Assembly (NCBI GenBank): GCA_028285085.1
Contig: JANQQI010000134.1
Location: 1 to 40,842 of the forward strand
Length of the DNA stretch: 40,842 nucleotides
Direction of reading: 5' to 3'
Source of the DNA: Saprospiraceae bacterium
Lineage (GTDB): Bacteria > Bacteroidota > Bacteroidia > Chitinophagales > Saprospiraceae
In this document: positions 1 to 40,842 of the stretch, one piece after another
Layout of the letters: each line of letters begins with the position of its first letter
Position numbering within the stretch: position 1 is the first letter of the stretch
Translations under genes and position numbers: made by a program
The notes under the pieces: model-generated
Database searches by the model: none
Seen by the model: only the letters and a program-made list of their open reading frames with translations
Told to the model about the DNA's origin: nothing

Positions 1-311
1 CTGGTACCGTGACAATACAAGACGAGCTTAGTCGGAGCCTTTAATTCAGTGGGCACCAAAATCGATCCGCTCAAGATAACCGGTTCTCCGTTGAGAACGC
101 TTTGTACCTGAATCCTATAGGCTTTCACACCATATTTTACATACTTGGAGAACGGTTCGTAGGCGGTGTTACCATCGATGATGGGTTTAAGTACCTCAAA
201 TGACATTTGGTATTGCTCGTCGATTTTGTACTCCGCCTCCGCCTCTATATTCTGCCCCATAGCAATCCACGGCATACAAATCAAGAAAGTAGCATATAGG
301 ATTCTTTTCAT
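1..311 (-). CDS. Secreted alpha/beta hydrolase (3' end beyond window)
   Basis: Only the N-terminal 103 residues lie in the window; the gene runs off the left edge. It begins at an ATG (complement of 309-311) with a signal peptide (MKRILYATFLICMPWIAMGQ). A strand-rich segment follows (SGSILVPT, then LVLYCHGT just before the edge). The hydrophobic strand ending in C-H-G-T resembles the oxyanion-hole HG motif that follows beta-strand 3 in alpha/beta hydrolases, so a secreted esterase, lipase or peptidase is likely. The nucleophile elbow is outside the window, so the substrate cannot be judged. It lies upstream of nothing on its strand within the window except the next minus-strand gene, 131 bases away. 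Confidence 0.6.
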   Translation of the reverse strand, partial: MKRILYATFLICMPWIAMGQNIEAEAEYKIDEQYQMSFEVLKPIIDGNTAYEPFSKYVKYGVKAYRIQVQSVLNGEPVILSGSILVPTELKAPTKLVLYCHGT

Positions 312-442
312 TAGTCTTTGATTTTACTGCTCAATATTCGAAATAAACTGAGCAATAATCTACGTATATAATTTTATGACACCTTCAATATATTCTCGGT
401 AGTACATTTCTTCTTACCAATAGTTTTTATCCATCCAAAAAC

Positions 443-1558
443 TCAATCCCCCTTAGGTAGTGCAGGAAATAAATATTTCACCATGATCTGAATAGGCTGA
501 ATTTGGGAAAGCGGGTTATTGTAGGTACCTCCGGTCATCACCACTACCACTTCTTGCTCAGGTAATATCCAAAGGATTTGTCCGCCATTTCCGGTCGCCA
601 CGTAGCCTTTTAAATCAGGCATGCCCTCCGGTCCCTTGTTTATGACCAAAACGCTGTATCCATACCCTAGCTGAAACGGGCCGATTTCTCCGACGTCGAT
701 ATAAGATTTTGCGGTAGCTTGAACCCAATCGCTACTTATGATTTGCCTCCCCTGCCAGATGCCTTGCCTCAAATACAGCTGTCCGATCTTGGCCAGATCT
801 CTTGGTTTGAGGGATAAGCCCGCAGCGGCGCTTATCCAATTATTCTGAGGATGCTTCCACCAGCTATAATCGGTGATTCCGAGGGGTTGAAAAAGATGTT
901 TACCCGCAAAATCATCCACGTTTTCTTTCAGTACATTGTGCAAAGCAATCCCTAGCAAATTAGCATTGCCGCCACTATATTCAAAAGTACTACCAGGCGG
1001 ATGGATCATTTTTTTACTCAATACATACGCTCCCCAGTCATTTGCTTTGAACATTTGCGTTTCATCGTTGAGACTATCGCCGTATAACACATCCGATTCC
1101 CGCCACTCAAGACCCGAAGTCATCGTCATCAAATGTTCGAGAGTAATCTGCGATTTTAAACGGTCCTTATTATTTCGATACTCAGGCGTCAGTTCAAATA
1201 TTGAACGCTTACTACTTTTTATCAATCCCTGATCAACAGCCAGACCGGTTAAAATGGTGGTGATGAATTTAGAAACAGATTTTAGTCGGTGCTTATCATG
1301 ATGTGAAAAACCGCCAGCATATTTTTCAAAAACAATTTTCCCCTTTTTGATTAGAATAACGGAGTGAACTGCATTGAAAGTGGAGTCGATGGCTTTGCTT
1401 AATTGTTGCAAGAGATCAGTATTTAAGCCCGCAGTTTTAGCCGGCTGAACCTCCCAATCGTCATTTAGCTCTAAAGGGACCAGAGGATCATAGAATGACT
1501 GACCAACAATGAGTGTAGGGCAGTAAAAAAGGATGAGTAGTAATGTTAATAGCCTCAT
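443..1558 (-). CDS. Serine beta-lactamase-family hydrolase (class C / PBP-like)
   Basis: Start chosen at the ATG at 1558, because the next residues (MRLLTLLLILFYCPTLIVGQ) form a clean signal peptide; an ATG 30 bases upstream would add charged residues before it. The mature protein has the beta-lactamase/D-Ala-D-Ala-carboxypeptidase fold. Numbered from this start, the SxxK motif is Ser94-Val-Ser-Lys97, the Tyr of the second motif is Tyr194 (YSGGN, with Gly in place of the usual Asn of YxN), and a TGNGG stretch occupies the third-motif position. About 371 residues is normal for the family. Such secreted hydrolases are often esterases or peptidases, not antibiotic resistance enzymes; I infer no resistance. 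Its neighbour is an AraC regulator ending 72 bases upstream on the same strand. Confidence 0.85.
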   Translation of the reverse strand: MRLLTLLLILFYCPTLIVGQSFYDPLVPLELNDDWEVQPAKTAGLNTDLLQQLSKAIDSTFNAVHSVILIKKGKIVFEKYAGGFSHHDKHRLKSVSKFITTILTGLAVDQGLIKSSKRSIFELTPEYRNNKDRLKSQITLEHLMTMTSGLEWRESDVLYGDSLNDETQMFKANDWGAYVLSKKMIHPPGSTFEYSGGNANLLGIALHNVLKENVDDFAGKHLFQPLGITDYSWWKHPQNNWISAAAGLSLKPRDLAKIGQLYLRQGIWQGRQIISSDWVQATAKSYIDVGEIGPFQLGYGYSVLVINKGPEGMPDLKGYVATGNGGQILWILPEQEVVVVMTGGTYNNPLSQIQPIQIMVKYLFPALPKGD

Positions 1559-1630
1559 GTCGTTTTTCTTCCAAAAGAAGGCGATCACAGCGCGGCAATC
1601 GCTTCAAATTAAAATTTGAAACGACTTCAA

Positions 1631-2746
1631 TCATGTATTTTGATCGGGAATTCTTGATGAAATGTATTGTCTTGGCGTGACACCCATATTTTTCTTAAAA
1701 GCCCGGTTAAAAGTGGATTTAGAATTGAATCCGCTATCCAAGGCGAGACTCAATAAGGTATATTTTTCGAAATCAGGAGCATCAACTTTGCTTAGAAAAT
1801 CTTTGATTCGGTATTCGTTGATCAGATCGTTGAAGTTCTTTTTAAAACCTTTATTAATAATGATTGATAATTGATTGGGGTTAATTTGGAGTTTATCCGA
1901 AAAATATCGCATCCTTAATTCGGGATTCTTGAAAACTTCCTCCTCTTCAAGGATTTGGATAATCTGGTTTTGAAAGTGAGAGAGTTCATCCTGATGGATC
2001 GTATTTGGATTAAAAGCGATGATTTTGGGAGAAATAATAAATGCTTTAGGATTAATCAGTCCGTAATATCCCAATCCAATAATGGACAATGATAATAGCA
2101 TCCAAAAGAGGTAGGCAACGGTCATGGATGGTGCTCCAAATTGCACAATCAACCATCCGATATCTCCGTAGCCCAATAGGATCCAAAATAAGCCCGCAAG
2201 GCAAAAAGCAGCTATTAAAATAGAGAGTGTATTTCTTCGATTCAGATAGATTTTATTAAAATCATTCTTTTTAGTCTTACGATATTTCAGGACTAACCTG
2301 GCCGATTGGATTAAATAAAAAGCGGTTTGCCCTACCACTATTATTTGTAAAACCGACGCAAATGCCAATAAGCGTTGGTCTTTGAAAATATCATCAAGCG
2401 AAGATAGATCAACGAGGCTGTGGAAAAGGGCTATCGTAATGAGATAAATGGTGGGTAAAACCAGATGTACTAGAAGTGCCCTATCAAAGCGAAAGTCTTT
2501 ATTAACGATAGAATCTAAATACAAATAAAGTGAGGGGCCAATCATTAAAATTGAAACGAGGTAATAACCCGGATCTAATCCTAACCGTACGTCTGTATTT
2601 AGAAGCAGCTTAAAGGCATAAGCAAGCAAGAGGACACTAAGAAAAAAGCTCGAACGGTTCCCCCGGATAATGGACTTAATTAGCAGCGCCGTGATAACCA
2701 GGCACTGAAAAATGGCAAACCATAAGAAGAGTTGAATAAAATCCAT
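1631..2746 (-). CDS. Membrane-bound AraC-family transcriptional regulator
   Basis: The first ~235 residues hold about seven hydrophobic segments (for example FIQLFLWFAIFQCLVITALL near the N-terminus and a segment ending near GLGYYGLI). The C-terminal ~100 residues form an AraC/XylS DNA-binding domain: two helix-turn-helix units, with the second showing the family signature around LALDSGFNSKSTFNRAFKK followed by GVTPRQYI. This architecture of a multi-pass sensor fused to an AraC domain is common in Bacteroidota and implies a regulator that stays in the inner membrane and senses an unknown signal. It is encoded just upstream of the beta-lactamase-like gene on the same strand (72 bases apart), which is the natural candidate target, though this is inference. 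Confidence 0.85.
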   Translation of the reverse strand: MDFIQLFLWFAIFQCLVITALLIKSIIRGNRSSFFLSVLLLAYAFKLLLNTDVRLGLDPGYYLVSILMIGPSLYLYLDSIVNKDFRFDRALLVHLVLPTIYLITIALFHSLVDLSSLDDIFKDQRLLAFASVLQIIVVGQTAFYLIQSARLVLKYRKTKKNDFNKIYLNRRNTLSILIAAFCLAGLFWILLGYGDIGWLIVQFGAPSMTVAYLFWMLLSLSIIGLGYYGLINPKAFIISPKIIAFNPNTIHQDELSHFQNQIIQILEEEEVFKNPELRMRYFSDKLQINPNQLSIIINKGFKKNFNDLINEYRIKDFLSKVDAPDFEKYTLLSLALDSGFNSKSTFNRAFKKNMGVTPRQYISSRIPDQNT

Positions 2747-2835
2747 AAGGTTTTCACTCTAACTAATTCAGGCCCTATTAATTAATCTGTGTTATTGATA
2801 AGGGTAAAATAAGAAGTAATCCTTAGAACAACACA

Positions 2836-2964
2836 CTAGATTCGACGAACAATGTCAACTTTACAACCAGATGGCATAAGGCGCTCTGTATCGATTAAGT
2901 CAGTTCTCTCAAATAAAGTAGTAAAATGCTTCTCATCATCTTCTTCAAAAATCAATTTTACCAT
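2836..2964 (-). CDS. Possible 42-residue orphan small protein
   Basis: A short reading frame starts at an ATG (complement of 2962-2964) and ends in TAG. It encodes an acidic-then-basic peptide beginning MVKLIFEEDDEKHF and ending KVDIVRRI, with codons that look like those of the neighbouring genes. It sits between an AraC gene (same strand, 90 bases downstream) and the divergent membrane-protein gene at 3006. I recognise no family. It may be a genuine small protein, the remnant of a longer gene, or chance; the frame stays open upstream to 3018 and beyond the start of the divergent gene, which weakens the case. Confidence 0.25.
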   Translation of the reverse strand: MVKLIFEEDDEKHFTTLFERTDLIDTERLMPSGCKVDIVRRI

Positions 2965-3005
2965 CCAATTCACGGAGAATCCCCCGAATCTTGTACATTT
3001 AAGCC

Positions 3006-4226
3006 ATGGAATCGGCATCCTTCGATTGGCAACAGCTTGGTGAACCCTATCTCCTATCCTTTTTTGGGTGGTGGCAATTGGTCAGTTGTGCCTTTGCCTT
3101 TGTAGCGCTGATGGCCATTTGGTGGCACATCGGGCGGCAGAGCCGCGACTTGGGACAAGTTTGGCTGGCACTTTCGGTGCTTTGCTGGAGTATCTCCGGG
3201 GCCATTGAGGTTTATTATGCCCAGCAATTAATGGAAGCACAACAACAACTTTTCGGGCGGTTATCCACCGAGCAAAGCGCGATGGCCCTAGCAGAGGCGA
3301 TGCAAAATCATCCTAGCATCAGTACCTTACCCGGATTATCCGCCGGACGTAGTATGCTATCGTTATTTAATAGCTTGTTTATCTTACTGGCACTTCCTTG
3401 GTTTCGTTACCTACCACCCCGCATCAGCCCCCTGATCAAATCCAAATACTGGTTTTATATTGTCGGGCTGCCTTTTGTGCTCTACCTCTTACCAACGCTG
3501 AGTAAGCTGGTGAGCGGCCGGAGCTACGGTCTCATTAGCGAATTGGATTACTACTATGCTTTGCTCACCTTGGCCTTTTTGGGTTACGTCCTCTGGGAAT
3601 CCTTTCGAAAAAGACGTCTCCCCTTGCTGGCTTGGCTTTCGGTATTTTGCGTCCTACTGACTTTGGTGGCGCAATATTATAAGTTGACCGATTCGTTTTT
3701 TGGTCAAACCCTTCTGGCCGCCATTTTTAAGACTTCCCTTATCATGATCTTCTTTGCCTTGGCGTTGAGCTGGGTAAAGGAATTGGCCGAAACCGTCGCG
3801 CCCGCTTCGGAGCAGCTCCGCCTCCATTTAGCGCGACACAAAGACCAGCAGGGTAAACTCATCAATGAAGTCCAACTCCGTGGTTGGCCCGGTCAACCAG
3901 AATACCGGATAGCACTAAGCCGGGCGCTCTTCGAATTACTATACACCTTTGTCCACCGAAAACTAAACGATGGTGAAGGCTGGCTGGAGATTAAACCCAA
4001 GCAAGCGCCTCGCTCCGGCAAGCAGTATGATATCCGCGATCACAATCAAATCAAACGTCTCCTCCACGCCTTGCTCGACGGCATCTACGGATCCGAAAAT
4101 TGGACCGCCGATCAACAGCAATCATTAAAACAAAACCTATTTGAAATGTCCGAAAAGCGAGAGCGCAAAATTCGGATTCGCCTGTCCGCCGATCAACTCA
4201 GTATTGCTTCCGAGTTGCAGTTTTAA
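3006..4226 (+). CDS. Polytopic membrane protein with C-terminal cytoplasmic domain, unknown function
   Basis: The 406-residue product has about seven hydrophobic segments in its first ~265 residues (around 20-40, 52-70, 118-136, 148-166, 182-200, 208-226 and 236-260), followed by a soluble, charged tail of about 140 residues. The tail contains a helical stretch (ALSRALFELLYTFVHRKL) and a final Lys/Arg-rich part (EMSEKRERKIRIRLSADQL). The layout recalls 7TM sensor proteins whose cytoplasmic output domain is a kinase or DNA-binding unit, but I see no histidine-kinase, GGDEF or helix-turn-helix motif. The ATG is only a dozen bases after a TACATTTA sequence that could be a -7 element. The next gene, the symporter, begins 156 bases downstream. 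Function not assigned. Confidence 0.75.
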   Translation: MESASFDWQQLGEPYLLSFFGWWQLVSCAFAFVALMAIWWHIGRQSRDLGQVWLALSVLCWSISGAIEVYYAQQLMEAQQQLFGRLSTEQSAMALAEAMQNHPSISTLPGLSAGRSMLSLFNSLFILLALPWFRYLPPRISPLIKSKYWFYIVGLPFVLYLLPTLSKLVSGRSYGLISELDYYYALLTLAFLGYVLWESFRKRRLPLLAWLSVFCVLLTLVAQYYKLTDSFFGQTLLAAIFKTSLIMIFFALALSWVKELAETVAPASEQLRLHLARHKDQQGKLINEVQLRGWPGQPEYRIALSRALFELLYTFVHRKLNDGEGWLEIKPKQAPRSGKQYDIRDHNQIKRLLHALLDGIYGSENWTADQQQSLKQNLFEMSEKRERKIRIRLSADQLSIASELQF

Positions 4227-4252
4227 ATCAAAATCGCTCAATTTCTTGCCTT

Positions 4253-4276
4253 TGTCAGTACTGACATCGACTGACA
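4253..4276. promoter_or_regulatory. Palindromic operator-like site upstream of AGCS symporter
   Basis: TGTCAGTACTGACA (4253-4266) is a perfect 14-base palindrome. A third copy of the CTGACA half site follows at 4271-4276, exactly 10 bases (one helical turn) after the one at 4261. Because there is no room for a hairpin loop, protein binding is more likely than a terminator. It lies about 28 bases upstream of a candidate promoter for the symporter gene, a position that would suit an activator. The regulator is not identified. Confidence 0.45.
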
Positions 4277-4303
4277 TTTAGGATTTCCTTCCGACTTTTC
4301 CGG

Positions 4304-4332
4304 TTGCCATCCGGATAAACCCGCTATTCTTG
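4304..4332 (+). promoter_or_regulatory. Candidate promoter of the AGCS symporter gene
   Basis: TTG at 4304-4306 and TATTCTTG at 4325-4332 are separated by 18 bases. This resembles the Bacteroidota sigma-A pattern (TTG/TTTG near -33, TAnnTTTG near -7) with one mismatch in the -7 box. The ATG lies 50 bases downstream. Confidence 0.4.
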
Positions 4333-4382
4333 CCTTCACACAACGGGGGGCCTTCCCGATCGTTCACCAAACCCACTTCATC

Positions 4383-6023
4383 ATGGAATCCATGCTTAAT
4401 ACCCTCAATGGTTACTTAGAATACGTCTTAATGATCACCCTACTTGGTACTGGTCTCTGGCTCACTTTTCGACTAGGTTTTATTCAGGTTCGTCGCTTTT
4501 GGCACGGGGTCAACGTCGTTCGCGGCAAATATGATGATCCTAATGCTACCGGCGATGTCACTCATTTTCAGGCTTTGACGACCGCGTTATCCGCAACGGT
4601 TGGTATCGGTAACATTGCCGGCGTAGCCATTGCAATTCACTGGGGAGGGCCCGGCGCCATTTTCTGGATGTGGATTACAGCCTTTTTAGGGATGGCCACC
4701 AAATTCACCGAAGTGACACTCGCTCAGCGTTTTCGTGTCAAGACTCAAACAAATGATGGCAATTCATCTGGCGTCTCGGGTGGTCCCATGCATTACATCG
4801 AACAGGGTCTGGGTAAAAAATGGCGGCCCGTAGCAATGTTTTTTGCTTTTGCCTTGATTACGATGGCTCTGATCTCTGGTAACGCTGTTCAGGCCAATAC
4901 CTTATCTGATATGGTCAAAACGGTCTTTAACATTCCTGCCTGGTTAACGGGATTGATCTCTGCTGCACTAGTTGGTTTCGTTATTATCGGTGGCATATCA
5001 CGGATTGGTAAAGTCACTAGTATTCTGGCACCAGCGATGGCAACAATCTATGTCCTCGGAGGTGTCTCAGTACTCATCATCAACGCCGAAGCGATTGGGC
5101 CGTCCTTCCGTCTGATCCTTTCGGAGGCTTTTAATCCGACGGCCGGCGTAGCCGGAACCGGGGCGGGCGTCTTTTTGCAAACCCTACTTTGGGGCGTCCG
5201 GCGCGGCCTTTTCTCCAACGAAGCCGGGCAGGGCTCCGCGCCGATTGCCCACTCGGCTGCCCGCACGGAAGAGCCCGTATCGGAAGGAGCCGTCGCGCTT
5301 TTGGAACCCTTCATTGACACCATTATCATTTGCACCATTACCGCTTTGGTCATCATCACTACCGGAGTTTGGTACAAGACTACTCCTACCGAAATCATTT
5401 TAAACTCGGGTGATTTGAGCTATCGTAAGATGCATTCCTCTGGTCATACCACGGCTCTTCCTCCCGAGCAAATTAAGGTCATTGATGGCTTACAGCAAAC
5501 CGATGTTTTACTATCCTGGCATGAGTTTCCACTCCGGCAACTTTTTCTGGATCCCCAGCTGCAACAACGTTTTGAAGGCACAATCGTTACCACTCAAGGA
5601 CTAGCACACGACTTATCTGGTCAGGTATATACCGCGCTATACGCAGAAGCAGTAGAGAATGCTGCTCCGCTCACTTTATGGGCGTATCAACTGGTCTTAG
5701 GTCCGGCAGGCGGTTTTATCGTCGTCTTTTGCGTCATTCTGTTCGCGATTTCGACGGCTATCTCCTGGAGTTACTACGGAGATCGCTGTGCCATTTACCT
5801 TTGGGGAGAACGAGCGATCCTCCCCTACCGAATCACTTATGTTTTGATGCACTTTGTGGGGGCAATTCTGTCATTGAATATCGTCTGGCGACTAGGAGAT
5901 TTGGCAATGTCTCTGGGTACTATACCCAACGTGATGGCCTTAGTTCTACTTTCCGGCTTAACCCATCGATTGGCCAAGACTTATTTTAAAGAAAAGCCTT
6001 ATCAAAAATCATCAAAGGACTAA
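4383..6023 (+). CDS. AGCS-family sodium:amino-acid (alanine/glycine) symporter
   Basis: Inner-membrane transporter of the alanine/glycine:cation symporter family, taking up small neutral amino acids with Na+. Family hallmarks are visible near the N-terminus: the stretch around TALSATVGIGNIAGVA, the GGPGAIFWMW segment and KFTEVTLAQRFR. GLFSNEAGQGSAPIAHSAA lies in the middle, and a conserved FIDTIIICTITALVIITTG helix follows. About ten transmembrane segments are present. Between residues ~328 and ~425 there is an insertion of about 100 mostly hydrophilic residues, where most AGCS proteins have a short loop; it would probably face the periplasm. The insertion explains the length of 546 residues (usual 440-500). 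A palindromic site and promoter-like boxes precede the gene. Confidence 0.93.
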   Translation: MESMLNTLNGYLEYVLMITLLGTGLWLTFRLGFIQVRRFWHGVNVVRGKYDDPNATGDVTHFQALTTALSATVGIGNIAGVAIAIHWGGPGAIFWMWITAFLGMATKFTEVTLAQRFRVKTQTNDGNSSGVSGGPMHYIEQGLGKKWRPVAMFFAFALITMALISGNAVQANTLSDMVKTVFNIPAWLTGLISAALVGFVIIGGISRIGKVTSILAPAMATIYVLGGVSVLIINAEAIGPSFRLILSEAFNPTAGVAGTGAGVFLQTLLWGVRRGLFSNEAGQGSAPIAHSAARTEEPVSEGAVALLEPFIDTIIICTITALVIITTGVWYKTTPTEIILNSGDLSYRKMHSSGHTTALPPEQIKVIDGLQQTDVLLSWHEFPLRQLFLDPQLQQRFEGTIVTTQGLAHDLSGQVYTALYAEAVENAAPLTLWAYQLVLGPAGGFIVVFCVILFAISTAISWSYYGDRCAIYLWGERAILPYRITYVLMHFVGAILSLNIVWRLGDLAMSLGTIPNVMALVLLSGLTHRLAKTYFKEKPYQKSSKD

Positions 6024-6037
6024 TCATTAAAACAAAA

Positions 6038-6067
6038 GGCGGATTTGAATTAAAATCCAAATCCGCC
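6038..6067 (-). terminator. Intrinsic terminator between convergent genes
   Basis: Perfect 10-base inverted repeat (GGCGGATTTG at 6038-6047 and CAAATCCGCC at 6058-6067) with a 10-base loop, between the symporter and M48 protease stop codons. Read on the minus strand, the stem is followed by TTTTGTTTTAATG, so it fits a terminator for the protease gene best; it may also stop the plus-strand transcript. Confidence 0.8.
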
Positions 6068-6106
6068 CCCATAAAATAATAGTGAAATATAACTAGAAAG
6101 TGGTTT

Positions 6107-7579
6107 TTACTTTTTCAGAACCTTAATATACGTTCCATTTTTGACTTGATCATCTAATTGCATACTATTCACGATAGCCAGTTCTTCGAGTCGATCTGTA
6201 GGCACTTTATAGTTGGTCAGTGCCGTACGCAAGGTGGTCGTTGTACCGATTTTTACGACGCGAATACGCTCCGGTTGGACATTAATTTTTGAGGCATCCG
6301 TCAATTGCGCAAAGCCTTGCATCGTATTACGCAAGCTGGAAGCATAAGTCGCAAAATCTACATCCGTTGATAGTCCCAGCAGTTGATAAATATTACCATT
6401 GTACTCATAAAAATAGCTAAGTATTCGCAAAGCCTGAGATTGTTGGCCCGATTGATCCGTTTGAGAAGGTTGATCTGCTTCCACGATGTAGGTATTCAAG
6501 CCATTTACTCTGGCACCGCGTCCATCACGCTGCGTCAACTCATTTTCGGTAATAAAACTTTGCGCCGCTGCCTGAGCACTTTCGCCCTGAACAAGTTTCA
6601 AGATGACCACGGCTTTTCCACTCTCGGGCGCAGAAAGCACTTGCTGCGGTGAATTTTGAGTTTGCCAACCAGACGGAATAGGATATTGGAATTTCAACTC
6701 AGGATGATAAAAACGCCCATTCTCTACATATCCTTGACGTGGGTCTTCCCCGTATACTAGACCATCAATCATCTGCAAATACTGATTGCGATTGATCGCG
6801 TAGTTAGTTTTACTATCCTTCGCCTGCCATTCTTTCGCCATCGCTCCTACTTTTTGGAAACGATCCGCAGGATCCGGGTGAGTCGACATAAAAGTCGGGA
6901 TGCTACCACCGCCTTCTCCTCGCATGCGATTGAGGGTGTTAAAAAAGTTAGCCATTTCTTTAGCGTCATAACCGACCTTGGTAGAGTATTCTACCCCCAA
7001 GCGATCACTTTCGCTCTCGTTATCGCGGCTAAACTTCAAAAACAAAAGTCCGAGCGAATTTTGCGCAATATCTGCATACTGCCGAAAATCCTTAGAAGCA
7101 ATGACGCCCACCACAAAGCCCAGCTGCGCCAACGTTTGCTTAGTTTGTTGCTTAACGGTATGGCGCGCGGTGATGTGCCCAATCTCGTGACCAAGTACCC
7201 CAGCGAATTCCGCCTCATTATTAAAATGGGCCATGATGCCGCGGGTGAAGTAAACATAGCCACCAGGTACCGCAAAAGCGTTGATGACTGGAGAATCAAG
7301 GATTTTAAATTCATAATTCAAATGCGAGCGGTGAGAGATTTTAGCCATCTCCTGCCCTTTGGTATCGATGAATTTCTGCATCTTATCATCTTCGTACAAA
7401 CCGAAACTAGCGACGACCTGTGGATCGTAAGATTTTCCCATCTGGATTTCCTGAGACTCTGAAATCAGGGAAATCTCCCGCTTTCCCGTCACCGGATTTA
7501 CCGCACAGGATGGTGCCAATAGATAGACGAGAGTGAGCGCAAATAAGATTTGTAAAGGGGCAGTGATTTTTCTGTTCAT
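6107..7579 (-). CDS. M48-family zinc metalloprotease lipoprotein with C-terminal LysM-like domain
   Basis: Predicted lipoprotein: hydrophobic leader with lipobox LAPSC, acylated Cys25. The peptidase domain carries the zinc motif HEIGH at residues 131-135 with the third ligand probably Glu188 (ESESD), typical of periplasmic M48 proteases such as BepA, which handle outer-membrane protein quality control. A middle region (about 270-430) contains a beta-rich domain seen in longer M48 proteins of this phylum. The last ~45 residues (TTLRTALTNYKVP...NGTYIKVL) resemble a LysM or LysM-like fold, suggesting contact with peptidoglycan. Length 490 residues is typical of the BepA-like group with extra domains. 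The gene stands alone, separated by 170 bases from the upstream-lying flippase stop and converging on the symporter gene. Confidence 0.9.
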   Translation of the reverse strand: MNRKITAPLQILFALTLVYLLAPSCAVNPVTGKREISLISESQEIQMGKSYDPQVVASFGLYEDDKMQKFIDTKGQEMAKISHRSHLNYEFKILDSPVINAFAVPGGYVYFTRGIMAHFNNEAEFAGVLGHEIGHITARHTVKQQTKQTLAQLGFVVGVIASKDFRQYADIAQNSLGLLFLKFSRDNESESDRLGVEYSTKVGYDAKEMANFFNTLNRMRGEGGGSIPTFMSTHPDPADRFQKVGAMAKEWQAKDSKTNYAINRNQYLQMIDGLVYGEDPRQGYVENGRFYHPELKFQYPIPSGWQTQNSPQQVLSAPESGKAVVILKLVQGESAQAAAQSFITENELTQRDGRGARVNGLNTYIVEADQPSQTDQSGQQSQALRILSYFYEYNGNIYQLLGLSTDVDFATYASSLRNTMQGFAQLTDASKINVQPERIRVVKIGTTTTLRTALTNYKVPTDRLEELAIVNSMQLDDQVKNGTYIKVLKK

Positions 7580-7658
7580 ACTATTCAGTTTGAGTAAAGC
7601 AAGTTGACGGAACGACCGAAAGTCTATTCCATTGCGTCTCTTAGGATTTCGTAATTAT

Positions 7659-7715
7659 AGAGTGTGTTTAAAATTTATTTTGATTTGAAAACCAATAGAA
7701 ATTTAAACATACTCT
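7659..7715 (-). terminator. Long inverted repeat downstream of the flippase gene
   Basis: Arms at 7659-7672 (AGAGTGTGTTTAAA) and 7702-7715 (TTTAAACATACTCT) pair over 14 bases with one G-T wobble around a 29-base AT-rich loop. It lies just past the flippase stop on that strand, so it may end or stabilise the three-gene transcript. No clear T-run follows, so intrinsic termination is uncertain. Confidence 0.4.
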
Positions 7716-7749
7716 AAGTTGGAGACAAGTTACAAAAATGTTATATAAG

Positions 7750-9057
7750 CTAGTTGTTCGAACTTATTAAATAAGTTACTAATAACAATACCGTATAAAG
7801 GCTAAATAAGCCCAGATTAGTGTATTGCTGAATCGAAATTCTGAACTTTAGACGTAAATAAATCGCCATGGCCACTTTTTCGAATAAAAAAGCGACAACA
7901 GTAGCCCAGGCAATGCCTTCCAACCCCCAAATATTCACCCACCAAATACTCAGTCCTACATTGATCAATAACTCACAAATGGAAAAAAGGAGGATCATTT
8001 TTGAGGCCCTTAATCCCATCAAAATCGTGTAGGGCAGCAATACCCGACTGATTAACAACAATAGGTAGATATTGAAAATGGGTACACTCGCCGCAAACTC
8101 TTCGTTGAATACCCAAGGATACCAGTATTGGCTAAATAGCAGTAAAAAGATGGAAGGGGGAAAGACCAAATGAAACAGACGTGTTGTCGATTGTTTTAAT
8201 TTGGGTAAAGCCTGATTTAGATTTGCGCTCACTTCCGGGACCAATGCCGTATAAATCCCTCCGACCAATGCCATAGCCAGCGGTAGCTCTTTTGCACCGT
8301 AGCGGAAAATCGCAAACTGTCCCGGATCATCAAAAAACCATCCAACTAACCAACTATCAAATAAAGGCGCCACGCCTCCCAAGCAAGCATAAGCCATCAA
8401 GGGTAAGGCCAACCAATTGTATGAACGCATCAAATCTCCTCGCCAACGCCACTCTCCGTTTTGCCACAGCCATCCGAGTAAAACGGCAAATCGGACCACA
8501 GCCAAGACTAATAAAAGCGTAAAACTACCAGCCAGCCCCCATGTAGTTAGTAAAGGTAAAATCATCACAACAACCTGCCCTCCGAAAGACCATAAGGCGT
8601 AATTTAAAATCGAGCGGGAGCGCTTTTGTAAGAGGTATAAATACTCTAACAAACTGGCGGGCCAATTGAAGAGGAGATAGCCCAAATACAGCTCGTAATA
8701 GGGTAAAGTCTCCTGTCCCGTCAGCCCCGGTACTAATATACTCTGGCCTAGCCAAAGCAGGACAAATAGCCCCAATCCAATCATTGCAAATTGTCCAAAA
8801 ACACTACTTATAAATGCGGGTCGATCTTTGGTAGGTAAACTGGGATACGTCGCCAAGAGCGCATCCAACAAGCCATTAAGCCAGAAAAACGTAGCTATGG
8901 TCCCCAAATAAAGTAACCATTCATAGACTGAGATTTCCGCGAGACTCAAACCGACTTTAGCCAGAAGGATGCTGATCAGCAACAGCGACCCGTAGCGCAT
9001 CAAGCGATACAACTGCATCGCCTGCACGGTAGTTAGGCTCGAAAGAAATGCGGACAA
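7750..9057 (-). CDS. MOP-superfamily flippase-like membrane protein
   Basis: A 435-residue, almost wholly hydrophobic protein with about 12 predicted membrane spans, the size and layout of polysaccharide flippases (Wzx/RfbX type) in the MOP superfamily. The central segment GVAPLFDSWLVGWFF...FRYGAKELPLAMALVGGIYTALVPEV resembles the conserved half-way region of these proteins. Family members move lipid-linked oligosaccharides or other amphipathic molecules across the inner membrane. It starts 11 bases after the asparagine-synthetase-like gene, so the two are surely co-transcribed, and it would export or flip whatever that enzyme unit makes. The substrate cannot be read from the sequence. No glycosyltransferases accompany it, which is unusual for an O-antigen or capsule locus. 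Confidence 0.85.
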   Translation of the reverse strand: MSAFLSSLTTVQAMQLYRLMRYGSLLLISILLAKVGLSLAEISVYEWLLYLGTIATFFWLNGLLDALLATYPSLPTKDRPAFISSVFGQFAMIGLGLFVLLWLGQSILVPGLTGQETLPYYELYLGYLLFNWPASLLEYLYLLQKRSRSILNYALWSFGGQVVVMILPLLTTWGLAGSFTLLLVLAVVRFAVLLGWLWQNGEWRWRGDLMRSYNWLALPLMAYACLGGVAPLFDSWLVGWFFDDPGQFAIFRYGAKELPLAMALVGGIYTALVPEVSANLNQALPKLKQSTTRLFHLVFPPSIFLLLFSQYWYPWVFNEEFAASVPIFNIYLLLLISRVLLPYTILMGLRASKMILLFSICELLINVGLSIWWVNIWGLEGIAWATVVAFLFEKVAMAIYLRLKFRISIQQYTNLGLFSLYTVLLLVTYLISSNN

Positions 9058-9068
9058 AATGGGTCGAT

Positions 9069-10952
9069 TTATACTTGGAAGACTTTACGCCAGACCGCAA
9101 AGCCAATAAATTTAAATACACGATAGTTTTCAAACGGCCCGGCAGTTGTGAAAAATTGTGTAAAATCACGTAGTAACTTTTCTTTTTGAAATACATCGCC
9201 GGGCAGAGCCTCAAAGTACGGCTTAATGTGCGGACGCATGGCTTCAATCCACAAATTATTTGGAGTGGCGAGGGCTTTCTTATCTCGACGTTCTAAAACA
9301 GCGGGGGGTAATTGCGAACGAAAGGCTTCGCGCAGTAAATGCTTGCCTTCTCCATTCCAAAGCTTGAAATTGGCCGGCACCTGAAAGACTGTTTGCATCA
9401 AAGCACTATTATCAACGTAGGGCATAACGGGCCGCAGACCGTGCCAAGCCGCACTGCGGTCTACACATTTTAGTAGAAAACGCATACCACTGCCCGTGTA
9501 TTCCTGTTGCAGCCAGGCATTGAGCTGGGACGTACTCGATTGTTGATACAACGCGTATCGCTCTCGGTGTTCCGCTACGAAATCAGGCTGAAAATAGGCC
9601 AACTCGGAAAAGTAATATTGATTGAAGCGGTGGCGAAGCCATCCCGATTGTTGCGGCAACCAGGCATTTTTCATCAAAATGCGTAGTAAGAATTGCCAAG
9701 CGCCAGGACCAAAATACTGCATCTCACGGCGCATGGCTCGCCAGCCTTGCTGCCGCCAGAGACTCCACCACAACAAGGCCTGATGCGGCAAGTGTCCTCC
9801 AAAGAGCGCATCGGCACCTTGTCCGTCAAAAATCGTTTTAGCCCCTTGATCAGCGGCAGCGCGCATGGCGCAAAACTGAGCGTAGGTGCCCGCTGAGGTG
9901 AGCGGAATGTCGTGGCAGTAAGCTAAAGTTTCTAGCTCTTTTTCCAAGCTCTCCCGCTTAGGGTAAGTAGGTGTCCACTGTGCGCCAACGGCTGCCGCGA
10001 CCCGCTGTGCGTATTGGGATTCATCGAAGCGCGGGTCGCGAAAAGCGGCCGTAAAGGTTTGTAACGCAGCGGGCCGCTGCCGCGCTATCTCCGTTACTAA
10101 AACGGAGCTGTCCAGGCCACCACTGAGCAAAGCACTAGGCTTATCTCTTGGAATACGTACTCGAATGCTTTCTTGTAATAATGATCTGACTTTTTCAGTG
10201 TAAAGATCAAACTGCCCCTGATCAAAGGGCGGTAAATCGCCCTGATTTGTTAGTTGAAAATAAGGCTTAGTTTCCAGTCCGTCGGTTTGCAGATCAAAGG
10301 TCAAATAATGCCCAGGACGCAATTCCTCAATACCTTCAAAAAAGCCAGTTTGTCCTTCGATTTGTTGTAAAAAGAAAAAGTCAAAAACAGCTGTACGGCT
10401 CATCTTAGCTTCAACAAAAGGTAGAGCTAGAAGCGCTTTTTGCTCAGAGGCAAAGGCAAATGTACCAGATTCATAAAAGTAATAGAATGGGCTAATGCCG
10501 ACGCGGTCACGACAAACGATAAGTTGTTGCGTTTGTTCATCAAACAAGACCAGCGCCCAATTACCTTCCAGATAGTTAAATGCCTGCGGACCGAGCGTTT
10601 CGTAAAGGAGTAGCAACGTCTCCGTTTGATCTGGTGTCTGAAAGCTGTGCTGCCCTAACCAGCGCTGTCTTAACTCGAGATGGTTGTAAATCGCACCGTC
10701 AAGAAGTAAATGCAAATGAGCGTATTGATACACCGCATCGGGGGCAACGGACCAGTTTTGCCCCCAAATCATCTGAGCGGATGTTTGGTCCAGTGCTGGG
10801 CGGAGTGCCCTTTGCGCGTCAGCCTGGAAGGTGATAAAATGTTGTCCATCGGCACCCCGATGCCGTATTTTATCAAGCATCGTCCTCAGCCAGGTGGCTA
10901 TGGACGATGCTTCTTTTGGATGATAGATGCCACTTAGGCCACGGAGATACAC
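9069..10952 (-). CDS. Asparagine-synthetase-like amide ligase with degenerate glutaminase domain
   Basis: Two-domain architecture of AsnB. The C-terminal synthetase domain is intact: PP-loop SGGLDSS at residues 277-283 for ATP pyrophosphate binding, DGQGAD at 376-381, and a typical PYVDNSALM stretch. The N-terminal glutamine amidotransferase domain is recognisable (RHRGADG, DGAIYNHLELR, CRDRVGISPFYY), but the nucleophile Cys that should follow the initiator Met (family MCGI) is missing: the aligned residues are L-R-G-L-S-G-I. NGE of the glutamine site is D-G-A and the Arg-containing RRLSI stretch is absent. Start is GTG at 10952, two bases after the upstream stop; an in-frame stop lies just upstream and no alternative start restores a Cys. 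It probably adenylates a carboxylate and uses free ammonia or another amine, as in beta-lactam synthetase or lasso-peptide cyclase (inference). Confidence 0.88.
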   Translation of the reverse strand: MYLRGLSGIYHPKEASSIATWLRTMLDKIRHRGADGQHFITFQADAQRALRPALDQTSAQMIWGQNWSVAPDAVYQYAHLHLLLDGAIYNHLELRQRWLGQHSFQTPDQTETLLLLYETLGPQAFNYLEGNWALVLFDEQTQQLIVCRDRVGISPFYYFYESGTFAFASEQKALLALPFVEAKMSRTAVFDFFFLQQIEGQTGFFEGIEELRPGHYLTFDLQTDGLETKPYFQLTNQGDLPPFDQGQFDLYTEKVRSLLQESIRVRIPRDKPSALLSGGLDSSVLVTEIARQRPAALQTFTAAFRDPRFDESQYAQRVAAAVGAQWTPTYPKRESLEKELETLAYCHDIPLTSAGTYAQFCAMRAAADQGAKTIFDGQGADALFGGHLPHQALLWWSLWRQQGWRAMRREMQYFGPGAWQFLLRILMKNAWLPQQSGWLRHRFNQYYFSELAYFQPDFVAEHRERYALYQQSSTSQLNAWLQQEYTGSGMRFLLKCVDRSAAWHGLRPVMPYVDNSALMQTVFQVPANFKLWNGEGKHLLREAFRSQLPPAVLERRDKKALATPNNLWIEAMRPHIKPYFEALPGDVFQKEKLLRDFTQFFTTAGPFENYRVFKFIGFAVWRKVFQV

Positions 10953-10954
10953 GC

Positions 10955-12292
10955 TTAAAGATCGCGTTCGTTTTCAATAAACTCTACCCCAAATTCCTTC
11001 AATTCTTCCAAAACCGGCTCATAAACCTCCTGCATCACGGGGATATTCACTCCAGTGGCCTTAATCTTACCTTTCATCACCAATTTCACAAAAATCCCCA
11101 TCGGGATACCTACCAAACGCGACATAGCCGTGTCAACGGAATCCTTGCCTTTCAAGACCAGAGTAGATGTCAATAGTTTTCGTTGACCTTCAAGCTCGTA
11201 TTCAAACTCGTGCTGCATGATGATCATATCCTTGTCATCTTCTTCCAGTTTCCACTTTTCGAGCAGAAGTTTTTCTAAGATCAGAGCAGGGGTTGCGCTC
11301 CCCATTCCAATTTTCTTTTTACGGAATAGACCAAGCCATTCTAGTTTATTCATTACATCAGAGCCCATGTCCACATCTAGAAAATCGGCAATGCGTTCTT
11401 TCACCGAGCCGTTTTTATCAGAATTCCCCAGGTAGGCTTCCATCAAACCATGATACGTCAAATCTGTCGATTCGAGAATCGGATACGAACCATCCGTCAA
11501 ACCAATACGGATTAAGGCGTTCCAAGCTTCACAGAAACCGACATTACGGATGGTACCACGCTGAATATTCGGAATATCCGACAGGCCATAAATCTCACGG
11601 TACAAAAGTGAATCCCGATTGGCGTAGACTTCATAAGGTCCCATGCCCTGAATATCGACCACTTTGAATTGTTCAAATAAACGGTTGTAAGGGATATACT
11701 TATACTTGCCGTTTTGCAAATACTGCGCGGTCCCCTGTCCCGCCAGGACAACGTTGCGGGGGTTCCATGTAAATTTATAATGCCAGGGATTCGTGTCACT
11801 CTCGGGCGCAATCAATCCCCCCGTATAAGATCGAAAAGCAATGATTTTACCGCCTTTCGCTTTAATTTCATCAATTTTTTGCTTGGCTGACATATGATCA
11901 ATGCCTGGATCAAGTCCCATTTCCCCCATAAAGATCAACTCGCGATCCCGTGCCTCATCGCCTAGTCGATACATCTCCTTAGACACGTAAGAAGCCGTGA
12001 TCAAATGGCGCTTAAGCCGGATACAGTCATGTGCGACTTCCAGATGCAAATGCGCCGGCAAGAGAGAAACGACAATATCAGCACGCTCAATTAATGCGCG
12101 TCGATCATTCACTTTCATCACGTCCAGCCAAGTGGCACGCCCCAATGGATGGCTACCCACCTTTTGCCGTGCTAATTCAGGATCAGCATCAGCTACAGTA
12201 ACAAACCAACCGTGGCGTTGAGCATTTTCCAAAACATAACGGATCAAAGCCGTTGCAGATCGTCCAGCACCGATGATGAGGATGTTTTTCAT
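10955..12292 (-). CDS. Saccharopine-dehydrogenase-family NAD(P)-dependent oxidoreductase
   Basis: An N-terminal Rossmann fold is clear: IIGAGRSATALI (residues 5-16), and an acidic residue pair at the end of the second strand (VADAD), which favours NAD(H). The central and C-terminal domains match the saccharopine dehydrogenase C-terminal fold (GEMGLDPGIDHMSA, then RSYTGGLIAP). Length 445 residues is normal for the bacterial family. Members act on C-N bonds joining two amino acids (saccharopine, carboxynorspermidine), but many Bacteroidota copies have no proven substrate. It is the first gene of a unit with the AsnB-like ligase (2 bases downstream) and the flippase, which suggests a shared substrate. 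A TATTTTTG -7 element lies upstream at 12451-12458 on this strand. Confidence 0.88.
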   Translation of the reverse strand: MKNILIIGAGRSATALIRYVLENAQRHGWFVTVADADPELARQKVGSHPLGRATWLDVMKVNDRRALIERADIVVSLLPAHLHLEVAHDCIRLKRHLITASYVSKEMYRLGDEARDRELIFMGEMGLDPGIDHMSAKQKIDEIKAKGGKIIAFRSYTGGLIAPESDTNPWHYKFTWNPRNVVLAGQGTAQYLQNGKYKYIPYNRLFEQFKVVDIQGMGPYEVYANRDSLLYREIYGLSDIPNIQRGTIRNVGFCEAWNALIRIGLTDGSYPILESTDLTYHGLMEAYLGNSDKNGSVKERIADFLDVDMGSDVMNKLEWLGLFRKKKIGMGSATPALILEKLLLEKWKLEEDDKDMIIMQHEFEYELEGQRKLLTSTLVLKGKDSVDTAMSRLVGIPMGIFVKLVMKGKIKATGVNIPVMQEVYEPVLEELKEFGVEFIENERDL

Positions 12293-12634
12293 GTTTAGAC
12301 TATAAGGTTGTGTTTAATAAATGACCTTTTGATCAATTTCATCAAGGCTTGTGATAAGCTCACTTTTAAACCATTCGAAATAAAAGCACTCGTCGTTTAC
12401 TTAGCAGGCTTCTACTAATTCGAAAAATATCACAGCCGGGAAAATCGGAGCAAAAATATTGTATTTTTACAATTGTTGTAAGAACATGTTTAAAATTCAT
12501 CGTTCTGTTTGAAAAAACATTTCTGACAGGTTAAGAATTCATCTTGTTCTTTGAATCGTTTGTTCATCGCATATCATACTGAGTCCAAGAACAATCGCTT
12601 CATCCCTTGATAACCATTTGAAGCAGAACCGAAC
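12293..12634. other. Divergent intergenic region, 342 bases
   Basis: No gene seen. It separates the divergent dehydrogenase and cytidine deaminase genes and must hold promoters for both. It contains a minus-strand TATTTTTG (complement of 12451-12458), a perfect match to TAnnTTTG, and directly beside it an inverted repeat ATTGTA-TTTT-TACAAT at 12458-12473 that could be an operator. I find no clear -7 box for the plus strand. Confidence 0.5.
12451..12458 (-). promoter_or_regulatory. Candidate -7 element for the dehydrogenase/AsnB-like/flippase unit
   Basis: Reads TATTTTTG on the minus strand, a perfect TAnnTTTG, 158 bases before the dehydrogenase ATG. It abuts the inverted repeat at 12458-12473, so a repressor there would overlap the promoter. 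No well-spaced -33 TTTG is visible. Confidence 0.35.
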
Positions 12635-13117
12635 GTGCAGCACAAAATCCTTCAGACCCATATCCAAGTCTACGATAAAGCCGAGGAGCTTTCCGACTCT
12701 TGGCAAGCATTATTAGCCAAAGCCCGTCAAGCCCTTGATAGTTCTTATGCGCCTTATTCCAATTTTTACGTCGGTGCCGCCCTTTTGCTGGAAGACGGTC
12801 AAATAGTGAGTGGGAGTAATCAGGAAAATGCTTCATTTCCATTATGCTTATGCGCGGAGCGGGTGGCGCTATCCAGTTACCACGCCCAATTTCAAGGGCG
12901 AAAAATAGTCGCCATCGCGATCACTGCGAAGAATCCAAAATTTGTAATCGCTGAACCCGTTTCTCCCTGCGGCGCCTGCCGTCAGGCGCTTTCTGAAGAA
13001 GAATTTCGTCAACGACAGCCCATCCAAATCATACTGCAAGCAGAAACCGGCCCAATCTACGTCTTGGACAGTATCCAGGCTTTACTACCTTTAAGTTTCA
13101 ATCCACAATTTTTATAA
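12635..13117 (+). CDS. cdd: Cytidine deaminase
   Basis: Hydrolyses cytidine/deoxycytidine to uridine/deoxyuridine in pyrimidine salvage. The zinc site is complete: the C-A-E of LCLCAERVAL supplies one Cys ligand and the catalytic Glu, and PCGACRQ supplies the other two Cys ligands. The SSYAPYSNFYVGAALL segment is the family's substrate-binding start. The start is a GTG: an in-frame TAA lies 24 bases upstream and there is no ATG between them. The 160-residue length has a ~25-residue N-terminal extension compared with the 130-residue tetrameric enzymes, common in Bacteroidota. One base separates its stop from the next gene, so the two form an operon. Confidence 0.95.
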   Translation: MQHKILQTHIQVYDKAEELSDSWQALLAKARQALDSSYAPYSNFYVGAALLLEDGQIVSGSNQENASFPLCLCAERVALSSYHAQFQGRKIVAIAITAKNPKFVIAEPVSPCGACRQALSEEEFRQRQPIQIILQAETGPIYVLDSIQALLPLSFNPQFL

Positions 13118-13118
13118 C

Positions 13119-13670
13119 ATGACCGAAAAGGAAAAAATGCTTAGTGGCCAGCTATACGATGCCGCTGATCCGGTACTTTACGCTGAACGTATGGCTGCCG
13201 CAGAATTTTTGGAACGCTATAATCAAACGCCCGCCAAGGATCGAGATGGTCGAAGTGCTATGCTGCGTGGCTTTCTGGGAAAAACCGGAGATAATATTAC
13301 CATCGAACCCTCATTTAAGTTTGATTACGGCTATAACATTGAAGTCGGTGAGAACTTTTTTGCGAACTATAATTGCGTTTTTCTGGATGTTATGCCCATC
13401 AAAATTGGCTCAAACGTCTTGATGGGCCCAGCGGTACAGATTTACACCGCCACCCACCCTTTAGATCCCGAAACGCGCCGAACTTGGCTGGAAAATGCGA
13501 AACCAATCACTATCGGTGACGATGTTTGGATTGGAGGTGGCGCCATTATTTGCCCTGGAGTTACGATTGGTAGCGGCGTCACGATTGGAGCAGGTAGTGT
13601 AGTAACCCGCGATATCCCGGATCGTGTTTTTGCGGCAGGAAATCCTTGCAGAGTGATCACATCGGTTTAG
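13119..13670 (+). CDS. Sugar O-acetyltransferase, maltose/galactoside acetyltransferase type
   Basis: Left-handed beta-helix acetyltransferase of the Maa/LacA/NodL group, which moves acetyl from acetyl-CoA to a sugar hydroxyl. The N-terminal Mac domain begins MTEKEKMLSGQLYDAADPVL; the hexapeptide-repeat region runs from about residue 60 to the C-terminus (GVTIGSGVTIGAGSVVTRDI). The catalytic His is in the TATHPLDPETR stretch. Length 183 residues is exactly typical. It follows the cytidine deaminase by one base and is surely co-transcribed, although no metabolic link between the two is obvious. The gene converges with the NUDIX gene, with only three bases between the stop codons, so no terminator fits between them. 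Confidence 0.93.
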   Translation: MTEKEKMLSGQLYDAADPVLYAERMAAAEFLERYNQTPAKDRDGRSAMLRGFLGKTGDNITIEPSFKFDYGYNIEVGENFFANYNCVFLDVMPIKIGSNVLMGPAVQIYTATHPLDPETRRTWLENAKPITIGDDVWIGGGAIICPGVTIGSGVTIGAGSVVTRDIPDRVFAAGNPCRVITSV

Positions 13671-13673
13671 TAA

Positions 13674-14204
13674 CTATCGGCGGTACACGCCGGTATGGAC
13701 TTGCCGTTGTCCGTTGTGTAAATCCGAGTAAAATTTTTGGAGGCTGAATACGGAAGAATTAAAAGCCATTTCATCCCAGGGAATTTCGTGTTCCGCGAAG
13801 AGTTGACACTCCAAGCTCTCCACTCCAGGTGAGAAATTCAAATCTGGCAAGTCGGCCAGGTAGTGCATGTAAACCAAATTCACGTGAGGAATACTAAATA
13901 CCGTGTGTAGGCTCCGAATTTTCACCTTGGTGCCAGCTTCTTCCTCTACTTCACGGATGGCTCCCTCTTCCACGCTCTCTCCGTTTTCGAGATAGCCGGC
14001 CGGAATATTCCAGAGTCCTTCCCTAGGCGCAATAGCACGGCGACACAGCAAGACGCGATCTTCCCAAACGGGTAAGCAGCCAGCCACAATAGAGGGATTT
14101 TGATAATGGATCGTATGGCAGTTTTCGCATACGTATCGTGCCCGATTATCATCTGGTACATGCTTGAAAATCACCGGGTGCCCGCATTGGCTACAAAATT
14201 TCAT
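13674..14204 (-). CDS. NUDIX hydrolase with N-terminal zinc ribbon
   Basis: Residues 1-35 form a zinc ribbon with Cys4, Cys7, Cys26 and Cys29. The NUDIX box follows (Gly70 of GYLENGESVEEG to REVEEEAG near residue 91), with the catalytic REVxEE intact. This pairing resembles the NudC NADH-pyrophosphatase group but without its long N-terminal domain; ribbon-NUDIX proteins of this size cleave nucleoside diphosphate derivatives such as NADH or ADP-ribose, so the exact substrate is open. Its ATG overlaps the stop of the preceding small membrane-protein gene in an ATGA arrangement, pointing to translational coupling. Confidence 0.92.
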   Translation of the reverse strand: MKFCSQCGHPVIFKHVPDDNRARYVCENCHTIHYQNPSIVAGCLPVWEDRVLLCRRAIAPREGLWNIPAGYLENGESVEEGAIREVEEEAGTKVKIRSLHTVFSIPHVNLVYMHYLADLPDLNFSPGVESLECQLFAEHEIPWDEMAFNSSVFSLQKFYSDLHNGQRQVHTGVYRR

Positions 14205-14449
14205 AGATCCATGGCTTTTTCGTAACGAAAGCGATGCAAGATAGCATTTCCAAAAATGCAGAGCCCACTGTTAAAAATGCATAGCGCAACAGTACCCGCC
14301 ACACCCCATTCCCACCAGAAGCTTCCTGAGTATTTTAGCATAGCTGCTTCGGCAATCAAACACGCTCCAAATCCCACAAGGCTGAGACCAATTGGTGCTT
14401 GCCATAACCAAGATCGATAATAATAATTAGCTGGTTTTGAGGTAGACAT
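14201..14449 (-). CDS. Small membrane protein with two transmembrane segments
   Basis: An 82-residue protein with two hydrophobic segments (about 17-36, LSLVGFGACLIAEAAML, and 47-66, WGVAGTVALCIFNSGLCIFG) joined by a short Trp-rich loop. No signal peptide and no recognisable family. It overlaps the NUDIX gene by four bases and lies 82 bases downstream of the GH3 gene, so it belongs to the kdsB - GH3 - small protein - NUDIX strand run. It may be a membrane partner of its neighbour, but nothing in the sequence shows this. Confidence 0.75.
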   Translation of the reverse strand: MSTSKPANYYYRSWLWQAPIGLSLVGFGACLIAEAAMLKYSGSFWWEWGVAGTVALCIFNSGLCIFGNAILHRFRYEKAMDL

Positions 14450-14531
14450 TGATTAGATAGAGTTTCAGTTTCTAACAGCAAAGCCAGCGAAGGGTTTAGT
14501 CCTCAGCTCAATCAAAATTTAGAAGACTCTC

Positions 14532-15668
14532 CTACTGTAGTTTACTTTTGAGTTGCATGATCCGACGATAAGACTGTTCGATTCGCTCTCGGGGTAGTTC
14601 TCCTTGTTCCACCATACGAGTGATTGCCGTAATGGCTTTATTGGCAATTTCCTCGTCGTAACCGAGATTGTTGCCGTACACCAGGATATCTACGCCGGCT
14701 TCGATCGATTTTTTGAGTATTGTTTCAAAATCAAAAAGCGCATTGACCGCTTTCATATGCAAATCATCCGAAAAGACGACGCCGTCGTATTGCCATTGAT
14801 CCCGAAGAATACCGGTGATCACATTCTTGGAAAGTGTGGCCGGATAGATCGAGTCCAGTTTGTGATTGACCACGTGGGCTGTCATCAGGGCCGTCAATTG
14901 GGCATCACCCAGAACTTGTCGGAAAGGTTCCAATTCCTTTTCCTGCCAGTATTCAGTGATATCGACAAAGCCAGCGTGAGAATCCGAATCGGAGCTACCG
15001 TGCCCGGGAAAGTGCTTTAGAGTAGAGATGATACCTTCTTTAACGTGAGCGCTGATCCAGGCCCGCGCGTGGCGCGTTACAATGGCGGGATCGGCCGAAT
15101 AGCTGCGCTCATAGCCACCGATGACCGGATTATTGGGATTCAAATCAACATCGACCACCGGCGCAAAATTGAGATTAAAGCCAAGCGATTTGAGGTTTTC
15201 CGCATTGCGCTGGGCATAAAAGCGTGTGGAATCCAGATTGTCCAGCGCGCCGAGATATTTGGAAGACACACTTACCGGGAAACCGTAGGTGGGTTTCAAT
15301 CGGTTGACTCGCCCCCCCTCTTGATCAACGGCCATGAGCAATGGCTGATCCGTAAGTGCTTTCAGATCGTGGATGAGCTGCTTCACCTGATCCGGTGAGG
15401 CGATATTACGGACAGCTTCTTTGCGCAACACATCGTAATCGAAAAGGATGATCCCTCCTATTCGTCCTGACTGAATCTGCGTTTTAATGGTCTGGCTTAC
15501 CGAATCGATGGTCATCCCTCGAAAACCAACCATCAGCATTTGCCCGATCATTTGTTCGAGAGTTGGATCAGCGGTTGTCTCCTCAGCCACCGTTTCATTA
15601 TTGGTCGGTGTAGGATTTTGACAAGATAAAGCCAGTAAAATGAGTAGGAATAAGGTGATGCGTTGCAT
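14532..15668 (-). CDS. Glycoside hydrolase family 3 lipoprotein (beta-N-acetylhexosaminidase-like)
   Basis: The leader ends in a lipobox (LLALSC), so the enzyme is probably a membrane-anchored periplasmic lipoprotein. The GH3 TIM barrel is complete: the substrate motif KHFPGHGSSDSDSH carries the conserved Lys-His and the general acid/base His of NagZ-type enzymes, and VVFSDDLHMKAV holds the Asp nucleophile. At 378 residues it has a single barrel domain, as in NagZ, and lacks the second alpha/beta domain of large GH3 glucosidases. Likely job: removing N-acetylglucosamine from peptidoglycan fragments. NagZ of Proteobacteria is cytoplasmic, whereas this one is exported, as is common in Bacteroidota. 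It follows kdsB by 37 bases, so co-transcription is likely. Confidence 0.9.
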   Translation of the reverse strand: MQRITLFLLILLALSCQNPTPTNNETVAEETTADPTLEQMIGQMLMVGFRGMTIDSVSQTIKTQIQSGRIGGIILFDYDVLRKEAVRNIASPDQVKQLIHDLKALTDQPLLMAVDQEGGRVNRLKPTYGFPVSVSSKYLGALDNLDSTRFYAQRNAENLKSLGFNLNFAPVVDVDLNPNNPVIGGYERSYSADPAIVTRHARAWISAHVKEGIISTLKHFPGHGSSDSDSHAGFVDITEYWQEKELEPFRQVLGDAQLTALMTAHVVNHKLDSIYPATLSKNVITGILRDQWQYDGVVFSDDLHMKAVNALFDFETILKKSIEAGVDILVYGNNLGYDEEIANKAITAITRMVEQGELPRERIEQSYRRIMQLKSKLQ

Positions 15669-15705
15669 GTGTCAGTTTGATTGTGGTAAGCGGATATAAA
15701 AGTTT

Positions 15706-16446
15706 TTATTCAAGAAATTGCGCATTGGCGTGTTCTAAATCTTCTGGGGTATCGATGCCAATGGTTTCGTAATTGGTCAATACAGTCTGAATCGAAAGGC
15801 CACCTTCCAACCAGCGTAGTTGCTCCAATCGCTCAGCGTATTCTAAATCAGAGGGAAGCATTTTTTGTATCGTTTCTAATGCTTCTTTTTTAAAAATATA
15901 AATTCCCAAATGGCGGAAATAGGTATGGTTTTTCAACCATTCTTCGGGAGAAAGATCACGTTGAAAAGGAATCGCTTGACGGCTAAAATATAAAGCTTGG
16001 CCGTTAGTCGCTCGAACCACTTTCACAACATTTGGGTTGTCCAATGAAGTGGGTTGCTCAATAGCTTTAACCATGGTCCCAATCAGCGCCGCACTATTTG
16101 AGAAGCCGGTTACCAGTTCGTCAATCTGCGCCGGATCGATAAAGGGTTCATCCCCTTGCACGTTGAGCAGTAAGTCAAAATCATGATGACGTCCAGCCAC
16201 TTCCAAACAGCGATCCGTACCACTGGCATGCTCCTCGGCGGTCATCTCTACGCTCCCTCCAAAAGCTTGCACGTGCTGGAAAATTCGCTCGTCATCAGTA
16301 GCCACAACCACTCGTTGGACGTGTTCGGCACGACTCACTTGCTCGTAAACCCTTTGAATCATCGATTTACCAGCAATAATGGCCAGTGGTTTACCGGGGA
16401 ATCGGCTTGAGGCATAACGGGCAGGAATTACAGCCAGAACATTCAT
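15706..16446 (-). CDS. kdsB: 3-deoxy-manno-octulosonate cytidylyltransferase
   Basis: Activates Kdo as CMP-Kdo for the inner core of lipopolysaccharide, in the cytoplasm. The N-terminus has the CTP-binding signature IPARYASSRFPGKPLA and then GKSMIQRVYEQ. Further family blocks follow: VATDDERI, EHASGTDRC, LLNVQGDEPFI, YFSRQAIPF and HLGIYIFKKEAL. Length 246 residues is normal. The gene leads a minus-strand run including the exported GH3 enzyme, and is divergent from the LysM protein gene 154 bases away, consistent with an envelope-biogenesis neighbourhood. Confidence 0.97.
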   Translation of the reverse strand: MNVLAVIPARYASSRFPGKPLAIIAGKSMIQRVYEQVSRAEHVQRVVVATDDERIFQHVQAFGGSVEMTAEEHASGTDRCLEVAGRHHDFDLLLNVQGDEPFIDPAQIDELVTGFSNSAALIGTMVKAIEQPTSLDNPNVVKVVRATNGQALYFSRQAIPFQRDLSPEEWLKNHTYFRHLGIYIFKKEALETIQKMLPSDLEYAERLEQLRWLEGGLSIQTVLTNYETIGIDTPEDLEHANAQFLE

Positions 16447-16504
16447 TATTGTGCATTTTCAAGTCTCAAAAAATACCCTCGGTAAAATATTTGCAGGGGA
16501 TTAT

Positions 16505-16512
16505 TAAATTTG
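16505..16512 (+). promoter_or_regulatory. Candidate -7 element for the LysM protein gene
   Basis: TAAATTTG matches TAnnTTTG exactly, 88 bases before the preferred ATG at 16601. A TTTG at 16490-16493 lies upstream but only 11 bases away, closer than the usual spacing, so only the -7 box is supported. Confidence 0.35.
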
Positions 16513-16600
16513 TAAAGTGATCAATGCCGTGGCGTAGATCCAATAAGTCGCGTAGGAGGATAGATTGCCGATCCATTCTTCTATTCAAAGAAATAAAACT

Positions 16601-17458
16601 ATGAGGAAAATACTATTACTCTGCTTATTTTTTTGCTTTTTTCAGTCCAGGCTACTCGCAACCGGAGATAGTTTATCGTATCTCAATATTCAGGACACTA
16701 TTTTTCTGGATATTGGCCCCTACCAAGAGAAAGTGTTTAATCATTTCATGGCGCCCAAGCAGACGCTTTATTCTTTGGCAAAATTTTATGGCCTGTCCTT
16801 AGACGAACTCACTTATTATAATCCAACGATTGCCGAAAACGTCATTTCCGTCGACCAGGCTATTCGAGTGCCTATCCCGGACCGGGCAATTATTCGATTT
16901 CAGTCCGAGGAATTCATTGCCGCCCAGCACGTACCGATTTGTTATCAGGTCAAAAAGGGCGATACCATGTATAAAATAGCCAAGCGTATTTTCGATATGC
17001 CCATAGATACGCTGATCGAGCGAAATGGATTAAAAGGCTTTAGCATCAGTCCGGGACAAATTCTCCAAATCGGTTGGATGAACATTGCAGGCATCCCTGA
17101 ATCCTTTCGTCGCTTCCGGGGGCATCCCGTCTGGAAGATGAATCAGTCCTTGCGTCGCAAATACAATCAGGATGGACAAGTCAAAGGTGAAGCTTTGGAG
17201 CGCGGAGTCGCCTTTTGGCAGAAAAATGGCCCCAAAAATACAGATTTGTACGCCCTGCACCGCAAAGCGCCTATCAATTCAGTCATTTCGGTAACCAATC
17301 CGATGATGAATCGAACGGTTTACGTAAAAGTCATCGGACGTCTTCCTGACTCTGTTTATGGTTCGAATGTCGCAGTGGTGCTTTCAGGACGTGCGGCACA
17401 AATGTTAGGGGCAAAGGATGCGCGATTTTTCGTCAAGGTTAGATATTTGAAACCCTAA
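16601..17458 (+). CDS. Secreted LysM protein with C-terminal double-psi beta-barrel-like domain
   Basis: The start at ATG 16601 is preferred over a TTG 36 bases upstream because it puts a signal peptide at the very N-terminus (MRKILLLCLFFCFFQSRLLA). Two LysM modules follow: HFMAPKQTLYSLAKFYGLSL...IRVPIP (roughly residues 50-95) and CYQVKKGDTMYKIAKRIFDM...ILQIGW (about 115-160), which bind peptidoglycan or chitin-like glycans. The last ~80 residues (AINSVISVTNPMMNRTVYVKVIGRLP...VVLSGRAAQML) look like an RlpA/expansin-type double-psi beta-barrel, which in RlpA cleaves or binds naked glycan. The RlpA Asp is not placed with confidence. Divergent from kdsB. Confidence 0.85.
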   Translation: MRKILLLCLFFCFFQSRLLATGDSLSYLNIQDTIFLDIGPYQEKVFNHFMAPKQTLYSLAKFYGLSLDELTYYNPTIAENVISVDQAIRVPIPDRAIIRFQSEEFIAAQHVPICYQVKKGDTMYKIAKRIFDMPIDTLIERNGLKGFSISPGQILQIGWMNIAGIPESFRRFRGHPVWKMNQSLRRKYNQDGQVKGEALERGVAFWQKNGPKNTDLYALHRKAPINSVISVTNPMMNRTVYVKVIGRLPDSVYGSNVAVVLSGRAAQMLGAKDARFFVKVRYLKP

Positions 17459-17953
17459 GTTCATTTTTAGATACCGTGGATGAACAATTTATGCTACCAT
17501 ACATTAAATATTACATTAATACATATTACACGCAATAATTGACAGTTGTAATTAGTTTTTAAAATAGGTTAAAAAAGTCCTCCCCTTTCTGCAACCTCTC
17601 TTTCGACCATCCCGTAAAGAAAACTGACCGTTTGCAGGTCGGATGATACCTCATCATAATTACACACCAGCCAAGTAAAAAGCACGCCTTATTTTGTAAC
17701 TCTATTTACAATAATGCGTAAATAAAGGGGAATTACCCCTTCCAAGAGACAGACTTATTTTTACTGAAACTATATAACCAAAACCGAATGACTTCTGGCA
17801 CGTGGATTCGCACGATTTTTGCTGCGTATTCTCAAGTGTACATGAAGTAGACCAGCTAGACATGACTGTTGCAGAGAACACACAGTACAAAGTACTATCA
17901 ACCAATAACTTACGATGGATATGCAATAGACTACAAACCCATAACCTATCACT
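17459..17953. other. Long non-coding gap, 495 bases
   Basis: No gene supported. AT-rich at its left end. It contains a small hairpin AAGGGG-AATTA-CCCCTT at 17725-17741 with no T-run, and a GACC/GGTC stem near 17625-17640. Short minus-strand frames here have no recognisable content. Possible uses are a long leader for the TPR gene or an unannotated small RNA; I cannot decide between them. Confidence 0.4.
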
Positions 17954-19372
17954 ATGAACCACTATTACTCTTGCAAAGACACATTCGAACTGGTCTCTCG
18001 CTTCGAACATATGGAGCGGCGGGGCGAAAAAATCAGCCTTCTGGAGGAAGACTATCTTCGCCTGCTTAGCTTCTACCGTGAGGAAGGTGCGTTTCCTAAA
18101 GCACTCAGCATTGTCAATCAGGCGCTCTCTTCTTTTAAGTTTTCACCATTACTCCACACGCAAAAAGCCATTTTATTGATCGAATCTCAGAAAGAGGAGA
18201 TGGCTTTGGAATCGTTGGATCGTGCTGAAATCTTTGGCCAACATTTCGTAGAAACCGATTTGCTGCGCGCATTGGTGTATATCAATCTTAAGGATTACGA
18301 CACCGCCTTTGATATCTTGACTGAGTTGAAGTTGAAATATCATTTGTCAAAAAGTGAAACGAGCCGCCTGTACGTTTTGGAAGCCCTGATCTATGAGCGA
18401 CAAGAAGCTTTTGAACGGATGTATTTCACCTTACGTGAAGCACTGAAAATTAATCCTTTTTGTCAAGATGCCCTGGAGAAAATCTGGTTGGCCGTGGAGC
18501 TTACGAAATGCCACGCCGAGGCGATTCCTCTCTACGAGGCCATCATCGACGAAAACCCCTACTGCTTTCAAGCTTGGTACAATATGGGCCACGCGCAGTA
18601 CTTTTTGTGTGAATACGAAAAAGCCATCGATGCTTTTGAATATACTTTTATCATCAACGATCGTTTCGAGCCAGCTTACAAGGACTACGCGGAAGTCTGC
18701 TTCCATCTCGGTGACTATGAAGGTGGCCGCCGGGTTTTGGAAGAAGCATTAGACCGATTCATTGTCGATGAAGAATTATTGCTAAAGATTGCTGAGGCAA
18801 ATTTGCATCTCGGCAATGTTAAGCGCGCCGAAGCTTATTTGCTCCGTGCCATGCAAATGAACGACAAGGAAGATGAAATCTACTTCCAACTGGCCCGCTG
18901 CAAAGTGATCAAAAAGGATTACAGTGCCGCTGTAGAATTATTGCAGCAAGCCATTGAGATGGATGATACTCGTGAAGATTATGTCATTGAGTTGGCTAAG
19001 GCTTACTGTGAATTGGGCCAGTATCAAAAAGCTTTGCCGCTTTACAAGCAAGCTACAGAGCTTGGGCCGGAGCTTAGTGAAAACTGGGTCATTTACGCGC
19101 GATTTTTGCTAACGCTTGATGCTACGGAAGAAGCGTTGGAACTCCTCGAAGAAGCGGAGCACTACAGCGTGGGTGGCGATATCCTGTATTGCAAGTCCCT
19201 GATTTTATTCCAGCAGCAAAATCATTACCAAGCCATGGAGGTCCTGGGTGAAGCGCTTGAACAGCATTTCAAGCAACACGAGGTCCTCTTCGAGTGGGCA
19301 CCTCAGCTACAACAGGATACAAAAGTGCAAGCAGCTATCCGCTATTACGCCAAAGAAACGGAATCTATTTAG
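17954..19372 (+). CDS. Tetratricopeptide-repeat protein
   Basis: A 472-residue protein built almost wholly of TPR helices, roughly 10-12 repeats. Clear ones are PYCFQAWYNMGHAQYFLCEY (near 200-220), RFEPAYKDYAEVCFHLGDYE (near 235-255), EDEIYFQLARCKVIKKDYSA, EDYVIELAKAYCELGQYQKA and SENWVIYARFLLTLDATEEA. There is no signal peptide and no membrane segment, so it is probably cytoplasmic and acts as a protein-binding scaffold. Its partner is unknown. It is monocistronic: 495 bases of non-coding DNA lie before it and a strong terminator follows it. Proteins of this type are widespread in Bacteroidota without a defined role. Confidence 0.9.
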   Translation: MNHYYSCKDTFELVSRFEHMERRGEKISLLEEDYLRLLSFYREEGAFPKALSIVNQALSSFKFSPLLHTQKAILLIESQKEEMALESLDRAEIFGQHFVETDLLRALVYINLKDYDTAFDILTELKLKYHLSKSETSRLYVLEALIYERQEAFERMYFTLREALKINPFCQDALEKIWLAVELTKCHAEAIPLYEAIIDENPYCFQAWYNMGHAQYFLCEYEKAIDAFEYTFIINDRFEPAYKDYAEVCFHLGDYEGGRRVLEEALDRFIVDEELLLKIAEANLHLGNVKRAEAYLLRAMQMNDKEDEIYFQLARCKVIKKDYSAAVELLQQAIEMDDTREDYVIELAKAYCELGQYQKALPLYKQATELGPELSENWVIYARFLLTLDATEEALELLEEAEHYSVGGDILYCKSLILFQQQNHYQAMEVLGEALEQHFKQHEVLFEWAPQLQQDTKVQAAIRYYAKETESI

Positions 19373-19413
19373 ACACACTTTAACACACATCATTTATAAT
19401 ACATCTGATTAAT

Positions 19414-19452
19414 CCCCGACAGCGTAGGTTGTTGGGGTTTATATTTTTATGG
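19414..19452 (+). terminator. Intrinsic terminator after the TPR gene
   Basis: Stem CCCCGACA (19414-19421) pairs with TGTTGGGG (19430-19437) over 8 bases with one G-T pair, loop 8 bases, followed at once by a T-rich tail (TTTATATTTTTAT). Confidence 0.75.
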
Positions 19453-19601
19453 CGGCTTATTTTTGGACTTTTCCTTCCAATTTTTCTGACAACAGAACCA
19501 GCACGGAATTATTCGCTCATATTTTAGGTAATGCTTATATTTAGCGTTACAATTATCCTCAGCGGATTGTATACTTAGCCATCGAACGAAAAACCGGTCA
19601 T

Positions 19602-22600
19602 TTGAAACCAACGTCTAAGCATTCCCTCAGTTTATTCAAACGACTACTCATTGTAGTAGCTGCGTTGATTGTCTTTCCACTTATTCTCGTTTTTGGGCTT
19701 TGGGCCGTTATTAGCTTGATTCCACGCTGGTGCTTCAAAGCGATCCAAAAGCAACTTCCAAAAGGCCCAACCGAGGCGGACACTAACAATACGGGCTTTA
19801 CACTCAACTTTGAGGAGGTCGAAAGTCAGGAAAATGGCTATATCGAAAAGCGGCGACAACAACATGAGTTGCCCGAGGACAGTTTCAATCGGGGCATTTG
19901 TATTTCGGGAGGTGGTATTCGCTCAGCTACCCTTGGTTTGGGTGCTTTGCAGAAGCTAATGCGAGAAGATTTATTTAAGCACTTCGACTATATCAGCACC
20001 GTTTCGGGCGGTGGTTATATTGCCAGTTGCCTCACCTCCCTATTAAGTTCGGAGGTACAAAATAATCCGCAAGATAATCCAAGCACACAAAACTACCTCC
20101 AAAAAGACCAGCTCTTAGCGAAAAATAGTCCCTTCCTTGATCTTAATCTGCACATCCTCGATGATGACACGAAAGATGCCGATCAAGCCCAAATTCTTAC
20201 TTCTAAAGACCAACTCCATCATTTGCGGACCCACGGGGAATACCTCACGCCGAACAAAGGACTATTTAGTCGGGATGTTCGCCGCGCCTTCGGTGCGTTT
20301 TGGACCGGTATATTTTACAATCTCGGGGCATTTATCACCGCAATGGTCGTCTTTGTTTCTTTTTGCTACTCAATTCTTTATTTGTTATCCGGGGGACGTT
20401 TTTTTGACGATGTGAGTTACCCGGCGACTAGTGTCAGCACAGACGGCTCAAATTGGCAATACATTACCGAAGTTGCCTCCAACTGGTTTAATGATGGTAT
20501 GAAAATGCACTTCGGTTATGTTTGGGATGCCCTTAGTCAACATCAGCATAGCTGCTGGATGGTGGTACTGATTGGCTTCGTGATTGCGATATCCTACTTT
20601 TTTAATATCTACCGTAGCCGCATTCGGGCAGAAACCGCAGAAAACCTGAATAACATCGATCCGGGCGAAACGATGGAGTACCACCACGATATGAAGTGGA
20701 TTAACCGCTTTATGTGGACTTCAATTATTTTTGGTTCTATCGTCCCCTTTTTCGTTGTTGTCATCATCAATACGACGCCTCTACCGTATTACGGTGCGGA
20801 TCAAATCAACTATTGGGTATGTTTTGCCTGGTCGATATCCTATGGATTGGGGATCTTGCTGGGCACTTTCAGCTATCAGCTCTTAATGGAAGCTATCAAA
20901 TACTTCATGCTTCCCTACTTTAGCTTGCTAAGAAATCATAAAGGAAAGAATAATTGGCAAGGCCTGTTGTATCGCTTAGCCAGTAGAGTCAGCATCAAGA
21001 TGTACTATCGGGATTTCCGTTCGCTGATTCGTAGTTTTCAGGGGCAGGCCGCTTACTTTTTGATCATCATGCTCCTTTTACCAATTCTTCTGGCCAGTGT
21101 TTTCTCGATCTACTTTTCGTGGAAATTTATCGTGGCGTTGCTTTCGGTTGCAGTAGTATCTTACGCCATCAACGGACAATTTGGGGCTGGTAACAGTATC
21201 ATTAATCGAGCGGTTAATGCTATTCGAAATCCATTGTTACTCGTTGCAGTGCTCTTGGCTATTCTCTTGGTTTTCAATGGCATCACTCGTCAAATCATCC
21301 ATTACAATGATGATGCCGGTGAATACCAACTTTATTCTGTCACCTATTCCAATGATAATGGTTTCGATCTCATTTTCCCAAATGAGGGCAGTTCTACTGT
21401 AAGTGCATCACCTTCCGATACTATCGGTTTGTTATTAAACCTAAATCAAGCAGACAAAATACCAGTTCAGAAAAAGCAGTGGAAAGTAGTTGCGCCTAGT
21501 CAACTTGAAGTATCTCCGATTAATGATCTTTCACCGTCACAGCTATTAATCACCGCGCCTGCGGATCTCATGATGACTGGAAAAAGCGATACGCTTCAAC
21601 TAGCCATCTATCATCCTGCATTATGCAAAAGTGGATTGATTCTGTTTGACAATTTTAAAGTAGACAAAACAACTCCTTTACTTTTATTTGGCGCTTTGTT
21701 GCTCTTAGTGATTATTGGTCCTTTAGCCAACGCGAATAAATTTTCATTGCACTATTTTTATCGAGATCGCTTATCGGAAGCTTATTTGCGTACCACGGGC
21801 CGAGCCGACCGGACGAATCCTATGCACAAACAGGGATTGCCACTGCGTGTGCTCCGTAATCACGATAATATTTTCCTGCAACAAACGAACGATCACTTTC
21901 TGGGCCCCTATCACATCATCGTAGCGGCTCTGAATTTGCAAGGCTCCAACGATCTGGTACGCAAAGCGCTGAAGTCCGAGCATTTTATCTTCTCGAAATA
22001 CTTCGTGGGGTCCAATAGCACCGGCTACGTTTCTACCGAGAAATACCGTAAGGGAAAAACGACCTTGGCGATTGCTATGACGATTTCGGCTGCAGCGGTA
22101 GCCAGTAGTATGGGTCGGATGAGCTTCGCCGCCCAAAACTTTTTCATGACGCTGTTTAATTTGCGGACCGGCTACTGGATCGAAAATCCCTGGTACTATC
22201 GCACCCAGAAGGAACAAAACTGGATGAATCAGGATTGGAAATTTTTCACCATCACCTTTTGGCTGAAGTATCTGTTTTATGAAATGTGGGGCAGCACCAA
22301 CGCCAGGAAACGACGGGTTAACGTCTCAGATGGTGGTTTCACCGGCGATAATCTGGGGTTAGTACCATTGCTGCGGCGCAAGTGCTCAACGATCGTGGTC
22401 TGTGATTTTGAGGAAGACGGGGGGTATAACTTTGAATCGTTCTACCACGCGGTCCGAATCGCTTACGTAGATTACAATATTGAAGTAAAAATTGATTTAG
22501 ATGACTTAATTCCGGTGCCCGGAGAGGGTGGCCTTGCACAAAGCAAGAAAAGCTACGCTAAAGGGGAAATCATCTATCATAATTCCAAAAAAGGAAGTTC

Positions 22601-22898
22601 TAAAACACCCAAAACAGGCACCTTGATTTACCTAAAATCAACCATTAGCCCACAGGAAGCGGAAAGCAAGGATGATCGTTCGGGTAAAATCCCCGTCGCA
22701 GTCTATACATATTCCAAGCAGCATCCGAAATTCCCGCACGAGCCAACAGTGGATCAATATTTCAATGATGCACAGTTTGAAGCTTATCGCGCTTTAGGTT
22801 ATCATATGGCGAAACAGATTTGTCCCATCCTCAAAACAGAAATTAATCCGCCTGATAATGCCAAGAGCGATGAACAGACAAATGGCAGAAAGGAATAA
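19602..22898 (+). CDS. Very large patatin-like phospholipase with multi-pass membrane insertion
   Basis: The patatin active site is split. The oxyanion motif GGGIR is at residues 103-107 and the nucleophile Ser135 in TVSGGGY. The catalytic Asp910 of DGG lies in VSDGGFTGDNLG near the C-terminus. Between them are about 600 residues with roughly eight transmembrane segments (for example AFITAMVVFVSFCYSILYLL, then clusters near residues 320, 370, 410, 500, 545 and 700) plus one extracytoplasmic loop. A further membrane segment (about 14-40) precedes the catalytic part. A conserved LHYFYRDRLSEAYLR block follows the last membrane helix. Activity would be lipid acyl hydrolysis at the inner membrane. 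Start is TTG at 19602: no ATG or GTG exists between an in-frame TAG at 19542 and the first membrane helix. The gene is monocistronic. Confidence 0.88.
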   Translation: MKPTSKHSLSLFKRLLIVVAALIVFPLILVFGLWAVISLIPRWCFKAIQKQLPKGPTEADTNNTGFTLNFEEVESQENGYIEKRRQQHELPEDSFNRGICISGGGIRSATLGLGALQKLMREDLFKHFDYISTVSGGGYIASCLTSLLSSEVQNNPQDNPSTQNYLQKDQLLAKNSPFLDLNLHILDDDTKDADQAQILTSKDQLHHLRTHGEYLTPNKGLFSRDVRRAFGAFWTGIFYNLGAFITAMVVFVSFCYSILYLLSGGRFFDDVSYPATSVSTDGSNWQYITEVASNWFNDGMKMHFGYVWDALSQHQHSCWMVVLIGFVIAISYFFNIYRSRIRAETAENLNNIDPGETMEYHHDMKWINRFMWTSIIFGSIVPFFVVVIINTTPLPYYGADQINYWVCFAWSISYGLGILLGTFSYQLLMEAIKYFMLPYFSLLRNHKGKNNWQGLLYRLASRVSIKMYYRDFRSLIRSFQGQAAYFLIIMLLLPILLASVFSIYFSWKFIVALLSVAVVSYAINGQFGAGNSIINRAVNAIRNPLLLVAVLLAILLVFNGITRQIIHYNDDAGEYQLYSVTYSNDNGFDLIFPNEGSSTVSASPSDTIGLLLNLNQADKIPVQKKQWKVVAPSQLEVSPINDLSPSQLLITAPADLMMTGKSDTLQLAIYHPALCKSGLILFDNFKVDKTTPLLLFGALLLLVIIGPLANANKFSLHYFYRDRLSEAYLRTTGRADRTNPMHKQGLPLRVLRNHDNIFLQQTNDHFLGPYHIIVAALNLQGSNDLVRKALKSEHFIFSKYFVGSNSTGYVSTEKYRKGKTTLAIAMTISAAAVASSMGRMSFAAQNFFMTLFNLRTGYWIENPWYYRTQKEQNWMNQDWKFFTITFWLKYLFYEMWGSTNARKRRVNVSDGGFTGDNLGLVPLLRRKCSTIVVCDFEEDGGYNFESFYHAVRIAYVDYNIEVKIDLDDLIPVPGEGGLAQSKKSYAKGEIIYHNSKKGSSKTPKTGTLIYLKSTISPQEAESKDDRSGKIPVAVYTYSKQHPKFPHEPTVDQYFNDAQFEAYRALGYHMAKQICPILKTEINPPDNAKSDEQTNGRKE

Positions 22899-22914
22899 TT
22901 CCATTCTGCCATTT
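22880..22914. terminator. Bidirectional hairpin overlapping the patatin stop codon
   Basis: Perfect 11-base inverted repeat (AAATGGCAGAA at 22880-22890, TTCTGCCATTT at 22904-22914), with inner pairs GGAA/TTCC extending the stem. It includes the TAA at 22896-22898 and lies 37 bases from the stop of the convergent T9SS gene. Tails are only mildly T-rich, so it may work with Rho or protect 3' ends. Confidence 0.6.
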
Positions 22915-22951
22915 CCAAGTGTTTTGATGCGTCTAAGCTAAGTGCTATGAT

Positions 22952-24760
22952 TTACATTTTGATAATCTTTTGACTGTATTGCTCTTCTCCAAGTTGAAGC
23001 TGTAGGATATACCAACCAAGTGGTAGATCACTCATATCGATTGCTACTTGCGATTGGCCATTCGCCACCTGGCTTTCGATCGTTTGCCCTAAAGCATTGA
23101 TGAGCACGATACGTAATTCGCCTTGATACAGCGATGGGAGTTGAACAAACAATTCGTCTTTAACCGGATTGGGGTAAATCCCAATTTCCGCTAAGAAATT
23201 TTCCTCCTCTGCGCTGGTCGTACAAGCAATCGAAGCATCGAATACCAGGTCAGAAGTGTACGTAGCGGTACAACCCGTCGCCGGATCAAGAACTTCAAGA
23301 GTGTACTCTCCATCCTCGGTGATACACCATACCGATTCCGTTGCCTCAGCAATAGCTACGCCATCCAGATACCACTGGAAGGTAGCATTCGCTGGATAAG
23401 ACGAACCGTCCAGCAAAACTACTAAGTTGCCATCTTGAGTGTAGACTGGATCTTCCGGTACGGCATTAATGATTAGTTCCACTTCACTGGACATGGCCAT
23501 ACAGCCAACTGCATTCGTATGTTGTACGCTGTAAACGCCAGCTTCAGTAGCTTCTAGTTCACTGCCATCTACTCCGGGAATCGGCGTGCCGTTTAACAGC
23601 CAGACATTATTGTTTTCGTAGGTGGTCGTCAGTAAGCTTACTTCACCTTCACAAAATTCACTTAGTGCAGCGTTGATCACCGGTGCATCCGGTAATGGGA
23701 GTACTTCTACGGTATCGGTTGATGAGATGACCTCCACCGGATGGAAAATTTCCAATTCCAGTATAAAATCTGTTCCAGTTAATGTTCCGTCAGAAAGTAA
23801 TGTAAAATTAGTTAATGCACACACGTCGTCCGCCCCATTGATGCCACTGTCCTGGTCAATGACCTTGATTTCGTAATTACCGGGACCTAGCAGTAAATTG
23901 GGGAAAGCCTCAATCGGCGGATTAGTATTCCAAATGGTTTCGGATTCAAATACCAAGCTACCGGAAGGATCACGAATCTCAAAATGCATATCCGGTGCAG
24001 AAGTGAAATCCGGGAAGGTTGGAAAATCATCACAATCACAGTCACTGAGTTCCACTCGCGTTAAGGTATATCCGATGGTGTCGATAGTTGCCTCGTAGCT
24101 CACCACATAGGTGCCAGGAGAATCGTAGGTCTGAGTCGCAGGATTCTCGTCTTGGCTGGTAGAACCATTGCCAAAATCCCAGAAATAGGAATAGCCCATC
24201 TGCCCGTTCGAAGGCACATTATTATCAAAGCCGACACTCAATTCGCCACAACCGACATTATTAGTCATAGTGAATCCCTCGGATATGCTGACCGCCGGAG
24301 CGATGTAAATTTCGATCGGAAAAGAGGTCTCTTGGGTTAAAAAGGCAACGGTAGCTTCTACTGTAACTTCTACTACAAATAAGCCGGCTTCCAGAGGTAA
24401 GCCGCAAAATTTCAAACAACCATCGGTTTCATCCTGAGGATCGTAGCTAGTAGCATTTGCTTCCCAGGAAAGCCCAGCCGGAAGATTACTCAAACTCAGG
24501 ATGGTAATTTCGTTGATATTAAAGCCGGCCGGGACATCGGGGTCGATGGCGTTTACCGGGTCGGTTGTTTTGGGCATCCGAAAGCTGATATCACTGTCGT
24601 AAGCTTGTCCTACGATGCCATCCGCCGCGGTTCCCAGAAAAAGAGTGTCCTCCGGTATACCCGCCGGGACATCAATCACGCAGCCGGGGCAATTCGCCCA
24701 GCTCCAACTCAACAATCCGAAAAAGGCTAAAATTGAAAGTGTAAAACGCTTTTGCTTCAT
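22952..24760 (-). CDS. T9SS-secreted PKD/Ig-like domain protein
   Basis: Start set at ATG 24760, which begins a signal peptide (MKQKRFTLSILAFFGLLSWSWA); the frame stays open upstream but without signal-like residues. The mature protein has an N-terminal module ending in CLKFCGLPLEAG (about residues 50-145), a PKD domain with SYFWDFGNGS near 191-200, and two Ig-like domains (about 380-510). The C-terminal type IX secretion sorting domain starts near residue 530 (IGIYPNPVKDEL) and ends with the usual SQKIIKM. The protein is therefore exported by T9SS and attached to or released from the cell surface. No catalytic motif seen; adhesion or glycan binding is a guess. Its neighbour upstream is a second, shorter T9SS protein sharing the N-terminal module. 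Confidence 0.9.
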   Translation of the reverse strand: MKQKRFTLSILAFFGLLSWSWANCPGCVIDVPAGIPEDTLFLGTAADGIVGQAYDSDISFRMPKTTDPVNAIDPDVPAGFNINEITILSLSNLPAGLSWEANATSYDPQDETDGCLKFCGLPLEAGLFVVEVTVEATVAFLTQETSFPIEIYIAPAVSISEGFTMTNNVGCGELSVGFDNNVPSNGQMGYSYFWDFGNGSTSQDENPATQTYDSPGTYVVSYEATIDTIGYTLTRVELSDCDCDDFPTFPDFTSAPDMHFEIRDPSGSLVFESETIWNTNPPIEAFPNLLLGPGNYEIKVIDQDSGINGADDVCALTNFTLLSDGTLTGTDFILELEIFHPVEVISSTDTVEVLPLPDAPVINAALSEFCEGEVSLLTTTYENNNVWLLNGTPIPGVDGSELEATEAGVYSVQHTNAVGCMAMSSEVELIINAVPEDPVYTQDGNLVVLLDGSSYPANATFQWYLDGVAIAEATESVWCITEDGEYTLEVLDPATGCTATYTSDLVFDASIACTTSAEEENFLAEIGIYPNPVKDELFVQLPSLYQGELRIVLINALGQTIESQVANGQSQVAIDMSDLPLGWYILQLQLGEEQYSQKIIKM

Positions 24761-24891
24761 AATTTGGATTTGAAAGTGAGCAATAAAAATGAGTCTCCCA
24801 GACCACTTCTGGTGGTTGGTTTCTCGGGCGTTCAACAAAAATGTGTGGAATATATGTGAATGGGATGAGTGTAAAGGTAGGGAAATTTTAA

Positions 24892-24930
24892 AAAAAGACA
24901 AGACATGTCAATCAAAACATGCCTTGTCTT
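24892..24930 (-). terminator. Intrinsic terminator after the short T9SS protein gene
   Basis: AAGACAAGACATGT (24895-24908) pairs with ACATGCCTTGTCTT (24917-24930) over 14 positions with one mismatch and an 8-base loop. On the minus strand the stem runs straight into a T-run, so it ends the transcript of the gene at 24992-25807. Confidence 0.85.
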
Positions 24931-24991
24931 CGCACTTCCGATATTTTGAAATCGGAAAAAATATGCTAATGTTGCACAAGGGCAACCTTAA

Positions 24992-25807
24992 TTATCGACT
25001 GATAACCATTCGACGTGATACTTGGCCTTTTTGATTCGCCAAGATGTAAGTGTACACGCCATTATCAAGATGGGTGCCGTCGAAATCGAAGTTATTCTCA
25101 CCGGGGAAAATCTGCACTTGACGCTGGTGTACTAATTGGCCGAGCATATCGTAAACCATGAAGTTCAGTGATTCCTGTACCTGAGAATTCAGATTGATCG
25201 TCGTGACCGCACCAAACGGGTTCGGACTATTCGAGATACGAATATTCTCACTAATGTAGTCATCCGTGCTTACAAAGCAAGTAGAAGAACCTTCCTCTTC
25301 AACGGTCAGGATATAATCACCGTCCGCTCCCGGAATAGTTGCTGTCGGAAACTGGATTTGCAGCGGAAATGGTGAACTTGGTGAATAAATCTCGGTATTG
25401 ATGAACAGCTCATATTCACCCGGCGTATTCGCAGATGTTGGTGTACCGAAAATTTCCAGGCAAGCCAGGGTATCCATCGGCGTAAATACGCAACTCTCCG
25501 GGTTGCAAGAATAGCTCATACCTTCAGGTAAACCTTCTACGGCGCCTTCATTGGCCACAACAATTGAATCCAAAAGGATCGTTGTCGTACCGAATTCAAT
25601 CTCTGATGGAATCTTAAAGGTGAAAGTGAAAGAGTAAGGACTATTAATACACGCACTGGTGGTAATACCTCCGTCTGGATTATCGATGCTGGTTGGTGGA
25701 GGATATACACCAATGGCAGAATCGCGATATTGTTCGTCCGGTTCACATTGTGCCTGAACCTGAAAAACACTCAATACAAATAGGGAAAAGAGTAGCAAAT
25801 GCTTCAT
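24992..25807 (-). CDS. T9SS-secreted protein, unknown function
   Basis: Signal peptide MKHLLLFSLFVLSVFQVQAQ, then a ~170-residue beta-rich module with several Cys (YSCNPESC, DTLACLEIFGTP), then a T9SS sorting domain from about residue 192 (ISNSPNPFGAVTTINL) to the basic end VSRRMVISR. It is exported across the outer membrane by T9SS. The middle module aligns by eye with the N-terminal module of the next gene downstream (LP-G-S ... P ... CL---G-P ... G-Y), so the two are likely paralogues. Each has its own transcription: a strong terminator lies between them. It is divergent from a TonB-dependent receptor 379 bases away. Confidence 0.88.
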   Translation of the reverse strand: MKHLLLFSLFVLSVFQVQAQCEPDEQYRDSAIGVYPPPTSIDNPDGGITTSACINSPYSFTFTFKIPSEIEFGTTTILLDSIVVANEGAVEGLPEGMSYSCNPESCVFTPMDTLACLEIFGTPTSANTPGEYELFINTEIYSPSSPFPLQIQFPTATIPGADGDYILTVEEEGSSTCFVSTDDYISENIRISNSPNPFGAVTTINLNSQVQESLNFMVYDMLGQLVHQRQVQIFPGENNFDFDGTHLDNGVYTYILANQKGQVSRRMVISR

Positions 25808-26186
25808 AATCGTTTAAAATTTTTCGTAAAAATGGTGATAAAAATTTGTTTTGCCAATCTGAATGTTCCCAAAAGTGATGATATTTTTTCCTAATGCGAT
25901 TAAGGCGACAGAGAAACGCCGCGTAATTTTAACATATTGTGCAAAGGAAAATGTTTTTTAGTTTTCGTTTAAAAATAACGATTGAAATCAGCAAAACGGC
26001 TCTCTATATTTATTACGTACTTGATTTTTAAAAGGTGGGGTTGGATACTAAAAATGAGGGAAATTGGTTAATACTCTAACTTTTTAAATATAAAGAATTA
26101 CTTTTACGCCAGATTCTTAGAATCACTTATCCACTCGCACTGAACATCCTCTCTGGTACCGCATTACAATCAAAATTCTGAAACAC
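25808..26186. other. Divergent intergenic region, 379 bases
   Basis: AT-rich, no gene seen; it must carry promoters for the T9SS gene (minus) and the TonB receptor (plus). GATTCT-T-AGAATC at 26112-26124 is a perfect 13-base palindrome about 60 bases before the receptor ATG and could be an operator. TAACTTTT at 26077-26084 is a near match to a -7 box. No confident promoter can be named. Confidence 0.4.
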
Positions 26187-28463
26187 ATGAACTTTACGTT
26201 GACTAAAGAGCTGGTTTTCAGTCTCTTATTCTTTCATATAACTTTTTCACTTTTTGCTCAAACCGCAACTATTAAGGGTACAATCACCGATGTTCAGAAC
26301 CAAGACATCCTTATTGGAGCCACCGTTCGCTCCACCGCCTTCGGCGCAGTGAGTGATTATGATGGCAACTACGAACTAGAATTGCCGGCTGGAAATCACG
26401 AATTGATCATCAGTTATGTCGGCTATGAAACACAAAAAATGAATATCACTTTGGCCGACAATGAGGTCAAAGTACTGAATTTTGAACTTGGCGAGCGCTC
26501 TACCCTACTCCAAACGGCTACGGTCACCAGCGGTAAATACGAAAAACCGCTGAGTGAACTGACTGTTTCCATGGAAGTCATCAAGCCACAATTAGCCGAA
26601 GCTATCAATACCACTTCTATTGACGAAGTGCTACAAAAAGTACCCGGCGTAGAGATGATTGACGGGCAGGCAAACATTCGTGGTGGCTCTGGCTGGTCCT
26701 ACGGTGCGGGGAGTCGCGTTCTCTTACTGGTTGATGACATCCCAGCCCTACAAGCTGATGCGGGCTTTCCAAATTGGGATGATATCCCCGTGGAGAGCCT
26801 GGAGCAATTGGAAGTGGTAAAAGGCGCCGCCTCGGCGCTCTACGGTTCATCCGCGCTTAACGGTATTATCAATGCTCGAACGGCCTACGCCAAAGCTGAG
26901 CCGGAGACCAAGATAGCCACCTTCGCAACCGTCTATCTGGATCCTAAAAACAAAGAATTGGTCTGGTACGATAGCCAGCCCTACGAGGCGGGATTGAGCG
27001 TCGTGCACAAGCAAAAAATTGATAAGTTGGATCTCGTCATCAGCGGTTATGGCTTACATCGTCGTGGCTTCCGTGAAAATACCAAATCGGATTATGGCCG
27101 AATCACTTTTAGCCCTCGTTATCGCATCAGCGATCGCTTGACGGTCGGTTTCAACTCTAATTTCAATCGTGGTAAATCCGAAAGCTATTTTTATTGGAAA
27201 GGTTGGGGCAATGATGCGCTCCGTGGCGATACCACTTCTTATTCAAAATCCGATCGCTTTCGATTTTACATCGACCCTTACGCTACTTACTTTGATCGTT
27301 CGGGCAATCGACACAAGGTGATGAGTCGCTACTTTAGCATCGATAATAACAATGATGGCGGGCAATCCAATCGCTCACATCTGTTATACGGTGAATATCA
27401 ATTTCAACGCGATTTCAAGGATCTTAACTTGGTCGTTACCGCCGGCGCGGTCGGCATCTATACCACTGTCTCCGCGCCTTTGTACGGCGACACCACCTTC
27501 AACACCAGCAACATCGCCGGCTATTTTCAAATTGATAAAAAGATGTTCGAGCGACTCAATTTATCCTTCGGGATGCGCTACGAACGCAATGAGCTAGATA
27601 GCCCTAACACCATCAACGGTGACACGATCTCCCAGGAAACGGCCGTCGAGTCTAAGCCGGTTTACCGCTTTGGCTTAAATTACCAAATTACTAAAGCGAC
27701 CTTCTTAAGGGCCTCTTTCGGTCAGGGGTACCGCTACCCTACTATCGCTGAGAAGTTTACCACCACCAGCGCGGGCATCATCAATGTTGTTCCAAATGCT
27801 TCTCTGAACTCGGAGACGGGCTGGTCCGCTGAAATTGGGATCAAGCAAGGCTTTCGGGTGAAGGATTGGGAAGGCTTTGTCGATATTGCGCTGTTCCAAT
27901 CGGAGTACAATGACATGATGGAGTTCGTTTTTGTGCAGGATCCGTCCTTTGGCTTTGGTTTCCAATCGCAGAATGTTGGTAATACCCGTATTCGCGGAGT
28001 AGATTTTAGTGTAGCCGCACAAGGTGATTTGTTGGGGACAAAGACCAGCTTACTTGCCGGTTATACTTATATCGATCCCAAGTTTCAAGAGTTCACCTTC
28101 AATGATTCGATCAATTCCTCCGTGGATTACAACATCTTGAAGTATCGGAACAAGCACAGCTTTAAAATTGACGTTGAAACTCAGATCAAGCATTTCAGCA
28201 TTGGTTTAGCTTCAAATTATCGTAGCCACATGGAGGCTATTGACGCCATCTTCGAGTTTTTCATTCCAGGGTTACGGGATCACCGAATGGATGATACCAA
28301 CGGTTCTATCACCTTCGATGCCCGAGTGGCGTACCGCTTCTTCGATAATCGAGCAAAAGTCTCCATTATTGCGCTCAATCTCTTCAACGAATTGTACACA
28401 TTAAGGCCAGCGTTAATCGAAGCGCCAACTAATGTGACGCTAAGGCTGGATTATCGATTTTAA
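26187..28463 (+). CDS. TonB-dependent outer-membrane receptor
   Basis: Signal peptide ending in SLFAQ, then a carboxypeptidase-like regulatory beta-sandwich (about residues 27-110, ATIKGTITD...GNYELELPAG). A plug domain follows (about 120-230, with DEVLQKVPGVEMIDGQANIR and VVKGAASALYGSSALNGIIN), then a 22-strand barrel to the C-terminus, which ends in the outer-membrane signal LRLDYRF. It imports a scarce ligand using TonB energy. The substrate is unknown: no SusD partner follows, so it is more like a siderophore, cobalamin or metal receptor than a glycan SusC. At 758 residues it is of that smaller class. The gene stands alone, divergent from a T9SS gene. Confidence 0.93.
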   Translation: MNFTLTKELVFSLLFFHITFSLFAQTATIKGTITDVQNQDILIGATVRSTAFGAVSDYDGNYELELPAGNHELIISYVGYETQKMNITLADNEVKVLNFELGERSTLLQTATVTSGKYEKPLSELTVSMEVIKPQLAEAINTTSIDEVLQKVPGVEMIDGQANIRGGSGWSYGAGSRVLLLVDDIPALQADAGFPNWDDIPVESLEQLEVVKGAASALYGSSALNGIINARTAYAKAEPETKIATFATVYLDPKNKELVWYDSQPYEAGLSVVHKQKIDKLDLVISGYGLHRRGFRENTKSDYGRITFSPRYRISDRLTVGFNSNFNRGKSESYFYWKGWGNDALRGDTTSYSKSDRFRFYIDPYATYFDRSGNRHKVMSRYFSIDNNNDGGQSNRSHLLYGEYQFQRDFKDLNLVVTAGAVGIYTTVSAPLYGDTTFNTSNIAGYFQIDKKMFERLNLSFGMRYERNELDSPNTINGDTISQETAVESKPVYRFGLNYQITKATFLRASFGQGYRYPTIAEKFTTTSAGIINVVPNASLNSETGWSAEIGIKQGFRVKDWEGFVDIALFQSEYNDMMEFVFVQDPSFGFGFQSQNVGNTRIRGVDFSVAAQGDLLGTKTSLLAGYTYIDPKFQEFTFNDSINSSVDYNILKYRNKHSFKIDVETQIKHFSIGLASNYRSHMEAIDAIFEFFIPGLRDHRMDDTNGSITFDARVAYRFFDNRAKVSIIALNLFNELYTLRPALIEAPTNVTLRLDYRF

Positions 28464-28488
28464 ACTGCCATTTTGACATAAAAACCCT

Positions 28489-28496
28489 TATCTTTG
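28489..28496 (+). promoter_or_regulatory. Candidate -7 element upstream of miaB
   Basis: TATCTTTG followed by C matches the Bacteroidota -7 consensus TAnnTTTG exactly. A TTTTGAC lies at 28471-28477, but only 13 bases separate it, closer than usual. Transcription would start near 28503, right at the foot of the first leader hairpin. Confidence 0.5.
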
Positions 28497-28504
28497 CCGC
28501 CGGT

Positions 28505-28584
28505 AAGAAGTCGCCCGATTTTTGAGCGGCTTCTTGCGTGTCTTAGCCATCTTGAGTAGTCTCTCATTCTGAAAAGTGACTACT
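28505..28584 (+). other. Structured leader of miaB (two hairpins)
   Basis: Hairpin 1: AAGAAGTCGC (28505-28514) with GCGGCTTCTT (28526-28535), 10 pairs including one G-T, loop 11 bases. Hairpin 2: AGTAGTC (28555-28561) with GACTACT (28578-28584), 7 pairs. No T-run follows either. They lie between a strong -7 box and the miaB ATG, giving a leader of about 155 bases. It could be a regulatory leader, a small RNA, or in part a terminator for the receptor gene. Confidence 0.4.
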
Positions 28585-28657
28585 TGGGCTCGCAAGTTAT
28601 TCAAGTGATGAGCAAAAGCACTAATCCTGCTTTTCAAACAAATGGAATCCGATAGAT

Positions 28658-30094
28658 ATGTACAATAATAATCCAACGCTGGAAGGAATTGGCAATAAGC
28701 AGATCGACGAGAGTAAGCAAGGCGATGTGTTTTACGCAGAACAGGTGCAAAGTAAAGTTAAAGACAAGCATTTCTATATTGAAAGCTATGGCTGTCAAAT
28801 GAATTTCAGCGATAGCGAAATCGTTGCTTCCATTCTCAACGACATGGGCTACGCGCCGACGCGTAATATGGAAGCGTCTGATTTGATCTTGATCAATACT
28901 TGCTCGATTCGTGAAAAAGCTGAAGATACGGTACGTAAGCGTTTGCGCATTTTTGACAAAGTCAAAGCCAAACGTCCGGGCACCTTGGTAGGGGTACTTG
29001 GTTGCATGGCAGAGCGTCTCAAAAGCAAACTGCTGGATCAAGAGAAACTCGTTGACTTGGTCGTAGGGCCAGATGCTTACCGAGATATTCCTAAACTCGT
29101 TGCTGAAGCTGAAGGTGGCGACAAAGGCATTAATGTATTCCTCAGTCGTGAAGAGACCTATGCGGATATTAGCCCCTTGCGCTTGGATTCGAATGGCGTG
29201 ACTGCTTTTATCTCCATCATGCGAGGTTGTGATAATATGTGCTCTTTCTGCGTGGTGCCTTTCACTCGAGGCCGTGAGCGCAGCCGCAATGCGTTCAGTA
29301 TCGTAGCAGAAGCTACAGATTTGTACCAACGTGGTTACCGAGAAGTCACCCTACTCGGTCAGAATGTAGATTCTTACAAATGGGAAAATCCTGAGACGAC
29401 GGACAAAGTCACTTTTGCTAACCTCCTGGCGATGGTGGCTGCAGTGCATCCTGACTTGCGAGTTCGTTTCTCTACGTCACACCCCAAAGACATCACGGAC
29501 GAGGTACTCTACACGATGCGTGATCACGAAAATATTTGCAAGTACATCCACTTGCCGGTCCAATCAGGGAATAGCCGCGTACTAGAGCTGATGAACCGAA
29601 CTTACGATCGCGATTGGTACATCCAAAAGATTGACCGCGTCTACGAGATCATGCCGGATTGTGCAGTGTCTTCTGATATCATTGCTGGTTTTTGCTCAGA
29701 AACGGAAGAGGAACATGAGGAAACACTGAGCATGATCGAATACGCCAATTATAGCATGTCATACATGTTTTACTACTCGGAGCGACCAGGTACTATGGCA
29801 GCCCGCAAATATCCTGATGACATTTCTCTGGAAGTTAAAAAGCGTCGTCTAACTGAAATCATTCGCCTCCAAAATCAAATTTCCTTCCGCCACAATCAAG
29901 GAGATATTGGTAAGACCTTTAAGGTGCTGATTGAAGGGGATTCTAAAAAGTCAGATCAGGAATTCAAGGGACGCAATTCTCAAAACAAGATGCTCGTCTT
30001 CCCAAAACGTGCAGGTTTAAAAGCCGGAGATTATACTTACGTCAAAGTTTTGGAAGCTACCAGCGCCACTTTAAAAGGGGAAATCGTCGAATAG
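28658..30094 (+). CDS. miaB: tRNA-2-methylthio-N6-dimethylallyladenosine synthase
   Basis: Radical-SAM methylthiotransferase that converts i6A37 to ms2i6A37 in tRNAs reading UNN codons. The N-terminal cluster ligands Cys46 (YGCQMN), Cys82 (NTCSIRE) and Cys116 (LGCMAER) and the SAM cluster Cys191, Cys195 and Cys198 ([10 protein letters not shown]) are all present. Other family blocks include [17 protein letters not shown] and the C-terminal TRAM domain ([12 protein letters not shown]...). Length 478 residues is normal. It starts the conserved Bacteroidota run miaB - sigma-54 activator - lptE and has a structured leader with a good -7 element. Confidence 0.98.
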
Positions 30095-30156
30095 AATAGA
30101 CCGCGCAACTTGTTGCCCTCTTTAACCACAATTTTCCCCTAACCAAAACAACTACT

Positions 30157-31419
30157 ATGAGTATCCAATCGATCAAACAACGCTTCGGGATTATCGGCAA
30201 TGCTCCAGGTTTAGACAATGCCTTGCATACCGCTGAACGGGTGGCCAACACCGATTTGACGGTACTCATCACCGGCGAAAGTGGCGTCGGGAAAGAGGTA
30301 TTCTCCAAAATCATTCACGGCCTCAGTGCCCGCAAGCATAATAAATTTATCGCCATCAACTGCGGGGCCATCCCCGAAGGCACCATCAACTCGGAGCTAT
30401 TCGGACACGAAAAAGGCGCCTTTACCGGTGCTACGGGCGAACGCAAAGGCTATTTTGAAACGGTAGATACCGGTACCATTTTTCTCGATGAAATCGGCGA
30501 AATGCCACTGGATACGCAAGCATTCTTATTGCGCGTGCTTGAGACCGGCGAATTCATCCGAGTTGGCTCTTCCAAGTCGCAGCGGACGGATGTCCGCGTG
30601 ATTGCGGCTACGAATGTAGACCTGCTGGAACGAGTCGCCAAAGGGAAATTCAGAGAAGATTTGTACTATCGCCTAAGCACTGTACCGATTAAAGTCCCTT
30701 CGTTGAAAGAACGGCCCGGGGATATATACATGCTCTTTAGAAAATTTGCGATCGATTTTGCGGAGAAGTATCGCACCTCCCCCATCAAGCTCGACGAACG
30801 CGCCCGACTTCTGCTGGAACACTACCCTTGGCCAGGCAATATTCGCGAGTTGAAAAACATGGCTGAGCAATTGTCAGTAATGTCTGAGGAGAAATTGATC
30901 AGTGCAGAGGACCTCGTCAACCTGATGCCACACATTCGTCAGCGGAATCTCCCCGCCATTTCAAACCACCGCGATGGTCAGGCTGGTGATAGCGCCAACC
31001 CTGAGCGAGAGATCCTCTATAAGTTGCTTTTTGAGATGAAAAGTGATCTCAATGATCTTAAGCGTTTGGTCTTCGAATTGATCAATAATAATGATTTGGC
31101 GGTACCGGACATACAGAGTCTTCGACAACTCGAAGCCGGTAATTATCCTGCTCGGCCAGCTGAAGATCGCCCCCATAGTGATTATTTTGAGCGGCCCGAA
31201 GGCGAATCTATGGCTCACCAGCCGATTATCATTGATAAAGACAATCTGGCAGCCTACCAAGCGGAAGAGGTTGAGGAGAGTTTGTCGCTCGAAGAAATGG
31301 AGAAGGATCTCATTCAACGGGCCTTGAAAAAACACAATGGCCGTCGAAAAGATGCCGCCGAAGAATTGGGTATTTCAGAGCGGACGCTCTACCGCAAAAT
31401 CAAATATTACGATTTGTAA
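30157..31419 (+). CDS. Sigma-54-dependent transcriptional activator without receiver domain
   Basis: An AAA+ sigma-54 interaction domain begins almost at the N-terminus: Walker A GESGVGKE at 40-47, the sigma-54 contact loop GAFTGA at 87-92, and Walker B FLDEIGE at 109-115. A Fis-type helix-turn-helix closes the protein (RRKDAAEELGISERTLYRKI). There is no response-regulator, GAF or PAS domain in front, so it is not a standard two-component regulator; a linker of about 110 residues (270-380) of unknown structure separates AAA+ and HTH. Sited between miaB and lptE, as in many Bacteroidota, it may control envelope genes. Gap to miaB is 62 bases, to lptE 72 bases. Confidence 0.93.
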   Translation: MSIQSIKQRFGIIGNAPGLDNALHTAERVANTDLTVLITGESGVGKEVFSKIIHGLSARKHNKFIAINCGAIPEGTINSELFGHEKGAFTGATGERKGYFETVDTGTIFLDEIGEMPLDTQAFLLRVLETGEFIRVGSSKSQRTDVRVIAATNVDLLERVAKGKFREDLYYRLSTVPIKVPSLKERPGDIYMLFRKFAIDFAEKYRTSPIKLDERARLLLEHYPWPGNIRELKNMAEQLSVMSEEKLISAEDLVNLMPHIRQRNLPAISNHRDGQAGDSANPEREILYKLLFEMKSDLNDLKRLVFELINNNDLAVPDIQSLRQLEAGNYPARPAEDRPHSDYFERPEGESMAHQPIIIDKDNLAAYQAEEVEESLSLEEMEKDLIQRALKKHNGRRKDAAEELGISERTLYRKIKYYDL

Positions 31420-31491
31420 TTGTTAAATCCTCATGGCTAAGTATACAGAATTGGCCATCCTTACGTTTTACAGCAAAATGATCTGCTAGTT

Positions 31492-31983
31492 ATGCGACTT
31501 CTCCTATTCACCGCTTTGATTTGCCTGACAGTCTCTTGTAAGTATTCATTCCGGGGTATTGATATTCCGCAGGATATTAAAACGTTCTACGTTGGACCTT
31601 TTGAAATCACCGCCACGAATGCAGAGCCTACCATTTCTCAAATCTTTACCGAACGTTTGAAGGATAAGATTTTGACCGAATCCCGCCTTACCTTTGTACA
31701 GGCCGATCCCGATTGTGAATTCATCGGCTCGATCAACACTTATAGAGTTAGCCCAGTAGCACCTCAACCCGGTGAGACGACCGCTTTTAACCGATTAGAT
31801 ATTAGTGTGAAAGTGGAATTTGTCAATTATAAAGACGATACGAAGAACTGGGATAAAAACTTTCCGTATTTCGCAGATTTCCCTAGTGATCAGAATCTGC
31901 TGGATGTACAAGATGAGCTCATTGAAGACATCAATGATCAGTTAGTAGAGGATATTTTCAATAAGGCCTTTACGAGCTGGTAG
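31492..31983 (+). CDS. lptE: LPS-assembly lipoprotein LptE-like
   Basis: Short lipoprotein: leader ending in LTVSC, then KYSFRGIDIPQDIKTFYVGPF, the start expected for the LptE family, which plugs the LptD barrel and helps place lipopolysaccharide in the outer leaflet. The core ISQIFTERLKDKILTESRLTFV and the beta-strand FIGSINTYRVSPVAP fit the family. Length 163 residues is normal for Bacteroidota LptE. The position directly after the sigma-54 activator is the conserved order in this phylum and supports the call; in many relatives secG and groESL follow, whereas here convergent minus-strand genes begin 11 bases later. Confidence 0.9.
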   Translation: MRLLLFTALICLTVSCKYSFRGIDIPQDIKTFYVGPFEITATNAEPTISQIFTERLKDKILTESRLTFVQADPDCEFIGSINTYRVSPVAPQPGETTAFNRLDISVKVEFVNYKDDTKNWDKNFPYFADFPSDQNLLDVQDELIEDINDQLVEDIFNKAFTSW

Positions 31984-31994
31984 GTCGACGGTCG

Positions 31995-32867
31995 TTAGTG
32001 AAATTCGTAGTGAAATAGATTAGCGTAAACCCCATTCGCGCCCCGAATTTCCTGCTCCAGCAACAAACCATCTTCCCGATAACGCAGGTCAATCGTTTCC
32101 ATGGGCTTCCCGCCGCGCAACCGCTCACGTTGTACCAAGCGATTGTTTTGATCGTACACCCAAACATCCGTTTGCTCACTGCCTCTATCCAGGTTTTGAA
32201 TATGATGACGGGTACGATTGCCTTGCTCATCGAAGCTAAACTCATCGACCCGGATGATTTGCTCATCCTCGTTCAAGGTCTCTAGCTTAGTGATTCGGCC
32301 CTGATCATCTCGATAATAGTCGTAAAAGCGCACGGTTTCGTAGCCTTCTTGGTCAACTTCTACACTTTCAATAATATTAGCGTAGTCGTCATACTCGTAT
32401 TCCGCTTTTTCCATTACCTTATCCCCTTCATCATAAATCGCAACTTCGAGGACTTTACCTTCGCTATCGAATTTGCGAAACTCTTTTCCCTCATGATCGC
32501 CGTCTTCATCAGAAATCATGATGGTATTCGTGTTTTCGGCCTCGTCCCAGGCATATTTCTTCAGGGAAAATGAACCATCAGCGTAAGTCACCGTGATTTG
32601 GTCGATTTTACCACTATTATTATAAACGTATTCTAAACGCTGATCAGCCACTTCTTGGCCACTACTAAAGTGCTCCTCGGTCAATACCCGATCTTGGTTA
32701 TCGTAAGATCGGGCCGTTCGGCTTTCCGATTCTCCACTTGGCATATACTGTTCAAGTAAGGTGGTATTACCTTGTGGATCGCGTTCTTCGTATAAATTCT
32801 TGACACCCTCTTGGTCCGTGTCATCGTTAATCAATACTGTCGTAATCGACTTAATCTTGTTACTCAT
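31995..32867 (-). CDS. YD/RHS-repeat protein without signal peptide
   Basis: A 290-residue, acidic protein made of repeated beta-hairpin units of the YD/RHS type: about ten copies, each with a Y-D or F-D turn followed by a strand (for example RSYDNQDRVLTEE, YEYDDYANIIESVE, FSFDEQGNRTRHH, WVYDQNNRLVQRE). No signal peptide, lipobox, membrane helix, protease site or C-terminal toxin is visible, so it is a plain repeat rod and not a full Rhs toxin. Its ATG overlaps the last 8 bases of the secreted deiminase gene, so the two are co-transcribed and probably coupled. Its role is unknown; it converges with lptE. Confidence 0.8.
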   Translation of the reverse strand: MSNKIKSITTVLINDDTDQEGVKNLYEERDPQGNTTLLEQYMPSGESESRTARSYDNQDRVLTEEHFSSGQEVADQRLEYVYNNSGKIDQITVTYADGSFSLKKYAWDEAENTNTIMISDEDGDHEGKEFRKFDSEGKVLEVAIYDEGDKVMEKAEYEYDDYANIIESVEVDQEGYETVRFYDYYRDDQGRITKLETLNEDEQIIRVDEFSFDEQGNRTRHHIQNLDRGSEQTDVWVYDQNNRLVQRERLRGGKPMETIDLRYREDGLLLEQEIRGANGVYANLFHYEFH

Positions 32868-34641
32868 TGTGAGAAATCACCAGTTTTTGAATGTCTTGTC
32901 CTGTTTCGGTCTGCAAGTTAATAAAGTAGGTGCCAGCAGCAAAATCTGCAGCATTAATGAAGTATTTAGACTCGCCTTCCGGAAGCTGTCCCTGGAAAAT
33001 TGTAGTCACATCACGTCCCAAAACATCTTTCAAGGTAATCGTCGCTTCAGCAGCACGCGAGGTTAGCACTGGAATACATGTAATCGCCTTAGCAGGATTC
33101 GGGAAAATAGCCTCCAGGCTCGTCGTCTCGACACTTGGCCCTTCTTCCACGCTCACTAAACAGGCTTCAGCGGTGAAGGTCCAAAAGCCTTCGGGTGCAA
33201 CGATTGGACGCTGGATGACTTTACCGTCATTAGCCGTAGCTTCGATGTAATAGTGAACGTCACTAGCTTCGTCCAAAGGTGGAATATTTGCAGTCCATTC
33301 GTCATTGCCGGCATCACTCATATCAACCGTTTGCCAGGTACTATTAAGGTCGGTCGTGTAATACACCATTGCCGAAGCGATACCGCTCTTGTGGCGAATA
33401 GCGGCGCTCAAAGGCGTATTATCTTCATAGCAAGCTTCTTTTACCTTTTGGTGTGTAATCAACAATGGCTCATCTGCAGCAACTTCCTTAGTGATACAGT
33501 GCAAAGCACCACTCAATGGGATAATGGCATTACAATCAATGCCTACAACATTGTAGCCCGGCATCGCTTCTTCCCAGATGCGCAGTGCCGTCGTATCGTA
33601 TTGCTCTTGGTAGGTAGGTACTAAGATTAGCTTATTGAGAAAGAGTGCGTTAGCGTAAGTTCGATAATCACCGCCCGTCCAAGGATAAGCCGTTCCTTCC
33701 GGTGGCATGGGGATACGAATGAATTCATAAGGCTCGCCGTAAGGATTAGTATAATTATTTAAAATGTACTGAATGTTAGCCTCGATTTGTGGTCCGTCCG
33801 AAATACCCTCCGGGTACTCCCCGATCAAGATGCGCTCTTCGTCCAGCAGCTTCATGTGCATATCAATGTGATGAATCAAATCGTAGGGCAATTCCTGCAT
33901 TTTCACATAACTTTCAATCCCCATAAATTCATACATCAAATTATCTACGTCTTCCGGTGAGTGATTACTATCGCCCCAATCATTAAACGGTCCATTCTCA
34001 TCGTCTACCAATCGAGAAGAAAAACCCTGTCCGATTCCATCTGACATGAAGTTACCACCGGTGTGTACCAAGTCATTCGGCGCTACAGTTGTACAGTAAT
34101 TAGGAACTTGTAGATAATCGGCGATGACTTCGGGAATGGCATCATCCAAAGGACGAGGACGATTATAAATCCAATCCACAAATGCTAATTCATCCACATC
34201 GTTCATATAAACACTATTCGGACCGTAATCACGTACCCAAATACTATTGAAATCATCTTCGATGAAGGTGACGTTAGACGACCAATCTACGCCAGCGCCA
34301 TTCAACTGATTCTTAACCACATTATCATTACTACATACAATGATTACCTCTACTTCCTCACGGGCGTGACGCACAATCTCCGATAAGATGGATGGAAAAC
34401 CAGTCCACGTAATCACTACGGCCTGCATTTCTTCCCACTCTGCCGGCGTACGAATAGCCGCATCGTTGGGTACGTCGTTGATACAAGCAACGCTACGAGC
34501 GTTGAGTGTGGCCATATAAGCCGGCATCAGAGCTTCTTCGCCTTCCGCAAAGCCTCTTGGCAAGGGACGCGATTCGTCTTCAACTTGGGCTTGAAGTCCA
34601 AAGGAAAGTACAAGACAGAAAAATAGTAGAAAGGTTCTCAT
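32860..34641 (-). CDS. T9SS-secreted peptidylarginine/agmatine deiminase-like enzyme (PAD_porph family)
   Basis: Start set at ATG 34641, giving a signal peptide ending in GLQAQ; an upstream start would add charged residues. The catalytic domain (about residues 55-395) has guanidino-group-modifying residues in the family order: Asp138 (WVRDYGP), the GGN block at 195-197, His258 and Asp260 (HHID), Asn331 (TYANALFLN) and nucleophile Cys382 (ALHCIT). An Arg161-Pro-Arg163 pair lies 23-25 residues after Asp138. An Ig-like domain (about 405-500) and a T9SS sorting domain (IFPNPAKAI to the end) follow. This is the layout of Porphyromonas PPAD, which converts protein C-terminal arginine to citrulline. 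An extracellular agmatine deiminase is the alternative. A YD-repeat gene overlaps its 3' end. Confidence 0.9.
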   Translation of the reverse strand: MRTFLLFFCLVLSFGLQAQVEDESRPLPRGFAEGEEALMPAYMATLNARSVACINDVPNDAAIRTPAEWEEMQAVVITWTGFPSILSEIVRHAREEVEVIIVCSNDNVVKNQLNGAGVDWSSNVTFIEDDFNSIWVRDYGPNSVYMNDVDELAFVDWIYNRPRPLDDAIPEVIADYLQVPNYCTTVAPNDLVHTGGNFMSDGIGQGFSSRLVDDENGPFNDWGDSNHSPEDVDNLMYEFMGIESYVKMQELPYDLIHHIDMHMKLLDEERILIGEYPEGISDGPQIEANIQYILNNYTNPYGEPYEFIRIPMPPEGTAYPWTGGDYRTYANALFLNKLILVPTYQEQYDTTALRIWEEAMPGYNVVGIDCNAIIPLSGALHCITKEVAADEPLLITHQKVKEACYEDNTPLSAAIRHKSGIASAMVYYTTDLNSTWQTVDMSDAGNDEWTANIPPLDEASDVHYYIEATANDGKVIQRPIVAPEGFWTFTAEACLVSVEEGPSVETTSLEAIFPNPAKAITCIPVLTSRAAEATITLKDVLGRDVTTIFQGQLPEGESKYFINAADFAAGTYFINLQTETGQDIQKLVISHNE

Positions 34642-34658
34642 AAGATTGGTGATTTTAT

Positions 34659-34666
34659 CAAAATTA
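34659..34666 (-). promoter_or_regulatory. Candidate -7 element of the deiminase gene
   Basis: Reads TAATTTTG on the minus strand, an exact TAnnTTTG, 17 bases before the ATG at 34641. It lies between the hairpin that ends the upstream receptor gene and the start codon, implying a very short leader. Confidence 0.45.
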
Positions 34667-34695
34667 GCGCGAAATACTGACAAGCTGGGAAATAC

Positions 34696-34733
34696 CAGAA
34701 AGTGGCTAATTTTTACCGGTTAGCCACTTTCTG
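34696..34733 (-). terminator. Hairpin after the second TonB-receptor gene
   Basis: CAGAAAGTGGCTAA (34696-34709) and TTAGCCACTTTCTG (34720-34733) pair perfectly over 14 bases with a 10-base loop. It lies 48 bases past the receptor stop. The following T content on the minus strand is weak, but the stem is strong, so it probably separates the receptor and deiminase transcripts. Confidence 0.65.
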
Positions 34734-34780
34734 ATTTGGGATATCATTCCCAACTTAAATCGATATGTCAATTTCTGCTT

Positions 34781-37105
34781 TTAAAAGCTAAATATCAAAC
34801 CTATACTCGGCAAAATTGGCAACTGGTCGACACGTTGGTTAGTTACACGGTCGATGTAGAAGATATTATCTCGATTATAGGTGTTGGTGATACTAGCAGT
34901 CACATCAAGTGACATATTTTTGGTAAAGGTGAAGGTACGCTTCAAACTCACATCCAGACGGTGATAAACAGGTAATCGGCCTGCATTACGATCCGCAGCA
35001 TAGATGATCCCCAATTCACCATTGTTTTCACCCACTTCGGTAGACAAACCATTTTCAAAATCCTCGCGCTCGTAGAACCCTTGCGTTTGAGTGAAAGGAA
35101 ATCCGGTACCAAAGTTCCAACGTGCACTAGCTTCCCATTCTTTCTTATCACCAAACTGGTGGGTGACCAAAGCATTGATGTTGTGACGACGGTCAAAGAT
35201 GGTAGGATAAACTTGTTCTCCATCATCACGACGTACATAGCCCAGAGAATAAGTGAACCACATATAAGTTCGAGGCAGCACGTATTTAAAGGAGAAATCA
35301 ATACCGTAAGCTTCTCCTGTCTCCGTCATATAATCAGGATCGGTAGCTTCGATTTTATTACGGTTAATAGTGATCAATTGCGTGAAGCCTTTGTAGTAGG
35401 GCTCTACGTTTATAGAGATTTGGTTAGAAAAGTCGTATTCAACTCCAAAAATAGCGTGGTAGGCTTTCTGCAAGCGATGGTCGACACTTTCGCGTGTACC
35501 GGGTTTGAACAAATCCTCTTCCGGTCCGGAGATAAACCCAACGAACAGGTTGACTACATCTTCTTCGTTAACTGTACTGATCAAGTTCTGAGAATACAAT
35601 CCACCGGCTGCTTTGAAGCGCAATTTGTCCGAAGCATTGTATTTGATCCCCAGACGTGGTTCCGGCGAGAAATTCGATTGAGAAGCATAGTATTGCAAGC
35701 GCAAGCTCGGTTCGAGAACCAGCTTGTCCCAAGTCCTCTTGTACTTGAAAAAACCCGCAAGCTCCGTGGTAAAGTCATTTTGTTCAAACCGTAAGCCGAG
35801 GAAGTTATCAAAGCTAAAATCGGTGCTAAAGCCGTTGAGCTCAAACCCATACTGAAACTCGCTATTTCGACCAAAATTGGTGAAATCCAAGCCTACGGTA
35901 AATCCTCGAATACCACTGGTTCGGGGCCGATTATCTTGCTCGGTTAAGGACACTTTGTAATCAGAGAACGTCACCGAACCACCGATGATGGTTGCCGAAG
36001 TTGCGGGGACCAAGGTAAAGTCCGCTCCCATCCCCGTATTGGTCCATTCCAGCTCGGCGAAACCGGGCAAGCTAAATCCATCGCGGAAATTAAAACCAAA
36101 CAGGTTCAGTTTACTACCATTCCCTGATACGAAAGACAGCTTTCCATACAAATCGGTAAATTCAAACGGTAAACCAATATCATCAAGATCGATGATCGAA
36201 TCTGCCGTACCAGCAAAATTAAACTGGGTCGTATCGATAGCGTAGTTGTAGAAAATCTTTGAAGACTCGTTGAGGTAGGAACGCTTTCCAGTTAGGATAA
36301 AAGAGGTACTTCCACCGCCTTCTTCCAATTTCTTGATAGGCCCTTCAAGCAGAACCTTGGATTGAAATGGGTTGGCGGAAAGCACGCCACCAAAGCGTTT
36401 CTTATTTCCCTCGCGGGTTTTGATGTCAACGATAGCTGAAATACGTCCACCGTGCTCGGCGTTGAAGCCCCCAGTGAGTACATCTACACTACGAATGATC
36501 TCCGTTTCAAAAACCGAGAAAAAACCGATGGAGTGGAAAGGATTGTAGATGGTCATCCCATCCAATAGAATCTTATTTTGTACCGGCGATCCCCCTCGAA
36601 TATAGAGTTGTCCCCCTTGGTCACCGGTGGACACAATCCCCGGCAGTACCGGTAGGTATTGAGCGATATCCGGCTCTCCCCCCGTAGACGGTAGGGCTTT
36701 AATTTCTTTTGGTGTGACGCGTAGTGTGGAGATTTTCACCTCCGTTCTGGCCTTTTGTCGCTCCGCAGAGATTTGAACCGTTTCTAATTGGACACTGGAT
36801 TCTACAACGTAAAGACTTTTGTAAGTAATCCCGTTATCCTGTACCCGAGCAGGTACCGCCAACGAATCGTAACCAATGTAGGTCACTACCAGATTGTAGT
36901 TACCGGCCTCGATATCAGACATATCAAAGAAGCCATCAATATTGGTGTTGGTCCCAATCGTAGTCCCCTCTAAACGGACAGTTGCAAAAGCAATTGGTTC
37001 TCCCGTATCTTTATCATAAACATTTCCCCGAATCTTCCCCTGTCCGAAGGCGCTGATCGCAATGATAGTTAGACAGAAGCAGATTAACGCACGTAATTGA
37101 TTCAT
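34781..37105 (-). CDS. TonB-dependent outer-membrane receptor with carboxypeptidase-like domain
   Basis: Signal peptide to SAFGQ, carboxypeptidase-like regulatory sandwich (about 23-100, KIRGNVYDKDTGEPIAFATV), plug domain (about 120-220, LPVLPGIVSTGDQGGQLYIR and ILLDGMTIYNPFH), then a beta-barrel to the C-terminus (SIGLIFSF). Length 774 residues. The plug sequence DxxQYLPVLPGI and the phrase NPFHSIGFFSVF match the group of TonB receptors in Bacteroidota that lack SusD partners; ligand unknown. It lies upstream of the secreted deiminase on the same strand, 139 bases away with a strong hairpin between, so they are neighbours but perhaps not one transcript. A TATATTTG -7 box lies 63 bases upstream. 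Confidence 0.93.
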   Translation of the reverse strand: MNQLRALICFCLTIIAISAFGQGKIRGNVYDKDTGEPIAFATVRLEGTTIGTNTNIDGFFDMSDIEAGNYNLVVTYIGYDSLAVPARVQDNGITYKSLYVVESSVQLETVQISAERQKARTEVKISTLRVTPKEIKALPSTGGEPDIAQYLPVLPGIVSTGDQGGQLYIRGGSPVQNKILLDGMTIYNPFHSIGFFSVFETEIIRSVDVLTGGFNAEHGGRISAIVDIKTREGNKKRFGGVLSANPFQSKVLLEGPIKKLEEGGGSTSFILTGKRSYLNESSKIFYNYAIDTTQFNFAGTADSIIDLDDIGLPFEFTDLYGKLSFVSGNGSKLNLFGFNFRDGFSLPGFAELEWTNTGMGADFTLVPATSATIIGGSVTFSDYKVSLTEQDNRPRTSGIRGFTVGLDFTNFGRNSEFQYGFELNGFSTDFSFDNFLGLRFEQNDFTTELAGFFKYKRTWDKLVLEPSLRLQYYASQSNFSPEPRLGIKYNASDKLRFKAAGGLYSQNLISTVNEEDVVNLFVGFISGPEEDLFKPGTRESVDHRLQKAYHAIFGVEYDFSNQISINVEPYYKGFTQLITINRNKIEATDPDYMTETGEAYGIDFSFKYVLPRTYMWFTYSLGYVRRDDGEQVYPTIFDRRHNINALVTHQFGDKKEWEASARWNFGTGFPFTQTQGFYEREDFENGLSTEVGENNGELGIIYAADRNAGRLPVYHRLDVSLKRTFTFTKNMSLDVTASITNTYNRDNIFYIDRVTNQRVDQLPILPSIGLIFSF

Positions 37106-37423
37106 ATTTCCGTTGATAAAATTTGTAGTTATTTAATGTATAAAACGGTCCAGCAACCAACAGACCTGCAAATATAAGCCGTTCTTTGAGATTCCTAAAT
37201 CGAATTTTTGTCTTTATGTAGGCAAAGCCCCCCTTTTCAAGATCGTCAACGACTCCATCAATTTTTAACAACCTCTTCTTACTTTAAATGTTATTTGATT
37301 GATAAAAAGGTGCTATGGTTCGCTATCTAATTGAAATCAAGAACCATAAAAAGTAACTAGACCTTAAGGGCGGATTGTGGAAACCGCTGTATATTCGCCC
37401 TCTCAAACTTCAGGACGCAAAAT
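37106..37423. other. Divergent intergenic region, 318 bases
   Basis: No gene seen. It holds the receptor's -7 box on the minus strand (37169-37176) and an inverted repeat TATGGTTC (37314-37321) / GAACCATA (37341-37348) with a 19-base spacer, 76 bases before the Hsp70 gene, a possible regulatory site. Just before the Hsp70 ATG there is TATATTCG (37389-37396), a near match to a -7 box. Confidence 0.45.
37169..37176 (-). promoter_or_regulatory. Candidate -7 element of the second TonB-receptor gene
   Basis: TATATTTG on the minus strand matches TAnnTTTG exactly and lies 63 bases before the ATG. A weak TTTAG about 20 bases further upstream could serve as the -33 box. Confidence 0.5.
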
Positions 37424-39289
37424 ATGGCAAAAATACCCATTAACTTACAGACTGGTTCAATAGAAGAAAAAGACGAAGGAGATATTATCGTAGGTATTGA
37501 TCTGGGAACGACTAATAGCCTGGTCGCCTATATCAAAGACGGTGAGCCTACCGCCGTTCGAGACACCTCTGGCAGTAACGCGCTGGTCCCTTCGGTGATT
37601 CATTTTGGTGAGTTAGGAAAGATATCTGTCGGAAATGATGCCCGGGAACAACTAATCTCAGACCCTGAGCATACGATTTATTCGGTTAAACGCCTGATGG
37701 GGAAATCCTATCGAGATGTTGAAAATATAGAAGGCTTCTTCGGCTATAAAATTATCGATGAGGATACGGATAGTTTAGTAAAAATTAGAGTGGAAAATCG
37801 TTTTTACACACCGATTGAACTATCAGCAGAAATTCTGAAACAGCTCAAAACACGCATTGAATCCGCGCTGGATCGTACGGTTACCAAAGCTGTCATCACT
37901 GTTCCGGCTTATTTCAATGATGCACAACGACAAGCCACCCGAGACGCTGGAAAGCTCGCCGGGCTAGATGTTCTCCGCATTGTCAATGAGCCTACAGCCG
38001 CAAGTTTGGCCTACGGCCTCAACAATCAAAGTGAAACTGCCCAAAAAATTGCCGTCTACGATTTAGGTGGTGGCACCTTTGATATTTCTATATTGGAAAT
38101 TCACGATGGTATCTTTGAGGTCTTGTCTACCAATGGCGATACTTTTTTAGGTGGCGACGATATCGATCAATTCATTATTGATTATTGGCTGGACATCAAC
38201 GGAAAATCGAAAGAAGATATCCTAAACGATAAATCGAAGGTTCAGGCCTTGCGCCTAATGGCCGAAAGGGCAAAAAAGGCTTTATCCTCAAGCGATCAGT
38301 TTAAAGATCATGTCGGTTTTCTAAACTGCCAGATCACTCGGGAGACCTTAGAGCAACTCATCGCAAACTTTGTCCAAAAAACACTGGATTGCTGCCAGCG
38401 CGCCTTACAGGACGCTAAATTACAGGCATCGGATATCGATCACGTTGTAATGGTTGGCGGATCAACGCGAATTCCGTACATCAAGAGCGCCGTTGGTGCG
38501 TTCTTTGGCCGTGAAGTTTATGATAAGCTGAATCCCGATGAAGTCGTCGCCTTGGGTGCAGCCATCCAGGCAGACATCTTAGCGGGTAATCAAAAAGATA
38601 TCCTTCTGCTGGACATCACCCCTTTGTCACTGGGTATTGAAACTATGGGTGGGTTAATGGATGTCATCATTCCACGTAATTCCAAAGTACCGGCCAGGGC
38701 CGGTCGGCAGTACACCACGTCCATCGATGGTCAAGCAAATCTGAAAATCTCCGTCTTTCAAGGCGAACGTGACCTGGTAGAACACAACCGAAAACTAGGC
38801 GAATTTATCTTGCGTGGGATTCCCCCAATGCCCGCAGGCTTACCCAAAATAGAGATTCACTTCATTCTGGACGCCGATGGTATTTTGCTAGTAAAGGCCA
38901 AAGAACTCCGTTCGGAAGTGGAACAATCTATCGAAATCCGCTCGCAATATGGCCTCAGCGAAGAAGAAATGGCGCTAATGCTGTTGGAATCCATCAAGCA
39001 CGCCGAGTCCGATATGGCGGTAAGGGCCTTACTCGAAGCGCGTAACGAAGCCAACAACATCCTCCTCTCTGCGGCAAAGTTCTTGCAACAACACCGTGAG
39101 ATTCTCAGTGAGGAAGAATACGCTACTACCGAGCAATTGACGGCTAAATTGCGCACAGCTGTGCAAGGAGAAGACAAAGATTACATCAATGAGGTCATGG
39201 AAGAACTGAATGCTTATACTTCCCCACTAGCACATCGAGCCATGGACAAAACCATCGCCGAAGCGATGCGCGGTAAGAAAATAGATTGA
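37424..39289 (+). CDS. hscA: Hsp70 chaperone, HscA-like
   Basis: Complete Hsp70: the ATPase signature IDLGTTNSLVAYI begins at residue 25, AVYDLGGGTFDISILEI is the second phosphate loop, and VVMVGGSTRIPYI the third. A substrate-binding domain (LLDITPLSLGIETMGG) and a helical lid follow, ending GKKID without a DnaK-type EEVD-like tail. Points favouring HscA over DnaK are the ~20-residue N-terminal extension before the ATPase domain, NTLV/ALVPSVIHF and YSVKRLMGKS motifs, and the 621-residue length. HscA helps transfer iron-sulfur clusters from the IscU scaffold, with HscB as co-chaperone. Neither iscU nor hscB is nearby, so this copy is an orphan, and a general Hsp70 paralogue remains possible. 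Confidence 0.85.
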   Translation: MAKIPINLQTGSIEEKDEGDIIVGIDLGTTNSLVAYIKDGEPTAVRDTSGSNALVPSVIHFGELGKISVGNDAREQLISDPEHTIYSVKRLMGKSYRDVENIEGFFGYKIIDEDTDSLVKIRVENRFYTPIELSAEILKQLKTRIESALDRTVTKAVITVPAYFNDAQRQATRDAGKLAGLDVLRIVNEPTAASLAYGLNNQSETAQKIAVYDLGGGTFDISILEIHDGIFEVLSTNGDTFLGGDDIDQFIIDYWLDINGKSKEDILNDKSKVQALRLMAERAKKALSSSDQFKDHVGFLNCQITRETLEQLIANFVQKTLDCCQRALQDAKLQASDIDHVVMVGGSTRIPYIKSAVGAFFGREVYDKLNPDEVVALGAAIQADILAGNQKDILLLDITPLSLGIETMGGLMDVIIPRNSKVPARAGRQYTTSIDGQANLKISVFQGERDLVEHNRKLGEFILRGIPPMPAGLPKIEIHFILDADGILLVKAKELRSEVEQSIEIRSQYGLSEEEMALMLLESIKHAESDMAVRALLEARNEANNILLSAAKFLQQHREILSEEEYATTEQLTAKLRTAVQGEDKDYINEVMEELNAYTSPLAHRAMDKTIAEAMRGKKID

Positions 39290-39423
39290 TGCGATTTGTA
39301 AGCAAATGGGGGTGATGCGTCTAAACACCTCAGCGGTAATGCTTAAAAAGAGTACATTTTTGTCGCCGTGAAAACATGCATTGCCGACAAATCGTTATCT
39401 TTTAGTGATCTACTACGAAATTA

Positions 39424-40539
39424 ATGATGCCTTACTACCGATTAACGTACTTTATCCTGTTTATGCTTGTCCTGCTGTCAACTGCCGGGGCACAGACTAT
39501 GCGTGAGAACTTGCAAGAAGAGATCGAAAAGATCATCTTCTACGATACCGAAATTACCAACGAAAAGATTCCGGGTTATACCATCGGTATTATTGTGCAT
39601 GACTCTACCTTTGTTTTCCACTATGGGCACGCAGATTTACAGGGACACGCGTTGACGGATAGCTCACAGTTTGAAATCGGCGGATTGACCAAGGTATTTA
39701 CGGCCACACTCATTGAGCAGTTAGTTCAGGAAGGCATTCTCACTTACGATTTGGTGTTCAATGAATGCTTGCCACAAGAATTTCGGAATCCTCATTTAGC
39801 CCATTTAACGATCGAGCACCTGGTTACCCATCGTTCGGGTTTCCCTAAACTACCCGCCGAATTTGGCCTATACGAAAAGCATCCGGATGATCCATTTATC
39901 GGTTATCCCAAGAAACAATTACTGAAATACTATCAGGAATTCCAGCCCCGAAAAAAACAAAAGGATAAATACTTTTATTCCGGGATTAATTACGCCCTTT
40001 TGGAGATTGCCGTTGAACAAATGTGTCGGGAAAAGTTTGATGAGGTGTTGCGAAAAAAAGTGCTACAGCCGGCTAAACTGGCCGACACGGGTATTGAGTT
40101 GCCTTCCATAAAGCGCGTGGTAGGTATTCACAACGTCAATAAGATGGCTTTACAACCCAGGCATTACGCCTCCTTCGGAGGAGCCTTGGGTTTAAAATCG
40201 AGTATTCGAGATTTATTACAATTTTTAGCCGTAAATTTGGGGCAACAAAGCAATGCGCTTACCCAAATCTGGCAAGCGACCCACCAACCGGTATGTAAAA
40301 CAGAGATGAGCAAGTTCACCTGGAGTGGAAAGGGATGGCACATCGTAAAAAATCGAAAATATTATGATGCGGTAATGCATTCTGGTTCTACCAGTGGCCA
40401 TCGCGCTTACCTGGGTTTTGTCCAGGAATCAAAAACGGCTGTGATCGTCCTCTCTAATTCGGAGCATAGTACTAACGGTCTGGGTTTTTTGATTCTGCGC
40501 TTGATTAATAATAATTGGAAGAAGCCCCGAAAAAAATAA
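39424..40539 (+). CDS. Beta-lactamase-fold protein lacking the catalytic serine
   Basis: Secreted (signal peptide to AGAQ) and of the class C beta-lactamase/PBP-like family by length (371 residues) and motif layout. At the SxxK motif the sequence is Gly87-Leu-Thr-Lys90 within FEIGGLTKVFTA, where relatives have FEIGSxTK: the serine nucleophile is a glycine (codon GGA). The Lys is kept. Motif two is Tyr185-Ser-Gly187 and motif three His319-Ser-Gly321. Loss of the nucleophile suggests a binding protein or a pseudoenzyme, unless a neighbouring Thr89 takes over. It differs from the intact homologue at 443-1558. The frame is complete and uninterrupted. The lipid-kinase gene begins 8 bases downstream and is probably co-transcribed. 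Confidence 0.85.
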   Translation: MMPYYRLTYFILFMLVLLSTAGAQTMRENLQEEIEKIIFYDTEITNEKIPGYTIGIIVHDSTFVFHYGHADLQGHALTDSSQFEIGGLTKVFTATLIEQLVQEGILTYDLVFNECLPQEFRNPHLAHLTIEHLVTHRSGFPKLPAEFGLYEKHPDDPFIGYPKKQLLKYYQEFQPRKKQKDKYFYSGINYALLEIAVEQMCREKFDEVLRKKVLQPAKLADTGIELPSIKRVVGIHNVNKMALQPRHYASFGGALGLKSSIRDLLQFLAVNLGQQSNALTQIWQATHQPVCKTEMSKFTWSGKGWHIVKNRKYYDAVMHSGSTSGHRAYLGFVQESKTAVIVLSNSEHSTNGLGFLILRLINNNWKKPRKK

Positions 40540-40547
40540 AGTCCTAT

Positions 40548-40842
40548 ATGTTCGAGCTTTCCGCGGCGGCTCAACCGCCAACCAAACATTTGCGCAAAAT
40601 TATGTTTATCGTCAATCCTTTTTCCGGGATTGGGCGCAAGCGGAGCTTTGGACAACTAGCCGAAAGACATCTCAATCCGAATACCTTTTCTTACGACATT
40701 TGCTATACTAAGGCGGCCGGGCACGCTTGCGAGTTAGCGGCCGAGGCGGCCGCCGCCGGCTATGATATTGTGGCCCCGGTGGGCGGCGACGGCTCCGTGA
40801 ATGAAGAAGCAAGCATGCTGGTGGGTTCTCAGACCATTCTGG
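40548..40842 (+). CDS. Diacylglycerol-kinase-family lipid kinase (cut by window end)
   Basis: The first 98 residues are visible; the gene runs off the right edge. After a short N-terminal tail comes KIMFIVNPFSGIGRKRS, the nucleotide-binding start of the DAGK catalytic domain. The family's phosphate motif follows as PVGGDGSVNEEA (usual GGDGTxNE, here with Ser for Thr). Such proteins (YegS/DgkB/BmrU type) phosphorylate diacylglycerol or related lipids, in the cytoplasm at the membrane. It starts 8 bases after the beta-lactamase-like gene, so the two are probably one transcript. The right end is rich in GC (GCGGCCGAGGCGGCC), higher than the rest of the window. Confidence 0.88.
   Translation, partial: MFELSAAAQPPTKHLRKIMFIVNPFSGIGRKRSFGQLAERHLNPNTFSYDICYTKAAGHACELAAEAAAAGYDIVAPVGGDGSVNEEASMLVGSQTIL

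Follow-up and report, generated by a model that had tools for sequence, protein, structure and literature searches.

A predicted exported PPAD-type deiminase of a Saprospiraceae bacterium keeps the carboxylate-binding arginines and lacks the lid tyrosine

PPAD of Porphyromonas gingivalis, a peptidylarginine deiminase exported by the T9SS according to the literature, is the nearest kin of known structure (PDB 4yt9, 4ytb, 4ytg, 5ak7, 5ak8, and 6i0x) of the protein considered here. Five of its residues, Asp130, His236, Asp238, Asn297, and Cys351, are described as catalytic (PMC4487231, PMC4893104), and the substrate carboxylate is contacted by Arg152, Arg154, and Tyr233 (PMC4487231, PMC4893104). 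Tyr233 bonds the carboxylate and would clash with a substrate extended beyond its C-terminal arginine (PMC4487231). Position 239 is occupied by a gatekeeper cysteine; the Ala and Ser mutants retain about 8% of the activity, and the Glu mutant has none (PMC4487231). As to the arginines, R152 was found indispensable in P. gingivalis cultures, where R154A retained about 30% of the activity (PMC4487231); in the case of purified truncated PPAD acting on BAEE, R152A lowered the activity and R154A equaled the wild type, and on Gly-Arg both mutants were still active (PMC4893104). Thus, judging by the mutant data from cultures and purified enzyme reported in these two papers, the arginine pair is important but not absolute. 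Concerning the origin of PPAD, Goulas et al. hypothesized that it arose from a single-domain agmatine deiminase via horizontal transfer and fusion (PMC4487231). PADs of bacterial origin have also been described in centipede venom, where the five catalytic residues are retained and two specificity residues are altered (PMC7864903).

The window, i.e., the whole stretch of 40,842 nucleotides from a Saprospiraceae bacterium that was analyzed, bears a gene whose product, by its sequence, layout, and place in the tree, is of the PPAD type. The features of the gene and its immediate neighbors are as follows:

32860..34641, minus strand: PPAD-type deiminase gene, 593 amino acids; one intact open reading frame from the ATG at 34641 to the stop at 32860, stop included
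34588..34641, minus strand: signal-peptide-like N-terminus, approximately residues 1–18, judged by eye from the sequence
33484..34452, minus strand: PAD_porph catalytic domain, residues 64–386 (Pfam, 1.4e-38)
34228..34230, minus strand: Asp138, matching PPAD Asp130 (guanidinium binding), by alignment and relatives
34153..34161, minus strand: Arg161-Pro-Arg163, matching PPAD Arg152-Pro-Arg154 (carboxylate grip), by alignment; both arginines in 114 of 114 relatives
33877..33879, minus strand: Leu255 at the position of PPAD Tyr233 (lid of the Michaelis loop), by alignment; Tyr in 0 of 114 relatives
33862..33870, minus strand: His258-Ile-Asp260, matching PPAD His236-Val-Asp238, by alignment and relatives
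33649..33651, minus strand: Asn331, matching PPAD Asn297, by alignment and relatives
33496..33498, minus strand: Cys382, matching PPAD Cys351 (nucleophile), by alignment and relatives
33172..33456, minus strand: region aligning with the PPAD Ig-like domain, approximately residues 396–490, by alignment with the PPAD chain; the profile alignment to 4yt9 runs up to profile position 494
32875..33108, minus strand: T9SS C-terminal sorting domain, residues 512–589 (Pfam Por_Secre_tail, 7.9e-10; TIGR04183, 2.1e-8)
34781..37105, minus strand: TonB-dependent receptor gene, upstream on the same strand, with plug and CarboxypepD_reg-like domains
31995..32867, minus strand: RHS-repeat-like gene sharing its first 8 bases with the stop end of the deiminase gene; the RHS_repeat match is under the Pfam cut-off

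When the single sequence was searched against solved structures, the five best hits were all PPAD (E from 1e-38 to 2e-37), the best non-PPAD chain following at 4e-18; with a 53-row family profile, the corresponding values were 2e-94 and 3e-39. PPAD is represented in all comparisons solely by its PDB chain, and a P. gingivalis genome was not recognized among the 128 and 98 genomes searched. In the best alignment, the PPAD crystal chain, its Ig-like domain included, is matched by residues 60–490 of the query, and the catalytic domains are 34% identical; a Pfam search with the window protein alone gave no match to an Ig family. Closer to PPAD stand the proteins of eight genomes (G022, G104, G112, G123, G486, G488, G491, and G495), four of which were measured and show 41–44% identity to PPAD and 34–35% to the window protein. 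Each of these PPAD-near proteins carries Arg-Pro-Arg, as does the window protein, and the catalytic columns are kept wherever the sequence piece covers them (L211 and L212 are two pieces from one genome).

The alignment pairs Trp135, Asp138, Arg161, Arg163, His258, Asp260, Asn331, and Cys382 with PPAD Trp127, Asp130, Arg152, Arg154, His236, Asp238, Asn297, and Cys351, respectively. In this respect the preliminary description of the locus has held up well. The order of signal peptide, deiminase, Ig-like region, and T9SS domain that it proposed agrees with the PAD_porph match, the region aligned to the PPAD Ig-like domain, and the Por_Secre_tail match, the signal-like N-terminus being recognized by eye. 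Its catalytic set (Asp138, His258-x-Asp260, Asn331, and Cys382) was placed at the correct positions and lies in register with that of PPAD, whose residue numbers as given there coincide with those in PMC4487231 and PMC4893104, and its comparison of Arg161-Pro-Arg163 with Arg152/Arg154 is justified by their falling into the same alignment columns.

The conservation of these residues was followed in 114 close relatives with 111 distinct catalytic domains among them. Named genome contigs supplied 80 of these relatives, the best of 559; related genomes supplied a second set of 14, and a sample of the phylum a third of 20. All eight key residues occur together in every one (80/80, 14/14, and 20/20 by set). 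Because HHIDMHMK was among the motifs used to select the first set, that set is biased in the loop around His258; the 20 phylum-sample rows, picked without those motifs, agree with it. The presence of the eight-residue set in 114 of 114 relatives with 111 distinct catalytic domains confirms that it exceeds what chance would give. It also bears on whether the protein might be a catalytically dead structural component of the surface, for which no evidence was found: with the five catalytic residues kept in all 114 relatives, such a role is extremely improbable. Outside the close relatives, the full set is found in four of four PPAD-near proteins, in none of five intermediate proteins, and in none of 30 AguA-type proteins. 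The five catalytic residues themselves persist without exception in the five intermediates and the 30 AguA-type proteins, the intermediates keeping only the second arginine of the pair and the AguA-type rows having Ala or Ser plus an aromatic residue at the two columns in 30 of 30 cases. A third group of PAD_porph proteins (L152–L156 and L186–L190, from five genomes), with open frames of approximately 690–790 amino acids, has only the second arginine and bears Tyr-Tyr in place of the preceding Tyr-Asn.

Taken together, the sequence data suggest that the protein is probably a secreted PPAD-type peptidylarginine deiminase acting on C-terminal, and perhaps also internal, arginines. In such a mechanism, the deiminase would be exported, either to the cell surface or out of the cell; Arg161 and Arg163 would hold the C-terminal carboxylate (and the preceding carbonyl) of a peptide ending in arginine, Asp138 and Asp260 would hold the guanidinium, and Cys382 would attack it, yielding ammonia and a C-terminal citrulline. 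As a substrate, a C-terminal arginine appears the likeliest, and agmatine unlikely.

The weight given to the arginine pair in the preliminary description has to be divided. As a mark separating the protein from agmatine deiminases it stands, both arginines being found together in none of the 30 AguA-type proteins; as proof of a peptide substrate the pair alone does not suffice, since arginine deiminases are described as binding the carboxylate of free arginine with the same two residues (PMC4487231). An extracellular enzyme converting free L-arginine to citrulline and ammonia would share this feature, and action on free L-arginine is named by Montgomery et al. among the features of PPAD itself (PMC4893104). 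Such a function is nevertheless improbable, given that PPAD is the nearest solved kin and that Arg163 is conserved throughout the 114 relatives: the corresponding residue of PPAD contacts the carbonyl of the preceding peptide unit and reportedly favors peptides over free arginine (PMC4487231). No arginine deiminase model appeared among the Pfam and NCBIfam matches to the window protein up to E 0.001.

An exported agmatine deiminase should also be considered, since AguA proteins belong to the same Pfam family, PAD_porph, and share the five catalytic residues (30/30). The NCBIfam agmatine deiminase models do match the window protein, although the scores of 68 and 63.8 bits fall far short of the respective cut-offs of 483 and 381.8, and the window genome contains a single PAD_porph gene, the one described here. 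AguA-type proteins differ from the window protein in the arginine-pair columns, in their mostly shorter open frames, and in forming a clade of their own (100/100, with 16 of the 30 rows taken into the tree). This first tree, built from 81 rows of the catalytic domain with 54 of the 114 relatives, joined the window family and the PPAD clade with support of 96/96, the PPAD clade itself having 100/99. The end branch of PPAD was flagged as long by the program, and joins of this kind may be false; the separation of the window family as one clade from the PPAD clade was weak (51/9). A second tree of 41 rows, with the arginine-pair and loop columns removed (21 of the 114 relatives, three of the four PPAD-near proteins, and 10 of the 30 AguA-type proteins), again had the group bearing the arginine pair on one side of a branch (98/97), this time with no long-branch flag. 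Thus, the tree check proposed earlier places the protein outside the agmatine deiminases and with PPAD (96/96 and 98/97), and the opposite placement, named there as refuting, did not arise. An AU test with the window row forced beside the AguA rows gave p-AU 0.052, i.e., no formal rejection, a value to which little weight is attached because the unrooted test also lets AguA hang on the window's own branch. A search of the window genome for AguB gave nothing over the cut-off and three weak matches. With model scores far under cut-off, different residues in the arginine-pair columns, separate positions in the trees, and AguB absent above the cut-off, agmatine deiminase was rejected as the best reading, and an exported form of it is very unlikely.

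Two features of the active site were missed in the preliminary description: the absence of the lid tyrosine and a methionine gatekeeper. The position of PPAD Tyr233 is taken by Leu255 in the window protein; among the 114 relatives, Tyr never occurs there, and Gly, Ala, Val, and Leu are the commonest residues. In the 20 phylum-sample rows chosen independently of the motifs, position 255 is Gly in 12, Gln in three, Val in three, Glu in one, and Pro in one. The gatekeeper Cys239 corresponds to Met261 in the window protein and to Met in all 114 relatives, including 20 of 20 motif-independent rows. Two places before the lid position, Tyr253 is Tyr in 67/80, 12/14, and 20/20 rows of the three sets and Phe, Trp, or His in the others. 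The lid and gatekeeper replacements, together with the placement on a separate branch, distinguish the window protein from PPAD. Both replacements weigh against the favored function, as does the smaller effect of the arginine-pair mutations in purified PPAD. In the PPAD-near proteins, the lid residue is Ala, Ser, or, in a single case (L210), Tyr, showing that the trait varies; since Tyr233 is missing also from six of the seven PPAD-near genomes in which the loop is covered, it is treated here as a variable trait that does not define the PPAD type. It follows from the loss of this third carboxylate contact in the window protein and all 114 relatives that the strict C-terminal specificity of PPAD is not simply transferable to them. 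Access to the site may be wider than in PPAD, so that some internal arginines might be used.

Carried further, this consideration leads to a relaxed peptidylarginine deiminase that citrullinates internal arginines as well, since it, like human PAD2 and PAD4, has no lid tyrosine. The animal enzymes, set beside the window protein by description only, are presented in PMC4487231 as genetically unrelated to PPAD and calcium-dependent, though with a similar Cys-His-Asn triad, two arginines at the substrate main chain, and no Tyr at the lid; in the human PADs the lid residue is Ser or Thr, a feature that Goulas et al. tie to room for extended substrates (PMC4487231). The uniform lack of Tyr at position 255 among the relatives fits such an activity. 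Set against this, the carboxylate is gripped mainly by Arg161 and Arg163, which all 114 relatives retain, the aromatic residue at position 253 could act as the lid instead, and the tyrosine of L210 shows the lid to be changeable, so that a relaxed specificity is rather doubtful. The most far-reaching version, in which a widespread clade of exported open-lid enzymes citrullinates both internal and C-terminal arginines, extracellular protein citrullination is common in Bacteroidota outside the mouth, and the tyrosine lid and strict C-terminal specificity of PPAD are a special case, is likewise tentative and, on balance, unlikely. What can be seen is a family present in many Bacteroidota in which the substrate-gripping arginines are kept and the tyrosine thought to shut PPAD to internal arginines is missing. 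If these enzymes do citrullinate peptides, extracellular citrullination would become an ordinary trait of the phylum, the ancestry of PPAD would become traceable, and natural variants devoid of Tyr233 would provide a direct test of the choice between C-terminal and internal arginines.

As for the export of the PPAD-type deiminase, the window genome encodes the T9SS components SprA/Sov, PorU, and PorU2, and Por_Secre_tail is found in 49 of 53 aligned family members. With a T9SS sorting domain, a T9SS genome, and a signal-like N-terminus, the protein looks exported. Two further proteins with T9SS sorting domains are encoded in the window, at 22952–24901 and 24992–25807, both on the minus strand, one of them having PKD-like matches. 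In contrast to the P. gingivalis system, no gingipain that could supply C-terminal arginines was found when the window genome was searched for the C25 family, which counts against the favored function. Four C25 matches were obtained, three of them over the cut-off, namely PorU2 and two contig-end pieces matching PorU; the fourth match is below the cut-off. As to the physiological role, one might guess at the scavenging of peptides or nitrogen or at the modification of surface proteins.

In the phylum sample, 21 of 395 genomes, bearing nine family codes, have a close relative of the window protein (E 3e-88 or better, the next matches reaching only 6e-44). Of the 29 related genomes, 16 contain one, with E-values no weaker than 5e-143. 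Among the 19 genomes bearing the family that the PAD_porph search also covered, including the window genome, a second PAD_porph match is present in 11 and a single match in eight. These second proteins (best E 1e-104 or better) have AguA-like scores, and thus the family does not just represent AguA in these genomes. Saprospir- or Lewinella- occurs in the record titles of 44 of the 80 named relatives, and 78 of the 80 titles start with MAG; from such labels, an environmental origin of the relatives may be inferred. One relative (L035) comes from a MAG carrying the label Thermoanaerobaculia, where its contig, only 4.8 kb long, may have been binned in error. That such genes extend past the oral pathogens has in part been stated before, Cummings et al. 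having already reported a broader distribution of pPAD genes; among the papers listed in literature searches to which most subscription journals were closed, none describes the present family in its title or the beginning of its abstract.

A TonB-dependent receptor gene lies upstream of the deiminase gene in 18 of the 100 loci with 3,000 bases of room upstream, eight of the 100 being PPAD-near or intermediate loci and one paired contig (L002, L193) being counted twice among the 18. The receptor homologs in the 18 paired loci are 52–70% identical (best piece), and the pairing is clustered on a quick tree, requiring four changes over 88 rows without PPAD, of which 18, including the window, are paired. 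The receptor beside the deiminase in a part of the family hints, as a guess, at uptake of the product. Homologs of the RHS-like gene occur in seven of 94 loci, two of them with identical sequence. A search for a universal gene partner gave none, and no gene cluster is found in more than 24 of 110 loci. Genes resembling those of ECF sigma factors and FecR, identified by reading the sequences, lie upstream in 15 loci each (L010, L014, L025, L031, L033, and others), nearly always on the opposite strand. Farther along the window, at 39424–40539 on the plus strand, a protein of the Beta-lactamase family (Pfam) is encoded, which scores far under the curated cut-offs of the 25 NCBIfam models shown of 45.
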